DNA of 64,000 nt from assembly GCA_019753155.1 (NCBI GenBank), contig JAIELG010000032.1, forward strand, positions 1 to 64,000, in the 5' to 3' direction. The notes beneath the pieces are model-generated. The model saw nothing but the letters and a program-made list of their open reading frames with translations. It was not told where the DNA came from and did not search any database. How positions within the stretch are numbered: the first letter of the stretch is position 1; each line of letters begins with the position of its first letter. Position numbers and translations under genes: made by a program. Shown one piece after another: positions 1-64,000 of the stretch. The DNA comes from Burkholderiales bacterium. GTDB taxonomy: Bacteria > Pseudomonadota > Gammaproteobacteria > Burkholderiales > JABEVD01.

Positions 1-52
1 GCGTAGTACGCCACAAATCCGCCCCAAAGGCGGGAACACGGGGATTTCCCCG

Positions 53-71
53 AAAAATCGGCATATTGCCG
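53..71 (-). terminator. Second intrinsic terminator-like hairpin downstream of the copper cassette
   Basis: Read on the minus strand, CGGCA-ATA-TGCCG forms a perfect 5-bp stem with a 3-nt loop followed by ATTTTT. It lies beyond the first terminator (96-117) and may act as a backup stop for the 78-aa gene transcript. Two further short perfect hairpins (stems at 19-23/29-33 and 39-43/48-52) lie beyond it. Confidence 0.5.
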
Positions 72-95
72 GGCAGTAAACCGAAAATTCGCTGA

Positions 96-117
96 AAAAT
101 TTACCCGCCGGAGCGGG
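96..117 (-). terminator. Intrinsic terminator downstream of the 78-aa membrane protein gene
   Basis: On the minus strand a CCCGC-TCCG-GCGGG stem-loop (104-117) is followed by TAAATTTTT, the usual hairpin plus U-tract. It lies 44 bp beyond the stop of the minus-strand gene at 161, so it fits as the end of that unit. Confidence 0.6.
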
Positions 118-160
118 GAAGCATGCGGCCATTTGCGAGATGTTCCCGTAAGTGGGCGGA

Positions 161-397
161 TCAGGACGGAGTGTTGCTACCCGCTCCTGCTTCCGGATTA
201 GCGGCTTGTGCCCCGAATTTTGCCAGGATCCGCGTACCCATAATGCCGACGGCAAATGCTGCAACATAGAGTGCTGCAGTCTGCCAGGGTTTGAAGTGCA
301 TGATGCCGGAGAGGTAGAACACCGTGGCGGCGAGAAGTATGACCAGGGCTGTCAGAATGATCATCGGTTTAAGCTTGAACCATGACTTGATTTGCAT
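161..397 (-). CDS. Small two-helix membrane protein, paralog of the 72-aa protein at 7175-7393
   Basis: Predicted 78 aa. The ATG at 397 is chosen because AGGAGG lies 5 nt upstream; the open frame continues to 565 but has no ribosome site there. Residues 12-31 and 40-58 are hydrophobic helices, joined by a short loop with PWQ just before the second helix; the tail is polar and Ala/Gly-rich. The second half matches the 72-aa protein at 7175-7393 (F-x-PWQ-xx-ALY, then a K-x-G end), so the two are paralogs at either end of the copper cassette. I do not recognise the family. Its promoter shares a motif with the oprC-like operon and with its paralog, so a role in envelope metal stress is inferred. 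Confidence 0.75.
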   Translation of the reverse strand: MQIKSWFKLKPMIILTALVILLAATVFYLSGIMHFKPWQTAALYVAAFAVGIMGTRILAKFGAQAANPEAGAGSNTPS

Positions 398-547
398 TGC
401 TGCCTCCTGTGAATCGTTACCGCTGGAGCGAGAACGCCATTGCGGCCGTTTGGATGGATAAAAAAACCAGACGGTGATATCGAGCCAGCCTGATCGGAGG
501 GAGAGGGTATTGGGTTCCGATCGACAAACCGCCGTCTGGCAGAACGA

Positions 548-593
548 AATATACGGGTTGTGCATTCGATGGGGGAGATGACATGATGCCGCG
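548..593 (-). promoter_or_regulatory. Candidate activator-dependent promoter of the 78-aa gene (cassette motif copy 1)
   Basis: The motif CATGATGCCGCG (582-593, plus-strand reading) lies exactly 28 bp upstream of a TATATT box (548-553, read on minus). The paralogous gene at 7393 has the same motif, the same 28-bp spacing and the same box, followed by a conserved TATATTTC-N2-TCTGCCAG stretch. The motif also lies inside a GATGAC/GTCATC inverted repeat (578-601). No good -35 hexamer is visible, which fits an activated promoter. Confidence 0.5.
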
Positions 594-619
594 CGTCATC
601 TTGCCGCACCGGCGTCGCC

Positions 620-1738
620 TTAGAATGGATCCGAGAACCTCGGATCGGTGAGAAATTTCTTGTCGGTCAAGGATTCGAGAAACGCCACCAGATCGCTCAC
701 ATCCGAGTCGCTCACCTTGAATCCCTCGATGAATGAATCCCGTAGCGGACTCGGCGGTTTGCCGCTCCCCGCCGCCATGCCCTTCACCGCGTAGTGCTTG
801 AGGATCACTTCGCGCAAAGTGGCAATCGATCCGTCGTGCATGTATGGCGCGGTAACGGCGATATTGCGCAAGGATGGCGTTCTGAATTTCCCCTCATCCA
901 TAGGGTCGTCGGTCACGGCGCGAATTCCGGGATTGTCCCTGGGATAAGCTCCTCTGCCGTCCAGGTTGTAAAGCCCTGTGTTGTGAAAACCGACCTCGGG
1001 AAAGGCCATGCGCTTGTGCTGGATGTTGTCGGTGAAATTGAATCCGCCGTGACAGTGCGAACATTCGAGTTCCTCGCCGAAAAACAAGGCTTCGCCGCGC
1101 TTGGCCGAATCCGAAATCGCATTGCGCTCTCCGCCATGCTTGTAGCGGTCGTAAGGCGAATCGAAGGAAAGCAGCGTGCGCTCGAAGCTGGCAATGGCCT
1201 GGGTGATGGTGGAGAGGTTGATTTCACCTTTTTGCTCCGGAAATGCTTTCCTGAACATTGCCGGATAGTGCGGGGCATTGCGTAGCCGCGCGAACAATTC
1301 CTGTTCTTTGCCTTCCATGCCGAGTTCCGCAGGATTGTCGCCGAACATTGGAACGAGCATTTGTTTTTCGAGTTGCTTCACATTCGGGTTGGCCCAGGTG
1401 AGCACCGGCATGTAGGCGACGTTAGCCAGCATCATGGCGCTGCGCACGCCGTTTTTGCCGTCGACGCCCGGAGATAGCGCCAGCCCGTCGGTGAAGGCTT
1501 TTTGCTGCTGGTGGCAGGATGCGCACGACTTCGTTTTATCGAGAGATATCCGCTTGTCGTAGAAGAGATGGCGCCCCAGTTCGACCTTGGCTTCGCTCAT
1601 CGGGTTCTCCGCCGGCACGACGGGATCCGGAACCCAATCGGGTTTGTCCCAATGGTATGAAGTGGAGCCTCCTGCGCCGAGCAGCATCACACATGCTCCC
1701 GCGAGCGCCGTGGCCTGCAAAAACGGCCTGATCTTCAT
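620..1738 (-). CDS. MbnH-like di-heme cytochrome c peroxidase family enzyme (metallo-mystery pair)
   Basis: Predicted 372 aa. The ATG at 1738 follows GAGGTGATC and lies 2 nt after the MbnP-like stop; upstream open frame to 2017 is a shadow of that gene. An N-terminal hydrophobic export segment (about 8-24) precedes two c-type heme sites, CASCH (C72, C75, H76) and CSHCH (C226, C229, H230), spaced as in the MauG/bacterial peroxidase superfamily. The partner immediately upstream is the four-Cys MbnP-like protein; in characterised MbnP/MbnH pairs the di-heme enzyme converts a partner tryptophan to kynurenine needed for copper binding. Acts in the periplasm. It is probably the last gene of the oprC-hmuR-like-mbnP-mbnH operon. 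A plain cytochrome c peroxidase is the alternative; the neighbour argues against it. Confidence 0.88.
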   Translation of the reverse strand: MKIRPFLQATALAGACVMLLGAGGSTSYHWDKPDWVPDPVVPAENPMSEAKVELGRHLFYDKRISLDKTKSCASCHQQQKAFTDGLALSPGVDGKNGVRSAMMLANVAYMPVLTWANPNVKQLEKQMLVPMFGDNPAELGMEGKEQELFARLRNAPHYPAMFRKAFPEQKGEINLSTITQAIASFERTLLSFDSPYDRYKHGGERNAISDSAKRGEALFFGEELECSHCHGGFNFTDNIQHKRMAFPEVGFHNTGLYNLDGRGAYPRDNPGIRAVTDDPMDEGKFRTPSLRNIAVTAPYMHDGSIATLREVILKHYAVKGMAAGSGKPPSPLRDSFIEGFKVSDSDVSDLVAFLESLTDKKFLTDPRFSDPF

Positions 1739-1740
1739 GA

Positions 1741-2658
1741 TCACCTCATCCTGAAAAAACGTTGCGGGGTTGCCGTTTGGTCGTTGAAGGGCAGGCCGAA
1801 TGCTGCCATCACAGGGGCGCAATCGGAGTCTTCCGGTCCGGACATGCAGCCCGGAGCAGTGTCCGGCGCATTCCTGTCCACATCGGCTTCCCGCAGCAGG
1901 CTCGCCACATCGGCGACGACGATGTTTTTGCCGACATCGAAATCGTCGAATGCGACGGTCACCCGGTTGGGGTTTTTGCATGCGGTGGGCGGCGTAGTGA
2001 GCGAAGGGGACGCACATGCGGTGCTACCCAGATGCACAGAGAATCCCGCAGCGCGAGGCGCTTTCCTGTTTACCGGCGCCACCGGATGGGCCTCCTGCGG
2101 CAGCCCGCTGGTTGCCATGTCTATCTTGACGAATTTGTACCCGGCCTGCCAAACCCAGAACATGCTGGTGAAATTGAGCGGGGAAGGGGCGATGGTCGGG
2201 TTGTCGTGGTTCAAATCGAACGGCACGCCCAGCATGAAACGAATGCCGCGATAATGACCTTGCGGAACGGTTCCCGTAATTTCCCGGTGCATCCCGGGAT
2301 TGCCGTTGCGGCACGGGCCGTTGCCGTCCTCGAAATCCATCAATGCAACGTCCTTGTATTGCCAGATGCCGTCCTGATCCAGCGTAACCGGAATCACCTT
2401 GCCGTTTTGGTCCAGCAGTTCGACCCCGGAAACATAAAACCGAAAATCCGATGGGGTGATCCTGGATTTCGTGAGGCCTATGCCATCGTAGCTTTTTCCG
2501 CAGGCGAAAGCCTGATCGCCTACCACGGCTTCGAATTTCAACGCGATCTGCAAGATATTTGCAGGCCGCGTTGCTTCCTGATTTTCCTGTGGGCTGCACT
2601 TGGCCGGATTGCAAGCTACTAATAATGGCAATATCGCAGCCAGGAATCGTGATTTCAT
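1741..2658 (-). CDS. MbnP-like copper-binding lipoprotein (metallo-mystery pair, four-Cys motif protein)
   Basis: Predicted 305 aa, ATG with AGGAG 5 nt upstream. A lipoprotein signal ends at LLVAC (Cys16). The body shows MbnP family marks: a Cys near the first strand (FACGKSY), the GPCRNGNPGMHRE block (about 114-126), the tryptophan-rich FWVWQAGYKF block, and paired cysteines at STAC/TACK and GCMSG/SDCAPV near the C-terminus. Proteins of this family bind copper after oxidation of a tryptophan by the di-heme partner, whose gene starts 2 nt downstream. The neighbouring OprC-like receptor makes periplasmic copper capture the likely role. Lipidation is predicted from the lipobox only. Confidence 0.88.
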   Translation of the reverse strand: MKSRFLAAILPLLVACNPAKCSPQENQEATRPANILQIALKFEAVVGDQAFACGKSYDGIGLTKSRITPSDFRFYVSGVELLDQNGKVIPVTLDQDGIWQYKDVALMDFEDGNGPCRNGNPGMHREITGTVPQGHYRGIRFMLGVPFDLNHDNPTIAPSPLNFTSMFWVWQAGYKFVKIDMATSGLPQEAHPVAPVNRKAPRAAGFSVHLGSTACASPSLTTPPTACKNPNRVTVAFDDFDVGKNIVVADVASLLREADVDRNAPDTAPGCMSGPEDSDCAPVMAAFGLPFNDQTATPQRFFRMR

Positions 2659-2697
2659 GAAGGCTCCTGCGTGTAATTTTTCATGGGGATGGCGGCT

Positions 2698-4779
2698 CTA
2701 GAACGAACCGGACAAGGTCAACTTGTAATTTCTGCCCATTTCGTAGGTGTTGGCGGTAAGCGCGTTGCCGGACTGGTAGACCATATAGCGTTTATCGAAC
2801 AGATTGCCGATGCCGAAATCGATCCTGAATATCCGGCCGCGTGGTTCCCATGACATATACAAGTCATGCACCGTGTAGCCGCTGCGGCGGCGCAAAAGCG
2901 TCGAGTCGTAATCCTGTGCGGCCACTGCGGTAACGCCCCACAACACCGACATGTCCGCTGCGGGAATCGCATAATGGAGCTGGGCGGCGAGCTTGTCGGG
3001 AGGCGCGAACAGGCTGTTCCCGGTAGTATCATCTTTCACGCGCAGACGGCTGTAATTTGCATTAATTTTCCACACATTCAGGGTGTAGCCGCCTTCCAGT
3101 TCGACACCGTTGCGGGTAGCGCTACTGACGTTTTGCGCCTGAAAAATTGTCCCGGTAGGTCCAAGAAGGATTCTGCCGAATCCGGTCCGGTTAAAGGTAC
3201 CGACGACCACTCCGGTATTGATCATATCCTTGGCCTTGGACTGGAACAATGTCGCGCGTACTTTCAGATTATCCTCGGCGGAAAACAGCTGACCCTTGGC
3301 AAAATTGGCGCCGATTTCCAGTGTCGTGTCGGTTTCCGGCTTCAGATTCGGATTGGGGGAAAAATTGAAGAAATTGGTTGTCGCCGCAACGCCTGCCACC
3401 AAGCTATTGGTATACATCTCGGTAACGGTAGGTGCCCGATACGCCTGACCATAACTGCCAAACAGGCTTAACTGATCCGTTGTCTGCCAAACCATTGCAA
3501 GCTTCGGCGACACGTGGCTGAAGCTTGCCGCAGGTGACGCGACATAAGTAGCCGAAGCGGTAAATTGGTCATATCTGGCGCTGGGCGTTATACGTAAAGC
3601 ACCAACAGCGATTTCGTCCTGAAGAAAAGCCCCGGAAACTTTGGCCTTGCCATCGGGGATAATCGTATTAGGGATGCTGCCTGTAATTGAATTCAACTTA
3701 TCCTGATAGGTATCCAGACCGTAAGTCATGCGATGCATCCCCAGGCCGTCGCTTGTGATGCGCGTGGTGTTTTGTATGCTCGCCCCGGTAGTCTCGATTC
3801 TGTTGCTTGTATTCACAAGGGTTGCGGCGAGCGCGATGTTTGGATCGTTTTTGTTTCTCAATGCACTTCGGTAAATCCTTGCATCCAGTTCCTTTTCGCC
3901 ATTCTCATCTACAGTTGAGACCTTCAGCACAGTTTCGTCCTGGTTGATATGGTTAAGCTGGGTTTGTCCGGCAGTCACGATCTGGGGGTTGTTGGGTTGC
4001 AAACTCTGCTTCTGATAGTTTTGCTGCGAAAGCTCGAAGCGCAGCTGGTCGCTGGCCTGTAAGCCCAGTTTCACGAGCGCACTGTTTCCATGGCCGGAAT
4101 TAAGCTGCAACGTGGTTCCGCCTGCCTGGCGTATGTCGTTAAAATCCTGAACGCCTACTGCCAGCAGCGCGTCAATCCGCCCGCTTTCCCCATATATGCG
4201 GGCGTTGTAATGATGGGAAGTGTCTCCGCTCGAATATCCTGCCTTGACATCTGCCCCCATGTTTTGTCCGGCTTTCAACAAATCCTTTGCATTAAGTGTG
4301 GTGAAGACCATGGCGCCGCCGTTGCCGCCCGAGCCGTAGAGCGAGGACGAGGGGCCGCGCACCACTTCGGCGCGACCCAGAAAATAAGGATCGAGAAACA
4401 GAGGCGAAGTCAGCCCGAAATTGGCATTGCGCCGCGCACCATCGACCAGCAATGTAATCGAAGGCCCCTGATAACCCCGGATGGTCGGGATTTGTCCATT
4501 CGTGCGCGGCCCGCCACCGAAATCCACGTTCGGCAATTTCTTCATTACATCGGCTACTGTACCGGCCTGCTGCTCCTCGAAATCATGTTTCGTCGCCACG
4601 CTCACCGATGCCGGAATCTTGCTCAAGCGTGCTTCGGTACGGGTGGCGGAGATTACGATCGGATCCAGCGTTGGCATACCCCCATCTTCATCGTTTTCAT
4701 CCGCCGCCCAGATTTCTTGTTGATGCGCCATCAAGGCAAGTGCTAGCATCACTGCCAAAATTTTCAGTTTGGTTTGCAT
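2698..4779 (-). CDS. TonB-dependent receptor, hemoglobin/heme (HmuR) type
   Basis: Predicted 693 aa, ATG with GAGGAA 3-4 nt upstream. A signal peptide (about 1-25, ending at IWAAD) is followed by the TonB-box-like DPIVISATRT, a plug domain (about 55-165) with the VVRGPSSSLYGSGG motif, and a 22-strand-type barrel ending in the aromatic residue of LSGSF. The barrel has YRAP and NPNL motifs, typical of heme receptors. It lies between the OprC-like copper receptor (61 nt upstream) and the mbnP-like gene (39 nt downstream), all in one direction, so it is probably in the same operon. Ligand unproven: heme is suggested by the motifs, copper or a copper chelate by the neighbours. Confidence 0.85.
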   Translation of the reverse strand: MQTKLKILAVMLALALMAHQQEIWAADENDEDGGMPTLDPIVISATRTEARLSKIPASVSVATKHDFEEQQAGTVADVMKKLPNVDFGGGPRTNGQIPTIRGYQGPSITLLVDGARRNANFGLTSPLFLDPYFLGRAEVVRGPSSSLYGSGGNGGAMVFTTLNAKDLLKAGQNMGADVKAGYSSGDTSHHYNARIYGESGRIDALLAVGVQDFNDIRQAGGTTLQLNSGHGNSALVKLGLQASDQLRFELSQQNYQKQSLQPNNPQIVTAGQTQLNHINQDETVLKVSTVDENGEKELDARIYRSALRNKNDPNIALAATLVNTSNRIETTGASIQNTTRITSDGLGMHRMTYGLDTYQDKLNSITGSIPNTIIPDGKAKVSGAFLQDEIAVGALRITPSARYDQFTASATYVASPAASFSHVSPKLAMVWQTTDQLSLFGSYGQAYRAPTVTEMYTNSLVAGVAATTNFFNFSPNPNLKPETDTTLEIGANFAKGQLFSAEDNLKVRATLFQSKAKDMINTGVVVGTFNRTGFGRILLGPTGTIFQAQNVSSATRNGVELEGGYTLNVWKINANYSRLRVKDDTTGNSLFAPPDKLAAQLHYAIPAADMSVLWGVTAVAAQDYDSTLLRRRSGYTVHDLYMSWEPRGRIFRIDFGIGNLFDKRYMVYQSGNALTANTYEMGRNYKLTLSGSF

Positions 4780-4840
4780 ATTTCCTCATTATCGTGGTGA
4801 TTGTCCGGTTGCTTCAGAGCGGCCGGGCGCGTGGTCGTGG

Positions 4841-7063
4841 TCAGAATTTCACCGTCATGCCGACGTTGACCGAGCGCCCCATTCCGGGAACAGCCGTGCC
4901 GTAGGCCACGGGCTTTTGCCCGAGATAACTGCCGCCGAGCGGATCGAAGTAGAATTTGTCGAACAGGTTCTCCACCCCCACGTCGAAGCGGAACTGTTTC
5001 CAGTCGTAGCTCGAGCGCAGGTTGACGAGGCCGTATCCGCCGGTCCTGAGTTCGTTGCGGACAGCCTGAACATTGGTTTTGGCGGCAACCAGCAGCGCTT
5101 CGAGCGTGTTGCTCCAGTTGCCGCTGTGCTGCTCCAGCGCCAGCCGGGTATTGAGCGGCATGATATGGTAGAGATTGTCTCCGGTGCTCAGGTTTTTGCC
5201 GTTGACGTAGCTCAGCACCCCCCTGAAGCTGAGACTGCCGTAATCTGCACTGTGCGCAAGCGGCATGCGTATGGATGCATCCGCGCCGTACAATCGCGCA
5301 CTCTGGTTGACGAATTGCAGATAAACGAAGCCGTTCGGGTTGGGGTTCGCTGCGGCGCAGGCGACTCCTGCGCTGCCGCATCGCGCCGCATCGATGTAAT
5401 TCTGCACATGGGTGTAATAGGGGGTCACCTTCGCCTCGAAGCCATTTCCGTCATGCCAGCTCGCAGAGCCGGAGATAGTGCGCGCCACTTCCGGTTTCAG
5501 GTTGATATTGCCGACATAACCGTTGCCGTCGCCGAACCAGTTGTTCATCGACATGCCCATGGTGCTGCTCGACCATGCGTAGCGTTCGTACAGGTTTGGC
5601 GAACGGGTTTTCTGCGCGAAACCGAATTCGAAGGTTCTTTCTTCGTCCGGGTTGAAGCGCGTGAGCGCCGTCAAGTCGATGTTGTTGTCGGTATGCCGGC
5701 GGTTCGTCGCATTGAATGCAGTCGAGTCGGCCAGGTAATTCGTCGTCATGCCCATCATGCCGGCCGTCACGTTGCCGGCGTTGTAGCCTTGTACCTGACC
5801 CGCATTCATGGTGACGTTGTCGCTGCGCAACCCCAGTTGAGAAACCCAGTGCGGGTTCCAGCGTGCATCCCATTCGGCGAAGAAACCCAGCCGGTCGCGT
5901 TGTCCGTCGTTGATATTCCAGAAGGTGTTGGGCGACATCATGCCGTTTGCAGCTGTAGAGGTCGGATTCCACCAATCGTTCAATCGATAGCGCTGATATT
6001 CCGCGCCGAGGCTCAAGGTATCACGGGCGGAAAGCATGGTGTCTCCCTTGAGCAGGAAGCCGGTGTTCTTGCCGTCGGTATTCATCGGCATGCCGGCGAG
6101 ACTTGTCTGCTTCGCCTCAAGAAAATTCATGTAGTGTTGGGTGTGTTCATTGTAAAGGCGGGCCTGCAAGCTCCCCCAGTCGAATTGGCCCTGATAGCCC
6201 AGATTGATCTGACGGCTGTCGTTTCTCAGCATGTCCATGTACTGATTGGGAAAGCCCTGATAGGGAATGTTTTGCAGGCCAAGCCCCAGCTCGATCAAAT
6301 GGTTTTCATGGCGCATGGCAAAATCCAGCGCATGATTGACTGATTTGTATTGCGAGGATGCGACTTCGTTTCCTGCCACGAAAACATTGCCAAGCGTGCC
6401 GGTCGATACGCCGGCGGGCTTGAAGTCGGCCCCCGCAGTATAATTTTTTGCGCTGACCGTGGACCCGGTGTAGCGCATCGACACATTTTCTCCGGCGGCG
6501 GTCGCGGTTAAATTGATGCCCTGGGCCTTGTCGTTGCTGCGGTAGAAAACGCCGACCCGGCCTTCGAGCAATGTATCCATGCCTTTTCCGGCGAATTTCG
6601 GACGGACCGAATCCACCTGTATCGTGCCGCCCAGGCTGTCACCGCCTGCGCTGACCGGGCTGATTCCGGCAAAGATCTCGATGCTCCCCACGTTGGCTGG
6701 ATCGATGTAGGAAAGCGGAGAATTCATGTGGTTGGCGCAGGCTGAAATCAGGTTCATGCCGTTCACCTTCACGTTCACTCTGTCGTCCGCCATGCCGTGT
6801 ATCGCAGGCAGGCTGGATACGCCGCCCGCACCGTACAGGCTGATGCCGGGCAGTTCGTTGAGCAGTTTTGCGGTGTCGCTGGTTCGGGTGCGCATGCCGA
6901 CCAGCGTGTCGTCATTGATCCTGACCGTGGACTGCAGCCTTTCCGCCTGGATCAGGATGACCGGGAGCGTATCGGGATCGGCGGCATGGGCGCAGGGCGC
7001 GAAAGCCAGTGCCGCCAGCAGCGGCCTCATTGTGAATTGCATGGGTTTGTCTTGGGCCTGCAT
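4841..7063 (-). CDS. oprC: TonB-dependent copper receptor, OprC/NosA type
   Basis: Predicted 740 aa. The ATG at 7063 has AAAGGAGA 4-5 nt upstream; the longer open frame to 7162 lacks such a site. A signal peptide ends at CAHAAD (about 28). The plug carries HGMADDRVNVKVNGM followed by Cys109-A-N-H-Met113, and the barrel carries His310-Tyr-Met312. These reproduce the CxxxM and HxM elements that form the copper site of Pseudomonas OprC, at similar spacing. The barrel ends in Phe (MTVKF). Outer-membrane copper uptake is the well-supported call. First gene of the cassette operon; its upstream region carries the shared promoter motif. Confidence 0.92.
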   Translation of the reverse strand: MQAQDKPMQFTMRPLLAALAFAPCAHAADPDTLPVILIQAERLQSTVRINDDTLVGMRTRTSDTAKLLNELPGISLYGAGGVSSLPAIHGMADDRVNVKVNGMNLISACANHMNSPLSYIDPANVGSIEIFAGISPVSAGGDSLGGTIQVDSVRPKFAGKGMDTLLEGRVGVFYRSNDKAQGINLTATAAGENVSMRYTGSTVSAKNYTAGADFKPAGVSTGTLGNVFVAGNEVASSQYKSVNHALDFAMRHENHLIELGLGLQNIPYQGFPNQYMDMLRNDSRQINLGYQGQFDWGSLQARLYNEHTQHYMNFLEAKQTSLAGMPMNTDGKNTGFLLKGDTMLSARDTLSLGAEYQRYRLNDWWNPTSTAANGMMSPNTFWNINDGQRDRLGFFAEWDARWNPHWVSQLGLRSDNVTMNAGQVQGYNAGNVTAGMMGMTTNYLADSTAFNATNRRHTDNNIDLTALTRFNPDEERTFEFGFAQKTRSPNLYERYAWSSSTMGMSMNNWFGDGNGYVGNINLKPEVARTISGSASWHDGNGFEAKVTPYYTHVQNYIDAARCGSAGVACAAANPNPNGFVYLQFVNQSARLYGADASIRMPLAHSADYGSLSFRGVLSYVNGKNLSTGDNLYHIMPLNTRLALEQHSGNWSNTLEALLVAAKTNVQAVRNELRTGGYGLVNLRSSYDWKQFRFDVGVENLFDKFYFDPLGGSYLGQKPVAYGTAVPGMGRSVNVGMTVKF

Positions 7064-7097
7064 GTCTCTCCTTTTTGTAGCGAAATCGGGCACGGGA

Positions 7098-7143
7098 ATG
7101 GTAAGGAAAGGATGCGTGACAGGGAATGTGACATGGTGCCGCG
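7098..7143 (-). promoter_or_regulatory. Candidate promoter of the oprC-like operon (cassette motif copy 2)
   Basis: CATGGTGCCGCG (7132-7143, plus reading) differs by one base from copies 1 and 3. At the same 28-bp distance the minus strand has TACCAT (7098-7103), a fair -10 box. Next to the motif is a perfect inverted repeat GCGCGACA-ATC-TGTCGCGC (7141-7159). The motif is 68 bp upstream of the start codon. Shared geometry with the two small-protein promoters supports one regulator, not identified in the window. Confidence 0.45.
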
Positions 7144-7174
7144 CGACAATCTGTCGCGCCATAGAGGCAAAGGC

Positions 7175-7393
7175 TCAGCAGCGAGCCCTGTTCTTGTCTT
7201 CACCGATTTTGCCGAATATTTTCGTCACTGCAAGCACGCTGAAACCGATGGCAAGCGCATAAAGCGCAACGAGCTGCCAGGGTGCGAACGGAGTTTCGGA
7301 AAGAAAGGCCGCTTCGCTTGCGATGAGCGCGCCGACCGACACGCCAGCCTGAGTGAGCATGGGCTGGCGCCAGGACAATTCAGCATTCTGCAT
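7175..7393 (-). CDS. Small membrane protein, paralog of the 78-aa protein at 161-397
   Basis: Predicted 72 aa; the ATG at 7393 has AGGAGG 5 nt upstream. Two hydrophobic segments (about 15-30 and 39-58) with PWQLVALY at the start of the second, matching the paralog's PWQTAALY, and a basic tail with a Lys/Arg/Cys end. It is read before the oprC-like operon in the same direction but has its own promoter at 7486-7531, which shares motif and spacing with the paralog's. Family not recognised. Being duplicated at both ends of the cassette and co-regulated suggests a structural or sensory role in the copper response; this is inference. Confidence 0.72.
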   Translation of the reverse strand: MQNAELSWRQPMLTQAGVSVGALIASEAAFLSETPFAPWQLVALYALAIGFSVLAVTKIFGKIGEDKNRARC

Positions 7394-7485
7394 GACCGCC
7401 TCCTGTGGTCACCCTGCCGGGCATTGAAATCCGGATGAAAATGCCGGGCGGAAGTCGGGAGAGAGGGGGCCGCCTGGCAGAGTGA

Positions 7486-7531
7486 AATATAATGCGCTGC
7501 CGACCGCTTGGGAATGCGGCATGATGCCGCG
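7486..7531 (-). promoter_or_regulatory. Candidate promoter of the 72-aa gene (cassette motif copy 3)
   Basis: CATGATGCCGCG (7520-7531) lies 28 bp upstream of a TATATT box (7486-7491, read on minus), the geometry seen at 548-593. The motif is part of a near-perfect palindrome GCGGCAT-G-ATGCCGC (7516-7530). The conserved stretch TATATTTC-N2-TCTGCCAG follows, as in copy 1. Confidence 0.5.
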
Positions 7532-7584
7532 GCATGAAGTGTGGAAATGAATTCAGTGCTTGCGCTGCGGAAACATCGGCGGGG

Positions 7585-8634
7585 TCACTTGCCTGACATC
7601 GTCGCGAGGATCGCGCCGGGTATCCAATCCAGGGGCAGCACCCTGTCCACTGCGCCCAGTTTGACCGCTTCTTTGGGCATGCCGTAAACAACGCAGGTTT
7701 CCTCGTCCTGGGCGATGGTCCGCGCCCCTGCATCGTGCATCTCCTTGAGTCCCTTGGCGCCATCGTCCCCCATTCCGGTCATGATGATGCCAAGGGCGTT
7801 CTTTCCGGCAAATTTCGAGACAGACCTGAACAGCACATCCACGGAAGGTCTGTGGCGGCTGACCAGCGGGCCGTCCACCACTTCCACGTGATACTGCGCG
7901 CCGTTGCGCTTGAGCAGCATGTGGCGTCCGCCTGGCGCAATCAGCGCCCGGCCCTGGACCACCCTGTCCCCGTTCGCGGCTTCCTTGATCTCCATCCGGC
8001 ACAGGCCGTCCAGACGCTTTGCGAAGGCTTCCGTGAATTTTTCCGGCATGTGCTGGACGATCACGATGCCTGGGCATATTTCGGGCAATGCCGTAAGCAC
8101 GGCTTCGAGGGCCTGGGTGCCTCCGGTGGAAGTGCCGATGGCCACCACCATTTCGGTGGTTCTCGCCATGGCGGAACCGGGTTCAAGAATGGCGTCCGCC
8201 GTCAGCCTGGGGGAGGCGGCCAGCCGCTTGGGATTGGCACGGGCTGCCGCCTTGACTGCGGCGGTCAGATCGTTCGATGCATCATGAAGATATTGCTTGA
8301 GGCCGATCCTGGGCTTGGTGACGATATGCACCGCGCCCGCAGAGAGGGCCTGCATGGTCGTTTCCGCCCCCGTTTCAGTCAGTGATGAACAGATCACCAC
8401 CGGGGTCGGCTTCTCCGTCATGATTTTCTTCAGAAAGGTGATGCCGTCCATTCTCGGCATTTCCACATCCAGCACGATCACGTCGGGCCACTGCCTTGCC
8501 ATCTTTTCCATCGCAAACAGGGGATCCTGGGCCACGCCGATCACTTCTATTTCAGGATCCTCCTGCAGCATTGCGCTCAACACCTGCCGCACCACAGCCG
8601 AATCGTCGACGATCATCACGCGGATGCGTTGCAT
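7585..8634 (-). CDS. cheB: Chemotaxis protein-glutamate methylesterase/deamidase CheB
   Basis: Predicted 349 aa. The ATG at 8634 has AGGAGAG 4-5 nt upstream and overlaps the end of cheD by 19 nt. Receiver domain (about 1-120) with VMIVDDS, phosphorylated Asp in [11 protein letters not shown] and Lys in VTKP; a linker; then the methylesterase domain (about 160-345) with catalytic Ser in GTSTGG, His in QHMPEKFT and Asp in [11 protein letters not shown]. It removes methyl groups from the chemoreceptors when phosphorylated by CheA, opposing CheR two genes upstream. Last gene of the che operon. Confidence 0.97.
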
Positions 8635-9137
8635 TGCACTCTCCTGTCCTCGCTTCCGGTCAGGATCGCCGCATGCTTGACCCAGACATTGCCGTTGCTG
8701 ATGTCGAAGATCACATTGCGGTAGCCGCAATCTCCAAGATGTTCCGCCACGCAGTTGAGGCCATGATCGAGAACGAGCTTGCGCGCAGCCTCCACATTCT
8801 TCATGCCTACATGACTGCCATTCCTGCTCGGGAACATGTTGCCGCCCCCGAACAGCTTCACCTGATATTCCCGGTGAGAGGTGCCGATGGAGGCGATTTT
8901 TTTCAGCAGGATGTCTATCGCTTCGTCGGCATAGCGGCCGTCAGGCAGAGGCTGGTCGATGCGCCGCCTCTCCTCGCCGCGGCTGGGCAGCATGAAATGG
9001 CACATCCCCCCGAGCAGCAATATCGGGTGCCAGAAAGTCAGAGAAACGCATGTGCCCAGGATGGTCCTGATGCGCGTATTCCTGTCGCCGAAATGATGCT
9101 CTCCGGGCTGGAGAAAAATTTCTTCCGGCTTAGGCAT
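8616..9137 (-). CDS. cheD: Chemoreceptor glutamine deamidase CheD
   Basis: Predicted 173 aa. The ATG at 9137 (AGGAAA about 5 nt upstream) overlaps the cheR stop by 8 nt. The catalytic cysteine is in LGTCVSL and the histidine in GGMCHFMLP, followed by the FGGGNMF block, all typical of CheD. It deamidates receptor glutamines and in many bacteria also binds CheC or CheY; no cheC is seen here. Confidence 0.95.
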
Positions 9138-9933
9138 CGGGTTTCCTGTACACCGATGGGACCACGGACTCGAGTTCATCCGAAATGCCGTTCAGGCTTT
9201 CGGAGTGGCTCACGATGAAATGCCCTCCCGGACGCAACGCAGGAAGAATGCGCTTCACGACCTGGCGCTTCGTGTCGATATCGAAATAGATCATCACGTT
9301 GCGCATGAAAATCGCATCGAAGATCCCCAGTTTCGGCAAGGGTTCGTTGAGGTTGATTTGCTGGAATCGAATTTTTTCGCGCAGGATTTTGTCGATCAGG
9401 AAAGTGCCTTCCTGGTTCCCGGTGCCTTTCAGGCAGAATCTGCGCAGATACTCGCGCGGAATGCCGTCGATGCGCTCCATGGGGTAATGCCCCATGCGGG
9501 CTTTCTCCAGAACTCTGGAACTGATATCCGAGCCGACGATTTCCCACGATCCGTCTCCCATGCAATCTGCAAGCACCATGGCGAGCGTGTAGCATTCCTC
9601 GCCCGAAGAGCAGGCCGCGCTCCATATGCGGAACAGCTTGCCGCGCGGGTGCCGGGGCAAAATGCGCTCCTTCAGGAAGTCCATATGCCTGGGTTCCCGA
9701 AAAAAATAGGTTTCGTTGGTGGTCAGAAGGTCCACCGCCACCTGCAATTCCGCCTTTTCCCGCATCACCAGTTCGAAATAATCGCCGAAGCTTTTCAGGC
9801 CGCAATGACGGAGGCGCTTCGATAAGCGCCCGCTCACCAGAGGTTTCTTGGCGTCGGTAAGGCTGATCCCCGCAAGCTTATGGATCATTTCCTGGAAATG
9901 CCTGAATTCCCTGTCTGAAAGGACGATATTCAT
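9130..9933 (-). CDS. cheR: Chemotaxis protein methyltransferase CheR
   Basis: Predicted 267 aa. The ATG at 9933 comes 1 nt after the cheW stop, so translation is probably coupled. N-terminal all-alpha CheR domain (about 1-75), then the SAM-dependent methyltransferase domain with IWSAACSSGEECYTLA as the SAM-binding loop and FDAIFMRNVMIYFD further on. Methylates glutamates of the MCPs. The MCP encoded at 10462-12054 ends in EFVRF, which fits the CheR-tethering pentapeptide pattern. Confidence 0.97.
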   Translation of the reverse strand: MNIVLSDREFRHFQEMIHKLAGISLTDAKKPLVSGRLSKRLRHCGLKSFGDYFELVMREKAELQVAVDLLTTNETYFFREPRHMDFLKERILPRHPRGKLFRIWSAACSSGEECYTLAMVLADCMGDGSWEIVGSDISSRVLEKARMGHYPMERIDGIPREYLRRFCLKGTGNQEGTFLIDKILREKIRFQQINLNEPLPKLGIFDAIFMRNVMIYFDIDTKRQVVKRILPALRPGGHFIVSHSESLNGISDELESVVPSVYRKPDA

Positions 9934-9934
9934 G

Positions 9935-10453
9935 TCAGCCCGCGCTGCCCGCTGCATTCGCCGCCGATGCCAGCAATGCGATTTCGTCCACTGAAAGCGC
10001 CTTGCCTACATCCAGGATGATCACGAATTTGCCGTCGACCTTTCCCATTCCCTGGATGAAATCCGTGCGTATCTTCGCGCCGAAAGAAGGCGGCGGCTCG
10101 ATCTCCGAAGGTGGGATTTCCAATACTTCGCTCACGGCATCGACCATCACGCCGATCACCTGCTGATCCTCCCCGGCTTCCAGTATGACGATGCAGGTGC
10201 GCTTCGTGATTTCGGTCTGTTTCCCGCCAAAGCGCGCACCCAGATCGATCACGGGCACCACCGCCCCTCTGAGGTTGATCACCCCACGGATGCTCTCCGG
10301 CATCATCGGCACCGTCGTCAGTTGACCGTATTCGATGATTTCCTTCACGCAAAGCGTACCCACCGCGAACATTTCCCCTGCCAGGGAAAAAGTCAGGTAC
10401 TGCCGGGGTTCCGCGGAATTAACCGAAATTTCTGCCTTGGCCAGTGCGCTCAT
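9935..10453 (-). CDS. cheW: Chemotaxis coupling protein CheW
   Basis: Predicted 172 aa, slightly long for CheW because of an N-terminal extension and an Ala-rich tail. The CheW fold shows YLTFSLAGEMFAVG, VKEIIE, the VINLRGAVVPVIDL strand and GVMVDAVSEVLEI. It links CheA to receptors in the polar array. Coupled to cheR (1-nt gap) and 8 nt downstream of the MCP gene. Confidence 0.96.
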   Translation of the reverse strand: MSALAKAEISVNSAEPRQYLTFSLAGEMFAVGTLCVKEIIEYGQLTTVPMMPESIRGVINLRGAVVPVIDLGARFGGKQTEITKRTCIVILEAGEDQQVIGVMVDAVSEVLEIPPSEIEPPPSFGAKIRTDFIQGMGKVDGKFVIILDVGKALSVDEIALLASAANAAGSAG

Positions 10454-10461
10454 GCCCCCTC

Positions 10462-12054
10462 CTAAAACCTGACGAATTCGGCTTCGGAAAGAGGGGGCAG
10501 GTTCTGCCTTGCCGCCGGCGTCCTCACAGTCTGGCGCTTGTCTGCGGTTTTGGTTTCCTCGTGCGCCTTGAAGAAAGCCATCAACTGCTGCAACTGTTCG
10601 GCCTGCCCGCTCATCTCCTCGGCTGTCGCCGCCAGTTCTTCGCTGGAGGAAGCGTTCTGCTGGGTGATCTGGTTGAGCTGGTTCATCGCGGTATTGATCT
10701 GCGAGACGCCCGAACTCTGCTCTTCGGAGGCGGCTGCGATTTCCTGAACGAGATCGCTGGTTTTGGCGATGGCCGGCACGATTTCTCCAAGCAGTTTCCC
10801 GGCCTCCTCAGCCAGGTTCACGCTGTTTGAAGCCACTTCGCCTATCTCCTGCGCGGCAATCTGAGAGCGCTCGGCGAGCTTTCTCACTTCCGCGGCAACC
10901 ACCGCGAAGCCCTTGCCGTGCTCTCCTGCGCGCGCAGCTTCGATTGCGGCGTTGAGCGCCAGGAGGTTGGTCTGGTAGGCGATGTCGTCTATGATGCCGA
11001 TCTTGTCCGCGATTTTTTTCATGGCATGCACGGTTTCGGTCACGGCCTTTCCGCCTTCCGTCGCCTGCCTTGCAGCCGTCGATGCCATGCCGTCGGTCAC
11101 CTTGGCGTTCTCTGTGTTCTGGCTGATCGAGGCGGTCATCTGTTCGACCGATGCGGAAGTCTCTTCCACGCTCGCAGCCTGCTCCGAAGACCCCTGGCTC
11201 ATGCTCTGCGCGGTTGCGCTCACTTCCTCCGATGCGCTTGCAAGGGCATTCGCTGAACTCCGAACTTCGCCTATGATCTGGGACAGCTTGGCGGACATTT
11301 CCCTGATCGCCGCCAGCATGCTGCTTGTGTCGCCCGACCTGGTCGCGATTTCAAGCGTCAGGTCGCCGCCCGCGATTTTGCGCACCATCTCTGCGGCGTA
11401 GGCGGGTTCTCCTCCCAGTTGGCGCTGCAGGTTACGCACGATCATCCAGCCCATGGCGCCGACCGCCGCGATCACCAGCACGGCAATGATGACGGACAGT
11501 TTGACGGCTGTGCTTTTGGATGCCGAAGCATCTTCCGCGCCCTTCCTGCCCAGATCCACGTTGTACTGGATATGTTCGTCAAGGGCGGACTGGATCATCG
11601 ATGCTATTTCCATGTTCTTGTCCAGCAAGGCAAGCCCCTCATCCGTGTGGCCGGCCTTGAACTGTTCGAGAACCGGGTTGATCCCCGCTTCGTATTGCTC
11701 GATCAATGTGCGATCCCCATTCAGCATCTGCCTGTCCTTATCGTCGGCGATCAATTCCTCGTATTTCTTGAGCGTTTCGGCAAGGCCATCCTGGTCTTTT
11801 TTGATCGTAGCCTCCAGTTTGGATATCTTGTCCGGGTCCGAATGGAAAATGGCAGTCTTGTTGAGCGCGATGCGGAGTTCGTCGAAATCCTTCAGCGCAT
11901 TGTCGAGAACGACCAGGCTGGGAACGGTGTTCACATTGGCAAAATTTGCCGCCGTATAGACGCGCTCGAGCTGGTAATAGCCCAGCCAGGACAGGGCAAC
12001 GAGTCCGAGCACTGCGGCGAATACAAGCAAATACAGGCGTTGTGCAACTGTCAT
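10462..12054 (-). CDS. Methyl-accepting chemotaxis protein with four-helix-bundle sensor
   Basis: Predicted 530 aa. First transmembrane helix about 8-28, a periplasmic four-helix-bundle sensor (about 30-185, rich in coiled-coil heptads), second helix about 187-208, HAMP (about 210-265), then the cytoplasmic signalling hairpin with the conserved tip around [24 protein letters not shown]. The C-terminus is an approximately 35-residue linker ending EFVRF, matching the x-[HFYW]-x-x-[HFYW] CheR-binding pentapeptide. Ligand unknown. Lies in the che operon between cheA and cheW. Confidence 0.96.
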
Positions 12055-12084
12055 GGTTCTAACCTTCCTTCCCTGAATTGAATT

Positions 12085-14238
12085 TCATCGAACTGCATAA
12101 AGCCCATGCCGTGCTTTTTCCTCGCGGCCCATGGCGAGATTCACCAGACCGCCCACATCCAGAATCAGCGCCACCTCTCCGTTGCCCAGGATCGTGAATC
12201 CTCCCGACCACTTGATGTTCCCGAATAATTTGCCCAATGGCTTGATGACCGTCTGGAATTCCCCCATGAGCCGGTCCACCATCAATCCGGCGCGCCTGCC
12301 GGCATATTCCACCACCACGACGTTTTCCCGCTTCGACGGTCGCCCCTTCACGTCGAAGAGTTCACGCAGCCGGATATAGGGCAGCACTTCGCCGCGCAGA
12401 TTCATGTAATCGTGTCCGGACGCGGCTGTAACCTCGATGCATTCCACCACCCTGTCGAGCGGCACAACATAGGTATCTTCGCCCACGCCGATGAGAAAGC
12501 CGTCTATGATGGCGAGCGTCAAAGGCAGGCGGATGCGGGTGACCGTGCCCAGGCCTTCTGTGCTGTCGAGTTCTATCGTGCCGCGCAGCGCCTGGATGTT
12601 GCGCCTCACCACGTCCATCCCGACGCCGCGTCCGGAAAGATTGCTCACCGAATCTGCCGTGGAAAATCCGGCTTCGAAGATCAACTGGTAGATTTCCTTG
12701 TCGCCGAGTTCGGCATCCGGCTGTACCAGGCCGCGCTCGATGGCCTTGGCGAGAATTTTTGCCTTGTTCAGGCCGCCTCCGTCGTCGGATACTTCGATGA
12801 CGATGCTTCCCGAGTCGTGATAGGCATTGAGCCTGACCGTGCCTCTTGCAGGCTTGCCGCGCGCCATCCGGACTTCAGCCGGCTCTATGCCGTGATCCAT
12901 TGAGTTTCTGACGAGATGGGTGAGCGGGTCGCCTATTCTTTCCACCACGGTCTTGTCGAGTTCCGTCTCCGCCCCGCTGATGACAAGATCGATTTCCTTG
13001 TCGATCTCCTTCGAGACATCATGCACCACGCGGCTGAAACGGTTGAATGTGGCGCCGATCTGAACCATGCGCAGCGTGAGCGCGGAATCCCGCACTTCCT
13101 CCACGAGGCGCGACATGACGGCGGTCGACTCCAGCAGTTCCGGCATTCCGGCGCCCCTGGCGATGAGGCTGGTTCCGGCGCCGGCAATGATCAATTCACC
13201 GACGAGATTGATGAGGTGATCGAGTTTCGCGGCATCCACGCGTATCAGGGTATTTTCCGCGTTCCGGCTTTCCTTTATCGTTTTCTGTTTTTCGAGCGCA
13301 GCATCGACGACCGGCTGATGGACCAGTTTTTTTTCGACCAGGACTTCGCCTATGGCCGTCAGTTCATCACCGGAAGACTGGCTGTGCAGCGCTTCATCGA
13401 GTTCTGCCCGCGTCAATGTCCCGCACTCGACGAGGATTTCGCCAAGGCGCATCTCTTTATCCGGAAGATCGCGGATCATGTCCAGATACTCGGAAATCCT
13501 GCTGTGCGGCGGCAGAATGCTGATCTGGCAATCGTCGCGCACGAATTCGAACACGCTGTCGATGGCGTCTTTGCTCGCGTCGCTCTGGAAGGCGATTTCG
13601 AAACCCAGGTAACAGGATTCCGGATCCATTTCGGCGGCATTCGGGATGGCATCCGTCAGCGTGGCGATGCTGAGGATTTGCCCCAGCGTGCCGAGATAGC
13701 GGATAAATGAGGCGGGATCCATGCCGTTTCTCAAGCAATCCGGACCGAAACGCAGAGATATGTGCCAGTTGTCCGTTCCCACCCTGCCTCCGCCGATGGT
13801 ATTGAAAGGGCGCTCGTGCTCCACCGGCATGTCCACGGCTTTCGCGGGTTTTTCCGCAGGAGCGAGATAGTTTTTGAGGCGTTCGGCCAATTCGCGTGAT
13901 GCGGCCGGATCAGGCTCACTGCTCTGCACAACGTGGTCTATCATCATGCCGATATGGTCGCAGACTTCCAGGAACAATGCCGTCAGAGCGGTCGAGAATT
14001 CGAGTTCGGAACTTCGAACTCTGTCCAGCACGCTTTCGGCGACATGAGTGAAGGAAACGAGATGATCCAGGCCGAAAAGTCCGGCCGAGCCTTTTATGGT
14101 ATGGGCGGCCCTGAAAATGGCATTGATGGTGTCGGCATCGTCGTTCGACTGTTCGATGCGCAGCAAGGCTTCTTCCATTTGCTGCAGAAGATCGCGGCTT
14201 TCGGCGATGAAGGTATGGAGCGCATCGTCCAGATTCAT
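12085..14238 (-). CDS. cheA: Chemotaxis histidine kinase CheA
   Basis: Predicted 717 aa. Hpt domain with phospho-acceptor His46 in AAHTIKGSAGLFG; a middle region of about 150-300; a dimerisation segment; ATPase with N box HLVRNSMDHGIEP, G1 DDGGGL and G2 SGRGVGMDVVRR; C-terminal CheW-like domain (about 575-715). The start ATG overlaps the STAS stop (ATGA), so the two are translationally coupled. It phosphorylates CheY (14549-14917) and CheB. Confidence 0.97.
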   Translation of the reverse strand: MNLDDALHTFIAESRDLLQQMEEALLRIEQSNDDADTINAIFRAAHTIKGSAGLFGLDHLVSFTHVAESVLDRVRSSELEFSTALTALFLEVCDHIGMMIDHVVQSSEPDPAASRELAERLKNYLAPAEKPAKAVDMPVEHERPFNTIGGGRVGTDNWHISLRFGPDCLRNGMDPASFIRYLGTLGQILSIATLTDAIPNAAEMDPESCYLGFEIAFQSDASKDAIDSVFEFVRDDCQISILPPHSRISEYLDMIRDLPDKEMRLGEILVECGTLTRAELDEALHSQSSGDELTAIGEVLVEKKLVHQPVVDAALEKQKTIKESRNAENTLIRVDAAKLDHLINLVGELIIAGAGTSLIARGAGMPELLESTAVMSRLVEEVRDSALTLRMVQIGATFNRFSRVVHDVSKEIDKEIDLVISGAETELDKTVVERIGDPLTHLVRNSMDHGIEPAEVRMARGKPARGTVRLNAYHDSGSIVIEVSDDGGGLNKAKILAKAIERGLVQPDAELGDKEIYQLIFEAGFSTADSVSNLSGRGVGMDVVRRNIQALRGTIELDSTEGLGTVTRIRLPLTLAIIDGFLIGVGEDTYVVPLDRVVECIEVTAASGHDYMNLRGEVLPYIRLRELFDVKGRPSKRENVVVVEYAGRRAGLMVDRLMGEFQTVIKPLGKLFGNIKWSGGFTILGNGEVALILDVGGLVNLAMGREEKARHGLYAVR

Positions 14239-14540
14239 TTCAGAGCCTCTCGCGAATGGTCCGACTGGATGACGAGTGGGTCGCCGAAATAGTGCCCGAG
14301 ATTGAAAAGATCCAGCGCATCCAGCACCGGCTGACTATGTCCTGTAAAACGCAGCGTCGTGCCGTGGGCCATGGCTTCTTTTTTGCACAGGATCATGAGT
14401 TGCACGCCTGTGCTGTCAATTTCCGTTACCCCGGACAAATCGATCTCTAATTCCCGGTGCCGTCCGATCGGCTCGATCAGGCGGGCTTTCAGCTCCATGG
14501 CCGTATAAATCGTCATGTCCCCTTCCATGGTCAATGTCAT
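14235..14540 (-). CDS. STAS-domain (anti-sigma antagonist-like) protein in the che operon
   Basis: Predicted 101 aa, a single STAS domain. The IDSTGVQLM loop carries the Ser-Thr of anti-anti-sigma factors that an HPK-type kinase can phosphorylate; no such kinase is in the window. It sits between cheY (8-nt gap) and cheA (4-nt overlap). STAS proteins occur in several proteobacterial che operons, where a role in tuning kinase or receptor output is suspected; no function is shown here. Confidence 0.85.
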   Translation of the reverse strand: MTLTMEGDMTIYTAMELKARLIEPIGRHRELEIDLSGVTEIDSTGVQLMILCKKEAMAHGTTLRFTGHSQPVLDALDLFNLGHYFGDPLVIQSDHSREALK

Positions 14541-14548
14541 GGCGTTTT

Positions 14549-14917
14549 CTAGGGCATGATCAGTTTGGAGACGGCCGAAAGCATCTGCGCTGGCTGGAAC
14601 GGCTTCACCACCCAGGCTTTCGCTCCGGCGGCCTGACCTTCCTGTTTCCTGTTTTCTCCCGCTTCGGTGGTCAGCATGATGACCGGGGTGAACTTGTAGG
14701 CGGGAAGCTGCTTGGCCGATTTGACGAAAGTAATCCCATCCATGTTGGGCATGTTCACATCGCTGATGATCAAATGAATTTTCTGTCCGTTGAGTTTCGT
14801 CAGCGCATCCCTGCCATCGCAGGCTTCGATCACCTCATAGCCGCCTCCCCTTAGTGCGATGCCCACGACCTGCCTCAGGGAGGCTGAATCGTCCACGATA
14901 AGAATGGTTTTCGCCAT
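14549..14917 (-). CDS. cheY: CheY-type single-domain response regulator
   Basis: Predicted 122 aa. Asp9 and Asp10 (acidic pair), phospho-acceptor Asp53 in ISDVNMPNMDG, Thr83/84 and Lys105 in VVKPF give a complete receiver domain with no output domain. Position in the operon next to cheA makes it the flagellar-motor or pilus signal. RBS AGGAGG is 6 nt upstream of the ATG. Confidence 0.93.
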   Translation of the reverse strand: MAKTILIVDDSASLRQVVGIALRGGGYEVIEACDGRDALTKLNGQKIHLIISDVNMPNMDGITFVKSAKQLPAYKFTPVIMLTTEAGENRKQEGQAAGAKAWVVKPFQPAQMLSAVSKLIMP

Positions 14918-14926
14918 GCATGCCTC

Positions 14927-16099
14927 CTAAAAGAACGTTATATCGGATTGCGTTGCAGCAGCTTGTGATCCCGCATGGATTTCATGCTGTTCAGGCATGG
15001 TATAAGTGAGGGTCAATTCGTCCAGCCAGAGGTTCGCATCGATGGGACGGCCGCCTGTTTCCAGCTCCCCCCCGAGGCGGTTGCCCAGTTTTTCCAGGTC
15101 GCTGCGTACATGGCTCAATGCCTGGCTTACCCGGTCCTGAAACTGCAATGAAACGAGAATCTCTGAAATTTCTGTGCGGATCATCTCGTTATCCCGGCGC
15201 AGCATGTCTGCGGAATCCCTCAATCCAGATGCCGTGGACAGGAACCTGGACAACACCTGTTCGATCACCTGTTCGGAATTGGAAATCATCGCCTCATCCT
15301 GCTTGGCATACCGCCGCGAAGCATGAAGCGTGGAGGCAATGGCCTTGTTGACCGTATCGACAGTGGCGGTGATTTTTTTTCCGGTTTCGGCCGAAAGCGT
15401 GGATAATTTGCGCACTTCGTCCGCTACGACGGCGAATCCCCGCCCCATTTCGCCCACCCGGGCCGCCTCGATCGCCGCATTCAACGCCAGCAGGTTGGTT
15501 TGCCCCGCGATATCGCTTACGTTTTTCGCCATCGTTTTCAGATCGTCTGCAAATTTGGAGAGGGCATCGATCTGGATCAGGAGCGATTCCTTTTCCTTCA
15601 ACGCAGCATTGAGCGAGGAACCGATGGAACCTAGGTCTTCCTGGCTGGCGTGAAGCAGTGAAACCACGCCTTCCCCTTCATTTGCGCCGTAAGATGCTGC
15701 AACGGTGGATTCGATGCGCTGGGAGAGGCCGGCAAAGCGGTTTGCCAGCGCTGTAATGGATTCTTCTGTATGGGAACGGGCCATTTCGATCTGGCCGGAC
15801 CAGACCGGCAATACCTTGACGCAAAGCTGATCCAGACCTTCGACGGATTCCGGTTTTTTCTCGGGGATTTCCGCTTGCCGGCGAGATGCCTGTTCGATCC
15901 CGGCCCTGCATATTCCGGCGATAAAGTTGGCGCAGCCAATCGAAATTACGACAAGCATTGCGGATGCGAGGAGGGAGAGGGCAGTTGCCCCGCCTATCAT
16001 CAGAATGGCCGCCACTCCAAGCACGCCAGAAAAAAGCGAGGGGAACATCAATTGCCTGATGCCGGGTTCTGTCCTGCCATCCATTGGGCGATGCTGCAT
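14927..16099 (-). CDS. Membrane-anchored MCP-type signalling protein without periplasmic sensor
   Basis: Predicted 390 aa. Two closely spaced hydrophobic helices (about 20-65) with almost no periplasmic loop, then a cytoplasmic MCP signalling domain with [26 protein letters not shown]-type tip and ADEVRKLS. The first gene of the che operon, behind the promoter at 16143-16171. Lacking a large sensor, it may sense an internal state or membrane property. The C-terminus (DITFF) does not fit the CheR pentapeptide. Confidence 0.9.
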
Positions 16100-16142
16100 G
16101 CTTTATTCCTTCAATGCAGACTGATTATGATTGCAATTAAAC

Positions 16143-16171
16143 ATTATAGGAAATGGGTATTGAAATATCAA
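16143..16171 (-). promoter_or_regulatory. Near-consensus sigma70 promoter of the chemotaxis operon
   Basis: On the minus strand TTGATA and TATAAT are separated by exactly 17 bp. The -10 box ends 44 bp before the ATG of the first MCP. No sigma28-like element was noticed here. Confidence 0.7.
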
Positions 16172-16340
16172 AGTATCCATGCTTTCAATGTGGGAAAGTG
16201 CGCATATTTCGAAACATAGACTGTTCCTGCATGCCTTGGAAGCTGGCAACTTTGACAGGTGTCGGGATCCTGGGCTTACTTTTTTTCATTTAATAGCTAT
16301 GATGGATCGAGGTTACCTTGTCAATTATCGGGAGTGGACC

Positions 16341-16556
16341 ATGAACAAATTCGTTGCTGCATTGCTTTTGGCGCTGATGATGTCGACCCAGGCATTTGCG
16401 GAGTCTGATGCAAAGAGGCCCGAGGCGGAATCGGGCAAAAAACTCACCAAGCAGCAAATGAGAATGAAGGAATGCAACCGCGAGGCGAAGGAAAAGAAAC
16501 TCAGGGGCGCCGAGCGCAAGCGCTTCATGAAGCCCTGCCTGTCGGGAAAGCGTTAG
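16341..16556 (+). CDS. PsiF-family small secreted protein
   Basis: Predicted 71 aa. The ATG at 16341 has GGAG about 6 nt upstream and begins a clear signal peptide ending at QAFAE; the open frame further upstream lacks an RBS. The mature part is one PsiF repeat: LTKQQMRMKECNREAK then ERKRFMKPCLSG, with the two conserved cysteines. PsiF is named for phosphate-starvation induction in E. coli; molecular role unknown. Ends at a hairpin shared with the convergent LysR gene. Confidence 0.85.
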   Translation: MNKFVAALLLALMMSTQAFAESDAKRPEAESGKKLTKQQMRMKECNREAKEKKLRGAERKRFMKPCLSGKR

Positions 16557-16570
16557 AGCCGCTGATTTAA

Positions 16571-16604
16571 GGAAGCCCTGAACAAGCATCAATTCAGGGC
16601 TTCC
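16571..16604. terminator. Bidirectional hairpin between the psiF-like and lysR genes
   Basis: Perfect 12-bp arms GGAAGCCCTGAA / TTCAGGGCTTCC with a 10-nt loop. The lysR stop codon (16594-16596) lies inside the right arm. T-runs on either side are weak, so termination efficiency is uncertain. Confidence 0.65.
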
Positions 16605-17484
16605 CTAGGTGTTGTTTGGCCCAAGCGATGAATGCACGTGTTCTGGCGGAAACACGTTTGGTCGGAGAATAAACAAGAGAGACAGGAAGTGGCTTCGGTT
16701 CAAATTCTTCAAGAATGACGCGAAGTTTCCCGGCAGCAACGGCTTCCTGTATCTGATACGAAAGGAACATGCCTATCCCGAGTCCTTCGACACAAGACGT
16801 CACCGCCGCATCGGCATGATTCGTTGTCACGCGAATGTTCGTCAATGTAATTTCCTTAACAGTTCCCGAGGATTCGAGTGCCACCTGATTGATCGGCATC
16901 AGTCCCAGAACGCGAACGAATGGTGCCTGGCGGAGGTCGTCAGCTTGGCCGATGGGACCAATAGTTTCCAGCAGCGAGGGAGAAGCACACAGGCATCGCC
17001 TTACGCTACCGATCGTTGTCGCCACGAGGTCTGCATCCGAGACAGATCCTATCCGTACCGCCACATCGATGTCTTCCTCGATCAGATCCACAACGCGGTC
17101 GATCAGTATCAACTTTGCTGATACATCGGGATACCGATGCAAAAACGAATTCAACATCGGGGTTACATGCAGCCGCCCAAACAGGACAGGCGCCGTGATG
17201 TTGAGCAACCCGATCGGCTCGGTTCTTCGTTCCAGCAGGGCATCCTCGATCTCCGACACTTCATTGAGCACCTGCCTGCTGCCCGCCACATACAGTCGAC
17301 CTTCCTCGGTGATCCGAACCTGGCGGGTTGTGCGCTCGAATAGACGGATGCCCAGAGATCGCTCTGTGGCAGCCAGCACCCTGACTACCGTGGGCAAAGA
17401 AGTATTCAAGTAAGTCGCTGCGCCAGTGAGACTGCCGGTATCGGCAATGGCAATGACAACGCGCATGCTGTGCAGTTTATCCAT
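16594..17484 (-). CDS. LysR-family transcriptional regulator
   Basis: Predicted 296 aa from the ATG at 17484 (GGAG 7 nt upstream; an in-frame GTG precedes it by one codon). N-terminal winged HTH (about 1-60) of the LysR type (MRVVIAIADTGSLTGAATYL, LFERTTRQVRIT), then the substrate-binding domain to about 290. Divergent from the DsrE-like gene at 17602, with an inverted repeat TTGA-N9-TCAA between them, so it probably controls that gene and itself. Effector unknown. Confidence 0.92.
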   Translation of the reverse strand: MDKLHSMRVVIAIADTGSLTGAATYLNTSLPTVVRVLAATERSLGIRLFERTTRQVRITEEGRLYVAGSRQVLNEVSEIEDALLERRTEPIGLLNITAPVLFGRLHVTPMLNSFLHRYPDVSAKLILIDRVVDLIEEDIDVAVRIGSVSDADLVATTIGSVRRCLCASPSLLETIGPIGQADDLRQAPFVRVLGLMPINQVALESSGTVKEITLTNIRVTTNHADAAVTSCVEGLGIGMFLSYQIQEAVAAGKLRVILEEFEPKPLPVSLVYSPTKRVSARTRAFIAWAKQHLGKP

Positions 17485-17501
17485 CACAGTACTCCGTAAT
17501 A

Positions 17502-17518
17502 TTGATTAATGATGTCAA
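17502..17518. promoter_or_regulatory. Candidate LysR operator
   Basis: TTGATTAATGATGTCAA is an interrupted dyad (TTGA-N9-TCAA) in the AT-rich divergent lysR/dsrE-like intergenic region, 18 bp upstream of the lysR start. It fits the loose LysR T-N11-A dyad pattern. Assigned by position and symmetry only. Confidence 0.4.
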
Positions 17519-17601
17519 CTATAAGTCATTTATTCAGAATTACGTATCAATTATGGTTTGCTTGCCTGCAATCCGACAGGTATTACGCAAAGGAAAATCA
17601 C

Positions 17602-17979
17602 ATGAGCAAAATTGCAGTAATCGTACTATCCGATCCGAAATCAGGCGGCGAAGAAGCGCTAGGTCGTGTGTTCAATGCCTTGGTGACAGCCTATGACGCC
17701 AAGCAGCGAGGACACGACATCACCGTGTTATTCCAGGGTACGGGCACGCGTTGGTCAGGCCTGATTACCGACGGTAGCCATCCGGTAAATGGTCTGTATG
17801 AAGCGGTCAAGGACAAGATCGCGGGAGTTTCCTGCGGCTGCGCAGATGTTTTTGGTTCGCGCGAGGCCGCCAAAGATCATGGATTCTCTCTGGTAAGTGA
17901 GGTTGCCGTTCTTGGTACAAGTGGCCTTCCTAGTATCGCTCGCTTATTGGCAGATGGTTACCAAGTAGTCACTTTTTAG
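17602..17979 (+). CDS. DsrE-like superfamily protein
   Basis: Predicted 125 aa, ATG with AAGGAAAA upstream. The alpha/beta start (KIAVIVLSDPKSGGEEALGRVFNAL) and a mid-protein VSCGCADVFG with two cysteines match DsrE/DsrF/TusD-like folds, which carry sulfur on cysteine or lack it altogether. No other sulfur-relay gene is next to it. Divergent from lysR, which probably regulates it; followed by a hairpin at 17994-18028. Confidence 0.75.
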   Translation: MSKIAVIVLSDPKSGGEEALGRVFNALVTAYDAKQRGHDITVLFQGTGTRWSGLITDGSHPVNGLYEAVKDKIAGVSCGCADVFGSREAAKDHGFSLVSEVAVLGTSGLPSIARLLADGYQVVTF

Positions 17980-17993
17980 CATATCCTTGTCGC

Positions 17994-18028
17994 CCCGTGG
18001 TCTCAATTCGTTGATGCGAGACCACGGG
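17994..18028 (+). terminator. Hairpin after the dsrE-like gene
   Basis: Perfect 11-bp arms CCCGTGGTCTC / GAGACCACGGG with a 13-nt loop, starting 15 nt after the stop codon. The following bases are not a strong T-run, so it could be a weak terminator or an mRNA 3' stabiliser. Confidence 0.5.
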
Positions 18029-18054
18029 TTGGGAACCATTTGGAGTGAAGTTTG

Positions 18055-18999
18055 ATGTCAAATAGCGACCCTTATCATGCAGGTGAACACCGAATTCAAG
18101 CTTTGGCGGGGCAAGCCAGGCTAGGAGAAGCAAATGGCCGGGCTATTGCCAAAAGCATTATTCCAGGTGCCTGGGGATTTCTTGCTGCTCAAAATATGTT
18201 GGTGTTGGGGAGTTGGGATGGCGAAAGAGGGGCTTGGCCAAGTATTGTCTTTGGCGCACCTGGATTTGTGAAGACTCAAGATGGCAAGCAAGTTAGCTTA
18301 ACTATAGACAGTGCCTGGTCAGACTCATCAGACCCGCTTTGGCGGAACCTTCAGCGCAACAGATGGATCAGCATTTTGGCAATTGAGCTGAGCACGCGGC
18401 GGCGGCTTCGAATCAATGGACATTTAAGCCAAATTCCAGAGGCGTCATTTTTTGGCCATAGGCTTGAGGTAATCGTCGATCAGTCTTATCCGAACTGCCC
18501 GAAATATATACAACGCCGAATTTTACGAATGGATCAAATTCAATCCAAGCGCCCTGAAATAAAGGAAAGCACTTTCCTTAGTGCCGAACAGAAAAATTTG
18601 ATCGTTAGTGCGGATACCTTCTTTGTTGCGAGTGTACACAGGGATTTTGGCACCGATGTATCGCATAGAGGAGGTAACCCCGGGTTTGTAGATATCAAAT
18701 CGGATACATGTCTGCGTATACCTGATTATGTAGGAAATGGCATGTTCAACACTTTGGGCAATATTCATGAAAGTGGATTTGCCGGATTGCTGTTTATAGA
18801 CTTTGATAGTGGCAGGCAAATTCAGATCGTCGGAGACGCGCAAATTAACTGGACTTCCGAGAGCACTGCTGTTGAGCGCACATGGCAACTGGATATTCAT
18901 CAAGTACGTGAATCTTTGTTGCCGCATGGCCTGGCCTGGGAATTAGTCGATTACTCCTCTTTCAATCCCATGCTTCCAGGCAACCCCGATCTGTGCTAG
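18055..18999 (+). CDS. Pyridoxamine 5'-phosphate oxidase-fold (flavin-binding) family protein
   Basis: Predicted 314 aa from the ATG at 18055 (GGAG about 9 nt upstream; an in-frame TTG precedes it). The N-terminal part (SIIPGAWGFLAAQNMLVLGS, WPSIVFGAPGF) and the later SHRGGNPGFV and NTLGNIHESGFAGLLFIDF blocks match the large PNPOx-like proteins that bind flavin. Substrate unknown. The gene is visibly richer in A+T than its neighbours, suggesting recent acquisition together with the lysR/dsrE-like pair. Confidence 0.75.
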   Translation: MSNSDPYHAGEHRIQALAGQARLGEANGRAIAKSIIPGAWGFLAAQNMLVLGSWDGERGAWPSIVFGAPGFVKTQDGKQVSLTIDSAWSDSSDPLWRNLQRNRWISILAIELSTRRRLRINGHLSQIPEASFFGHRLEVIVDQSYPNCPKYIQRRILRMDQIQSKRPEIKESTFLSAEQKNLIVSADTFFVASVHRDFGTDVSHRGGNPGFVDIKSDTCLRIPDYVGNGMFNTLGNIHESGFAGLLFIDFDSGRQIQIVGDAQINWTSESTAVERTWQLDIHQVRESLLPHGLAWELVDYSSFNPMLPGNPDLC

Positions 19000-19032
19000 A
19001 AATGTATATGTCCAGCAATATCGGAGGCTATC

Positions 19033-19632
19033 ATGAACAGTGCTCAAACCGCTTTACCCTTGAGGCGTGTCGGCGGCCCGCTCGAATTGGCGCGAATGTC
19101 CGCTCCGCCCCGCATGTCTCCGGTCGATCCCGCCGTGAGCGTCATGACCGATTTCACGAAAACGGCAGTGTATTGCGTCGATCAGGATGCCGGAATCGAT
19201 CAGGCGCTGATGTACATGAAGGCGGTCGGAGTCAGGTTCCTGTTCGTCAATGACGACGATGACAATCTGGCAGGACTCGTCACATCGACGGATATCCAGG
19301 GGGAGAAACCTCTGCGCTACCTCCAGTCAGTCGATTGCACGCTCACAAGCTGTGCGCACACGGATGTTCTTGTGAAGCATGTCATGGTGCCGGTCGAGAA
19401 CTGGGAAGTGATCGATTACTCCGATGTCGACAAGGCCAGGATTTCGCAGATCCTTGATTCCTTCAAGGCGACAGGGAGAAGGCATCTTGTCGTGACCGAG
19501 AGTTCCGGGAAATCGACCATCGTTCGCGGCATTTTTTCCGCGACCAGGGTGGAGCAGACGCTTGGCATGCAACTGGATATCGTCAGAACTGCGAAAAGCT
19601 TTGCGGAAATCGAGAGCGCGCTGATGCGTTAA
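19033..19632 (+). CDS. CBS-domain pair protein
   Basis: Predicted 199 aa, ATG with GGAGG upstream. Two CBS motifs: VSVMTDFTKTAVYCV...GVRFLFVNDDDDNLAGLVTSTDI (about 35-85) and VKHVMVP...GRRHLVVTES (about 112-165). No attached enzyme or transporter domain, so it is probably a free adenine-nucleotide sensor. Partner not evident from the context. Confidence 0.85.
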   Translation: MNSAQTALPLRRVGGPLELARMSAPPRMSPVDPAVSVMTDFTKTAVYCVDQDAGIDQALMYMKAVGVRFLFVNDDDDNLAGLVTSTDIQGEKPLRYLQSVDCTLTSCAHTDVLVKHVMVPVENWEVIDYSDVDKARISQILDSFKATGRRHLVVTESSGKSTIVRGIFSATRVEQTLGMQLDIVRTAKSFAEIESALMR

Positions 19633-19677
19633 AACTTGCGCAGCACGGCCTCATCCCGCTCCCGCTTGCGGGGGGCG

Positions 19678-22600
19678 CTAATTCGTCACCGAAGTCGTGT
19701 TGAATTGGGCCAGCCATTTGGGCACCTCGTCGGCCGACATCGGCCTCGCTATGCCGTAGCCCTGGCCGAAATCGCATCCGAGGCGCACGAGCAGCATGCC
19801 GTGTTCCGAAGTTTCCACGCCTTCGGCGATGACCATCTTGCTGAAAATCCGGGCGAGGCCGATGACGCCTTCGATGATGGAGAGATCCTCCATGTTTTCC
19901 TTCATGTCGTGAACGAAGCTCTTGTCGACCTTGACCGTATCGACGGGAAGGCGTTTCAGGTAGGCGAGCGAGGAGTAGCCGGTCCCGAAATCGTCCAGGG
20001 AGAATGAAACGCCTATTTGCTGGCAGGCGATCATCGTTTCCCTGACCCGGTCCAGATCGTCGAGCGCGGCGGTTTCCAGAATTTCGAATTCGAGCCGCGT
20101 GGGCGGAACGCTAGGGTATCGCACCAGGACTTCCTTGAGTCTTTCGACGAAACTGGAATGTTTCAGCTGGCTCGCCGAGATATTCACGCTTACCGGGAAG
20201 TCGAGACCGATTTCGATCCAGTTTGCCATCTGCCGTACTGCCTCTTCCAGTATCCAGTCCCCGATTTTGATGATCAAGTCGCTCTGTTCGGCAAGCGGCA
20301 GGAAAGAGACGGGGCCGATGAGCCCTTCCTCGGGATGCTGCCACCTGATGAGCGCCTCCAGCCCGATCACTTTTCCTGTTTTCAGGTTGATTTTCGGCTG
20401 GTAATGGAGTGCGAGCTGATGCCCTTCGAGGGCGAGACGGAGCTTGGAAAGTTTCTCCTGCCTTGCCCGCAACTCCATGTCGAGCTTCGAATCGAACCAC
20501 TGGAAGCGATTTCTTCCGGACTGCTTGGCGAGATACATCGCCTGATCCGCATGCCGCAGCAGGGTGTCGGCATCCGAGCGGTCGAACGGATAAACGGTGA
20601 CACCTATGCTGGCCGAGATGCGCATGACGAACGAATCGACCTGGTAGGGTGAGGAAAGATCAAGCAACAAGCGGTTGAGCATGAGTTCGACATCGGCCAT
20701 ATCCTTGATGCCGCTCAGAAGCATGACAAATTCATCCCCTCCCAGTCTTGCGATGCTGTCTTCTCCCCTGAGCGCCCTTTTCAGACGCTTTGCGACTTCG
20801 ATCAGGAGCCTGTCCCCGGTTTCGTGCCCATGCTGGTCGTTGACCGGCTTGAAGTCGTCGAGATCGAGGAATGCGAGCGCGAAGATGCGCCCGTTGCGAT
20901 CGGCCTGAAGAATGGCTTTCCTGAGGTCTTCCGCCAGCAGGGTGCGGTTGGGAAGGTTGGTGAGGGGGTCGAAGTGGGCAAGATTTTCGAGCCGCTTTTC
21001 GGTATCCTTCATGTCGGTGATGTTGCCGAATACCGAGACATAATGCGTGAGTTCGCCCTGTTCGTTTCTGACTGCGGAAATGTTGAGCAGGGTGGCGAAC
21101 GGTGTGCCATCCTTGCGCTTGCCCCAGAGTTCCCCCCTCCAGCTTCCCGTTGTTTCTATCGCATGGAGGATGCGACCCTGCGCATTGTCGTCCTGCAGGC
21201 CGGCAAGGAAGCATCGCGGTTCCTTGCCAATCAATTCCTCGCGGGAATACCCCGTCATCTCGGAAAAGGATCTGTTGGCATTGATGATCCGGTTTTCCTC
21301 GTCGGTGATCAAAATGCCTTCCCTGGTGTTTTCGAAAACGCTTCCATTGAGGCGCCATTCTTCTTCGACCCGCCTGCGGTCGCTGATGTCTTCGAAAATA
21401 GTGAGCACTCCGGCTACCTTGCCATCGTGGCCATGCATGGGCAGCTTGCTCATCCTGATCCAGATCTGCCTGCCATCCGGAAGCAACAGGGGTTCGACGC
21501 TATCGAGCATCGAACTATCGTTTTCCATGACGAAGCGGTCTTTCCCGAGGAGCGCAGTTTCCCAGGGCAGGTCGGTTCTGCCGATGATCTCGTCCATCCC
21601 GTCGAACCCGGCCAGTCTGGCGAAATTCCTGTTGCAGCCCAGAAAAACCGAGCCAAGATCCCTCCAGAAGACGAAATGCGGAATGTTTTCCAGGATGAAA
21701 CGAAGCTTGTGATCCGATTTCAGGAGCCTCCTTTCGGATTCCTGTACGGTTTCGAGTTCACAAAGGAGGCGGGATACATCCTGTAGTGCGATAGCCTTCA
21801 TTTTTTCGCAGTAGGCGTGACGCATGGCGCAGAGGCAGGCGTTCTCGAGACTGGCAAGCGTCGGGGAGAGCGCGAGGATCATGTCGTCGGGCAACGGGGC
21901 ATTGCTTCTCAAAACCAGAACCCCGGTTTTTCCGATAGGGAAAAGATGAAAAATTGCGGAATTTTCCGTGATGATTTCCGCGTGCGGCGGGATGAGCTTC
22001 CCGATTTTTTCCGCGAGTTTGGGGTAAGCCGCAATACGCTCGAACTCCTTCGCCGGGTAACTGTAGCGGTGGATGAGTTCTTCGCCGGAAAGCTCGTCGC
22101 GCAGCCAGATATGGCCGCTGCCGCAATTGAGCAGCTTGAGCGCCGGGGAAAGAAACTGGCGCAGGATCTCGATGAACTTGGGATCCTGCCTGACCAGCGT
22201 TGCGAGCGCATATTGCGTCGATACTGCGCTGTGATGCGGCGGAGCGTTTTTTCCTCTGGGGAGGCCCAATACGATGCTGTTGTTGAACAAGGTGAGGCGG
22301 CCATTGTCGTCGCTGGCGATCTCTCCCAGCGTCAACGCGCCGAATGGATCCCCGAATTGCGCAAATGAGTCGGCAATTTCGCCGACTTCGTCAGCGAATC
22401 TTTCCTGAAGGAATTGATTCCGATTGGTGCAGCTGAAAACGATGGGGCGTGATTCGGTATGTTTGGAAGGAAACTTTTCGATCAGTTTTTTCGATGCTTT
22501 TTTCGATGCGTCGATCAGGTTTTCGGGCTCTGCCTTCAGAATGCAAAGCGGGGTCAGACAGGGAATGCCTGCCTTGCAGACGAGTGTTCTGCCTTCCCTG

Positions 22601-23415
22601 GTAAAGGACTCGCAAACGAAAGCCTCGTTTTTTTCCATCCCGATGGGAAAGCTTCTGGCTATTTCAGAAAAATCCTCCCCGTTCCGATTCGGGGGCGCAT
22701 CGACGATTTCGCAAAATAAATCGAAGAAGCCGGAACTTCTGGACTCGGTTTTTACGATTTCGAGATAAACATCGAGGGCAGGCTTGTAGTCGAGGCTCCT
22801 GATGACTTCGCCCTGGGCTTCCGTGACGAGAAGCGGACCGGCGAATTTTTGCCAGCCATGGGATACCTCGATCTCACTCGAATAGGGGATGCCTACAAGT
22901 TGCGCCTGATCCTGGACGAGTCCCTGGTTGCTGAAGATGCAGGGCTTGCGGACAAGGTCCTGCGATCCCGCGCCGCCGCCCATATATTTCGTTTCAGCCC
23001 CGAGACGGTCGTAAACGTCATCCAGGAAGGAATGGATGCCTCTGGATGCGCCATCGACGAAGACGAGTACGGTAGGACATGAAGTGAGCGCATCGGCAAA
23101 GGGGGAGACCGAGTCCGAAAAATCCATTTCAGGCGCGTTCAACCCGGTGATATGCGCCACTTTGGCTTCGAACGGAAAGGATACGACGAGAGAACCTTTG
23201 TCGTAATTTTTTCTCCCGAAAATGACGCCGGGGAATATGCCGCCTGAAACAGGCACGGAAAGGATCCGCAGACTGGAATCCAGAAGTCCCGGCGTGAATC
23301 CGTTTTTTTCACAGGCGAACAGCAGGAGACTTTTTGCGCCTTCCTTTATGGCCGATTCGATGTTTCCCAGGAAAGTCGGGAGATCGCCTGCAGGATCGAA
23401 CTTGACGTTTTTCAT
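19678..23415 (-). CDS. FIST-PAS-PAS-GGDEF-EAL cyclic-di-GMP signalling protein
   Basis: Predicted 1245 aa from the ATG at 23415, chosen because the FIST domain begins just after it; no clear RBS is seen, and the frame is open upstream to a TTG at 23541. Domains in order: FIST N and C small-ligand sensor (about 10-390, with GGGAGSQD), a coiled/GAF-like stretch, PAS (about 580-690), PAS (about 705-815), GGDEF (intact RLGGDEFVML) and EAL (intact LEALIRW near 1019, DDFGTGYSS, EGVET). Both catalytic motifs are complete, so it could make or break c-di-GMP. No membrane helix: cytoplasmic sensor. Divergent from the cyclase at 23679. Confidence 0.9.
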   Translation of the reverse strand: MKNVKFDPAGDLPTFLGNIESAIKEGAKSLLLFACEKNGFTPGLLDSSLRILSVPVSGGIFPGVIFGRKNYDKGSLVVSFPFEAKVAHITGLNAPEMDFSDSVSPFADALTSCPTVLVFVDGASRGIHSFLDDVYDRLGAETKYMGGGAGSQDLVRKPCIFSNQGLVQDQAQLVGIPYSSEIEVSHGWQKFAGPLLVTEAQGEVIRSLDYKPALDVYLEIVKTESRSSGFFDLFCEIVDAPPNRNGEDFSEIARSFPIGMEKNEAFVCESFTREGRTLVCKAGIPCLTPLCILKAEPENLIDASKKASKKLIEKFPSKHTESRPIVFSCTNRNQFLQERFADEVGEIADSFAQFGDPFGALTLGEIASDDNGRLTLFNNSIVLGLPRGKNAPPHHSAVSTQYALATLVRQDPKFIEILRQFLSPALKLLNCGSGHIWLRDELSGEELIHRYSYPAKEFERIAAYPKLAEKIGKLIPPHAEIITENSAIFHLFPIGKTGVLVLRSNAPLPDDMILALSPTLASLENACLCAMRHAYCEKMKAIALQDVSRLLCELETVQESERRLLKSDHKLRFILENIPHFVFWRDLGSVFLGCNRNFARLAGFDGMDEIIGRTDLPWETALLGKDRFVMENDSSMLDSVEPLLLPDGRQIWIRMSKLPMHGHDGKVAGVLTIFEDISDRRRVEEEWRLNGSVFENTREGILITDEENRIINANRSFSEMTGYSREELIGKEPRCFLAGLQDDNAQGRILHAIETTGSWRGELWGKRKDGTPFATLLNISAVRNEQGELTHYVSVFGNITDMKDTEKRLENLAHFDPLTNLPNRTLLAEDLRKAILQADRNGRIFALAFLDLDDFKPVNDQHGHETGDRLLIEVAKRLKRALRGEDSIARLGGDEFVMLLSGIKDMADVELMLNRLLLDLSSPYQVDSFVMRISASIGVTVYPFDRSDADTLLRHADQAMYLAKQSGRNRFQWFDSKLDMELRARQEKLSKLRLALEGHQLALHYQPKINLKTGKVIGLEALIRWQHPEEGLIGPVSFLPLAEQSDLIIKIGDWILEEAVRQMANWIEIGLDFPVSVNISASQLKHSSFVERLKEVLVRYPSVPPTRLEFEILETAALDDLDRVRETMIACQQIGVSFSLDDFGTGYSSLAYLKRLPVDTVKVDKSFVHDMKENMEDLSIIEGVIGLARIFSKMVIAEGVETSEHGMLLVRLGCDFGQGYGIARPMSADEVPKWLAQFNTTSVTN

Positions 23416-23678
23416 GGCTACGGACGCACGAAGCCGTGGCGCGAGATCGCATTGCGGATTACTGAATTTTCGAAAACAAATGCAGTCATCAGAGTCTTTC
23501 AGCAGCAAGGTTTCGGAGTTCGACCCGCGCGGGCGGGGCAAGAGCGTTACGATGCAAGAATCGGGCCGATTGTAAATTTTTGTTATAAAACATCGGTATA
23601 TGTTATTATAATTGGAGCCATTATACTACTTGTGTAAAAAAAACCGACATCAAATGGATGGCGCTGGGGGAGGGGGAT

Positions 23679-24590
23679 ATGGGTTATTGTCCGGCAGTCG
23701 ACGAATTTTGTGCGAAGAGCGATTCAACGCTGATCCAATCGATCATCGATGCGCTCCCGGTTCCGATTTTCGTCAAGGATTCGAAGGGCCTTTATGTGTA
23801 CTGCAATACGCCTTTCGAGAAATATGTCGGGAAAAAAGTGCACGAGATCGAGGGGAAAAGCGTATTCGATCTCTGGGATCACGATCTTGCGAAGGTCTAT
23901 TTCGAGGCCGACAACAGGCTGTTCGGCTCCGGAGGGGAGCAGCAGTACGAGGCAAGGGTGAAGTATGCGGACGGATCCATACATGATGTCATCTTCCACA
24001 AGGCTGTTTTCAGTTCAATGGATGAGCGCTATATGGCTGGCGCCATCCTGGATATCACCGCGAGAAAGCTTGCCGAAAGGGAAATCGAAAGGATTGCGTT
24101 GACGGACACCCTGACCGGCGCCGCCAGTCGATACCATCTTTATGCCGCGTTGGAGCATGCCTGCAAGAAGGCCGCGCGGCAGAATTGTTCGATCGCCCTG
24201 ATGAGCATCGATCTCGACGGGTTCAAGGAGATCAACGACACTTACGGACATCTCGTGGGGGATGATGCGCTCGTCAATGCGGTCAAACGCATCAGGCAAT
24301 GCATACGGGAATCGGATACGCTGGCAAGGTTGGGCGGGGACGAATTCGTGATTGTTTTCGAGGGACTGGAGCACAGGGACTCGATTTTCCGTCTTGCCGA
24401 AGCCATACTGACATGCCTCTCCGGGGGCATGGAGTTGCAGGGGAACCCGGTGCGCATGGGGGCGAGCATAGGCATCGCGTTCTATCCCGATCATGGCAAA
24501 GCGCCCCAGGAGCTGCTCAGGCGTGCCGACCTTGCGCTGTACGAATCGAAGCTGGCCGGAAAGGTGTGTTACCGCACAGCTGCTTCTTGA
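23679..24590 (+). CDS. PAS-GGDEF diguanylate cyclase
   Basis: Predicted 303 aa. The ATG at 23679 follows GGGGGAGGGGG; an earlier in-frame ATG at 23658 has none. PAS domain (about 20-135, DALPVPIFVKDSKGLYVYCNTPF) then GGDEF (about 145-300) with DLDGFKEINDTYGH and intact RLGGDEFVIV. The usual RxxD inhibitory site before GGDEF is not evident. Shares an AT-rich divergent promoter region (23575-23640) with the FIST-GGDEF-EAL gene. Confidence 0.9.
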   Translation: MGYCPAVDEFCAKSDSTLIQSIIDALPVPIFVKDSKGLYVYCNTPFEKYVGKKVHEIEGKSVFDLWDHDLAKVYFEADNRLFGSGGEQQYEARVKYADGSIHDVIFHKAVFSSMDERYMAGAILDITARKLAEREIERIALTDTLTGAASRYHLYAALEHACKKAARQNCSIALMSIDLDGFKEINDTYGHLVGDDALVNAVKRIRQCIRESDTLARLGGDEFVIVFEGLEHRDSIFRLAEAILTCLSGGMELQGNPVRMGASIGIAFYPDHGKAPQELLRRADLALYESKLAGKVCYRTAAS

Positions 24591-24987
24591 GGGAGAGGGT
24601 GTGCGCCTGGGATGGATACTCCGACGTTGGCGGGCTATGCCTGCTTTATACTGACAAGAAACTTCCAGTTGTCGGCAACCAGCTCTGATCGGTCGAAGTG
24701 CTGCGCGTGGTGGCGGAAATACAGACCCATTCCAGGCCCATCATAGAACACTGCTTCCGCGAATTCCTGCTTCAGAACCACGACCCGGAAGACCGCGAAT
24801 ACACCGACGACGCCGACCAAATCCGCGAGGTGCTTATCTACGCAATGCAGGTTCGATGCATACATCATAGCGCATTGTTTTGTCGTATTTTCGACAGGAA
24901 TGCTCGGAAATTCGATAAAATCCATGTTTCAGGGGTGGCACGCCGATTGCTTGCGGTAAGGAAGACCATCTGAGCAGGGGAAGTGCG
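24591..24987. other. 397-bp region with no certain gene
   Basis: Overlapping frames are open here on both strands (24635-24925 minus, 24698-24973 plus) but neither has a recognisable domain or a good ribosome site. The right end before the gene at 24988 is the likely promoter region of the selO unit. Confidence 0.4.
24635..24925 (-). CDS. Doubtful small hypothetical protein
   Basis: An open frame of 96 aa with protein-like composition in its second half (LADLVGVVGVFAVFRVVVLK, then YFRHHAQHFDRSELVADNWK), but no Shine-Dalgarno before its possible ATGs (24925, 24868, 24865) and a competing open frame on the other strand. No family recognised. It may be a gene relic. Confidence 0.25.
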   Translation of the reverse strand: MDFIEFPSIPVENTTKQCAMMYASNLHCVDKHLADLVGVVGVFAVFRVVVLKQEFAEAVFYDGPGMGLYFRHHAQHFDRSELVADNWKFLVSIKQA

Positions 24988-25317
24988 ATGTCGGAACTGA
25001 ATGCAACGTTGTGTTCGATCATCGAGGAGGCCGGCGTCAACATTTTGACGCTCACCGAAGGGCTGGAAGAGGATGAATTTCTCTCATCCCGCCTGACTCG
25101 CGCTGAAGTGGAGCATCAGGTCGATGTCATGGCCGGGATTCTGTCCGAACTGTCCACCCGGACGCGTTCGGCAATGGTGGAATTGGATTGGGATGGATGG
25201 GCGGGCGTTACGCGGCAGTTGAAGCTGGAAGGCGGGGACGCCGCGCTCTGGTTCGCCGTGCGTTCCCTGGTGCCGGCGACCCTGATGTGGCTGCGGGTTT
25301 ACCGCAAAAACCTTTGA
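24988..25317 (+). CDS. Small helical protein upstream of selO, possibly HepT/DUF86-like but without the active site
   Basis: Predicted 109 aa, almost all helix. The pattern EDEFLSSRLTRAEVEHQVDVM then ALWFAVRSLVPATLMWL resembles HepT (DUF86) proteins, including the Trp-containing last helix, but the R-x4-6-H catalytic motif is replaced (VTRQLKLEGG). The resemblance is mine from reading, not a search. Followed after 12 nt by the 92-aa gene and then selO, so the three probably form an operon. Confidence 0.6.
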   Translation: MSELNATLCSIIEEAGVNILTLTEGLEEDEFLSSRLTRAEVEHQVDVMAGILSELSTRTRSAMVELDWDGWAGVTRQLKLEGGDAALWFAVRSLVPATLMWLRVYRKNL

Positions 25318-25329
25318 TGAGGAGATGAA

Positions 25330-25608
25330 ATGCAGGCAACGATAGGATTTGAAGGTAAACATGCCGCCTTGGCATCAAGCGCGGAGATTTCGGCGGGCAT
25401 CGATGCTGCAGACAAGGTGTTTTCAATGCGCAATGCGCGGTTTTCCGATTGCGCGGCTGCGAACGAAAAGCTTGAAAGAGGCGAATTGCTCAGCCGCGAG
25501 GAAGCCCTGCTGTGCCTGGTATGGGACGAAGCGGAAGAAGCGGCTTTTCACGCCATCACCCTGGGCTGGTTGAGCCGGGATGTCGACATCAGGCTGTCCG
25601 CACGTTGA
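25330..25608 (+). CDS. Hypothetical protein in the selO operon
   Basis: Predicted 92 aa, ATG with GAGGAG upstream. Acidic, helical, with two cysteines (SDCAAAN, LLCLVWDEAEEAAFH). No domain recognised. Its stop lies 2 nt before the selO ATG, so co-translation with SelO is likely. Confidence 0.65.
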   Translation: MQATIGFEGKHAALASSAEISAGIDAADKVFSMRNARFSDCAAANEKLERGELLSREEALLCLVWDEAEEAAFHAITLGWLSRDVDIRLSAR

Positions 25609-25610
25609 AC

Positions 25611-27059
25611 ATGCCGGTTCGGCTCGAGGCCCGCTTCGCGGGGCTGAAATTCTGTCATGCGCAAGTTTTGCCGACTCCCCTGCCGGAGCCGCGCATGGTT
25701 CATTTCAACGCAGGGCTTGCACAGGAACTCGGTTTCGATGGGGCGAATGATGCGCTTCTGGAAATCCTTTCCGGCAACCGGCCATGGCCGGGTTATACGC
25801 CGCTCGCATCGGTGTATGCCGGGCACCAGTTCGGTTCGTGGGTTTCCCAACTTGGGGATGGGCGCGCCCTGTTGATCGCGGAAATCGCAAAGCCCGATGG
25901 CGCAAGGGTGGAACTCCAGCTCAAGGGCTCGGGCCGGACGCCTTATTCCAGGGGCGCCGACGGGCGCGCGGTATTGCGCTCGTCGATCCGCGAATACCTG
26001 TGTTCGGAAGCGATGCATGCCCTGAATGTCCCGACCACGCGCTGCCTGAGCCTGGTTTCTTCCCCCCATCCCGTCATGCGGGAGAGACAGGAGACTGCGG
26101 CTGTGGTTTGCCGCGTATCCCCCAGTTTCGTGCGCTTCGGGCATTTCGAATTTTTCAGCCACGAAAAGGAAGCGCTTGCCCTCCTTGCGGACCATGTCAT
26201 ATCCGAGCATTTTTCCCATATCGAAGGGGAGAGTCGCTACCGGAGCTGGCTCCTGGAGGTGGTCGAGCGCACGGCAAAGCTGATGGCGCGCTGGCAATCC
26301 CTGGGGTTTTGCCACGGCGTCATGAATACCGACAATTTCTCCATCCTCGGGCTGACCCTGGATTACGGCCCGTTCGGCTTCATGGACGCATTCAGGCTGC
26401 ACCATGTCTGCAATCATTCGGACTACGAAGGACGTTATGCCTACGGAGCGCAGCCCGAGATCGGGCTGTGGAATGTCTCCCGTTTGCTGCAGGCAGCGCT
26501 GCCGCTGCTGTCGGAGAGCGATGACGAGGCTGCTGAAATGGCCTCGGAAATTTATGGAAGCTATGCGCCCGTATTTTCGGCCGAGGCGTTGCGGCTGTGG
26601 ACGCTGAAACTCGGGCTGCGCGATGTCAGGGAGGGGGATGCCGCGCTCGTCGGGCGCTTCCTCGATCTGCTGCAATCGGGAAGGCTGGATTTTACAAGAG
26701 GCTTTCGCAATCTGTCCAGGGTGGGGATTTCAAACGCTCTGCCGGACGAAGTGCGCAATGAATTTGCAGGAACGAAAGGCTTCGATGCATGGCTGACGGA
26801 CTATCGGTCGCGTCTTTCGATAGAGGGGAGGATCGACGCCGAGCGCGCCGCCTGCATGAACCGGGTCAATCCGAAATATGTGTTGCGGAACCACCTCGCA
26901 CAGGGCGCGATCGAGAAAGCCGAAGCGGGAGATTATTCCGAAATCGAAACATTGATGCGCCTTCTCTCCAGCCCTTTCGACGAGCAGCCCGGAATGGAAA
27001 GCTACGCCCATCCCCCTCCCGAGGCGCTGCGCCATATCGAGGTCGGTTGCTCTTCGTAG
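25611..27059 (+). CDS. selO: Protein adenylyltransferase SelO (YdiU/UPF0061)
   Basis: Predicted 482 aa, the usual family length; the ATG at 25611 lies 2 nt after the previous stop, and the longer open frame is a shadow of that gene. Pseudokinase fold with VYAGHQFG, QLKGSGRTPYSRGADGRAVLR, the NTDNFS catalytic loop and DYGPFGFMD. The C-terminus GCSS places Cys480 where human SelO carries selenocysteine and where E. coli YdiU has a redox-active Cys. Transfers AMP from ATP to Ser/Thr/Tyr of redox proteins. Ends directly against the convergent GGDEF-EAL gene. Confidence 0.96.
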   Translation: MPVRLEARFAGLKFCHAQVLPTPLPEPRMVHFNAGLAQELGFDGANDALLEILSGNRPWPGYTPLASVYAGHQFGSWVSQLGDGRALLIAEIAKPDGARVELQLKGSGRTPYSRGADGRAVLRSSIREYLCSEAMHALNVPTTRCLSLVSSPHPVMRERQETAAVVCRVSPSFVRFGHFEFFSHEKEALALLADHVISEHFSHIEGESRYRSWLLEVVERTAKLMARWQSLGFCHGVMNTDNFSILGLTLDYGPFGFMDAFRLHHVCNHSDYEGRYAYGAQPEIGLWNVSRLLQAALPLLSESDDEAAEMASEIYGSYAPVFSAEALRLWTLKLGLRDVREGDAALVGRFLDLLQSGRLDFTRGFRNLSRVGISNALPDEVRNEFAGTKGFDAWLTDYRSRLSIEGRIDAERAACMNRVNPKYVLRNHLAQGAIEKAEAGDYSEIETLMRLLSSPFDEQPGMESYAHPPPEALRHIEVGCSS

Positions 27060-29243
27060 TCAGGGGTTTCCTAACTGCATTTCAGGCATCGGTGCGCCGA
27101 GATAGTAACCCTGGGCGTACTCGACCCCCATATCCTGAAGCGCCTGCAGGATCTCTTTCGATTCGACATATTCGGCCACGACCAGTATTCCCAGATCCTG
27201 GCACAGTCGGCTCAGATTGCGCACCAGGGTATAATCGATCTTCGAATGCAGGATGTTCCTGACGAATTCTCCATCCATTTTCACGAAATCGAACTGGAGT
27301 TCGCGCAGGTAATGGAATGAATTGTAGCCGCTGCCGAAATCGTCCAGGGCGAAAGAGAATCCTTTCTTCCTCAATTCCGTGAGGAATTTCCTCATGTTCG
27401 TCATGTCGCCTATGGCGTCCCGCTCCAGGATTTCGAAAACCAGGCTTCTCGGAGGTATGTCAAGATCGCTGCAAAACTGTTCCGCAAAACCGAGCACCCC
27501 CCGCCCCTGGATTTCCTGTGCGGAGAGGTTGATGAATAACCTGGGAACACCCTGTTTCAGCGCCATCTTTTCCTTCAGCAGGCTCAGGGATTTGCGGATG
27601 ATGACTCTGTCGAGTTCCCTGCCGAGGCCGTATTTTTCTATCGTTTCGATGAACATTCCGGCCGACACGGCAGCTTCCCCCGGCTCGCAAAGCCGGGCCA
27701 GCGTTTCATGGGCGAAAATCTTGCCCGTCCTGCAGTCGAAAATGGGCTGGAAGAAAGGAGTGATATGGTCTTTCTTCAATGAATTGCGCAATATCTCCGC
27801 ATTGATCCTGTTGGAACGGTTGGCTTGGATTTCCTGTTCCAGGGCTTCCATTTGCCCGATGGAATCTTTCCCCATTGCCTTGGCGCGATACAGTCCGAGA
27901 TCCACGACGGCCATCAGGTCCGAAGCATTTTGCGCATCCTGCGGGTAAGTGACGATGCCTATCGAAGTCGTGATATGGAAATGCGCGCCATTCGTGTCTT
28001 CGAAAATGGTGTCGCGCAGTTGCGTCCTCAGCTTTTCCGCGACGGCGATGCCGCCTTCCTTTCCCGTTTCGGTGAGAATGATCGCAAATTCGTCGCCCCC
28101 GATGCGGGTTGCGAGATCGCCCTTGCGCATCGCCGAACGAACGGTTTCCGCCACACCCTTCAAAACCCCATCGCCGCAGGGATGACCGTAGGTATCGTTG
28201 ACATCCTTGAAATCGTCCAGATCGAGCATGAGCACGATGAATTCATGGTTGTGACGTTCGGAACGCCCGATCTCGTAATCGAGCATGTCGGTGAAATAAT
28301 GGCGGTTGTAAAGTCCCGTCAAGGGATCGTGGGATGAGTAATATTCGAGTTCGGACATGGTCCGGTTCAAGGCTTTGCTCGAACCCACCACCATCACCAT
28401 GACCGCGAGAATCGAGCGGATCACGCTTTCCTCCTGGGGGACCAGGTGTTTGATCGATCCGAATGCGATCCCGAGCAGCCCTGCCAATTTGAGCGTATCC
28501 ATCTCCGGGACGGATACCGTGATCATCTTGATATCTCCAAGCGTCTCGCATCCGGCCGAGACCGGGATTTGGAACTCCTCGATATCCATGAACGCATCCT
28601 GGGGAAGATTGAGCTGTCCGACCATTTCGCGCGTGAGGTTCATTCTTACCTGGGATTTGATTTCATCCGAATAGTCGCCGAGGTAATAGACGTAAAGCAG
28701 AAGACTGTTGTTTTCCTTGAATGCAATGAAGAAGAAGTTGAATGGAAAGATGTCATGGAAATCGACAAGGATTTGCTGCACAAAAGTTTTCCATTGGGAA
28801 ACTTTTTCGTAGGAGAGAATGATGTTCTCGAGCACATGGCTCTGCCTTTCGAAAAGATCCTTTTCGATCAGGGTCCCCGCCAGGGTTTCGACGGTATCCT
28901 TGAAGTCGAGCATGATCCGTTTCAGATGTTCGCTGCTTTCGTGCCATTGCTGATCGCGGTTTTTCAGCAGGATCGAAAGGGAAGCGTTGAGCCGGCAGGA
29001 GCGCGCAATTTCATTTTGCAGGCGCCCGCCTATCCCGTTCTTTTCCGCTTCGCTCAGGCTGGAGCTTTCCAGTTGACGGATGCTGGCTTGCAGGTTTTCG
29101 CCGATCTCGGAATTGACGTTCTGGACCAGATCCCCCATGTTGCTTGTGGCAAGCCGGGTATGGGTCTGGCCTTCCAGCAAGGCTGCGAAACGCAACAGAA
29201 CCTGCTGGCGCAGGGCTTCGAGATTCCGGGGAACCAGGCTCAT
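27060..29243 (-). CDS. GGDEF-EAL protein translationally coupled to a di-iron ODP sensor
   Basis: Predicted 727 aa. The ATG at 29243 shares its first base with the stop of the ODP gene (TGATG). An N-terminal helical and GAF-like region (about 1-270, no membrane helix) precedes GGDEF (about 280-440, DLDDFKDVNDTYGH and intact RIGGDEFAIIL) and EAL (about 465-725). The EAL signature reads ETL, with the metal-binding Glu kept, and DDFGSGYNSF is present, so phosphodiesterase activity is possible. The coupling to the ODP gene suggests that the sensor feeds this enzyme; inference. Confidence 0.9.
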   Translation of the reverse strand: MSLVPRNLEALRQQVLLRFAALLEGQTHTRLATSNMGDLVQNVNSEIGENLQASIRQLESSSLSEAEKNGIGGRLQNEIARSCRLNASLSILLKNRDQQWHESSEHLKRIMLDFKDTVETLAGTLIEKDLFERQSHVLENIILSYEKVSQWKTFVQQILVDFHDIFPFNFFFIAFKENNSLLLYVYYLGDYSDEIKSQVRMNLTREMVGQLNLPQDAFMDIEEFQIPVSAGCETLGDIKMITVSVPEMDTLKLAGLLGIAFGSIKHLVPQEESVIRSILAVMVMVVGSSKALNRTMSELEYYSSHDPLTGLYNRHYFTDMLDYEIGRSERHNHEFIVLMLDLDDFKDVNDTYGHPCGDGVLKGVAETVRSAMRKGDLATRIGGDEFAIILTETGKEGGIAVAEKLRTQLRDTIFEDTNGAHFHITTSIGIVTYPQDAQNASDLMAVVDLGLYRAKAMGKDSIGQMEALEQEIQANRSNRINAEILRNSLKKDHITPFFQPIFDCRTGKIFAHETLARLCEPGEAAVSAGMFIETIEKYGLGRELDRVIIRKSLSLLKEKMALKQGVPRLFINLSAQEIQGRGVLGFAEQFCSDLDIPPRSLVFEILERDAIGDMTNMRKFLTELRKKGFSFALDDFGSGYNSFHYLRELQFDFVKMDGEFVRNILHSKIDYTLVRNLSRLCQDLGILVVAEYVESKEILQALQDMGVEYAQGYYLGAPMPEMQLGNP

Positions 29244-30019
29244 CAGGCCCCCTCGCGGAAATGGCCGCTTTCGGTCATGAGGTCGATGCCGCATTGCAAT
29301 TCCCTGAACCAGATCAGGAAATCCTTCACTGCCTGGCCCCGGTATACAGGGCCATGCTGCGGGGCGATGAGATGGATATCCAGCTTCGAAACCGCATCGA
29401 CCCATATTTTCGCCGCCTTGTTCGAGCACATGTAGCGGCGATGAAAGCCTTCGATATAGGGCAGGTGCGCGCTGAAATCGTCCACGAAGGCATAATCCCG
29501 GTCCGGCGGCAGCATGGCGGCACCTATGTCGCCGGTGAACAGGATTCTGGATGCGGGGTCGTAAACATTGATTTGCCCTTCGGAGTGCAGGAAGTGTGCC
29601 GGAACGAGCTGCAAATCGAATCCGGGGCAGATTTCGAGCGGCAATCCTGCGTCGGGCACCCCGACGAATCGCTTCATTCTTTCCCCCAGAATACCGTAGT
29701 GCGGCAGAAAGCGCATCCAGATGCGGGATACATATACCGGTGCGCCCGTGATCTCCAGCCATGTCGAAATGCCGCCGACTATATCGGGATCCTGATGGGA
29801 AAGGATGATCCCCTTCAGCTTGTCCGGCCCGATATAACGCAGCATCTCCGCCAACACGCGGGGCATTACGCCGAACCCGCCGGGGTCGAGCAGTACGCCG
29901 CAATCGTCGTGCAGAACCAGATACTGATTGGACCTTATTCCGTCTTCTTCCCCCGGCTCGCTTTCGTTCAGCAGTATGAACTTATGGCTTTCGCTGCCAT
30001 ACAGTACGACATTGCGCAT
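29243..30019 (-). CDS. Oxygen-binding di-iron protein (ODP), flavodiiron-type beta-lactamase fold
   Basis: Predicted 258 aa with no flavodoxin domain. Ligands by alignment to flavodiiron proteins: His75, Asp77 (in place of Glu) and Asp79 in SHQDPD; His145 in AHFLHSEG; Asp164 in FTGDIGA; His222 in APQHGP. The sixth position is Ile80 rather than His. This HxDxD pattern is the one seen in ODPs, which Treponema uses as oxygen/iron sensors in chemotaxis. A redox enzyme is less likely since no electron-donor domain is present. Its stop overlaps the start of the GGDEF-EAL gene by one base. Confidence 0.82.
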   Translation of the reverse strand: MRNVVLYGSESHKFILLNESEPGEEDGIRSNQYLVLHDDCGVLLDPGGFGVMPRVLAEMLRYIGPDKLKGIILSHQDPDIVGGISTWLEITGAPVYVSRIWMRFLPHYGILGERMKRFVGVPDAGLPLEICPGFDLQLVPAHFLHSEGQINVYDPASRILFTGDIGAAMLPPDRDYAFVDDFSAHLPYIEGFHRRYMCSNKAAKIWVDAVSKLDIHLIAPQHGPVYRGQAVKDFLIWFRELQCGIDLMTESGHFREGA

Positions 30020-30177
30020 CCCGATTCCAATCTAAATTTGGTATTGTCCGCGATTATAGCAGGGGTTTTATACCGAGTATAATGTTCCGTTGCGGCGGCA
30101 TTTGCGGAACAATACTGGATTCATCCCTTCCTATCGGATATTCTTCGTCTGACGTTTCAATTTGAATCGGTGAAAAT

Positions 30178-32046
30178 ATGGGCAAAAAATCCAACCTCGC
30201 AACGCTCTCGCTCGCAGCCCTGGGAATAGTCTACGGCGATATAGGGACCAGCCCGCTTTATACGCTGAACACGATTTTTACCGCAGGATTGCATCCCGTT
30301 CCGTTGAATCAGGAAAACATCCTGGGCATTCTTTCCCTGATTTTCTGGTCGCTGATGATCGTCGTATCCTTCAAGTACGTTGCGTTCATCATGCATGCCG
30401 ACAACCGGGGGGAAGGCGGGATCATGGCGCTGCTGGCCCTGGTCCTCGGCAAGCTCGGCAATAATGAAAAACGCCGAGCGGTAATCCTGATGCTGGGCAT
30501 ATTCGGCACGGCCCTGTTTTACGGGGATGGCGTCATCACGCCGGCCATTTCCGTCCTGTCCGCAGTGGAAGGGTTGCAGGTGGCAAGTCCGATGTTCAAG
30601 AGCTATGTCATCCCGATCACGCTTGCGATCCTGTTCGGCCTGTTTTTTTTCCAGCGCAAGGGCACTGCCGGCGTCGGCGCCCTGTTTGGCCCCGTCATGT
30701 GCCTCTGGTTTTCGGTCCTGATGCTGCTCGGCATCATGAACATCCTGACTGAGCCGCTGGTATTCAATGCGCTCAACCCCATGCGCGGCATCCTTTTTCT
30801 GGTCGGGAATCCCTGGCTCGGCTTTCTTTCCCTGGGCGGAGTCGTCCTGGCGCTGACGGGCGCGGAAGCGCTTTACGCGGATATGGGGCATTTCGGAAGG
30901 CACCCCATACAGCTTGCCTGGTTCGCTTTCGTCATGCCTGCCCTGGTGCTCAATTATTTCGGGCAGGGCGCGTTGCTGATTCACAATCCGAAAGCGATCG
31001 AAAACCCGTTCTTCCTGCTTGCGCCGAATTGGGCGCTCTATCCGCTCGTCATTCTTTCCACCATCGCGACCGTGATCGCTTCCCAGGCAGTCATTTCCGG
31101 AGCGTTCTCGATGACGAGCCAGGCGATGCGGCTGGGTTACTCCCCCAGGATGGAGACCCAGCACACGTCCGAGGAGGAAATCGGGCAGATTTATGTGCCG
31201 GGGATCAACTGGACCCTGATGGTGGCCGTGACCGCGCTGGTCCTGGGATTCAGGTCTTCCACGAGCCTTGCTTCGGCTTACGGCATCGCCGTGACCGGAA
31301 CCATGGTCGTGACGACCATACTGGCTTTCATCGTCGTTCGCAGGTTGTGGGGATGGGGGCGGATCAGGGGAGGGTTGCTGATTATCTTTCTTCTGATTGT
31401 CGACATGGGTTTTTTCAGCGCCAACCTGATCAAGATAGAGGAAGGAGGATGGTTTCCCCTGACATTCGGCTTGGGCATATTCATCCTGATGACCACATGG
31501 AAGCGTGGCAGGGTGCTTTTGGGCGAGCGCATGAAACGCGATTCGATCGATCTCGCGCCCTTCGTGGCAGCGCTGGTCCCGGATTCGGTCGTCAGGGTGC
31601 CGGGGACGGCCATTTTCCTGACGGCCAATCCGGACGGCGTGCCGCATGCGCTCCTGCACAACATGAAACACAACAAGGTGCTGCATGACAGGGTGGTGAT
31701 CCTGACCCTGCGCGTGCTGGATATCCCGCATGTTTCGCCCGATGAGCGCATCGAGTATAAATCCCTGCCCAACAGCTTCCACAGCATCATCGTGCGGTTT
31801 GGCTTCAAGGACGAGCCGAATCTGCCGAAGGCGCTGGCTTCCCAGCAATATCTGGCCCTGGAGCCGATGGAAACGTCCTACTTCCTCTCGCGGGAAACGC
31901 TCATCCCGAAGGCCGGCTCCAGGGAGATGGCATTGTGGCGGGAGAAGCTGTTTGTCGCCATGTTCCGCAATGCAGGCAGCGCGGTCACTTTTTTCAGCCT
32001 CCCCCCCAATCGCGTGGTCGAGGTCGGCGCCCAGATCGTGCTGTAG
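30178..32046 (+). CDS. kup: Potassium uptake protein Kup
   Basis: Predicted 622 aa, normal for Kup/Trk-independent low-affinity K+/H+ symporters. About twelve membrane helices (1-430) starting with LAALGIVYGDIGTSPLYT, then a cytoplasmic C-terminal domain (about 440-622). Convergent with pepN (4 nt apart). A TATAAT at 30078-30083 lies upstream without a good -35. Confidence 0.97.
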   Translation: MGKKSNLATLSLAALGIVYGDIGTSPLYTLNTIFTAGLHPVPLNQENILGILSLIFWSLMIVVSFKYVAFIMHADNRGEGGIMALLALVLGKLGNNEKRRAVILMLGIFGTALFYGDGVITPAISVLSAVEGLQVASPMFKSYVIPITLAILFGLFFFQRKGTAGVGALFGPVMCLWFSVLMLLGIMNILTEPLVFNALNPMRGILFLVGNPWLGFLSLGGVVLALTGAEALYADMGHFGRHPIQLAWFAFVMPALVLNYFGQGALLIHNPKAIENPFFLLAPNWALYPLVILSTIATVIASQAVISGAFSMTSQAMRLGYSPRMETQHTSEEEIGQIYVPGINWTLMVAVTALVLGFRSSTSLASAYGIAVTGTMVVTTILAFIVVRRLWGWGRIRGGLLIIFLLIVDMGFFSANLIKIEEGGWFPLTFGLGIFILMTTWKRGRVLLGERMKRDSIDLAPFVAALVPDSVVRVPGTAIFLTANPDGVPHALLHNMKHNKVLHDRVVILTLRVLDIPHVSPDERIEYKSLPNSFHSIIVRFGFKDEPNLPKALASQQYLALEPMETSYFLSRETLIPKAGSREMALWREKLFVAMFRNAGSAVTFFSLPPNRVVEVGAQIVL

Positions 32047-32050
32047 TCTA

Positions 32051-34636
32051 CTAGGAAAGGCTCTTCGAGACGATCTCGAAGGTGTCCCTGGAGAGGGCCG
32101 ATGAGCCGAGCATGAGTTCCAGATGGCGCTTCATCGTGGTGCCCCTGCGAGGCTCGATCCGCTTCCAGCGGCTGAAAGCGGATGCGAGTCTGGAGGCGAC
32201 CTGGGGATTGAGTCTGTCGATTGCGAGCACCCACTCCGAGATGAATTCGTAACCTGCCTCGGTGTGGAAATGAAGCGGATTCGAATGCGCGAAAGCGCCG
32301 ATCAGGGCTCTCACCTTGTTGGGGTTTTTCGCATCGAATGCCTTGTGGGAGGCGAGACTTTTCACGATATCCAGCGTGCCGGGCAGGGGGGAAGTCGCCT
32401 GGATCGAGAACCACTTGTCGAGAACCAGCGCATCTTTTTTCCATTTCTCGTAAAAGGCGTCCAGGGAAAAGGTTCTCTCCAGGCAATCGAGTCCGGCCAA
32501 TGCCTGCAAGGCCGCAAGGCTTTCCGTCATGTTGACGGATTTGGCGAACTGCTCGCAGCAGGCTGCAACAATGTCCTTTTCCGGGATTTCCATCAGGAAT
32601 CCGAGGCAGAGATTCCTGAGCGACCTCGATCCGGAATCCTTCGCGGGCAATGAGTATAGTTCGAGAAATGGCGTCCTCAATTCCCCCGCCAGCGCAACCC
32701 TGACTGATTTGCGGGCAGCATGCACCTGTTCCGGGTCGAAAGCCTCGATCTCCTCGGCGATTTCCGTCTCCGAGGGGAGGGTGAGCACCAGACTCTTGAA
32801 TGCCGGGTCGGTGGAATCCCGGAGGATTTTGCCGAACGCCTGAACAAGGCGCGCATCGAGTCCATCGGAACCGCCTTTCGCCAGGCCGAGCAGCGCTTTC
32901 ATCACGAGCCGTTGCCCCGCATCCCAGCGGTTGAACGAATCGGTGTCATGCATCATCAAAAAAGCGAGATCGTCGTCAGAATAGGGAAAATCGAGCTTCA
33001 CGGGCGCGGAAAAGCCGCGCAGCAGGGATGGGACGGGCGGATGGTCGATGTTGACGAAAGTGAAGCTTTCCTCCCTTTTCCTGAGTTCGAGGATGCGGCT
33101 CGATGCTACAGCCCTGGGTTCGCCATCGAGTTGAAGTCCGATCTCACGACCGTCCTTGCCGAGGAGTCCGATTTCGACCGGAATGTGGAACGCTTCCTTG
33201 AATGGCTGCCCTGGAGTCGCCGGGCAGGATTGGGCGATTTTCAGCGTGTAGGTCTTCCTTTCACCGTCGTAATGAGGTTCGACTTCGAGCTTGGGCGTTC
33301 CGGCCTGGGAATACCAGAGCCTGAACTGGGAAAGATCGATCCCTGTCGCGCCTTCCATCGCGCTCACGAAATCGTCGGTCGTGACGGCCGTTCCGTCATG
33401 GCGCCTGAAATATTCATCCATGCCGTTCCTGAACCCCGTTTTGTTCAGGATCGAACGCATCATCCTGACGACTTCCGCCCCTTTGGAATAGACGGTTGAG
33501 GTATAGAAGTTGCTGATTTCGATATAGGATTCCGGCCTCACGGGATGCGCCATGGGGCCTGCATCTTCAGTGAACTGGTAGGCTTTCAGGTTGCGCACGT
33601 CGCGGATGCGCTTGACCGGCCTGGAATTCATGTCGGCCGAGAATTCCTGGTCACGGAATACCGTCAATCCCTCCTTCAGGGAGAGCTGGAACCAGTCCCG
33701 GCATGTGACCCGGTTTCCGGTCCAGTTATGGAAATATTCGTGACCGATCACGCCCTCTATGGCCTCGAAATCCGCATCGGTTGCGGTTTCTTCGGTTGCG
33801 AGCACGTATTTCGCATTGAAAATATTGAGTCCCTTGTTCTCCATCGCGCCCATGTTGAAATCGGAAACTGCGACGATCATGTACCTGTCGAGATCGTAGG
33901 AGAGGCCGAAATGCTGCTCGTCCCAGTCCATCGCGCGCTTGAGGGAGGCCATGGCATGGCCGCATTTGTGCGCATTTCCCGGCTCGGTATAGATCTGGAG
34001 CAGCACCCTGCGCTTTTGCGCCGTGACGAACTCGTCCTCGAATTTATCGAGATTCCCTGCGACGAGCGCGAAGAGATAGGCTGGCTTGCGGTAGGGATCG
34101 ACCCATTTTGCCCAATGGCGGTGCTTGTCGTAAACGCCTTCGCCCACCAGATTGCCGTTGGAGAGCAGGACCGGGCATTGTTTCTTGCTTGCGATGATCG
34201 TCGTCGAATAGCGCGACATGACGTCGGGGCGATCGGGGAAGTACGTGATTTTCCTGAATCCTTCGGCTTCGCACTGGGTATAGAAGTTGCCGTTCGAGCG
34301 GTAAAGCCCCATGAGCGAAGTGTTCACTTCAGGATGGATGCAGGTGGTGATTTCCAGGATGAATTCGTCCGGAACGTTGAAGATGCTGAGCCCGTCCTCA
34401 TCCTTTGCATATTCTCCTGTGCGCAGGGCGTTTCCGTTCAAGGCGATCTCGTCGAGTTCGAGTTGGGCGCCGTTGAGCCTCATTTCCTTGTGCGGATTGG
34501 CCAGATTTCTCGACGCCAGCATTCTCGAATGGACCTGGGTGTGGCTGTCGCGGATGTCGAAGCGCAGATCGATTTGGTCGATGAGGAATGGGGGAGGGGT
34601 ATAGTCTTTGAGGTGTATGGTTTTAGGGTTCGACAT
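32051..34636 (-). CDS. pepN: Aminopeptidase N (M1 family)
   Basis: Predicted 861 aa. The ATG at 34636 follows the ylqF stop by 1 nt (TGACATG); the upstream frame is a shadow. GAMEN substrate motif in NMGAMENKGLN and zinc site HEYFHNWTGNR with the downstream Glu, then the long C-terminal helical domain, as in E. coli PepN. Cytoplasmic zinc aminopeptidase. Confidence 0.97.
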   Translation of the reverse strand: MSNPKTIHLKDYTPPPFLIDQIDLRFDIRDSHTQVHSRMLASRNLANPHKEMRLNGAQLELDEIALNGNALRTGEYAKDEDGLSIFNVPDEFILEITTCIHPEVNTSLMGLYRSNGNFYTQCEAEGFRKITYFPDRPDVMSRYSTTIIASKKQCPVLLSNGNLVGEGVYDKHRHWAKWVDPYRKPAYLFALVAGNLDKFEDEFVTAQKRRVLLQIYTEPGNAHKCGHAMASLKRAMDWDEQHFGLSYDLDRYMIVAVSDFNMGAMENKGLNIFNAKYVLATEETATDADFEAIEGVIGHEYFHNWTGNRVTCRDWFQLSLKEGLTVFRDQEFSADMNSRPVKRIRDVRNLKAYQFTEDAGPMAHPVRPESYIEISNFYTSTVYSKGAEVVRMMRSILNKTGFRNGMDEYFRRHDGTAVTTDDFVSAMEGATGIDLSQFRLWYSQAGTPKLEVEPHYDGERKTYTLKIAQSCPATPGQPFKEAFHIPVEIGLLGKDGREIGLQLDGEPRAVASSRILELRKREESFTFVNIDHPPVPSLLRGFSAPVKLDFPYSDDDLAFLMMHDTDSFNRWDAGQRLVMKALLGLAKGGSDGLDARLVQAFGKILRDSTDPAFKSLVLTLPSETEIAEEIEAFDPEQVHAARKSVRVALAGELRTPFLELYSLPAKDSGSRSLRNLCLGFLMEIPEKDIVAACCEQFAKSVNMTESLAALQALAGLDCLERTFSLDAFYEKWKKDALVLDKWFSIQATSPLPGTLDIVKSLASHKAFDAKNPNKVRALIGAFAHSNPLHFHTEAGYEFISEWVLAIDRLNPQVASRLASAFSRWKRIEPRRGTTMKRHLELMLGSSALSRDTFEIVSKSLS

Positions 34637-34637
34637 G

Positions 34638-35471
34638 TCAGTGAGCTTCCGGTTTTTCCAGGCTGATGCGGCCGATTTTGCCGCTTCTGAATTCATTCAA
34701 GAGGATTTCCGCCGATTTTTCCATATCGACAGCACAGCCGACTTTCAGGCAACCGCGGCGGCGGCCTATTGCCTCGATGAGTTCGGTTCCGTCCTGCGGC
34801 AGGGCATCGAATCCGTAACGCTCCCGCAGCAATTCCGGGTAATTCACGATGAGATAATTCGCGACGAATTTCGCGACTTCAATGGAGTCCATTGCATTTT
34901 TTCCGATCGCGCCGGTTGCGGCAAGATTGTATCCGCTCGTCTCGTTTTCGATTTTTGGCCAGGTGATGCCGGGAGTGTCGACGAGCAGGAGGCCTTTTTC
35001 GAGTTCGATATGCTGCTGCATCTTCGTGACTGCGGGCTCGTCCGCGACCTTCGCTGTTTTTCTTCCCGTGAGGGCATTGATCAGAGTCGACTTGCCCGCG
35101 TTAGGTATTCCCATGATCATGACTCGCAGCGGCTTCAGGAGCGTGCCGCGAGTGGGGCCAAGTTTTCTGCAAAGTTTCGGGACGGCTTTCGCATCGAGCG
35201 GCTTTTTCATCGAAAGCGCAAGCGCCGCCGTTCCCGGCTTGCTTTCCATGCTCGATATCCAGCGCTGCGTGATTTCGGGATCGGCGAGATCGCTCTTGTT
35301 CAGTATCTTGAGGCAGGGTTTTGCGCCCCGTAGCGCCGCGATCATCGGATTTTCGCTCGAATGCGGCAGCCTCGCATCCAGCACCTCGATGACGACATCG
35401 ATCGAGGGCATGGCGTCAGCGATGTCCCGCCTCGCCTTGTTCATGTGCCCGGGATACCACTGTATGCTCAT
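34638..35471 (-). CDS. ylqF: Circularly permuted ribosome-assembly GTPase YlqF/RbgA
   Basis: Predicted 277 aa. GTPase motifs come in permuted order: ILNKSDLAD (G4), then GIPNAGKST (G1) and VDTPGI (G3). The start QWYPGHMNKAR is the classic RbgA N-terminus. Acts in late 50S assembly. Codirectional with pepN and hemN with gaps of 1 and 6 nt. Confidence 0.95.
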   Translation of the reverse strand: MSIQWYPGHMNKARRDIADAMPSIDVVIEVLDARLPHSSENPMIAALRGAKPCLKILNKSDLADPEITQRWISSMESKPGTAALALSMKKPLDAKAVPKLCRKLGPTRGTLLKPLRVMIMGIPNAGKSTLINALTGRKTAKVADEPAVTKMQQHIELEKGLLLVDTPGITWPKIENETSGYNLAATGAIGKNAMDSIEVAKFVANYLIVNYPELLRERYGFDALPQDGTELIEAIGRRRGCLKVGCAVDMEKSAEILLNEFRSGKIGRISLEKPEAH

Positions 35472-35477
35472 GCCGGG

Positions 35478-36863
35478 TCAGATGACCTTGGAATACTTGA
35501 TCTGATTCTCGTCGAGCGCGAGATACCTGTCGAAAACCATGCAGATATTGCGGATCAGGAGACGCCCCTTGGGACTCACCCCGATCGCCGCCTCGTCGAG
35601 TATGATCAGTCCTTCCTTTTCATACTCCCCGAGTATGGTCAGCTCGGATGCGAAATAGTCGTCGAAGCGGATGGAGAACTTCGATTCGAGTTCCGGCTTG
35701 GAGAGTGCGAAATGGCACATCAATGCCTGGATGATGTCGCGGCGCAACAGATCGTCGGCGGAGAGGACAAGGCCGCGCATGATCGGCAGTTCGTTGTTGT
35801 CGATTTGCGCATAGTATTCTTCGAGCGATCTGAAATTCTGGCTGTAGGTGGGGCCGATTTTGCCTATCGCGCTCACGCCGAGCGCAACGAGGTCGCAGTC
35901 GGCATGAGTCGAATAGCCCTGGAAATTGCGATGCAGCTTTCCCTGGTTCTGTGCGATGGCGAGCTCGTCCGAGGGTTTTGCGAAATGGTCCATGCCGATA
36001 TAGACGAAGCCCGCAGAAGTCAGGAGGCGGATCGTCTGGCCCAGTATGTCGAGCTTTTCGCCGGGGGAAGGCAATTCCTTTTCCTCGATGCGCCGTTGCG
36101 GCTTGAATACGAGGGGAAGGTGCGCGTAATTGTAGATCGAGATCCTGTCGGGCGCAGCCTCGATCACCTTGGCCAGCGTTTTCAGGAAACCCTGCACGCT
36201 TTGCCTGGGCAGGCCGTAGATGAGGTCGATGCTGACCGATTTAAAACCTTCGCGTCTGGCTGCCCGGATGACGCGCAGGGTTTCCTCCTCGCTCTGTATC
36301 CTGTTGACCGCGAGCTGCACTTCCGGGTCGAAGTCCTGCACACCGAGGCTGATCCGGTTGAAGCCGATGTCCGCGAGGAGCGAGATGGTTTCGTCGTTCA
36401 CCTTCCTGGGGTCGATCTCTATGGAATATTCCCCCCCGTCGACCAGCTTGAAGCGCTCTCCGATCTTTCCCATGAGCGAACGCATTTCCCCGTCGGAAAG
36501 GAAGGTCGGCGTCCCTCCCCCCCAATGCAGCTGCTCGACCGGGGAGTCCTTGCCGAAAATCTCCCCCTGCATTTCGATTTCCCTGAAAAGGTAGCCCAGG
36601 TATTCGCCGGCCCTGGATTTGTCCTTGGTAATCACCTTGTTGCAGGCGCAGTAATAACAAACCGTGTTGCAGAAAGGCAGGTGGACGTATATCGAGAGCG
36701 GGTTCGAAGTGTCGCGCTTTTGCCCCCATGCGCGGTAGTCGTCGGGTGAGAAAGTCTTGACGAACCGGTCTGCCGTGGGGTAGGAAGTGTAGCGTGGGCC
36801 GTTCCGATCCAGTCTTCTGATCAGATCGATATCCACTTCGAGTGGCGTAAACGCTTCGCCCAT
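35478..36863 (-). CDS. hemN: Oxygen-independent coproporphyrinogen III oxidase HemN
   Basis: Predicted 461 aa. The ATG at 36863 has AGGAG upstream; the longer frame to 36902 runs into the promoter. Radical-SAM cluster motif FCNTVCYYCACN, GGGTP SAM motif, and the HemN C-terminal domain; length and NFQGYSTHADCDL mark true HemN rather than HemW. Makes protoporphyrinogen IX precursor without oxygen. Its promoter carries an FNR box at the class II position. Confidence 0.96.
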   Translation of the reverse strand: MGEAFTPLEVDIDLIRRLDRNGPRYTSYPTADRFVKTFSPDDYRAWGQKRDTSNPLSIYVHLPFCNTVCYYCACNKVITKDKSRAGEYLGYLFREIEMQGEIFGKDSPVEQLHWGGGTPTFLSDGEMRSLMGKIGERFKLVDGGEYSIEIDPRKVNDETISLLADIGFNRISLGVQDFDPEVQLAVNRIQSEEETLRVIRAARREGFKSVSIDLIYGLPRQSVQGFLKTLAKVIEAAPDRISIYNYAHLPLVFKPQRRIEEKELPSPGEKLDILGQTIRLLTSAGFVYIGMDHFAKPSDELAIAQNQGKLHRNFQGYSTHADCDLVALGVSAIGKIGPTYSQNFRSLEEYYAQIDNNELPIMRGLVLSADDLLRRDIIQALMCHFALSKPELESKFSIRFDDYFASELTILGEYEKEGLIILDEAAIGVSPKGRLLIRNICMVFDRYLALDENQIKYSKVI

Positions 36864-36891
36864 GTTTGCTCCTGCACTATAAAAACCTGAT

Positions 36892-36933
36892 ATTATCGCC
36901 AATTGTATAACGAAACGATTTGATCTAAATCAC
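36892..36933 (-). promoter_or_regulatory. FNR-dependent class II promoter of hemN
   Basis: TTGAT-CTAA-ATCAC (36920-36933) matches the FNR consensus TTGAT-N4-ATCAA at 9 of 10 bases. On the minus strand a GATAAT box lies at 36892-36897. With the start point about 7 bp past that box, the FNR site centres at about -41.5, the class II activation position. The site is also about 47 bp upstream of the fnr start, where it could serve autoregulation. Confidence 0.72.
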
Positions 36934-36973
36934 AATCCATGCCATATTTGATCGTCATGGGACGGAGTCTATC

Positions 36974-37693
36974 TTGAAAGAGCATAATATTCTGAATCAA
37001 CTCAAGGTGGTCTGCTCGCTTTGCAGTCTGAGGGAGCTTTGCCTGCCCATTGGTTTCGCGCTGGAGGAATTGCAGCAGCTCGACGCATTGACCGGGAGCA
37101 AGCGGCTGGTGAGGCGAGGGGAATACCTTTACCGGACAGGCGAGAAATTTGCCGCCATTTACGCCATTCGCGGCGGTTTTTTCAAAACTTCAGTTTTGCA
37201 CGAGGACGGCAGGGAGCATGTGACGGGTTTCCACATGATGGGGGACATCATGGGTCTGGATGCGATCAGCACGGAAACCCATGCCTGCGATGCGGTGGCC
37301 CTGGAATGCAGCGAAATCTGCGAAATCCCGTTCGACAGGCTTTCCGAACTCAGCATGGTCATGCCTGTACTGCATCAGAACCTGCACAGAATCATGAGCC
37401 GGGAGATCGCATTCGATCACGAAATCATGCTGATGTTGGGCAAGATGCGGGCGGAGGAGCGCCTCGCCGCTTTCCTGCTCAATCTTTCCAAGCGTTTTTC
37501 CGCAAGGGGATATTCGGCGGCGAGCTTCCAGTTGCGCATGACGCGGGAAGAGATCGGCAGCTATCTCGGACTCAAACTGGAAACCGTGAGCCGAGCCTTC
37601 TCCAGGTTCCAGGAGGAGGGATTGATCAGCGTGCAGAGAAAGCTGATCGAACTCAAGGACGCCGACGGATTGAAGCGGCTCCTGAGGGTCTAG
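36974..37693 (+). CDS. fnr: FNR-type oxygen-responsive transcription regulator
   Basis: Predicted 239 aa with a TTG start (GGAG about 9 nt upstream; the nearby ATG at 36957 hits an early stop). Cys14, Cys17, Cys23 and Cys116 (ICEIPF) match the four [4Fe-4S] ligands of E. coli FNR. Cyclic-nucleotide-like domain (about 35-150), long dimer helix, and Crp-type HTH with RMTREEIGSYLGLKLETVSRAFSRF (E-SR recognition residues). Divergent from hemN with an FNR box between. Confidence 0.95.
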   Translation: MKEHNILNQLKVVCSLCSLRELCLPIGFALEELQQLDALTGSKRLVRRGEYLYRTGEKFAAIYAIRGGFFKTSVLHEDGREHVTGFHMMGDIMGLDAISTETHACDAVALECSEICEIPFDRLSELSMVMPVLHQNLHRIMSREIAFDHEIMLMLGKMRAEERLAAFLLNLSKRFSARGYSAASFQLRMTREEIGSYLGLKLETVSRAFSRFQEEGLISVQRKLIELKDADGLKRLLRV

Positions 37694-37696
37694 AGA

Positions 37697-37975
37697 CTAG
37701 CTCGAAAGACCGTCTTTCTTGAGCATCGCGTCGATTTCAGCTTCGGCTGCCAGCCAGTTTTCCACATCGTCGCCGCCGTTTGCGCAGCCGATCCGTTCGG
37801 CACGGAAATAAGCCGCGTCGCAGATCATCTGGTGGCGCACGTCCGAACTGATTCCCGGAGCTGCGGAAGCTTTCTTGGCCCTGGTCGTCTTCTTGGGTCC
37901 GGCGCCGTCTGCTGCAGCGCTTTTTGCAGCGGTCTTGCGTTTCGGCTTTTCAGTCATTGCTTCTGCTTTTTCCAT
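37697..37975 (-). CDS. DUF2934 protein
   Basis: Predicted 92 aa. A Lys/Ala-rich, probably disordered N-terminus (1-42) and a C-terminal DUF2934-type segment (ICDAAYFRAERIGCANGGDD, then NWLAAEAEID). Function unknown. GGGAGA upstream of the first ATG. Convergent with fnr, 3 nt apart. Confidence 0.75.
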   Translation of the reverse strand: MEKAEAMTEKPKRKTAAKSAAADGAGPKKTTRAKKASAAPGISSDVRHQMICDAAYFRAERIGCANGGDDVENWLAAEAEIDAMLKKDGLSS

Positions 37976-38120
37976 GGCGTTTCTCCCGGTTTCGATCAGT
38001 GGACGATCAAAGATTAGATTAGCGTTATGATAAAATCAAATTGTGACAGCATTTTTAAGCTTTACCTAATTTACAATAAATATAATCGTAGTAGGGATTT
38101 GACCGTGATTGGAGGATGAT

Positions 38121-38702
38121 GTGACGGAAACGACAGTTTGGGCGAGGCAAACCAGGTTTTTGCATTTGGGGCTTGCAATGACGATCAGCTTTCAACTGCT
38201 CATCAGTCTGGTGATGGCGGCTCCTGAAGACGGGGAAAAGCGCAGCGTCATCGAATCGCTTTCTTTCGAAGTCCACGAATGGGTCGGAATGGCGGCGCTC
38301 CTCATTGTCCTCGCCCACTGGTTCTGGAGCGTCAATGCGCAGGACAACAGCGGCATCAGGCATCTGTTCCCCTGGGGGAAAATTGGGCGTGCATCCGTGA
38401 TGGAGGATTTGCGTCAGTTGAAGAACAGGAAGCTTCCGGAAGGCGGCGGCAAAGGCGGACTGCCCGGATTCGTCCATGGTCTCGGATTTCTGGCTGCGAC
38501 CGGGATGGCGGTCACGGGCGGCGTCCTGTTCTTCATCCTGCCCGAAGACGGCTCGAAAAATGCGCTGGCCGAAGTTTTTCACAATATCCACGGTTTCATC
38601 GCCAACTTCGTCTGGGCTTACTGGGGCGGACATCTTGCCACTGCGATCCTGCACAAGAAAATGGGGCACGATACGGTGAAGAACATGTTCAATTTTAGGT
38701 GA
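38121..38702 (+). CDS. Cytochrome b561-type membrane protein
   Basis: Predicted 193 aa with a GTG start placed 5 nt after GGAGG. Four membrane helices; histidines in FLHLGLAMT, FEVHEWVGM, FVHGLGFLA and NIHGFIANFVWAYWGGHLA supply heme b ligands. Likely passes electrons across the inner membrane from a soluble or quinone partner. A TATAAT lies at 38081-38086. Its stop overlaps the sbcB start (GTGA). Confidence 0.85.
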   Translation: MTETTVWARQTRFLHLGLAMTISFQLLISLVMAAPEDGEKRSVIESLSFEVHEWVGMAALLIVLAHWFWSVNAQDNSGIRHLFPWGKIGRASVMEDLRQLKNRKLPEGGGKGGLPGFVHGLGFLAATGMAVTGGVLFFILPEDGSKNALAEVFHNIHGFIANFVWAYWGGHLATAILHKKMGHDTVKNMFNFR

Positions 38703-40087
38703 ACTCCCTTTACTGGCACGATTACGAAACTTTCGGCATCGATGCCGCCAGGGATCGCCCTGCCCAGTTTGCGGGAATGCGCACGGACGAAGACCTGAAC
38801 ATCATCGGCGAGCCGCTCGTCATGTACTGCAAGCCGGCATCCGACATGCTGCCGCAGCCCGAGTCCTGTCTTGTGACCGGGATCACCCCGCAGAGAGCGC
38901 TGCTGGACGGGGTGACAGAAGCGCGGTTCGTTGCGAACATCGAACGCGAGTTCGCTCATCCGGGAACATGCGGGGTGGGCTACAACAGCATCCGCTTCGA
39001 CGACGAATTCACCCGTCATGCGCTTTACCGGAATTTCTTCGACCCTTATGCGAGGGAATGGCAGAACGGTTGCTCGCGGTGGGACATCATCGACATGATG
39101 CGCCTGATGCGCGCCTTCAGGCCGGAAGGTATGGAATGGCCGTGTGCTTCGGACGGCAAACCCAGTTTCAGGCTGGAGGATTTGACTGCCGCGAACGGGA
39201 TCGCGCACGAAGCCGCGCATGATGCGTTGTCGGATGTGAAGGCCACGATTTCCCTTGCGAGGCTCGCGAAGGAGAAGCAGCCCAGGCTATATGATTATGT
39301 CTACCGGCACCGCGACAAGCGCCTCGTTGCCGGACTGCTTGCTTTGCGTGCGCCGCTCGTCCATGTGTCGTCCATGTATCCCGCGCAATACGGCTGCACT
39401 GCGCTGGTTCTGCCGATAGCGAATCACCCCGTCAACAGGAACGAAGTCGTCGTCTTCGACCTCAGGTACGATCCGTCGGATCTTCTGAATCTGGATGCAG
39501 GGGAGATCAGGCGCAGGCTGTTCACCCCGAAGAATGAGCTCGATGTCGAGAGGATTCCCCTCAAGACCATTCATGTCAACAAATGTCCGATCGTGGCAAG
39601 CGAAAAACTGCTCACTCCGGAAATCGCGCGGAGGCTGGAAATCGATGTCGAAAAAGACCACGAGCATGCACAAACGATCAGGCATGCCGCCGGGCTGGAA
39701 GAAAAGATGATCGAAGTCTTTTCCGGGCGGGAGCGGCAAAGCCAGATCGACCCCGATCTCTCGCTCTACAGCGGCGGATTCTTTTCCAATTCGGATCGGG
39801 CGAAGATGGATATCATACGCTCCGCGCCTGCGGAAAAGCTCGGGGATCTCGATCTTGAATTCGAGGATGCGCGCCTGCCGGAGATGCTTTTTCGCTACCG
39901 GGCGAGGAATTATCCCGAGACCCTTTCTCCTTCCGATAAAAAAAGATGGGAGGCCTACCGCACCAAACGGCTGAAGGAAGAAGGGGCGAGCTATTTCGAA
40001 AAGATCGAAACCCTGCGGAAGGAGGGCGCAAATCCGGGCATACTGGACGAACTCGAAGCCTGGGGCAAGACAATCGTCACGGCTTGA
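38699..40087 (+). CDS. sbcB: Exodeoxyribonuclease I
   Basis: Predicted 462 aa, GTG start overlapping the b561 stop. DEDDh exonuclease core: HDYETFGID (Asp8/Glu10), the NSIRFDDEF block and HEAAHDALSDVKAT, followed by the SH3-like and C-terminal ExoI domains. Degrades single-stranded DNA 3' to 5' in recombination and mismatch repair. Confidence 0.95.
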   Translation: MNSLYWHDYETFGIDAARDRPAQFAGMRTDEDLNIIGEPLVMYCKPASDMLPQPESCLVTGITPQRALLDGVTEARFVANIEREFAHPGTCGVGYNSIRFDDEFTRHALYRNFFDPYAREWQNGCSRWDIIDMMRLMRAFRPEGMEWPCASDGKPSFRLEDLTAANGIAHEAAHDALSDVKATISLARLAKEKQPRLYDYVYRHRDKRLVAGLLALRAPLVHVSSMYPAQYGCTALVLPIANHPVNRNEVVVFDLRYDPSDLLNLDAGEIRRRLFTPKNELDVERIPLKTIHVNKCPIVASEKLLTPEIARRLEIDVEKDHEHAQTIRHAAGLEEKMIEVFSGRERQSQIDPDLSLYSGGFFSNSDRAKMDIIRSAPAEKLGDLDLEFEDARLPEMLFRYRARNYPETLSPSDKKRWEAYRTKRLKEEGASYFEKIETLRKEGANPGILDELEAWGKTIVTA

Positions 40088-40204
40088 GGCGCTTATTCCG
40101 GTTTCGAATAGACATGAGAACAAGGCGGCGAAGGCAGCACAGTGAGTACGGCCAGGAGCCGAAGGCGAAGCCAACGCAGTAATCGTTTTTATCCGGAATC
40201 GGAA

Positions 40205-40939
40205 TCACATCTGCCTGAATAAATGGGCGTAACTCCGGCTCACGTCGAGCTTTTCGGGGCGTTCCCTCAGTTCGAGCGTGACCCTGCCCATAAGCTTGTG
40301 GTGAGCTGAAGCGATTTGCCGCACGTTGACCACGATGCTCCTGTGAACCTGCCAGAATTCTGCGGGGTCGATCTGGGCGAGGAGTTCCCTGAGCGGCGTG
40401 CGCAGCAGGAATTCGCAATCCTTTGTCACGGCCACGGTGTATTTGTCGGCGGATTTGAAATAATTCACTTCGTCGACTGCCACCATATGCACGTTCTGTC
40501 CGACCTGTGCGCGTATCCAGCGCAGATGCGCGGGTTTTTTTTCGAGCAACCTCCCCAGTTTCGCCAGAAGTTCGTCCTGTTTCGCATGGGTGCGCTTTTT
40601 CAGGCGATCGACGCAATGTTCCAGGCGTTCGTCCGAAACGGGTTTCAGCAGGTAGTCCGCCGCTGCTTGCTCGAAAGCTTTCACTGCATGGTCGTCGAAT
40701 GCCGTGACGAAAACGATCCTGCAACTGTCCGGCGCCTTGTGCGCGACATCGAGTCCGTTCATGCCGGGCATGCGGATATCGAGAAAGGCGAAATCCGGTT
40801 CATGCACCTGCAATGCGGCAGATGCGGTCATGCCGTCCTGGAGGACCGCGCAAATTTCGAGTTCGGGCCAGAGGCGCGCGAGGCGCCGCTTGATATCCTG
40901 CGCGAGGTGCGGTTCGTCGTCGGCAATGATCGCCTTCAT
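40205..40939 (-). CDS. LytTR-type response regulator (AlgR/LytR family)
   Basis: Predicted 244 aa. Receiver domain with IIADDEPHLA, phospho-Asp in AFLDIRMPGM and Lys in LLKPV; then a LytTR DNA-binding domain (about 140-240, ADKYTVAVT, WQVHRSIVVNV). Overlaps the kinase gene by 4 nt (ATGA). With the kinase it closes a six-gene run beginning with an ABC exporter, so it may control that exporter. Confidence 0.92.
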   Translation of the reverse strand: MKAIIADDEPHLAQDIKRRLARLWPELEICAVLQDGMTASAALQVHEPDFAFLDIRMPGMNGLDVAHKAPDSCRIVFVTAFDDHAVKAFEQAAADYLLKPVSDERLEHCVDRLKKRTHAKQDELLAKLGRLLEKKPAHLRWIRAQVGQNVHMVAVDEVNYFKSADKYTVAVTKDCEFLLRTPLRELLAQIDPAEFWQVHRSIVVNVRQIASAHHKLMGRVTLELRERPEKLDVSRSYAHLFRQM

Positions 40940-41916
40940 CGCGGCAATTCCAGCGAGCAGGTTGCGCCGCCCGCGCTGTTGGATTTCAATATCAGACGCC
41001 CGGCTTCCCCATACAATGCGGCAAGCCGCGCCCTGACATTGGCAAGCCCGGTTCCCTGTCCGGGTTCGGCTGCGAGTCCTGCGCCGCTGTCGGCAACTTC
41101 CACGCGCAGGGCATCTTTGTGCAAGCTTGCGCGGATGCGTATTTCCCCCGGACCCGGTTTGGGTTCGATGCCGTGGCGCACCGCGTTTTCCACGAGGGGT
41201 TGCAGCAGCATCGGCGGAAAGCGTGTCGAGCGCGTAGCGTCGCCCGCTTCGATGCGCCAGTTGAGGCGCTCCCCGAAGCGGATGGAGAGGATTCGAAGGT
41301 AGTTTTCGAGGAGGTCAAGCTCGTCCCCCAGTGTGGCTTCTTCGCTCCTCGCGCAAATCAGCGCCGTGCGCAGCCAGTCGTTCAGGTGTTCCAGGAGATG
41401 CTTCGCTTCGCTTGGATCGACATCGATCAGGCTGCTTACATTGGCGAGGGTGTTGAAAAGGAAATGCGGTTCGATCTGTGCCTGCAAGAGCTTGAGGCGC
41501 GCCTCGATCTCGCGCTTTTCGTTTTCAAGTTCATGCGCCTTCACTGCCGCATCGAGTTCCCCTATGTGCTCGGAAAGCAGGAAAACGAGAGTGCCTATGC
41601 CGCCGAAAAAAAGGCCGATGACGACAGACTGCATGCTGCGCGGATCGCCCCAGTTTCCCGTGCCGCTTGCATAGAATGCGAGCGAAAGGCCGATGATCAC
41701 GCTGCCGGGAAGGGTCAGGCCGAATACGGGAAGGCGCAGCCTGTAGGATTTGATGCGCGAGAGGACGATGATGTTGATCGATGCGATGGAGAGCCCGATG
41801 CATTGCGAATAGATCAGGTTGATCCTGAAATCGTGGCAGGGCGAAATGAGCGTCAGGAGTCCGGCAATCGCCGTATTGAAGGCAAGCGTGTATAAAATGA
41901 GAGCCGTCTTTTTCAT
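40936..41916 (-). CDS. LytS/AlgZ-type sensor histidine kinase
   Basis: Predicted 326 aa. Four or so membrane helices (about 5-125) without a large periplasmic domain, then the His-kinase domain with the phospho-His in QIEPHFLFNTLANV and a HATPase (PLVENAVRHGIEP, DSGAGL, GTGLANVRARL). No clear RBS before the ATG. Starts 21 nt after the barrel gene; cognate to the LytTR regulator. Confidence 0.92.
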   Translation of the reverse strand: MKKTALILYTLAFNTAIAGLLTLISPCHDFRINLIYSQCIGLSIASINIIVLSRIKSYRLRLPVFGLTLPGSVIIGLSLAFYASGTGNWGDPRSMQSVVIGLFFGGIGTLVFLLSEHIGELDAAVKAHELENEKREIEARLKLLQAQIEPHFLFNTLANVSSLIDVDPSEAKHLLEHLNDWLRTALICARSEEATLGDELDLLENYLRILSIRFGERLNWRIEAGDATRSTRFPPMLLQPLVENAVRHGIEPKPGPGEIRIRASLHKDALRVEVADSGAGLAAEPGQGTGLANVRARLAALYGEAGRLILKSNSAGGATCSLELPR

Positions 41917-41937
41917 GAGGAAATTATGAGCCCTGTA

Positions 41938-43068
41938 TCATTGCAGGGCAAACCTCAGTCCGACGGTCAGGCTGCTCGAAAACAGGCTGGAAAATTCGCG
42001 GCCGGCCCCGCCAGAAGGCAGAACCGCCAGGGCGAATAGCGTGGTTCTGCCGTTCAGCGCATGTTCTCCGTATCCCGACAGTTCATCGCTGCCGTCCGTG
42101 TGCGTGAACATGAGTCGCCAGTAGCCGCTGCTTTCCATGAGATTGCTCTGCAGGACAAGATGCAGGTAATCCCGCCCCAGAAGGGGCGGGGCGAAGGCTG
42201 CGGCCGGCGAAGCGATTCTTGCGAGGAATGCGCGTTTCCCGGAAGAATCGAATCCATGCCCGTAACGGAGATATTCGCAATTGATGCTTTTTCCATCCTC
42301 GAAAGTCCATGCGGCGCCGAACAGTGCGTCGGTGCGGCGCGGGGAACGCGGCAGTACGGAAAAAGGCAGGGAAAGATCCGCGGGGGACTGGAGCGCATTT
42401 GTCCGTCTGTAAGAGGATGCCTCGGCATACAGGAGCAGGGCGTCCATCGCGGTGTATTGTCCGTGAGCGCCGATGAACGGTCCCCGATCCACCAGCGCGA
42501 TTCCGCCTGACCAGTCTTCGGAGACATGGTCCGCCTTGAAGAGCCAGGTGTTTTTCCACGGATCCGGCGAAACATGGCCCGAATCCACGATTCTGGCGAG
42601 ATAGACCGTGGTTTTCACGTCCGGGGTCCAGACTGCTTTCAGGTTGTCCATGCCGGAGAGCTCGCGCATCGGATCGCTGCGCCCGTTGTCGAAATAGAAC
42701 GGGCTGGAAGGGGAGCGAAACTGCGCGGGACCCCAATTGAGCAGGTCGCGCCCGATCGACAGATTCCAGGGGGTGGCTTCAAGGCGCGCCTGCCACTGGC
42801 TGAGATAGGCTTCGCGCCGGGATGGATTTCCATAAATATTGCGGCTTTGTCTTGCCAGAAGCACAGGACGGAACGCAATTTTCAGCCCCTCCCGTTCCGC
42901 CTTGAAATCGAGGCGGGTATCCAGGGTTTCGCTTTCCCGGTCGAGCGGCCTGCCGGGCAGCACCGCTGTGCTTCCCGCATAGGCGTAGGCTGTTCCGTCC
43001 CACGCGGTGCGCCATTCGTCCGCCTGGGCGCAATTCATGCAGACGAGAAACAGCAGCGGCAATTTCAT
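41938..43068 (-). CDS. Predicted outer-membrane beta-barrel protein of an ABC-exporter operon
   Basis: Predicted 376 aa. Signal peptide to about 16 (NCAQADE), then alternating aromatic strands typical of an outer-membrane barrel, e.g. NLSIGRDLLNWGPAQF and SGYWRLMFTHTD. The Gly-x-Asp-x-x-x-Trp-Gly-Pro stretch is reminiscent of capsule-assembly-type barrels (Wzi), but I cannot assign it. ATGA overlap with the LolA-like gene upstream ties it to the exporter. Confidence 0.7.
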   Translation of the reverse strand: MKLPLLFLVCMNCAQADEWRTAWDGTAYAYAGSTAVLPGRPLDRESETLDTRLDFKAEREGLKIAFRPVLLARQSRNIYGNPSRREAYLSQWQARLEATPWNLSIGRDLLNWGPAQFRSPSSPFYFDNGRSDPMRELSGMDNLKAVWTPDVKTTVYLARIVDSGHVSPDPWKNTWLFKADHVSEDWSGGIALVDRGPFIGAHGQYTAMDALLLYAEASSYRRTNALQSPADLSLPFSVLPRSPRRTDALFGAAWTFEDGKSINCEYLRYGHGFDSSGKRAFLARIASPAAAFAPPLLGRDYLHLVLQSNLMESSGYWRLMFTHTDGSDELSGYGEHALNGRTTLFALAVLPSGGAGREFSSLFSSSLTVGLRFALQ

Positions 43069-43796
43069 TGAATCTGCCCGAGATCGAATTCGGAAGCCGG
43101 GATCTGCCTGACTTCGATCGTGCCGAATTCCATGGTGGTCTCGGAGTCCGTCAGCGCGTCCTTTATGGTCATTTTGCTGACGAAGGGAAGGTGTTTGCCT
43201 TCGAAGCGGATGCTGTTCCCATATTCGAAACGCGCGGTTTTCAGCAGTTTTCCCGAAAGCGACAGGAACTCGGCTTTCATCCCGACCTCGCGTTTTTCGG
43301 ATACCCAGTAGCGTATGCGGTCATAGGTTGCCTGCTTGTGATGCGCCTTGAGTTCCAGAATCCGGCAGGCCTCGCCGTCCACGCTTTCCTCCCCTGAAAA
43401 CGAAGCATCGTAGTCGGCGGCGTAATTGGTGGCTGCGATGTCGCCGTTCGAGGCTTGTCCGCTCAGGCGCTGGCGGGGGGAGATCGGTATCGGTTTGGAA
43501 AGCCCGCGGCGGGTGAGCCACATGCTGCGTTTGACCTGCAGCAATTTCGATCCCTTGAAACGCGACGGGTCCAGGGTTTCCGCGACGCTCGCATCATCCA
43601 CGGCGCGCACTTCCAGGCGCTGTTCGTCGAGCACTCTGCCTTCTTCGCGCGCGACGACGCGTATTTCCCATACGATGCCGGGAAGCCCGCCGCCGCGCGC
43701 ATGGTCGGAGCGTTTCAGGAGTTCCTGGGCATCGATTGCGGCAAGCGCCGCCGCGCTTGCCCCCAGGAAAAGAATGCCGACAAGGATCCGTTTCAT
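43065..43796 (-). CDS. LolA-like outer-membrane lipoprotein-sorting family protein
   Basis: Predicted 243 aa from the ATG at 43796, which starts a clean signal peptide (KRILVGILFLGASAAALA). An earlier in-frame ATG at 43805 overlaps the permease end. The mature part is an incomplete-barrel LolA/LolB-like fold with YDRIRYWVSEKR and MKAEFLSLSGKLLKT. Probably carries a lipid or lipoprotein from the ABC transporter to the outer membrane. Coupled to genes on both sides. Confidence 0.8.
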   Translation of the reverse strand: MKRILVGILFLGASAAALAAIDAQELLKRSDHARGGGLPGIVWEIRVVAREEGRVLDEQRLEVRAVDDASVAETLDPSRFKGSKLLQVKRSMWLTRRGLSKPIPISPRQRLSGQASNGDIAATNYAADYDASFSGEESVDGEACRILELKAHHKQATYDRIRYWVSEKREVGMKAEFLSLSGKLLKTARFEYGNSIRFEGKHLPFVSKMTIKDALTDSETTMEFGTIEVRQIPASEFDLGQIQ

Positions 43797-43797
43797 T

Positions 43798-45054
43798 TCA
43801 GACATGCCCCAGTGCGTCGATGATCGGTTGCCTCGCTGCGCGGCGGGCGGGAAGCAGGGCAGCGAGCATGCTCACGCCTGTCATCAGGAGTCCGGTGAAG
43901 GCGATGTGTCCCCAATCGAGATCGACGAGGAGCAGAACCGGGCCGTCGCTGTTGGGGGGGACATAGGAAATATGCGCGATATTGATGCCTGAGCGCACGC
44001 ACAGGGTCAGCAGGAAGCCCGACAGGCAGCCGAAGAGGGAAAGCAGCAGCGCTTCGAAGGCGAACAGTTCGATTATCCCGATGCGCTTGAGTCCGATGGC
44101 GCGTAGCGTGCCGATTTCGCGCGTGCGTTCGATCACGGTCATGCCCATGGAATTGGTGACGCTCATCAATACCACGGTCAGCACGATGCTGAAGATGAAG
44201 CCAAAGATCATGTCGAACATGCCATGCACCTGGGTGTAGAAGGAGGAAAGCTCCTGCCATGTTGCGATCTTCAGGTCGAACGATTTCAGTTTTTCCTGAA
44301 GGCGGACTCGCATGGTTTCGGTCTCGTTCACGTCGTCAAGGAGCACGGTCAGCCTGTCGGCGCGCCCCTCCGCATCCAGCAGGGAACGTGCAAGCGCCAG
44401 TTGCACGAATGCGAATTTGTCGTTGGTGCCCGCGTTGCCTGTGATGAATGTGCCGCCCACCGTGACATCGAGCGCATTGGCCTGGCCGGTAAGGGTGTTG
44501 GCGAGCAGGGCGGCCTGGGAACCCACGGGCAGATGCAGCATTTCGGCCAGGCCCGCGCTGACCTCGATCGACTCGGGCTGGGCTGGATCGAGACGCTTGA
44601 AAAATTTCGTATAGAATCCGCTTGCCTTTTGCTGTGCGCTGAGTCCGCTGTTTTCCTGGAGCTTTTTCATGGCTTCGGGTTCCATGCCTTCGGCGATGAA
44701 GATGGTGCTGGCGCGACCGTTGCTGATGAGTCCGCTCAGGGCCAGCCTGGGTGCGACCAGCCTGATATGGTCCTCCTGCTTCAGTATGGCTTCGATGCGC
44801 CGGATATCGTCTGGCGTGAAGAGATAGCGTTCGGGATGCAGCTTGCCTTCCCTGTCCATGCCGAGCCTGGAAAGTGTCAGGTGGCCAAGCAGCTCCCCAT
44901 GTATGGACTGGCGCGCGAGGCCGCTGTAGACGTTGTGGGTGTAGCCTGCGAACAGGGCGATGGCGGCGAAGCCGAAAGCGATGGCGAGCAGCGTCACGAG
45001 GCTTCTGCGGCGGTTTCTTGAAAGCCCGCGCAGGGCGAGTTTCAGCGTGTTCAT
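43798..45054 (-). CDS. FtsX/MacB-type ABC transporter permease
   Basis: Predicted 418 aa; the ATG at 45054 overlaps the ATPase stop (ATGA). One N-terminal helix (about 18-40), a large periplasmic domain (about 42-285), then three C-terminal helices with the FtsX-family MTVIERTREIGTLRAIG coupling motif. LolC/E-like topology suggests extraction of a lipidated substrate from the inner membrane, handed to the LolA-like partner. Confidence 0.92.
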   Translation of the reverse strand: MNTLKLALRGLSRNRRRSLVTLLAIAFGFAAIALFAGYTHNVYSGLARQSIHGELLGHLTLSRLGMDREGKLHPERYLFTPDDIRRIEAILKQEDHIRLVAPRLALSGLISNGRASTIFIAEGMEPEAMKKLQENSGLSAQQKASGFYTKFFKRLDPAQPESIEVSAGLAEMLHLPVGSQAALLANTLTGQANALDVTVGGTFITGNAGTNDKFAFVQLALARSLLDAEGRADRLTVLLDDVNETETMRVRLQEKLKSFDLKIATWQELSSFYTQVHGMFDMIFGFIFSIVLTVVLMSVTNSMGMTVIERTREIGTLRAIGLKRIGIIELFAFEALLLSLFGCLSGFLLTLCVRSGINIAHISYVPPNSDGPVLLLVDLDWGHIAFTGLLMTGVSMLAALLPARRAARQPIIDALGHV

Positions 45055-45731
45055 GCTTCGTCCCTTTCTATTGCGCCGTCGTGCATCATGATCCTTCTGT
45101 CCACATGTTCGAGCAGCCTGGGGTCGTGGGTGGTGAACACGAAGGTCACGCCTTTCGACCGGTTCATGTCGCGCATCAGGTCGACGATCATGCGGCTGTT
45201 GTCGGAGTCGAGGTTCGCCGTCGGCTCGTCGGCCACCACGAGGCGCGGGTTGATCACGAGGGCGCGGGCGATCGCGACTCTCTGGCGCTGCCCACCGCTC
45301 AGCTTGTCGGGGCGGTGCCGCAGGAATGCTCCCAGCCCGACATCTTCGAGGGCGGCTCCTGCGCGCCTCGATGCTTCTCTTTCGGAAATGCCCTGTATCT
45401 GCAGGGGCAGCATGGCGTTCTCCATGGCGGAGAGCACCGGCACGAGGTTGAAGCTCTGGAACACGAAGCCGATGCGCTTTCCGCGGAATTCCGTGATGGC
45501 GTCGTCCTGCATGCCGCGCGTATCCTGACCTTCGAAGCGGATTTCGCCGCTGGTGGGGGAGTCGATCAGGCCGATGATGTGCATCAGGGTGGATTTTCCG
45601 CTGCCGGAAGGCCCCCATGCCGCGAGAAATTCTCCGGCGGCAATTTCGAGGGATACGCCCTTGAGCGCATCGATCGCGGTTTCACCGAGCCAGAAGCGGC
45701 GCTTGACGTCTTTCAGGCTGAGCAAGGTCAT
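45051..45731 (-). CDS. ABC transporter ATP-binding protein (LolD/MacB type)
   Basis: Predicted 226 aa, ATG with AGGAG upstream. Walker A GPSGSGKST, signature LSGGQRQRVAIARAL, Walker B RLVVADEP and switch His in FTTHDPR. First gene of the exporter/two-component operon. Confidence 0.95.
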   Translation of the reverse strand: MTLLSLKDVKRRFWLGETAIDALKGVSLEIAAGEFLAAWGPSGSGKSTLMHIIGLIDSPTSGEIRFEGQDTRGMQDDAITEFRGKRIGFVFQSFNLVPVLSAMENAMLPLQIQGISEREASRRAGAALEDVGLGAFLRHRPDKLSGGQRQRVAIARALVINPRLVVADEPTANLDSDNSRMIVDLMRDMNRSKGVTFVFTTHDPRLLEHVDRRIMMHDGAIERDEA

Positions 45732-45847
45732 GAATCACTCCTGAAGTGGAACTGGAAGCCTGATTCTGGGTGAATCGCGCGGGCATTTCCACGGCTTTGC
45801 GACGAAACGCAGAAATCGTGGCGCAAAATGCATCCCGCTTGCGCGAA

Positions 45848-46318
45848 TTATCGCTTTTCTTCTTCCCTGACGGGCTGGTGGTGGACGCCCGGGTCGCCCA
45901 CGAGCTTGTACACGATCCCGACGACGAGGAGCGCCGCCAGCAACATTCCGTAGTGCATCGGGTTGAAGCTGTCGTCGGGTTTTGCGCCGCCGGATATGAC
46001 CTGAACGGGCTGGATGATGAGCGCGCGCAGCACCGCGATCAGGGCGACTTCGACGAACACGCGTGCATGGAATCTGTTCGTCCTGACATAGGTGATTTCG
46101 GCGGAAATCAGGGTGGAGAGCGTCCAAAGGATGAAAAGCGAACCGAGCGCCTCCAGGAAGCCGTGGGCCATGTTTCCGGCCAGGATCGAAGCGAGCGCCT
46201 TGCTCGTGAAATCGACGATCACCATCACGCTCGCGATGGCCAGCGCCAATGCCAGCACCACATGCAGGAACTGGTTGAATCCTTTCAGTCCCGAAATCAG
46301 CCCGTTTTCGATCCGCAT
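45848..46318 (-). CDS. psiE: PsiE-family membrane protein
   Basis: Predicted 156 aa. Four membrane helices with the PsiE pattern VRTNRFHARVFVEVALIAVLRALII. Named for phosphate-starvation induction in E. coli; function unknown. A second phosphate-starvation-family name in this window (PsiF at 16341) is probably coincidence. Confidence 0.82.
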   Translation of the reverse strand: MRIENGLISGLKGFNQFLHVVLALALAIASVMVIVDFTSKALASILAGNMAHGFLEALGSLFILWTLSTLISAEITYVRTNRFHARVFVEVALIAVLRALIIQPVQVISGGAKPDDSFNPMHYGMLLAALLVVGIVYKLVGDPGVHHQPVREEEKR

Positions 46319-46381
46319 CGCCTGCCTTCGGTAATGTGATGGTTCATATTACATTATGCGCGGCAGGGTGAACAACCGCCG

Positions 46382-49300
46382 TCAAAGCCTGAACACCTCC
46401 ATGCCGAGATCGCCGACCGAATCCAGCGTGGCCTGGCTGGTGATGACCGCGATGCTGGCTTTTTCCGGGACCAGGTAGGTTTTGCCGACTTCGAGCAGGT
46501 CTTCGAGCGTGACTTTCAGAACGCGCGCCCTGAAGCGTTGTCTTTGCTCGGCTGTCCTGCCGAACAGCGCGTTGTGGAAAGCCTGCTTGGCCTCCCCGGC
46601 AGGGGAGCCGGGTTTGTCGATGCTGCCGATGACCCCGAGGATGGCTTCCTCGACTTCGCGCCATTCGTGTTTTTCGGAGAGCAGCCATTCTATCGACTTG
46701 TCGAAGTCGTCGAGCGTGCCCTGCAGCCTCGGGTCGCGGTAGGAGTAGAAGCGGAAGGCGGCGATGTCGGAATCGTGCCCCGCGCCGCCGCCGTATGCCC
46801 CGCCCTGTTCCCTGATGGCCCTGTGCAGATAGCCGTTTCTCAGGAAGCCGCCGAGAACGGAAAGCGCGGGGGCGTGGGGATGCTCGCCCGGCACGGTGGG
46901 ATAGGCCTTGGCGCAGAAATTGACCTGAGTGCTGGCGACCCAGATCTGCCTGACCTGGCTGCGGGTTGCCGGGCGGAAGAAGGGAGAAAACGCCTCTTTT
47001 CCGGATTCTCCGCCTTCCCATCTTTGCTCCAGTTCCGCTTTCAGGCTTGCCCTGTGCTCGGCTTCTCCCACCACGAGCATTTGCCTCGGGGCGTTCAGGA
47101 TGGCTTCGTGGATGCGCCTGAAGTTCGCTGCGACTTCCTCGATTTTTCCAGCCTCCTCCAGCGAGTCGTCCAGATCCTTGACGGACTTGATCCCGGAGAG
47201 TCCGTTCAGCCTGTGCGAAATCATTGCAGCCGGACTCATCCCGCTCGCGGCGGCAGCCATGGCGAGCGAATGTCCCTGGCCCGTCACGCTCTGTTCGCGG
47301 CTTGCTCGTTCCTGGGCGATGATTTCGCGGATGCGGCTGGTTTCGTCGAACCTGACCGTCTCCAGCGTCTGCCGCATCAATTCGGAGAGTTTGTCCCGGT
47401 TGCGGGTGAGCGCTTTTCCTGAAAGGATGAAATAGCCTTTGACGACCTGTTCGTCGTCGACATTCCCGCGTATGGAGGTATAGGCATTGATCCCTCCCGT
47501 GACGGCGGACTGCCATGCCTGGGTTTCGAGATAATCCCGCCCGCCGCAGCCGAGTTCGGTCAGGCAGGACGTGTAGTAGGGCAGGAGTGCAATCGAACTC
47601 TCGTCGAGATCGGGCAGGTCGGCCAATATCTGCTGGTAGAGGAGACCGTTCGTTCCCTGGTCGAAGAAAGTCGCGGCAAGCTTTCCGACGGTTTCCTTCG
47701 AACCCGAAGGAATGCTGATTTCGGGGGGCACGTCATCGAGACCGACCTTGGGCAGGATTTCAGGGTCGTCCTGCTGCGCCTGACGCTGTGCGAGCGCCCT
47801 CGCGCGTTCGATCACGGCGGTTTTTTCGGTCTCGCTCATGGCGGACCTGATGGCTTCGAGGCGCGCTTTCTCGGCAAGCTTGCGCCGCTTGCTCAATCCC
47901 GTATCGGGTTTCAATGTCAGGCGGACCCTGTGCGCATTGTCGAGCAGCAATTCGGCGACGAGCTTTTTGATGAAATCGGGATCCCTGATCTCCTCGCGCA
48001 ATTCCTCCAGCACGGGGTCGATGTTGAGCGCGGATACCGGGTCTCCCCCGTGTATCGCGGGGGAGAGCGCATTCAGGATAAGTTGCAGCCCGTAGGGATG
48101 TCCGTCCCCGCTGATTTCGCGCTGGGAAAGTTCGATCTGGTGCAGGGCGGCTTCGACGCTCTCGAATGGCACGCCTTTTGCCGCGACTTCCTCCAATACC
48201 TCGAAAACGAGTTTCTCCAAGGCCAGTGCATGCTCGGGACTCGATCCTTCGAGGCCGCAGACGAAGCTGATTTCGCGGTTGGAATCCTCCAGTCCGCAAA
48301 GGGGGGAAGGGGCGGCTCCGAGTTCCGTGGTCTCCAGCGCATGGCGCAGGGGGGATGCGCCGTTTTCGAGCAGGACGCTGGAAAGCAGGTGCGCTTTCAA
48401 GAGCGCCTTGAGCTCGGTGCTTTTCCCCAGCAGCCAGCCCAGGACGATATGCGTCTTGCCTTCGGTTTCGCCGTCGTCCAGGGCATAGCTTTCTTCGATA
48501 TTCACGGCGGAACAGTAGCGTTTCTCGTCTCCCACCGCGATCCGCTCTTCCAGCCTATCGAAGCGGCAGAGCGCCTGTGCATCGATCACCCTGTGGTGTT
48601 CGAAGGCGGGGATGTCGCCATAGGTCATGAAGATCGAGTTCGAGGGATGGTAATGGGTGCGGTAAAAGCTTTTGAGCCCCTGGTGGGTCAGGTCCGGAAT
48701 CGATTCCGGGTCGCCGCCGCTGTTGTAGTGATAGGTCGAAGTCGGAAACAGGTATTTGCAGAGCGTATGCCAGAGCGTGCTGACGGGGGAACTCATCGCC
48801 CCCTTCATTTCGTTGTAGACTACGCCCTTGAAAACGAGTTCGCCGGCAGGATCTTCCGGTTTCTCGAATTCGACCCGGTGTCCTTCCTGGGCGAAGTCGA
48901 GTTCGTCAAGGCGCGAGAAGAACACTGCGTCGAGATAGACTTCGATCAGATTCCCGAAGTCCTTTCTGTTCTTGCTGGCGAAAGGATAGGCGGTCCAGTC
49001 GCTGGAGGTGAAGGCGTTCATGAACGTGTTGAGCGAACGTCTGATCATCATGAAAAAAGGATCCCGCACGGGGTAGCGTTCGCTCCCGCACAGCGCGGTA
49101 TGCTCCAGGATATGCGCGACCCCTGTCGAATCCTGTGGAACCGTGCGCAATGCGACGAAGAAAACATTCTCGGGATTGTCTGCGCTCAGGTGAAAATGCT
49201 GCGCGCCCGTTTTTTTGTGCAGGTATTCCTCGACGGTGAGATTGAGCGATGCGATTTTTTCGGAGCGCAGCCATTCGAAAGCAGGGTGAACATGAGTCAT
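46382..49300 (-). CDS. Presequence protease-like M16C zinc metalloprotease
   Basis: Predicted 972 aa from the ATG at 49300 (GGAA about 8 nt upstream; two earlier in-frame ATGs lack a site). Inverted zinc motif HILEH in AHILEHTALCG with the distal Glu, and the four M16 lobes plus M16C-associated linker expected at this length. Degrades peptides in a closed chamber. Last core gene before the accessory island. Confidence 0.93.
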   Translation of the reverse strand: MTHVHPAFEWLRSEKIASLNLTVEEYLHKKTGAQHFHLSADNPENVFFVALRTVPQDSTGVAHILEHTALCGSERYPVRDPFFMMIRRSLNTFMNAFTSSDWTAYPFASKNRKDFGNLIEVYLDAVFFSRLDELDFAQEGHRVEFEKPEDPAGELVFKGVVYNEMKGAMSSPVSTLWHTLCKYLFPTSTYHYNSGGDPESIPDLTHQGLKSFYRTHYHPSNSIFMTYGDIPAFEHHRVIDAQALCRFDRLEERIAVGDEKRYCSAVNIEESYALDDGETEGKTHIVLGWLLGKSTELKALLKAHLLSSVLLENGASPLRHALETTELGAAPSPLCGLEDSNREISFVCGLEGSSPEHALALEKLVFEVLEEVAAKGVPFESVEAALHQIELSQREISGDGHPYGLQLILNALSPAIHGGDPVSALNIDPVLEELREEIRDPDFIKKLVAELLLDNAHRVRLTLKPDTGLSKRRKLAEKARLEAIRSAMSETEKTAVIERARALAQRQAQQDDPEILPKVGLDDVPPEISIPSGSKETVGKLAATFFDQGTNGLLYQQILADLPDLDESSIALLPYYTSCLTELGCGGRDYLETQAWQSAVTGGINAYTSIRGNVDDEQVVKGYFILSGKALTRNRDKLSELMRQTLETVRFDETSRIREIIAQERASREQSVTGQGHSLAMAAAASGMSPAAMISHRLNGLSGIKSVKDLDDSLEEAGKIEEVAANFRRIHEAILNAPRQMLVVGEAEHRASLKAELEQRWEGGESGKEAFSPFFRPATRSQVRQIWVASTQVNFCAKAYPTVPGEHPHAPALSVLGGFLRNGYLHRAIREQGGAYGGGAGHDSDIAAFRFYSYRDPRLQGTLDDFDKSIEWLLSEKHEWREVEEAILGVIGSIDKPGSPAGEAKQAFHNALFGRTAEQRQRFRARVLKVTLEDLLEVGKTYLVPEKASIAVITSQATLDSVGDLGMEVFRL

Positions 49301-49430
49301 ATAGGAGTTCCGGTTGTCGTTTGAATTCATTTTACCGTGCCGGGCACTTGCTGACAAAGCCGGGTTTGGCGAATCGTTCTTCGACTGCCTGCGCCACGGC
49401 GGCGCAGAAGGGGGAATCCCCGGTTTGGGG
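49301..49430. other. Junction between core genome and accessory island
   Basis: No gene seen. It follows the preP start region and passes into the first interspersed repeat. No att-like direct repeat or tRNA was recognised here. Confidence 0.4.
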
Positions 49431-49617
49431 GCAGGGTTCGAGAAAGGCGGGAATTTCGCCTCGGGATAAAAAGGCGACCCCGGTGATGCACGAATCAGGA
49501 ATGATGTCCCCCGGATTCCCGGCTCTATTCAATCCTTCGATAGCCGAGGATTCCGAGTTCATGGCCGACGAGTTCGAGCAGCGTAAACCTGATATTTCAA
49601 GACCTGGCACGAGATCG
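49431..49617 (+). repeat. Interspersed repeat alpha, copy 1
   Basis: About 150-190 bp also present at 50479-50634 and 55501-55695. The shared core runs from GGGATAAAAA through TGATGCACGAATCAGGAAT and CTTCGATAGCCGA to GATATTTCAAGACCTGGCAC. Its left part holds GGCGGGAATTTCGCCTCGGG, which recurs alone at 53140-53160. The plus frame is open and runs into an antitoxin fragment. Origin unknown. Confidence 0.8.
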
Positions 49618-49716
49618 CCCGAAGCGATAGACGCCGGTATTGAAGAAGAACGCAACGCATGGGATTGAAGCGCGTCTACCTGGATGCCTGCATCGTCATT
49701 TATTTTGTCGAGGCGT
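49618..49716 (+). pseudogene. Relic of the antitoxin/PIN-toxin pair found at 54067 and 57273
   Basis: The last 17 or so codons of the antitoxin (ending IEEERNAWD) and the first 20 codons of the toxin (ending VIYFVEA) match the intact pair almost base for base; similarity stops at 49716. A third, truncated copy of that pair. Confidence 0.8.
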
Positions 49717-49844
49717 GACGTGGCGCCTGCCGCCAACATATTAGACTGCATCCCCATGGATTCGGATTTTTTCTGATGTCTCTGGCTATTTTTCCAATTG
49801 TGCATTAAATTGAAAGTCGTATGGTGGTATCGAAAGGACAGGTC

Positions 49845-50033
49845 ATGCCAGCATCTGTAAAGGTCAGAATGCTTGAAGTTATCGACGGGCAACCCGAAGA
49901 TGCAAGTTATGATGAAATCATGCGTGAACTCGCTTTCGAACGCATGGTGGAGCGAGGACTGGAAGATTTTCGTGCGGGTCGGGTCGTGTCAGACGAAGAC
50001 ATGGCAACCCGTATTCAATCGTGGCAAAAATAA
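49845..50033 (+). CDS. Type II antitoxin (ParE-partner, helical type)
   Basis: Predicted 62 aa; the ATG at 49845 has AAGGACAGG upstream. The pattern DASYDEIMRELAFERMVERG then GRVVSDEDMATRIQSW is common in small antitoxins encoded just before ParE toxins. Overlaps the toxin gene by 13 nt. Confidence 0.8.
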   Translation: MPASVKVRMLEVIDGQPEDASYDEIMRELAFERMVERGLEDFRAGRVVSDEDMATRIQSWQK

Positions 50034-50323
50034 CGTGGACGAACGAGGCCGAAAGCTGGCTCGCAGATATCCATGACTACATAAGCCGGGACAATCCCGT
50101 CGCAGCCAGAAAGATCGTATCCGAAATTTATCGGCGCGCCCAGATTCTGAAAGATTTTCCGCAAATTGGCCATGAATACAGACCGGAGACGGAGGGCGTT
50201 GTTCGCATCCTTCTCTACGGTCATTACCGCATCGCCTATCTTCATCGAATGGACGGAGACATCGCCATCCTCGGCGTATTCCACGGTGCGCTGGATATGG
50301 ATCGATATATTCCCCGGAGGTGA
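50021..50323 (+). CDS. ParE/RelE-family toxin
   Basis: Predicted 100 aa with a GTG start. ITWTNEAESWLADIHDYIS, VSEIYRRAQILKDFPQIGHE, and the strand VRILLYGHYRIAYLHRMDG mark the ParE fold, gyrase-inhibiting in characterised members. Complete and not frameshifted. Confidence 0.88.
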   Translation: MAKITWTNEAESWLADIHDYISRDNPVAARKIVSEIYRRAQILKDFPQIGHEYRPETEGVVRILLYGHYRIAYLHRMDGDIAILGVFHGALDMDRYIPRR

Positions 50324-50400
50324 TGAAGACCTTTCGGCCCGCCTGATTTGGCCGGAGTAGCGGGAGACAGCCCGAATTGCCGCAAGCAAGGCCGGGTTTG

Positions 50401-50484
50401 CAGCTTCCGCCGAAAAACCCAACAATTCCAGCAACCTGCCCACGAATTCACACAATGACCACATACTGGACGAAACCCGAACTC
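50401..50484 (+). repeat. Repeat beta, copy 1 (HNH gene 3'-end then 5'-end relic)
   Basis: The block AACAATTCCAGCAACCTGCC followed by TACTGGACGAAACCCGAACTC recurs at 52450, 54735 and 57941. The left part resembles the 3' end of the HNH gene (PAPEFLKWHG codons) and the right part its 5' end (KWTKDEL codons): a head-to-tail junction of two decayed HNH copies. This copy is the most diverged. Confidence 0.55.
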
Positions 50485-50634
50485 AGGGTGTAACAGGGTT
50501 CGGAAAAGACGGGGGGCTGGGATAAAAAGACGAACCCGGTGATGCACGAATCAGGAATGATGTCCCCCGGATTCCCGGCTCTATTCGATCCTTCGATAGC
50601 CGATGGCACCGGGTTCATGGCCGGCGAGTTCGGG
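50479..50634 (+). repeat. Interspersed repeat alpha, copy 2
   Basis: Shares with copies 1 and 3 the run GGGATAAAAAGACGAACCCG and the block through CTTCGATAGCCGA; diverges after GGCGAGTTCGGG. Copies 2 and 3 also share GAACTCAGGGTG...AACAGGGTTCGG at the left end. Confidence 0.8.
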
Positions 50635-50735
50635 CGGCTGTTTCGAAACTACGCGAGAAATCCGGAGTCCTTGTATCAACATGGTTGACACTGGCGCGGG
50701 TTGCCTCCATACTGGAATATCACTAGAGGGGCGAT

Positions 50736-50978
50736 ATGGAAGTGATCATCAAAAAATGGGGCAACAGCGCGGCTGTGAGGATCCCTGCTGCCGTCTTCGA
50801 TGCCGCAAAACTCTCGCTCGATCAGACCGTGGATGTCCGCGTGGAAAACGGATATGTGGTGCTCGAACCTGTGGTAAAGCAGGAATACGACATCGACAAA
50901 CTGTTGGCGGGCATCACTGCGGAGAATGCTCATTCGCCGCTCGATTTCGGCAAGCCGGTCGGCCGGGAGCTATGGTAG
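50736..50978 (+). CDS. mazE: MazE-type (AbrB-fold) antitoxin
   Basis: Predicted 80 aa. VIIKKWGNSAAVRIPAAVFDAA is the swapped-hairpin DNA-binding N-terminus of MazE; the acidic tail would wrap the toxin. Overlaps mazF by 7 nt. Confidence 0.92.
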   Translation: MEVIIKKWGNSAAVRIPAAVFDAAKLSLDQTVDVRVENGYVVLEPVVKQEYDIDKLLAGITAENAHSPLDFGKPVGRELW

Positions 50979-51322
50979 CGCCGAAATCTTATGTACCGGC
51001 GCCTGGCGATGTCGTGTGGCTGGAATTCGATCCGCAAACCGGGCATGAGCAAAGGGGAAAGCGTCCGGCGCTGGTGATATCGCCTGCCGGATACAACGCA
51101 AAGACCGGGATGATGGTTTGCTGCCCGATCACGAATCAGGTAAAGGGCTATCCCTTCGAGGTTGCAATTGGAGGCAATCCCTCCGTCACCGGCGCCGTAT
51201 TGGCGGATCAGGTGAAGAATCTCGACTGGCAGGCCCGGAATGCGAAATACAAGGGCAGGGTTTCGGTGGATCAGATGCAGGAAGTGCGGGGCAAGATCAA
51301 GGCGCTGCTGGAAATCAAATGA
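50972..51322 (+). CDS. mazF: MazF-type endoribonuclease toxin
   Basis: Predicted 116 aa. GDVVWLEFDPQTGHEQRGKRPALVIS, then CCPITNQ and DQVKNLDW, the canonical MazF/PemK fold with catalytic Arg and Thr positions kept. mRNA interferase in characterised members. Confidence 0.93.
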   Translation: MVAPKSYVPAPGDVVWLEFDPQTGHEQRGKRPALVISPAGYNAKTGMMVCCPITNQVKGYPFEVAIGGNPSVTGAVLADQVKNLDWQARNAKYKGRVSVDQMQEVRGKIKALLEIK

Positions 51323-51361
51323 TTCGCTGAAAGGTTCTGCAGTCGGAATCGGGTTTGGAGG

Positions 51362-51575
51362 CGGCTTGAATTCGGTGCGGGCGGGGAGCGGAGTCCCAAG
51401 ATGGAAACCGCCGGCCAATCCGATGAACAAATGGACCAAAGACGAGCTTCTCCTCGCCCTGGCGCTTTACTGCCGGACGCCTTTCGGGAAGATGCACAGC
51501 CGCAACCCGGAAAAAAATTGTTCCGCCCCGAAATTCTTGAAATTGCACGGGCGACCAGAGGATGATCGTTGCTGA
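51362..51575 (+). pseudogene. Internally deleted HNH endonuclease gene (5' end fused to 3' end)
   Basis: From GGCTTGAATTCGGTGCGG onward this follows the upstream region and 5' end of the intact HNH gene (56346 on): MNKWTKDELLLALALYCRTP at 51423. After the codons for MHSRNPE it jumps to the 3' end (APKFLKLHG), losing about 560 bp. The open frame is 50 codons. No HNH motif remains. Confidence 0.8.
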
Positions 51576-51660
51576 CTTGTGCAAGCGAAACAGCATGGGG
51601 ATCGGACGGGATGTTGGCATTGCGCCTCCGGGATTTTCGGTCAAACCAGAAATCCGATCC

Positions 51661-52032
51661 TTACACAGATTTTAATGGGTCGGTGATGACCAGTTCTCCG
51701 ATCCAGGCAAAATCTTTGACGTTTCGTGTCACGAGAGACAATCGGTGTATCAGTGCCGTAGCTGCGATAATGGCGTCTCCGGTGCCGATGTTGCGCTTGC
51801 GCCGTAGAAGGGTGGCCTGATCGATCACATTGGAAGAAACATGGAGCAATTCGATGTTGGCGAAGAAGCTTTCGAACAGCGCGTACTCCGCATTCGTCAG
51901 ACGATGGTAACCCATGACTTCAAGGCGGGTGATTTCGGAAGCGAAGCAGCGCCGTCCTTCCAGAAACCCTGCGACCTGCGGCAAGTCCGGATTCATGGCG
52001 TAGATGATGATATTGCTGTCGAGCAATATCAT
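51661..52032 (-). CDS. vapC: VapC-type PIN-domain toxin
   Basis: Predicted 123 aa from the ATG at 52032. PIN acids: Asp6 in ILLDSNIIIY, Glu in ITRLEVMGY, Asp in GTGDAIIAATAL, Asp in VTRNVKDF. An intact site-specific RNase toxin by family. Overlaps the antitoxin by 4 nt (ATGA). Confidence 0.92.
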   Translation of the reverse strand: MILLDSNIIIYAMNPDLPQVAGFLEGRRCFASEITRLEVMGYHRLTNAEYALFESFFANIELLHVSSNVIDQATLLRRKRNIGTGDAIIAATALIHRLSLVTRNVKDFAWIGELVITDPLKSV

Positions 52033-52292
52033 CCGGGATCCCTTCCGGGCAAAGGTCGATCGCGGCGCGTCTCCCGTTGCCATTCGACAGGGTCGCCGAA
52101 TTTCTCGGCCACACCGGTTTGGGCCGCGTCCCGAGCCAAGCGGGCCAGGATCGTGCCGTTTGGAACAGCCTCGCCGGGAGCATCATCGAGGACCAGGAAT
52201 ATCGCTTCCACTCTTTTGTTCGGGGGCAATTTCGGCAAACCGGTCAAATGCCCCTCCGCATCGGTTGTTGCAATCAAACGTTCTGCCCGCAT
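52029..52292 (-). CDS. VapB-type antitoxin
   Basis: Predicted 87 aa from the ATG at 52292 (GAGGGA upstream). RLIATTDAEGHLTGLPKLPP, then KRVEAIFLVLDD and a charged tail (VEWQRETRRDR). This N-terminal beta-type antitoxin commonly precedes PIN toxins. Confidence 0.82.
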   Translation of the reverse strand: MRAERLIATTDAEGHLTGLPKLPPNKRVEAIFLVLDDAPGEAVPNGTILARLARDAAQTGVAEKFGDPVEWQRETRRDRPLPGRDPG

Positions 52293-52584
52293 GGTGAATT
52301 TCCCTCGATTTATTCGGTGAATCATAGTCTTTGCCCCATCTCTTGTCGAGCAATGTCTTGTCATGGCAAATTCCACTAAAAAGTCCATTCCGAATCCCGG
52401 AAGTCGCACGGGCGCTCAAGAGGAGCACATTGCAGGGCCGGGTTGACAGCCCGCAGCCGTAAAACCAACAATTCCAGGAACCCGCCCCGGAATTCAAAAA
52501 TGGCCGCATGCCGGACGAAATCCGTACCCGCGCTGGCGCTGTACTGCCGGACGCCGTTCGGGAGGATGCGTTCCCATGGTGAAT
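52293..52584. other. Inter-module segment with repeat beta copy 2
   Basis: No gene seen beyond the repeat at 52450-52570. Upstream of vapB the minus strand has AT-rich sequence suitable for a promoter near 52310-52345. Confidence 0.45.
52450..52570 (+). repeat. Repeat beta, copy 2 (HNH gene relic junction)
   Basis: AACAATTCCAGGAACCCGCC, then AATGGCCGCAT and GCGCTGTACTGCCGGACGCC: an HNH 3'-end relic followed by an HNH 5'-end relic, as in copies 3 and 4. Confidence 0.7.
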
Positions 52585-52857
52585 TTACGGGTACTGTTGC
52601 CGGGAGTGCAGAACGCTGACGATTCCGATGGAATCGGCGGTAACGCGAGTAACCACTACGTAGTTCGGGTGCACGACAATTTCTCTGGTCACGGCGACGC
52701 GGCCATGGCGATAAAGATAGGGATGCTGGGGAAGTGCAGAGGCCGAGCGTTCGATTTCCTCGAACAGGTTGAATGCTGCAGCGGGGTTTCGTTCTGCGAT
52801 GTGGCTTAAAATTGCCCGAAGCGCTGCGCGAGCTTCAGGTCGCCACGCTACGAGCAT
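52585..52857 (-). CDS. RelE/ParE-family toxin
   Basis: Predicted 90 aa from the ATG at 52857. MLVAWRPEARAALRAILSHI, ALPQHPYLYRHGRV, and EIVVHPNYVVVTRV then VLHSRQQYP, a ParE/RelE fold ending in the typical HxRQxxP. Overlaps the antitoxin by 23 nt. Confidence 0.88.
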   Translation of the reverse strand: MLVAWRPEARAALRAILSHIAERNPAAAFNLFEEIERSASALPQHPYLYRHGRVAVTREIVVHPNYVVVTRVTADSIGIVSVLHSRQQYP

Positions 52858-53038
52858 CTTTTTCGTGACGCCTGTCCTCGACGAGTCGGCGCATTTCGGC
52901 AATTACTTCGTCGTGAGGGATGTTGGGGCGCGGGTCGTCGAGGGACGCCTGCACCCTGGCACGGAACCAGCGGTCATAGGCCTCCGCTTCTTCTTCCGTT
53001 GCGAACCCGGATTCCATCGGGGAAAGGGCTTTGCTCAT
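52835..53038 (-). CDS. RelB-like antitoxin (stability-determinant type)
   Basis: Predicted 67 aa. LSPMESGFATEEEAEAYDRW, then RVQASLDDPRPNIPHDEV, a pattern typical of antitoxins paired with RelE/ParE toxins. Confidence 0.88.
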   Translation of the reverse strand: MSKALSPMESGFATEEEAEAYDRWFRARVQASLDDPRPNIPHDEVIAEMRRLVEDRRHEKDARSVAT

Positions 53039-53279
53039 GCGACAACATTAGCCCCGATCCCGTACAAAGTCAATGCACTCCGGGCTCTTGCTGCTTCGGC
53101 AGATGAAATGGTTCGCTCAAACGGGCAGGATAGTCGTTCGGCGGGAATTTCGCCTCGGGATGGAAAAAACAACACGAATCGGGTATTGCGTCCCCGAGTT
53201 TGTCCTCGATTATCGGGCGTCATTCCCGGAGAAAGCGTAGTAAACTATGTTTCCAGGAAGAAATCCGTGAGGTGAGGAA
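53039..53279. other. 241-bp segment between divergent modules
   Basis: No gene seen. Contains a stray fragment of repeat alpha, GGCGGGAATTTCGCCTCGGG, at about 53140-53159. Must hold the promoters of the modules on both sides. Confidence 0.45.
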
Positions 53280-53480
53280 ATGAATACGGCTGAAAAAATC
53301 TACCGGGAAGCATGCCATCTGCCGGAGCCGCTCGCACAGGAAGTGCTCGATTTCATAGGCTACATCGAAATCAAATACGGGCTTCGCGACCCGCAGGCCG
53401 AGGAATTGAAGTCGGCCCAGGCACAAGCCATGAGTCATGTCTGGGACAATCCGGAAGAAGAGGTCTGGAATGGGCTGTAA
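53280..53480 (+). CDS. DUF2281 antitoxin
   Basis: Predicted 66 aa. EKIYREACHLPEPLAQEVLD then FIGYIEIKYG is the DUF2281 signature. GTGAGG upstream of the ATG. Overlaps the MazF-type toxin by 11 nt. Confidence 0.82.
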   Translation: MNTAEKIYREACHLPEPLAQEVLDFIGYIEIKYGLRDPQAEELKSAQAQAMSHVWDNPEEEVWNGL

Positions 53481-53892
53481 GCCGGGCGACCTTGTTTTCA
53501 TCCCCTTTCCCTATGCCGACCTGCAATCTTCCAAAAAACGGCCGGTTCTGGTGCTGACGGATACGGACAGGCATGGTGATTTCATCGGGCTTGCCGTCAC
53601 TTCCGTGCAAACCCCGGAAGATGCAGTTCAAATCGACAATGATTCGCTCGCCACGGGGGCTTTGCCAAAAACGAGCTGGATCAGACTGGATAAAATTTTC
53701 ACCCTGAGCGAGGGCGTCGTCAAGGTCTTGGGTACACTGACTGCAACGGCCATGGAAAACACCTCACCGTTTCCGTTTCTCTCGAACTATCGAGGCTGCG
53801 CGACGATCCCTTCGCCGTTGAAAACATGGTGTCGCTGGAAGGACGGACAATCCGCCTCCCCGAAAAATTCGCCCCTGCCCCGGAATTTCTGA
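53470..53892 (+). CDS. PemK/MazF-family toxin with a foreign C-terminus
   Basis: Predicted 140 aa from the ATG at 53470. CKPGDLVFIPFPYADLQSSK, RPVLVLTDTD and TSWIRLDKIFTLSEG show a good PemK/MazF domain to about residue 95. From about 53764 the DNA is the 3' end of the HNH gene read in another frame, so the last 40 or so residues are not toxin sequence. Activity uncertain. Confidence 0.75.
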   Translation: MGCKPGDLVFIPFPYADLQSSKKRPVLVLTDTDRHGDFIGLAVTSVQTPEDAVQIDNDSLATGALPKTSWIRLDKIFTLSEGVVKVLGTLTATAMENTSPFPFLSNYRGCATIPSPLKTWCRWKDGQSASPKNSPLPRNF

Positions 53893-53924
53893 AATGGCAC
53901 AGGGAGAAGGTGTTCAGGGGGTGA
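53764..53924 (+). pseudogene. 3' fragment of an HNH endonuclease gene
   Basis: In the HNH frame the fragment is still open for about 53 codons (SRLRDDPFAVENMVSLEG, then FAPAPEFLKWH) and ends at the same VFRG stop as the intact gene at 57130. No HNH active site is present. It is joined to the end of the PemK gene. Confidence 0.85.
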
Positions 53925-54066
53925 CCCTGATGGATCGGGCTGGTGAAATTGGTATTGTGCGCCCCAATTCCGAATTTCATATACTGCCCCCTCTTCCGGA
54001 TAAATTGGATTGACAAGTCGCCCGGTTGCATCAAGAATCGGACATGAGCATTTCCAGGAGATAACC

Positions 54067-54321
54067 ATGCTGCAAACCGTCGAAGCCATCGTGGATGCTC
54101 ATGGAGTGGTTCGACTTCTGGAGGAAGTGCACGTTTCCGTCCCCACGCGCGCCATCCTGACATTGCTGGAGTCACCCGTCGAACCACTTGCAAGCCCGGA
54201 ACACGGCAGTGCTGCGGCATTGCTAAAGTTTCTGGAAGAAAACCCGCTCCCTGAGGCGATCCGCCGCACGCCCGAAGCGATAGACGCAGGCATTGAAGAA
54301 GAACGCAACGCATGGGATTGA
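54067..54321 (+). CDS. Antitoxin of the duplicated PIN module, copy A
   Basis: Predicted 84 aa; the ATG at 54067 has CAGGAGA upstream. LQTVEAIVDAHGVVRLLEEV is a short beta N-terminus seen in VapB-type antitoxins, and the tail AIDAGIEEERNAWD is the toxin-binding end. Overlaps the toxin by 10 nt. Identical to the copy at 57273. Confidence 0.82.
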   Translation: MLQTVEAIVDAHGVVRLLEEVHVSVPTRAILTLLESPVEPLASPEHGSAAALLKFLEENPLPEAIRRTPEAIDAGIEEERNAWD

Positions 54322-54721
54322 AGCGCGTCTACCTGGATGCCTGCATCGTCATTTATTTTGTCGAGGCTCACCCGCTTTTCGGCCCGGTAGTCACGAACGC
54401 TTTGAGCAAATCTCCCGGAAAGATTTTCTGCATTTCCCCCTGGTTGAGCTTGAATGCCTTGTGGTGCCGCTGCGGGAGGACAGACAGATTCTGGTGGATC
54501 GATATGAGCAGTTTTTTCGCCAATGCGAACAGCTTGAAATGACTCCAGCGTCATATCGTATGGCGGCTGAACTTCGCGCACAGAATCGCCTGAAAACGCC
54601 CGATGCCCTGCATCTTGCTACCGCCAGTTCCTGCCATTGTTACGAAATATGGACCAACGACGACCGGTTGCGCTCCATACCGGGTGGGATGGCGATCAAT
54701 CTTTTTTCCGGGATCAGGTAA
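54312..54721 (+). pseudogene. PIN-domain toxin with a one-base frameshift, copy A
   Basis: The frame from 54312 starts well (VYLDACIVIYFVEAHPLF) but after TTTCCCCC (Cs at 54436-54440) it goes out of phase and stops at 54542. One more C would give ISPLVELECLVVPL and run on through KTPDALHLATA and IWTNDDRL to the stop at 54721, a complete PIN domain with all acids. So either the gene is broken, or the C tract slips. The same change is in copy B. Confidence 0.85.
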
Positions 54722-54734
54722 TGGGTGGTGTTCA

Positions 54735-54857
54735 CGATAAAACCGGATAGCTTCAGGAACCCGCCCAGGCATTCGAAAAATGGCCGCATACTGGACGAAA
54801 CCAGAACTCAAGCTTGCCCTGGCGCTGTACTGCCGGACGCCTTTCGGGAAGATGCAT
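54735..54857 (+). repeat. Repeat beta, copy 3 (HNH gene relic junction)
   Basis: TTCAGGAACCCGCCCAGGCATTC followed by ATACTGGACGAAACCAGAAC and CTGTACTGCCGGACGCCTTT. The 5'-end relic is in frame with the next gene, giving an open frame from 54780 (WTKPELKLALALYCRTPFGK) into the DUF4160 protein. Confidence 0.75.
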
Positions 54858-54977
54858 CGAATGGGGGGGGTATCCGGATTTCGCATACCCGGGGTTTTTC
54901 GCGCAGATGGATGTACAGGTGCTGAAAAGGGATTATCATTAGAGCATCAAATACCTTGCGAGGAAATCAGGGTAAAC

Positions 54978-55467
<490 letters not shown>

Positions 55468-55500
55468 TTTGCCGGGCTCGTGCAGCCGTCGCATGAAATC

Positions 55501-55695
55501 GAACTCAGGGTGGAACAGGGTTCGGAAAAGACGGGGGCCCGGGATAAAAAGACGAACCCGCTGATGCACGAATCAGGAATAATGTCCCCCGGATTTCCGG
55601 CGCTATCCGACCCTTCGATAGCCGAGGGCACCGAGTTCACGGCCGACGAGTTCGAGCAGCGTAAAACTGATATTTCAAGACCTGGCACGAAATCG
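55501..55695 (+). repeat. Interspersed repeat alpha, copy 3
   Basis: The most complete copy, matching copy 2 at the left end and copy 1 at the right end (GATATTTCAAGACCTGGCAC). Confidence 0.8.
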
Positions 55696-55705
55696 CGATG
55701 AAGCT

Positions 55706-55969
55706 TTAGCCAAAAAACCGTTCATACTCGTCATGGTTGCCTATCCAGAACCATGTGACGGTATCCTGCTCCAGAATGCCCAATGCCCGGTATCCCATAG
55801 TTACCCTGACCGACCAGATGCTTTCTTCACGATTGATGCATTTGAAGCGAAGGGACGTATGGAACGGGTTTTCGGCCCACAGCAGATAAGCTTTTTTTGC
55901 CCGCGCACGGGTATTTTGATCCAGCTTGCAATAGCCTTCCCAGAAGGAAGGAAGCGTTGCCGAATTCAC
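55706..55969 (-). CDS. HigB/ParE-like toxin
   Basis: Predicted 87 aa. ARAKKAYLLWAENPFHTSLR, then SVRVTMGYRALGILEQDTV and WFWIGNHDEYERF, typical of the HigB/RelE-like toxins encoded after a small helical antitoxin. ATGA overlap with the antitoxin gene. Confidence 0.85.
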   Translation of the reverse strand: MNSATLPSFWEGYCKLDQNTRARAKKAYLLWAENPFHTSLRFKCINREESIWSVRVTMGYRALGILEQDTVTWFWIGNHDEYERFFG

Positions 55970-56196
55970 AATTTTTCATGGTCCAATGGCACCGCCTTGC
56001 CTTGGGCGATTTCCTTTCTGGCCTGGGAAGCGGCGGCAGCGAGCTTGCTTTGGGACTTGGCGAATGATTCATTCCATTTCGCGTCTTCCAGTATGTCCTC
56101 GATGAATTCCCGCATATGTTCGAGCACCCGCTCATGGAGTTCCGGGGGTAACGTCTCGACCATTTTTACCATGGTTTCGGTTGTCGTCGATGCCAT
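55966..56196 (-). CDS. Antitoxin of the HigB-like toxin
   Basis: Predicted 76 aa from the ATG at 56196 (GAGGAG upstream). TLPPELHERVLEHMREFIED then AKWNESFAKSQSKL, a helical antitoxin without an obvious HTH. Confidence 0.78.
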   Translation of the reverse strand: MASTTTETMVKMVETLPPELHERVLEHMREFIEDILEDAKWNESFAKSQSKLAAAASQARKEIAQGKAVPLDHEKL

Positions 56197-56254
56197 GTTC
56201 CACTCCTCATTCATCATGCCGATCATAATCGTTCAATCTACTCCATGATCGAAG

Positions 56255-56315
56255 AAATTTCCAGCCGGAATCCAGGAATTCCTGAAGTGGCGCGGGTGTT
56301 CGGGGGGTGGTTCCT
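56255..56315 (+). pseudogene. 3' fragment of an HNH endonuclease gene just upstream of the intact copy
   Basis: AGGAATTCCTGAAGTGGCGC followed by GGTGTTCGGGGGGTG parallels the last codons of the intact gene (EFLKWHG...VFRG). Suggests that two HNH copies once stood in tandem here. Confidence 0.6.
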
Positions 56316-56404
56316 TCAGGATTCGGCGGCGAGATCGACCTGACGGCTTGAATTCGGTGCGGACGGGGCGCAGAATCGCAGGATAAAACCGCCGACCGAC
56401 TCCG

Positions 56405-57130
56405 ATGAACAAGTGGACGAAGGATGAATTGCGCCTCGCGCTTGCGCTGTACTGCCGGACGCCTTTCGGGAAGATGCACAGCCGCAACCCGGAAATCATC
56501 GCGCTCGCCGACAGGATAGGCAGGACGCCTTCGGCTGTCGCGATGAAGCTGGTGAATTTCGCGAGCCTCGACCCGGTGATCGCCGAATCCGGGAGGACGG
56601 GACTCGGCAACGCATCGAACCTCGACCGGGAGGTCTGGAGCGAATTCAGCGCGGACTGGGAGGGGCGCCTGGTCGAAGCGTCGAAAGTCATCGAGCCGGA
56701 GATATTCGAGCGGCAGGATATCGAGACGACGCGCGTGAGCGAAGTCGAAATCAGGACCAAGCAATCCGTTTTCCGCAGGATGATCCTGAGCAGCTATGTC
56801 GGGCGCTGCTGCATCACGGGATTGTCCGATTCCCGCCTTCTGGTTGCGAGCCATATCGTTCCCTGGAACGAGGACGGCAAAAACCGCCTCAACCCGCAAA
56901 ACGGGCTCTGCCTCAACGTGCTGCACGACAAGGCTTTCGACCGGGGGCTCATCACGGTGAAGCCCGACCTCACCGTTTCCGTTTCTCCCGAACTATCGAG
57001 GCTTCGCGACGATCCCTTCGCCGCCGAAGCCCTGGTTTCCCTGGAAGGCGTCAAAATCCGCCTTCCCGAGAAATTCGCCCCTGCCCCGGAATTTCTGAAA
57101 TGGCATGGGGAGAAGGTGTTCAGGGGGTGA
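56405..57130 (+). CDS. HNH endonuclease (HNH_2 type)
   Basis: Predicted 241 aa, apparently intact. An N-terminal helical DNA-binding-like part (1-60, WTKDELRLALALYCRTPFGK and RIGRTPSAVAMKLVNF), a linker, then HNH (about 130-185): GRCCITGLSD, ASHIVPWNEDGKNRLNPQNG and LNVLHDKAFDRG supply the His-Asn-His residues. Family members occur in defence islands. Fragments of this gene recur across 50.4-58.1 kb, so it, or its DNA, seems to have shaped the array. No clear RBS before the ATG. Confidence 0.88.
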   Translation: MNKWTKDELRLALALYCRTPFGKMHSRNPEIIALADRIGRTPSAVAMKLVNFASLDPVIAESGRTGLGNASNLDREVWSEFSADWEGRLVEASKVIEPEIFERQDIETTRVSEVEIRTKQSVFRRMILSSYVGRCCITGLSDSRLLVASHIVPWNEDGKNRLNPQNGLCLNVLHDKAFDRGLITVKPDLTVSVSPELSRLRDDPFAAEALVSLEGVKIRLPEKFAPAPEFLKWHGEKVFRG

Positions 57131-57272
57131 CCCTGATGGATCGGGCTGGTGAAATTGGTATTGTGCGCCCCAATTCCGAATTTCATATACTGCCCCCTCT
57201 TCCGGATAAATTGGATTGACAAGTCGCCCGGTTGCATCAAGAATCGGACATGAGCATTTCCAGGAGATAACC

Positions 57273-57527
57273 ATGCTGCAAACCGTCGAAGCCATCGTGG
57301 ATGCTCATGGAGTGGTTCGACTTCTGGAGGAAGTGCACGTTTCCGTCCCCACGCGCGCCATCCTGACATTGCTGGAGTCACCCGTCGAACCACTTGCAAG
57401 CCCGGAACACGGCAGTGCTGCGGCATTGCTAAAGTTTCTGGAAGAAAACCCGCTCCCTGAGGCGATCCGCCGCACGCCCGAAGCGATAGACGCAGGCATT
57501 GAAGAAGAACGCAACGCATGGGATTGA
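57273..57527 (+). CDS. Antitoxin of the duplicated PIN module, copy B
   Basis: Same 84-aa product as at 54067, with the same RBS and the same overlap with the toxin gene. Confidence 0.82.
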   Translation: MLQTVEAIVDAHGVVRLLEEVHVSVPTRAILTLLESPVEPLASPEHGSAAALLKFLEENPLPEAIRRTPEAIDAGIEEERNAWD

Positions 57528-57927
57528 AGCGCGTCTACCTGGATGCCTGCATCGTCATTTATTTTGTCGAGGCTCACCCGCTTTTCGGCCCGGTAGTCAC
57601 GAACGCTTTGAGCAAATCTCCCGGAAAGATTTTCTGCATTTCCCCCTGGTTGAGCTTGAATGCCTTGTGGTGCCGCTGCGGGAGGACAGACAGATTCTGG
57701 TGGATCGATATGAGCAGTTTTTTCGCCAATGCGAACAGCTTGAAATGACTCCAGCGTCATATCGTATGGCGGCTGAACTTCGCGCACAGAATCGCCTGAA
57801 AACGCCCGATGCCCTGCATCTTGCTACCGCCAGTTCCTGCCATTGTTACGAAATATGGACCAACGACGACCGGTTGCGCTCCATACCGGGTGGGATGGCG
57901 ATCAATCTTTTTTCCGGGATCAGGTAA
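57518..57927 (+). pseudogene. PIN-domain toxin with the same frameshift, copy B
   Basis: As copy A: the first frame stops at 57748, the PIN domain continues in the next frame to 57927, and the missing C is in the tract at 57642-57646. Confidence 0.85.
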
Positions 57928-57940
57928 TGGGTGGTGTTCA

Positions 57941-58081
57941 CGATAAAACCGGATAGCTTCAGGAGCCCGCCCAGGCATTCAAAAAATGGCCGCATACTGA
58001 ACAAAACCCGAACCAGGCCCTTGCCTGCCGGCCGCCTTTCGGGAAGATGCACAGCCGCAACCCGGAAATCAATGCGATCGC
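57941..58081 (+). repeat. Repeat beta, copy 4 (HNH gene relic junction)
   Basis: TTCAGGAGCCCGCCCAGGCATTC, then GCCTTTCGGGAAGATGCACA and GCCGCAACCCGGAAATCAAT, so the 5'-end relic extends further into the HNH gene than in other beta copies. Marks the right edge of the array. Confidence 0.75.
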
Positions 58082-58135
58082 AACTGAAAAGACTCAGCAC
58101 CCCAAGCACCAGAATTTCATGAGTCAATGCATATT

Positions 58136-58153
58136 ATTGATAATATAATCAAT
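58136..58153 (+). promoter_or_regulatory. Inverted repeat over a TATAAT box upstream of the methyltransferase unit
   Basis: ATTGAT-AATATA-ATCAAT, perfect 6-bp arms, with TATAAT (58144-58149) inside. A repressor bound here would block the -10 box. No good -35 is present. It lies 65 bp upstream of the small gene at 58218, which precedes dcm. Confidence 0.5.
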
Positions 58154-58217
58154 GTAGTGCGAATTGCAAAGGTAAATGTGTGGTAAAATCTTGCGGAGAT
58201 ATCTGAAGGAAATTGCC

Positions 58218-58484
58218 ATGCCCTTATCCAGAATCCCCCGCTTGCCTGGGTTTTCATTTACCGAAGTACACAAATGGTTCTCCACCATGCAGGAGAAAGG
58301 TTTGCTTTTTCACCCGGATGACGACCCGGCAGACATCATTTGCATCAAAAGCGGGGCGAAACTTTTCAGTCCGCTGGAAAATGACCAACTGAGATGCCTG
58401 CTTGATGCAATGTTCGCGCATCATGGAAATGATGTTTATGAAGCTGCCTACCCTGTTTTCAGAGCTACGCTTCCGGCGCGATAA
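58218..58484 (+). CDS. Hypothetical protein preceding the methyltransferase gene
   Basis: Predicted 88 aa; the ATG at 58218 has AAGGAAA upstream. Mixed alpha/beta, SFTEVHKWFSTMQEKGLLFH then DDDPADIICIKSGAKLF; no HTH, so not an obvious controller protein. 93 nt before the methyltransferase gene in the same direction; may belong to that unit. Confidence 0.65.
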   Translation: MPLSRIPRLPGFSFTEVHKWFSTMQEKGLLFHPDDDPADIICIKSGAKLFSPLENDQLRCLLDAMFAHHGNDVYEAAYPVFRATLPAR

Positions 58485-58577
58485 TTTCCAGCCAGATTTG
58501 TAGCAAAACCTAAAAAATAAAATCCCGCTACCAGTAAAACGGGGCATCCCCGCTCATCCCTGAAAATCTGAACACTC

Positions 58578-60131
58578 ATGCCACCAACACCCGTAATTGA
58601 CCTGTTTTCCGGCCCTGGCGGGCTTGGTGAAGGATTTTCATCCCTTGATGAAGGCAAGGCATTCCGAATTGTTGTATCGGCAGAGATGGAATCATCCGCG
58701 CGCGAAACGTTACGACTCAGAAGCTTTTATAGATTACTGCGTGGCCAATGGGGTGATGCCGGAAGTTATTACCGGTATTGCAACGGCGAAGCCGCAACCC
58801 CATATGATGAAACCAGCAAGAAACTCTGGGAGCAAGCAGGGCAAGAGGCGCTACAGCTGACGCTGGGCAACGCCAGGGACAACGAGACGCTAGATAAGCT
58901 TCTTGATGATCGACTCAAATCAGGTGATGAATGTGTATTGATAGGTGGACCGCCCTGTCAGGCTTACTCGCTGGCAGGTCGCTCCAGAAATGCCGGCATA
59001 CCAGAGTATCTTCCCGAGAAAGACCCCAGACATTTTTTGTACAGGGAATACTTGCGTATCATCCAGACACGCCAACCAGCAGTTTTCGTGATGGAAAATG
59101 TCAAGGGAATTCTGTCTTCCAGTGTTGGCGGGAGACAGATCTTTCAGGACATTTTGCGTGATCTTTCCAACCCGGGTGCTGCGCTGGAACCCGCCTGTCC
59201 CAGTAAGAGATATCGGATTCATTCGCTCGTCAATACCAACCACTTTGAAGAAGGAATGGATCTGGTGGCCTTTGATCCAAGAGACTTCATAATAAGAGCG
59301 GAAAAATACGGCATTCCTCAGGCGCGGCATCGAGTCATTTTACTTGGGATAAGAGAGGATATTTCAGGTAGATTTGAGTTATTGCGAGAAGAGGACAGTG
59401 TTTCAGTTAGAGAAGTCATTGCTGAATTGCCTAAATTGCGCAGCAGGATTAGCCGGAGAAAAGATACAGGCATGGAATGGGGGATTTTAGTCAGAAATCT
59501 TATGTCCAGACTTGCAGAAGAAGCTACCCTAAAAAAACAGACTGAGTTGGCAGATGCCCTCCTGGAATTGGCCACATCAGTAAATGAGACGTTGACATTC
59601 GGAGCGCTTCGCATGCCCATGCAAAATGCATTACACAGCCATGGAATTCTAAACTGGTACCATGATGCCAATCTGAAAGTATGGCTGAATCATGAGGCCC
59701 GCAGTCATATGCCGAGCGATCTTGGGCGCTATGGCTATGCGGCAGCTTATGCAAAAGCCTTCGGGGTATGCCCAAAGGGGCATGAGCAGTTCTCGCTTGA
59801 CGGTTTGCGCCCGAATCACGAGAACTGGGAAACGGGAAAATTTGCCGATCGGTTTAAAGTGCAGCGGTGGAATTCACCATCCACAACCATTACCAGTCAT
59901 ATCTCCAAGGACGGTCATTATTTCATTCATCCCGATCCGGCGCAGTGTCGCAGCTTGACGGTCCGGGAAGCTGCCAGGTTACAAACGTTTCCTGACAACT
60001 ATTTCTTCATGGGGAACAGAACCCAACAATATCAACAAGTCGGGAATGCAGTACCGCCATTGCTCGCATATAAAATTGCAAGGATCGTCAGGGAAATATT
60101 GCATGGCGGTAAAGCTGGCTTGATATTGTAA
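58578..60131 (+). CDS. dcm: DNA (cytosine-5) methyltransferase
   Basis: Predicted 517 aa. Motif I VIDLFSGPGGLGEGF, motif IV GGPPCQAYS (nucleophile Cys127), motif VI VMENVKGI (Glu173), motif VIII QARHRVILLG, and motifs IX-X near the C-terminus (ARLQTFPDNYFFMG, QVGNAVPPLLAYKIA). An insert of about 60 residues lies between motifs I and IV. Protects host DNA at a site I cannot deduce. Convergent with vsr, 10 nt apart. Confidence 0.95.
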   Translation: MPPTPVIDLFSGPGGLGEGFSSLDEGKAFRIVVSAEMESSARETLRLRSFYRLLRGQWGDAGSYYRYCNGEAATPYDETSKKLWEQAGQEALQLTLGNARDNETLDKLLDDRLKSGDECVLIGGPPCQAYSLAGRSRNAGIPEYLPEKDPRHFLYREYLRIIQTRQPAVFVMENVKGILSSSVGGRQIFQDILRDLSNPGAALEPACPSKRYRIHSLVNTNHFEEGMDLVAFDPRDFIIRAEKYGIPQARHRVILLGIREDISGRFELLREEDSVSVREVIAELPKLRSRISRRKDTGMEWGILVRNLMSRLAEEATLKKQTELADALLELATSVNETLTFGALRMPMQNALHSHGILNWYHDANLKVWLNHEARSHMPSDLGRYGYAAAYAKAFGVCPKGHEQFSLDGLRPNHENWETGKFADRFKVQRWNSPSTTITSHISKDGHYFIHPDPAQCRSLTVREAARLQTFPDNYFFMGNRTQQYQQVGNAVPPLLAYKIARIVREILHGGKAGLIL

Positions 60132-60141
60132 TGAAATGGAA

Positions 60142-60600
60142 TCAGAATATGGTTTTGCATGGGTACTCGGAATGTTTGTGATCGCTCAAAATCCAATGCA
60201 CTACCGAGTGACCAAGCTTGTCAGATAATAACGCATCTCTTATGGCACATTCCCATACTACAAGAACTCTCCAACCAGCATCAAGAAGCAGTTTTACATT
60301 ACGCTCATCTCGTGAACGATTGGATTCAAGTTTAAGCTTCCAGAAAGCGGCATTTGATTTCGGCATTTTTGCATAGCTGCAATCTTCGTGCATATGCCAG
60401 AAACAGCCATGAACAAAGATGACTGCCTGGTGTTTCGGCAATACTATGTCAGGAATCCCAGGCAAGTCACGGCGATGTAATCTGAATCGAAAGCCTGCAG
60501 CATGAAGGAGCTTCCGGACAACCATTTCTGGCCTGGTATTTTTACCCTTGATGCCGGCCATCATGCGTGATCTAGTTTCCCTGTCGACGATATCAGTCAT
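60142..60600 (-). CDS. vsr: Very short patch repair endonuclease Vsr
   Basis: Predicted 152 aa from the ATG at 60600. Glu25, Asp51 (GIPDIVLP), His64, His69 and His71 (VHGCFWHMH) coincide with the E. coli Vsr catalytic numbering. Nicks at T:G mismatches made by deamination of 5-methylcytosine, which fits the adjacent methyltransferase; in defence loci Vsr-like enzymes can also serve as the restriction nuclease. Confidence 0.93.
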   Translation of the reverse strand: MTDIVDRETRSRMMAGIKGKNTRPEMVVRKLLHAAGFRFRLHRRDLPGIPDIVLPKHQAVIFVHGCFWHMHEDCSYAKMPKSNAAFWKLKLESNRSRDERNVKLLLDAGWRVLVVWECAIRDALLSDKLGHSVVHWILSDHKHSEYPCKTIF

Positions 60601-60804
60601 ATGGGGTTGTCTGGAATAATTTTGCAACGTGCCAACATGGTAAACTCACGTTGGAGAATATTACGTTGAAAACAGAAATCAATTGAAGCCATGAAACTCG
60701 TACCGGGCAATATCAACGGATTTGTATGCTATGAATCCAAATTCATACCAATATATGCACATGCCATAGCAGAAATTCTTAGGTAAGCTGATGCCCCAAA
60801 CAAA
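60601..60804. other. 204-bp intergenic region between AIPR and vsr genes
   Basis: AT-rich, no gene of note (a 31-codon plus-strand frame from 60690 is not convincing). Likely separates vsr from the AIPR transcript or holds its promoter. Confidence 0.4.
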
Positions 60805-62904
60805 CTAACTGTAACGAAAACCTTCATCATCAGCCTTGTCTCTGACCTGAATAAGACGTCTCCAGTCTTTTTCCAGCGCAATCTTGAAAACGCCTTGGAT
60901 AGTACTTGCCTTTAAAAGCAGGGACAGTTCTTGAGGTGTAAAAAGCTCTCTACTCTGGTCCCAGAGGTAGAGGGCATTCCAGTATCCTGAGGTCGTCAAG
61001 CCAAGTATGGTTTCCTGAATGGATATCCCGTCATCAATTGCTCCCTGTTTTTTTTCCTCTGTTTTCTGGAGGTTAAATTCTTCTTTGCTTATGGTGACTT
61101 CGCTGAGATGTGGTGAGGATAGTTCCAGATCCATGACGTCTTTCCAGCATTGATCTTTTTTACACCATTCCCCGACGTTTTTCTCCCCTTCAGGTGGATT
61201 AACCAGAACGTCTTGAACTTGATGGGCCATGCTGGACAGAATTCTGGATAACTCCGGGCTAGCCACCTGCCTGTTCCAGATTGCCTCAAGATCAATTTCC
61301 CTGTCCTGGCTTCTCGCAAGATGAGCCAGTTTGGCGATAGTGTAGGTTACTATATTTGCCCTGTAACCGCCTTCATACCAGTCGCCCCTCGCTTCATCGA
61401 CAATCTTTTCCATGGTTTTCCAGATGACGGCGACTGCCATCATGTGTCTGAAATAGGCTTCGCCGTAATGCGGACTAATGGTTTCCCAGTATGCAGCCTG
61501 TCCCTGATCCTTGGCACCTTCGAACTTTGCGGCAAACTTTATGAAGTTCTTCTGAGCACCAAGGCTAACCCACTGGGGCTTCTCATTCCATGTGTTGTCA
61601 AATTTCGCCAGATCCGTTTTATTTACCAAGTGGTTTGGCGGATATTCGCTATCGAAGGCATTTTTCTGAGACTGGCTAAGATAGAGACGCTCGTTCTGAT
61701 ATTGGCCACGTGACCGTTCATAGAACCACTTGCTCTGAATACGCATCCCTGCCCGTGCCGGCGTGAGCAGACGACGCGATATCTCCTCCATTTTCCGGTG
61801 GAAGGGGTGGTTGGCAAAGAAGTCGGCCACATTCACCTTGTTCTGGGTGTTAGCATATTCCGCAATTCTCGGAACCAGATCATGTGCCTCGATCTGATTA
61901 ACCTTTGTCAGCTTCATCTGGACGGAAACATTCTCGAGAGAAAGTCTGTCCTTCTTTCTTGCATTAAGCACGCTGGCCGTTGTCTGGCCACCATTCACAA
62001 TCTGCAGGTCAGTGATCTTTGTGATGGTTGGCTGGCCATGAATGTTTTCAATAATGACATCAGACGCGGTTGCCGCAATCCCGTTGTTATAGGCAAAAAA
62101 GAGAGATGGCTGATCCTGGATTGTTTTCCGGATCCCCTTGTTCACCCCGCCTCGCATGCCAAGGAACGATCGCACGTTACCCTCGAGCAGACGGCTTCCA
62201 TAACGATCGAAGAGATCTGCAAGAAGGTCACCCTTGATGACACAAAGAAAGGATTTGCAGGAGTTGTCCCCAGTTGCCTCTATGCAAGGAATGCCGGTCT
62301 GGCCAAAATCAGGCAAATTGATTTCAACCAGTTCGCGCTCACGACTTGACTGATAAAGAGCCATGAGCCTCGGTAGATCCCAGATGTGCCGCTCAAATGG
62401 AATCCCCGCAACCTCACCTTGGAGTTCTTCCCTGAACTTGCTGCTCAGACTCAGATTGGTCAAAATGTGCAGCCGGATCCTGCTTATTCTCTTTCTCTCG
62501 TTATACAGCTGATAGGCCAGCTCATAGGCTGGATTGGCTTCGGTAATTTTCTCGAACAAGTCGTTTTCAATGGACTCCCGGACAAAATTTTCCAGCCTCC
62601 CCGAAAGCTCAGCGGCACTGGCACTGCTGAAGTTGGTTGGCTGGGTAATGTCGCCCCACTTGCCGATCACAAGGCCAATGCTTCCGTCAGATTCTTCAAG
62701 GTGAGTGTAGCCGTGTAACTTCATCATTCGCTTCTTTGACCCTGTTCCCTCCCACTCGGCCTGTTCAAACTCTCCAAAGACAGGATCTTCTTCCAGACGT
62801 TCTGCAACTTCATTAACAAATGCCAGCGTATCAACCAAGTGACTGAATTTGCTTCTTCTGGCAACGATCTGACCGAGTTCAACAAGAAATTCTTCAGGCT
62901 GCAT
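60805..62904 (-). CDS. AIPR (abortive infection phage resistance) family protein
   Basis: Predicted 699 aa. The AIPR core (about 210-420) is clear: SFLGMRGGVNKGIRKTI, FFAYNNGIAATASDV, QIVNGGQTTASVLNA and EYANTQNKVNVADFFANHPF. Family named from a lactococcal abortive-infection protein; biochemical role not settled. Starts inside the end of the DUF4420 gene (11-nt overlap), so the two are translated together. Confidence 0.93.
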   Translation of the reverse strand: MQPEEFLVELGQIVARRSKFSHLVDTLAFVNEVAERLEEDPVFGEFEQAEWEGTGSKKRMMKLHGYTHLEESDGSIGLVIGKWGDITQPTNFSSASAAELSGRLENFVRESIENDLFEKITEANPAYELAYQLYNERKRISRIRLHILTNLSLSSKFREELQGEVAGIPFERHIWDLPRLMALYQSSRERELVEINLPDFGQTGIPCIEATGDNSCKSFLCVIKGDLLADLFDRYGSRLLEGNVRSFLGMRGGVNKGIRKTIQDQPSLFFAYNNGIAATASDVIIENIHGQPTITKITDLQIVNGGQTTASVLNARKKDRLSLENVSVQMKLTKVNQIEAHDLVPRIAEYANTQNKVNVADFFANHPFHRKMEEISRRLLTPARAGMRIQSKWFYERSRGQYQNERLYLSQSQKNAFDSEYPPNHLVNKTDLAKFDNTWNEKPQWVSLGAQKNFIKFAAKFEGAKDQGQAAYWETISPHYGEAYFRHMMAVAVIWKTMEKIVDEARGDWYEGGYRANIVTYTIAKLAHLARSQDREIDLEAIWNRQVASPELSRILSSMAHQVQDVLVNPPEGEKNVGEWCKKDQCWKDVMDLELSSPHLSEVTISKEEFNLQKTEEKKQGAIDDGISIQETILGLTTSGYWNALYLWDQSRELFTPQELSLLLKASTIQGVFKIALEKDWRRLIQVRDKADDEGFRYS

Positions 62905-63874
62905 CCGAATGCTCCAGAATCTTGAATGGTGCTATCGCAGATATTGCGAGACTATATGTTATTTCAGAAACCCCTTCAGGTATGTTTGCCTGCCTCAGCC
63001 TTGGGAAATTCTCAGAAACAAGATATTTATCTGTTTTCATGATGTTGAAGCACGCAGACTCATAGCATTCATGTTCGACATAGCCAGCCTCAAGCAGGCG
63101 CTCTCTGAAAACCAAAAGTCCATTAGAAGTGCTGGACAACATGCTTTCCAGTTCAGCAATCAGATCCATGAGACACAGGCAGCTGTTTTCGTCTGGTGCC
63201 GCTTCCCTCAAATAGTATATCCAGAGCTGGAGAGGCGTAGCGGCTGGTTCGAGTTGCTCGACAGAAGCTATCCCAATGCGATCTGCAGTAGGAGCTACGG
63301 CCTTGACCTCTATCGCCAAGTCGGAGAATAAAAAATCTTGGTCCGTCTTGAGGGGGCCAGTCCAAGCAACGACAATATCAGCCATGCCACCTTGGTTACT
63401 TTTCAGAAAAGACCTGAGCGCAAGCAATTCTGCCATTAGCCCTTTGATTTGAAACTTTTCAAGACAGCCAGCATTCCCGCTCTGGAACAGCTTTTTCCAC
63501 AGAAGTAGTCGTTGCCTGAGTAGATTTATCAACGCTGCCTGGCTGGGAACCAAGGCAGCCGCGTCAACAAGATCCTGGCATAGACGGCCAAAGACCGGTT
63601 CCAGTTCATTCCGGGTCAGGCGGAGTACCATCAGCCAACTACCACCAACTCGTTGATGGCGAAAATACTCCAAGGCCTTCGTACCAATATCAATTTCTGG
63701 TGGGCGGCTGTGGATCTCGATGGCAAGCATCACATTTCCAGCACCATCCATACCGGCTTGAATATTTTGAAGAGACTCAGAGGCAAGGCGAACCAGCCTG
63801 AAGTCTCCCTCCATAAGAGATTCGCTAACACTCTTCAGACGAAGCTCCTGCCAGAGCGATTCAATCTTCGTCAT
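62894..63874 (-). CDS. PD-(D/E)XK motif protein (DUF4420)
   Basis: Predicted 326 aa from the ATG at 63874 (GAGGAG 7 nt upstream; an in-frame GTG at 63877 is possible). N-terminal beta-rich part with IHSRPPEIDIG, then the nuclease core: helix Glu149 (KGLMAELLALRSF), Asp near 180-185 and LAIEVKAV (Glu189, Lys191). Probable restriction nuclease of this system. Overlaps both neighbours. Confidence 0.88.
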   Translation of the reverse strand: MTKIESLWQELRLKSVSESLMEGDFRLVRLASESLQNIQAGMDGAGNVMLAIEIHSRPPEIDIGTKALEYFRHQRVGGSWLMVLRLTRNELEPVFGRLCQDLVDAAALVPSQAALINLLRQRLLLWKKLFQSGNAGCLEKFQIKGLMAELLALRSFLKSNQGGMADIVVAWTGPLKTDQDFLFSDLAIEVKAVAPTADRIGIASVEQLEPAATPLQLWIYYLREAAPDENSCLCLMDLIAELESMLSSTSNGLLVFRERLLEAGYVEHECYESACFNIMKTDKYLVSENFPRLRQANIPEGVSEITYSLAISAIAPFKILEHSDAA

Positions 63875-64000
63875 CACCGAGCTCCTCTTCCTCCCCTAAT
63901 ATCTCACGCATGGCCACCTTGTTCAGACGATAGACCACCTTTTTTTCTTCATCCGAAGCGTTTGGGTCAAAATCAGGGAAGCTCAGGCTGATGGCGACCA
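63861..64000 (-). CDS. C-terminal end of a defence gene running past the window (Z1-domain ATPase expected)
   Basis: The last 45 or so codons are visible: SLSFPDFDPNASDEEKKVVY, then KVAMREIL and an acidic end. It overlaps the DUF4420 gene by 14 nt. In known neighbourhoods the gene before DUF4420 is usually a Z1-domain helicase/ATPase; the visible part is too short to confirm it. Confidence 0.6.
   Translation of the reverse strand, partial: VAISLSFPDFDPNASDEEKKVVYRLNKVAMREILGEEEELGDDED

Follow-up and report, generated by a model that had tools for sequence, protein, structure and literature searches.

The window analysed here, a 64,000-nucleotide stretch of DNA from a Burkholderiales bacterium, carries on its minus strand a free-standing two-gene unit in which an ODP, a di-iron sensor protein, is coupled to a GGDEF-EAL c-di-GMP enzyme. 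This coupling is strongly supported by the gene adjacency, the overlap of the two reading frames, phylogeny, a duplicated pair in the same genome, gene fusions, and the oxygen-sensor neighbours of the pair in Ferrovum. The ODP gene (29243..30019, 258 aa) begins with the ATG at 30019-30017 and stops with the TGA at 29245-29243, and the partner gene (27060..29243, 727 aa) begins with the ATG at 29243-29241 and ends at 27060. The stop of the former and the start of the latter overlap in TGATG (29241..29245) with one base in common, as the original prediction had stated, an arrangement that would couple their translation.

The unit is flanked upstream by a divergent gene (30178-32046, plus strand), which we take to encode a Kup-like potassium transporter, and downstream by a convergent gene (25512-27059, plus strand), presumably SelO/YdiU-like. 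The region around the pair is rich in c-di-GMP genes, with a PAS-GGDEF-like gene (23658-24590, plus strand) and a GGDEF gene in a 1287-aa open reading frame (19678-23541, minus strand) both lying within 10 kb. The genome as a whole contains 35 GGDEF regions, 7 PilZ matches, and a heme-copper oxidase subunit.

The 258-aa protein is a true ODP, with a stand-alone metallo-beta-lactamase fold. It matched Pfam PF19583 (ODP) with an E value of 6.2e-71 (238.7 bits, cut-off 27.2), and only ODP and Lactamase_B-type matches were obtained in the Pfam search, with no second domain, confirming the predicted absence of a flavodoxin domain. A phmmer search against the PDB returned two solved ODPs as the best matches (6qrq, E = 1.9e-80; 6qnm, E = 1.8e-75), with the flavodiiron proteins far behind. 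Moreover, the Gallionella orthologue at locus L051 is 82% identical to this ODP, and its AF2 model superposed on the solved ODPs in their apo, zinc, and peroxo-diiron forms with a TM of about 0.9 (0.91-0.92 and an rmsd of about 1.7-2 Å for the best chains), the value for the peroxo-diiron Treponema ODP (6r9n) being 0.92.

The metal site is equally well preserved. The ligands H75-x-D77-x-D79 (HQDPD, 29783..29797), H142 and H145 in HFLH (29585..29596), of which H145 is a metal ligand position, the bridging aspartate D164 (29528..29530), and Q221-H222 in PQHG (29354..29359), the ODP-type last ligand motif, are all encoded on the minus strand and were invariant in 81 of 81 orthologues. The HxDxD pattern was also invariant in a second alignment of 16 diverse ODPs. 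Directly after it, residue 80 is an isoleucine (I80), at the position held by the sixth-ligand histidine in flavodiiron proteins. The HxDxD pattern and the five of six ligand positions originally read from the sequence were thus verified, with H75/D77/D79, H145, D164, and H222 kept and I80 at the sixth. Assignment as a flavodiiron protein was ruled out, as the C-terminal flavodoxin domain is absent, the ligand set is of the ODP type, and the flavodiiron set is incomplete. According to a review, ODPs swap one motif-2 histidine for a glutamine in motif 5, and the glutamine in the PQHG-type motif of the T. maritima ODP has been reported as an unusual ligand (PMC7785958). The motif-5 glutamine of the review matches Q221 of the ODP described here.

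Judged by its residues, the partner is an intact cyclase with I-site and phosphodiesterase residues and is predicted to be a bifunctional c-di-GMP enzyme. Pfam placed the GGDEF domain at aa 304-460 (27858..28352, minus strand; E = 5e-47) and the EAL domain at aa 483-718 (27090..27797, minus strand; E = 7e-65), in accordance with the identity first proposed. In 80 of 80 aligned partners, there was no change in the GGDEF motif, in the inhibitory RxxD site, or in the Mg/GTP residues. The EAL domain holds the full phosphodiesterase residue set (E513, N572, E604, E607, D634, D635, K655, E691, and Q711), and the corresponding positions (ExL, N, ExxE, DDFG, K, E, and Q) were kept in all 75-76 sequences covering that part, the leucine of ExL being replaced by V or I in 8 of them.

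In front of the catalytic domains, the AF2 model showed two long helices over roughly the first 160 residues, followed by an alpha/beta region with the topology a-b-b-a-b-b-b-a (pLDDT 70). We divided this part into a helical region (aa 1-125; 28869..29243, minus strand), the proposed ODP-docking domain, which had no Pfam or PDB match, and a connecting helix with the alpha/beta, possibly GAF-like, region (aa 126-297; 28353..28868, minus strand). Across partners, the helical region was the least conserved part (mean identity 36%), and the connecting helix (aa 126-160) was near-invariant (78%). The search of aa 1-297 against Pfam gave nothing credible, the search of the N-terminus against PDB sequences gave one chance match (E = 6.4), and Foldseek of the alpha/beta part against the PDB gave no significant match (best E = 0.06), with GAF structures among the insignificant ones. 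The GAF-like N-terminus of the original prediction is therefore a fair guess for the alpha/beta region, with which the modelled topology is compatible but for which neither Pfam, PDB sequences, nor a significant fold match spoke. It is also half of the story, because the helical region in front, which that prediction had passed over, tracks with the ODP.

The conservation of the gene pair, a check suggested along with the original prediction, was assessed by scanning about 85,000 species genomes with the ODP alignment as query and taking the best 80 ODP loci. In 79 of these 80 loci, the gene directly 3' of the ODP lies on its strand and encodes a GGDEF protein that shares the N-terminal region of the partner, and in the sole exception the contig ends at the ODP gene, so that the adjacency expected in other genomes was found in 79/79 informative loci. 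The partner start fell about -10 to +13 nt from the ODP stop in nearly all orthologous loci, with junctions of ATGA, TGATG, or short gaps in practically all. The pair is spread over many beta- and gammaproteobacterial genera, including Gallionella, Sideroxydans, Ferrovum, Zoogloea, Azoarcus, Rhodoferax, Curvibacter, Methylotenera, Methylobacter, Methylomonas, Methylotuvimicrobium, and Methylocaldum, as well as Legionella norrlandica. Relatives of the ODP on plasmid records were at most about 43% identical, outside the range of the partner-bearing clade.

Chance adjacency and conserved synteny of a longer block were both considered and rejected. Assuming about 2600 genes, and with the 35 GGDEF regions of this genome, a random gene would be directly followed by a same-strand GGDEF gene in <1% of cases, against the 79/79 observed in relatives that are not statistically independent. 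The flanking genes differ between lineages, and the commonest flanking gene family was present in only 16/80 loci.

In evenly drawn samples of the class and the phylum, the full-length partner N-terminal region was confined to a few genomes. In the class sample, the ODP was present in 73 of 369 genomes, and all four copies of the full-length partner N-terminal region adjoined an ODP; in the phylum sample (399 genomes), the same held for 5/5 copies, three of them from a family absent among the class relatives, and each of the two counts includes the two copies of the genome studied here. In the ODP tree, the partner-bearing ODPs formed a single clade with a support of 0.987. One member alone is unlabelled (L140), and it sits at a contig end. 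The chemotaxis type was rejected for this ODP, as its partner is a GGDEF-EAL protein instead of an MCP, and the MCP-coupled (chemoreceptor-coupled) ODPs fell outside the clade. Furthermore, the distance matrices of ODP and partner agreed closely (Mantel r 0.82; shuffles ≤0.08). At the sequence level, this agreement and the adjacency indicate co-inheritance, a pattern in which binding and co-regulation are not separable. The second pair of the same genome (L204, contig C1) has an ODP that is 78% identical and an N-terminal region that is 58% identical to those in the window. Ahead of this pair lie genes for a histidine kinase of the PAS/HWE type and an ANTAR-domain response regulator, and behind it one for a short PAS protein.

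The distribution of partner segments suggested which part meets the ODP. Full-length N-terminal regions away from an ODP were not found in the class sample, the phylum sample, or the best 80 loci. Eleven weaker matches, to other proteins of the class, comprised the alpha/beta part only (from profile positions of about 67-130 to 285); these relatives carry GGDEF-EAL too, and 0/11 lay beside an ODP. Conversely, the L. norrlandica partner (L127:5995-7659), encoded behind its ODP, is a 293-aa protein that consists of the helical region and GGDEF, without the alpha/beta and EAL parts. This minimal pair lies near glmM-like and tpiA-like genes. Because an ODP lay beside every full-length copy found and beside no alpha/beta-only relative, and because Legionella keeps helical region plus GGDEF, the ODP probably docks on the helical region. 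In the three alpha/beta-only relatives that were inspected (L199, L200, and L201), the alpha/beta-GGDEF-EAL core is shared with the partner in the window but the N-terminus differs and contains a CxxCH (heme c-like) motif, which looks like a swap of the N-terminal sensor.

Two further analyses addressed the contact between the proteins. L051, whose two genes lie in one frame, was modelled by AF2 as a read-through fusion with Gly in place of the stop; the individual domains came out well, but no interface was predicted with confidence (pTM 0.52). The partial correlation with ODP distances was only slightly higher for the helical region (0.23) than for the other domains (0.09-0.19), and co-variation of distances by domain thus did not convincingly single out a docking region.

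The link between ODP and cyclase appears to exist in more than one form. Single-chain ODP::GGDEF fusions were found in other gammaproteobacterial genomes (L189:3682-5760, L190:2910-4715, and L196:180-1979), and in L198:2879-5196 an ODP gene overlaps a following PAS-PAS-GGDEF gene. Like the pair in the window, the fusions join an ODP domain to GGDEF in a single device; unlike it, they are single chains with a much more divergent ODP domain and no EAL, and a helical docking region was not detected in these three. In Ferrovum and close MAGs (L065, L066, L069, and L072; e.g. L065:3249-10577), a gene for a protoglobin-PAS-histidine kinase comes next and overlaps the pair by 8 nt. Where the upstream side of these loci is covered, the ODP is preceded by another GGDEF-EAL protein, which matches protoglobin weakly, below the cut-off. 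Elsewhere, PAS-chemoreceptors (Aer-like) directly adjoin the pair (L053, L063, L078, L081, L117, and others), and these neighbours suggest a possible link of the pair to aerotaxis. An ODP of another type (L134, L144, L167, and L178) lies between a gene for an MCP-like helical protein of ~200 aa and a CheR-like methyltransferase gene; of about 60 ODP loci sampled from the class, 21 carried the MCP-like gene upstream of the ODP.

We consider it likely that an O2/Fe(II)-responsive ODP acts in trans as the sensor subunit of a bifunctional GGDEF-EAL enzyme and resets c-di-GMP. The ODPs of T. denticola and T. maritima are di-iron proteins that bind O2, change conformation, and signal via a chemoreceptor (PMC6978683 among the sources). 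By the proposed mechanism, the two genes would yield one signalling unit in which the ODP, like its solved relatives, would load two irons and then O2, change its conformation, and so report the supply of oxygen and Fe(II). As a separate subunit, it would dock on the N-terminal helical region of the partner, and the signal would pass through the connecting helix (aa 126-160) and the alpha/beta region to the GGDEF and EAL domains. The balance of cyclase and phosphodiesterase would then reset cellular c-di-GMP, the level of which could be read by PilZ-type effectors. We infer the physical contact between ODP and partner, the response to O2/Fe, the sign of the effect, and the direct oxygen control of c-di-GMP suggested in the original prediction. 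A census table marks VcBhr-DGC, a hemerythrin cyclase, as O2-negative and contains globin cyclases of both signs (PMC8846402). From the former entry we would guess, with low confidence, that the deoxy (diferrous) ODP favours c-di-GMP synthesis and that the peroxo state lowers it.

The same two-protein device might respond to a signal other than O2, with the ODP reading nitric oxide, the redox state, or how much Fe(II) is available. ODP has been described as a sensor of both iron and O2 (TREND paper; PMC6978683), many of the carriers bear the names of iron oxidisers (Gallionella, Sideroxydans, and Ferrovum), the hemerythrin phosphodiesterase of Ferrovum PN-J185 is controlled by redox rather than by an O2 adduct (PMC8846402), and di-iron sites of the flavodiiron lineage react with Fe(II), redox, and nitric oxide signals too. 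However, the metal ligands are those found in ODPs whose crystal structures show peroxo adducts, globin-type O2 sensors adjoin the pair in Ferrovum, and methanotrophs and Zoogloea are also carriers, a range that fits O2 no worse than iron. We regard such a signal as rather unlikely, although clearly less so than either of the two explanations that follow.

Its fold, which is mostly enzymatic, and its flavodiiron relatives, which are O2/NO reductases, could mean that the ODP is itself an enzyme (O2/NO-scavenging or a hydrolytic member of the metallo-beta-lactamase fold) that is merely co-expressed with the partner and exerts no direct regulation; both kinds of protein were among the structure matches. 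This appears highly improbable, given that the protein has no flavodoxin or other electron-donor domain, that its nearest solved relatives are dedicated sensors, that one ODP clade is paired one-to-one with one partner architecture, and that ODP::GGDEF fusions exist. It is just as improbable that the partner senses by its own alpha/beta (GAF-like) region and that the ODP sets only localisation or stability. GGDEF-EAL relatives with the alpha/beta part and a CxxCH-containing N-terminal region exist without an ODP, so the alpha/beta cassette works without an ODP too, but the Legionella partner has lost this region and still has its ODP, and full-length N-termini were never seen away from one. 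Regulation of the enzyme by an oxygen-responsive ODP accordingly remains the preferred explanation.

Both the sensor family and the output family were known, and it was likewise known that ODPs share operons with signalling genes or are fused to them (TREND paper). What appears to be new from the sequences is the well-conserved coupling and the proposed helical docking region. A 2022 census of c-di-GMP stimuli covers heme PAS, protoglobin, hemerythrin, flavin-PAS, and disulfide sensors for O2/redox, and ODP is absent from it (PMC8846402). No experimental work on an ODP together with a c-di-GMP enzyme came up in our literature search, and a prior listing in the tables of the primary ODP paper is possible. 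On balance, we favour the view that the pair represents a new O2 input to c-di-GMP, in which a detachable di-iron ODP plugs via a helical docking region into a GGDEF-EAL enzyme whose core is elsewhere CxxCH-driven. Its conservation in dozens of aquatic iron- or methane-oxidising bacteria probably reflects an oxygen-controlled lifestyle switch. If so, ODP would be a general oxygen- and iron-sensing subunit that serves several outputs, from chemoreceptors and bare cyclases to bifunctional c-di-GMP enzymes. It may then be the means by which methanotrophs and micro-oxic iron oxidisers choose between attached and swimming life. The pair appears small and tractable, and it is present in cultured Methylotuvimicrobium buryatense 5G, Zoogloea, and Curvibacter gracilis, which makes these proposals directly testable.

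Among the closest known systems are the chemotaxis ODPs (T. denticola TDE2498, 6qnm/6r9n; T. maritima 6qrq/6qwo), with the same fold (TM 0.91-0.92), about 44-50% identity in structural alignment, and the same ligand motifs. They are likewise separate sensor subunits whose gene order links them to a signalling protein, but their output is a chemoreceptor, whereas the ODP described here belongs to a separate clade and overlaps translationally with a GGDEF-EAL c-di-GMP enzyme. The flavodiiron proteins (ROO, FprA, and flavorubredoxin) share a homologous di-iron metallo-beta-lactamase domain; in contrast to them, this ODP has no flavodoxin/FMN domain, has one canonical histidine replaced (I80), and would be a sensor, not a reductase. 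The hemerythrin c-di-GMP enzymes (V. cholerae Bhr-DGC and Ferrovum Bhr-HD-GYP; PMC8846402) also place c-di-GMP turnover under a non-heme di-iron site, although with a different helical fold that is fused in cis, compared with the metallo-beta-lactamase fold, separate subunit, and bifunctional GGDEF-EAL protein of the present pair. Finally, the heme O2-sensing enzymes (E. coli DosC/DosP and the globin-coupled sensors) have the same O2 input and c-di-GMP output as proposed here, which they achieve with a heme globin or PAS domain in cis, whereas the pair in the window would do so with a non-heme di-iron protein in trans.
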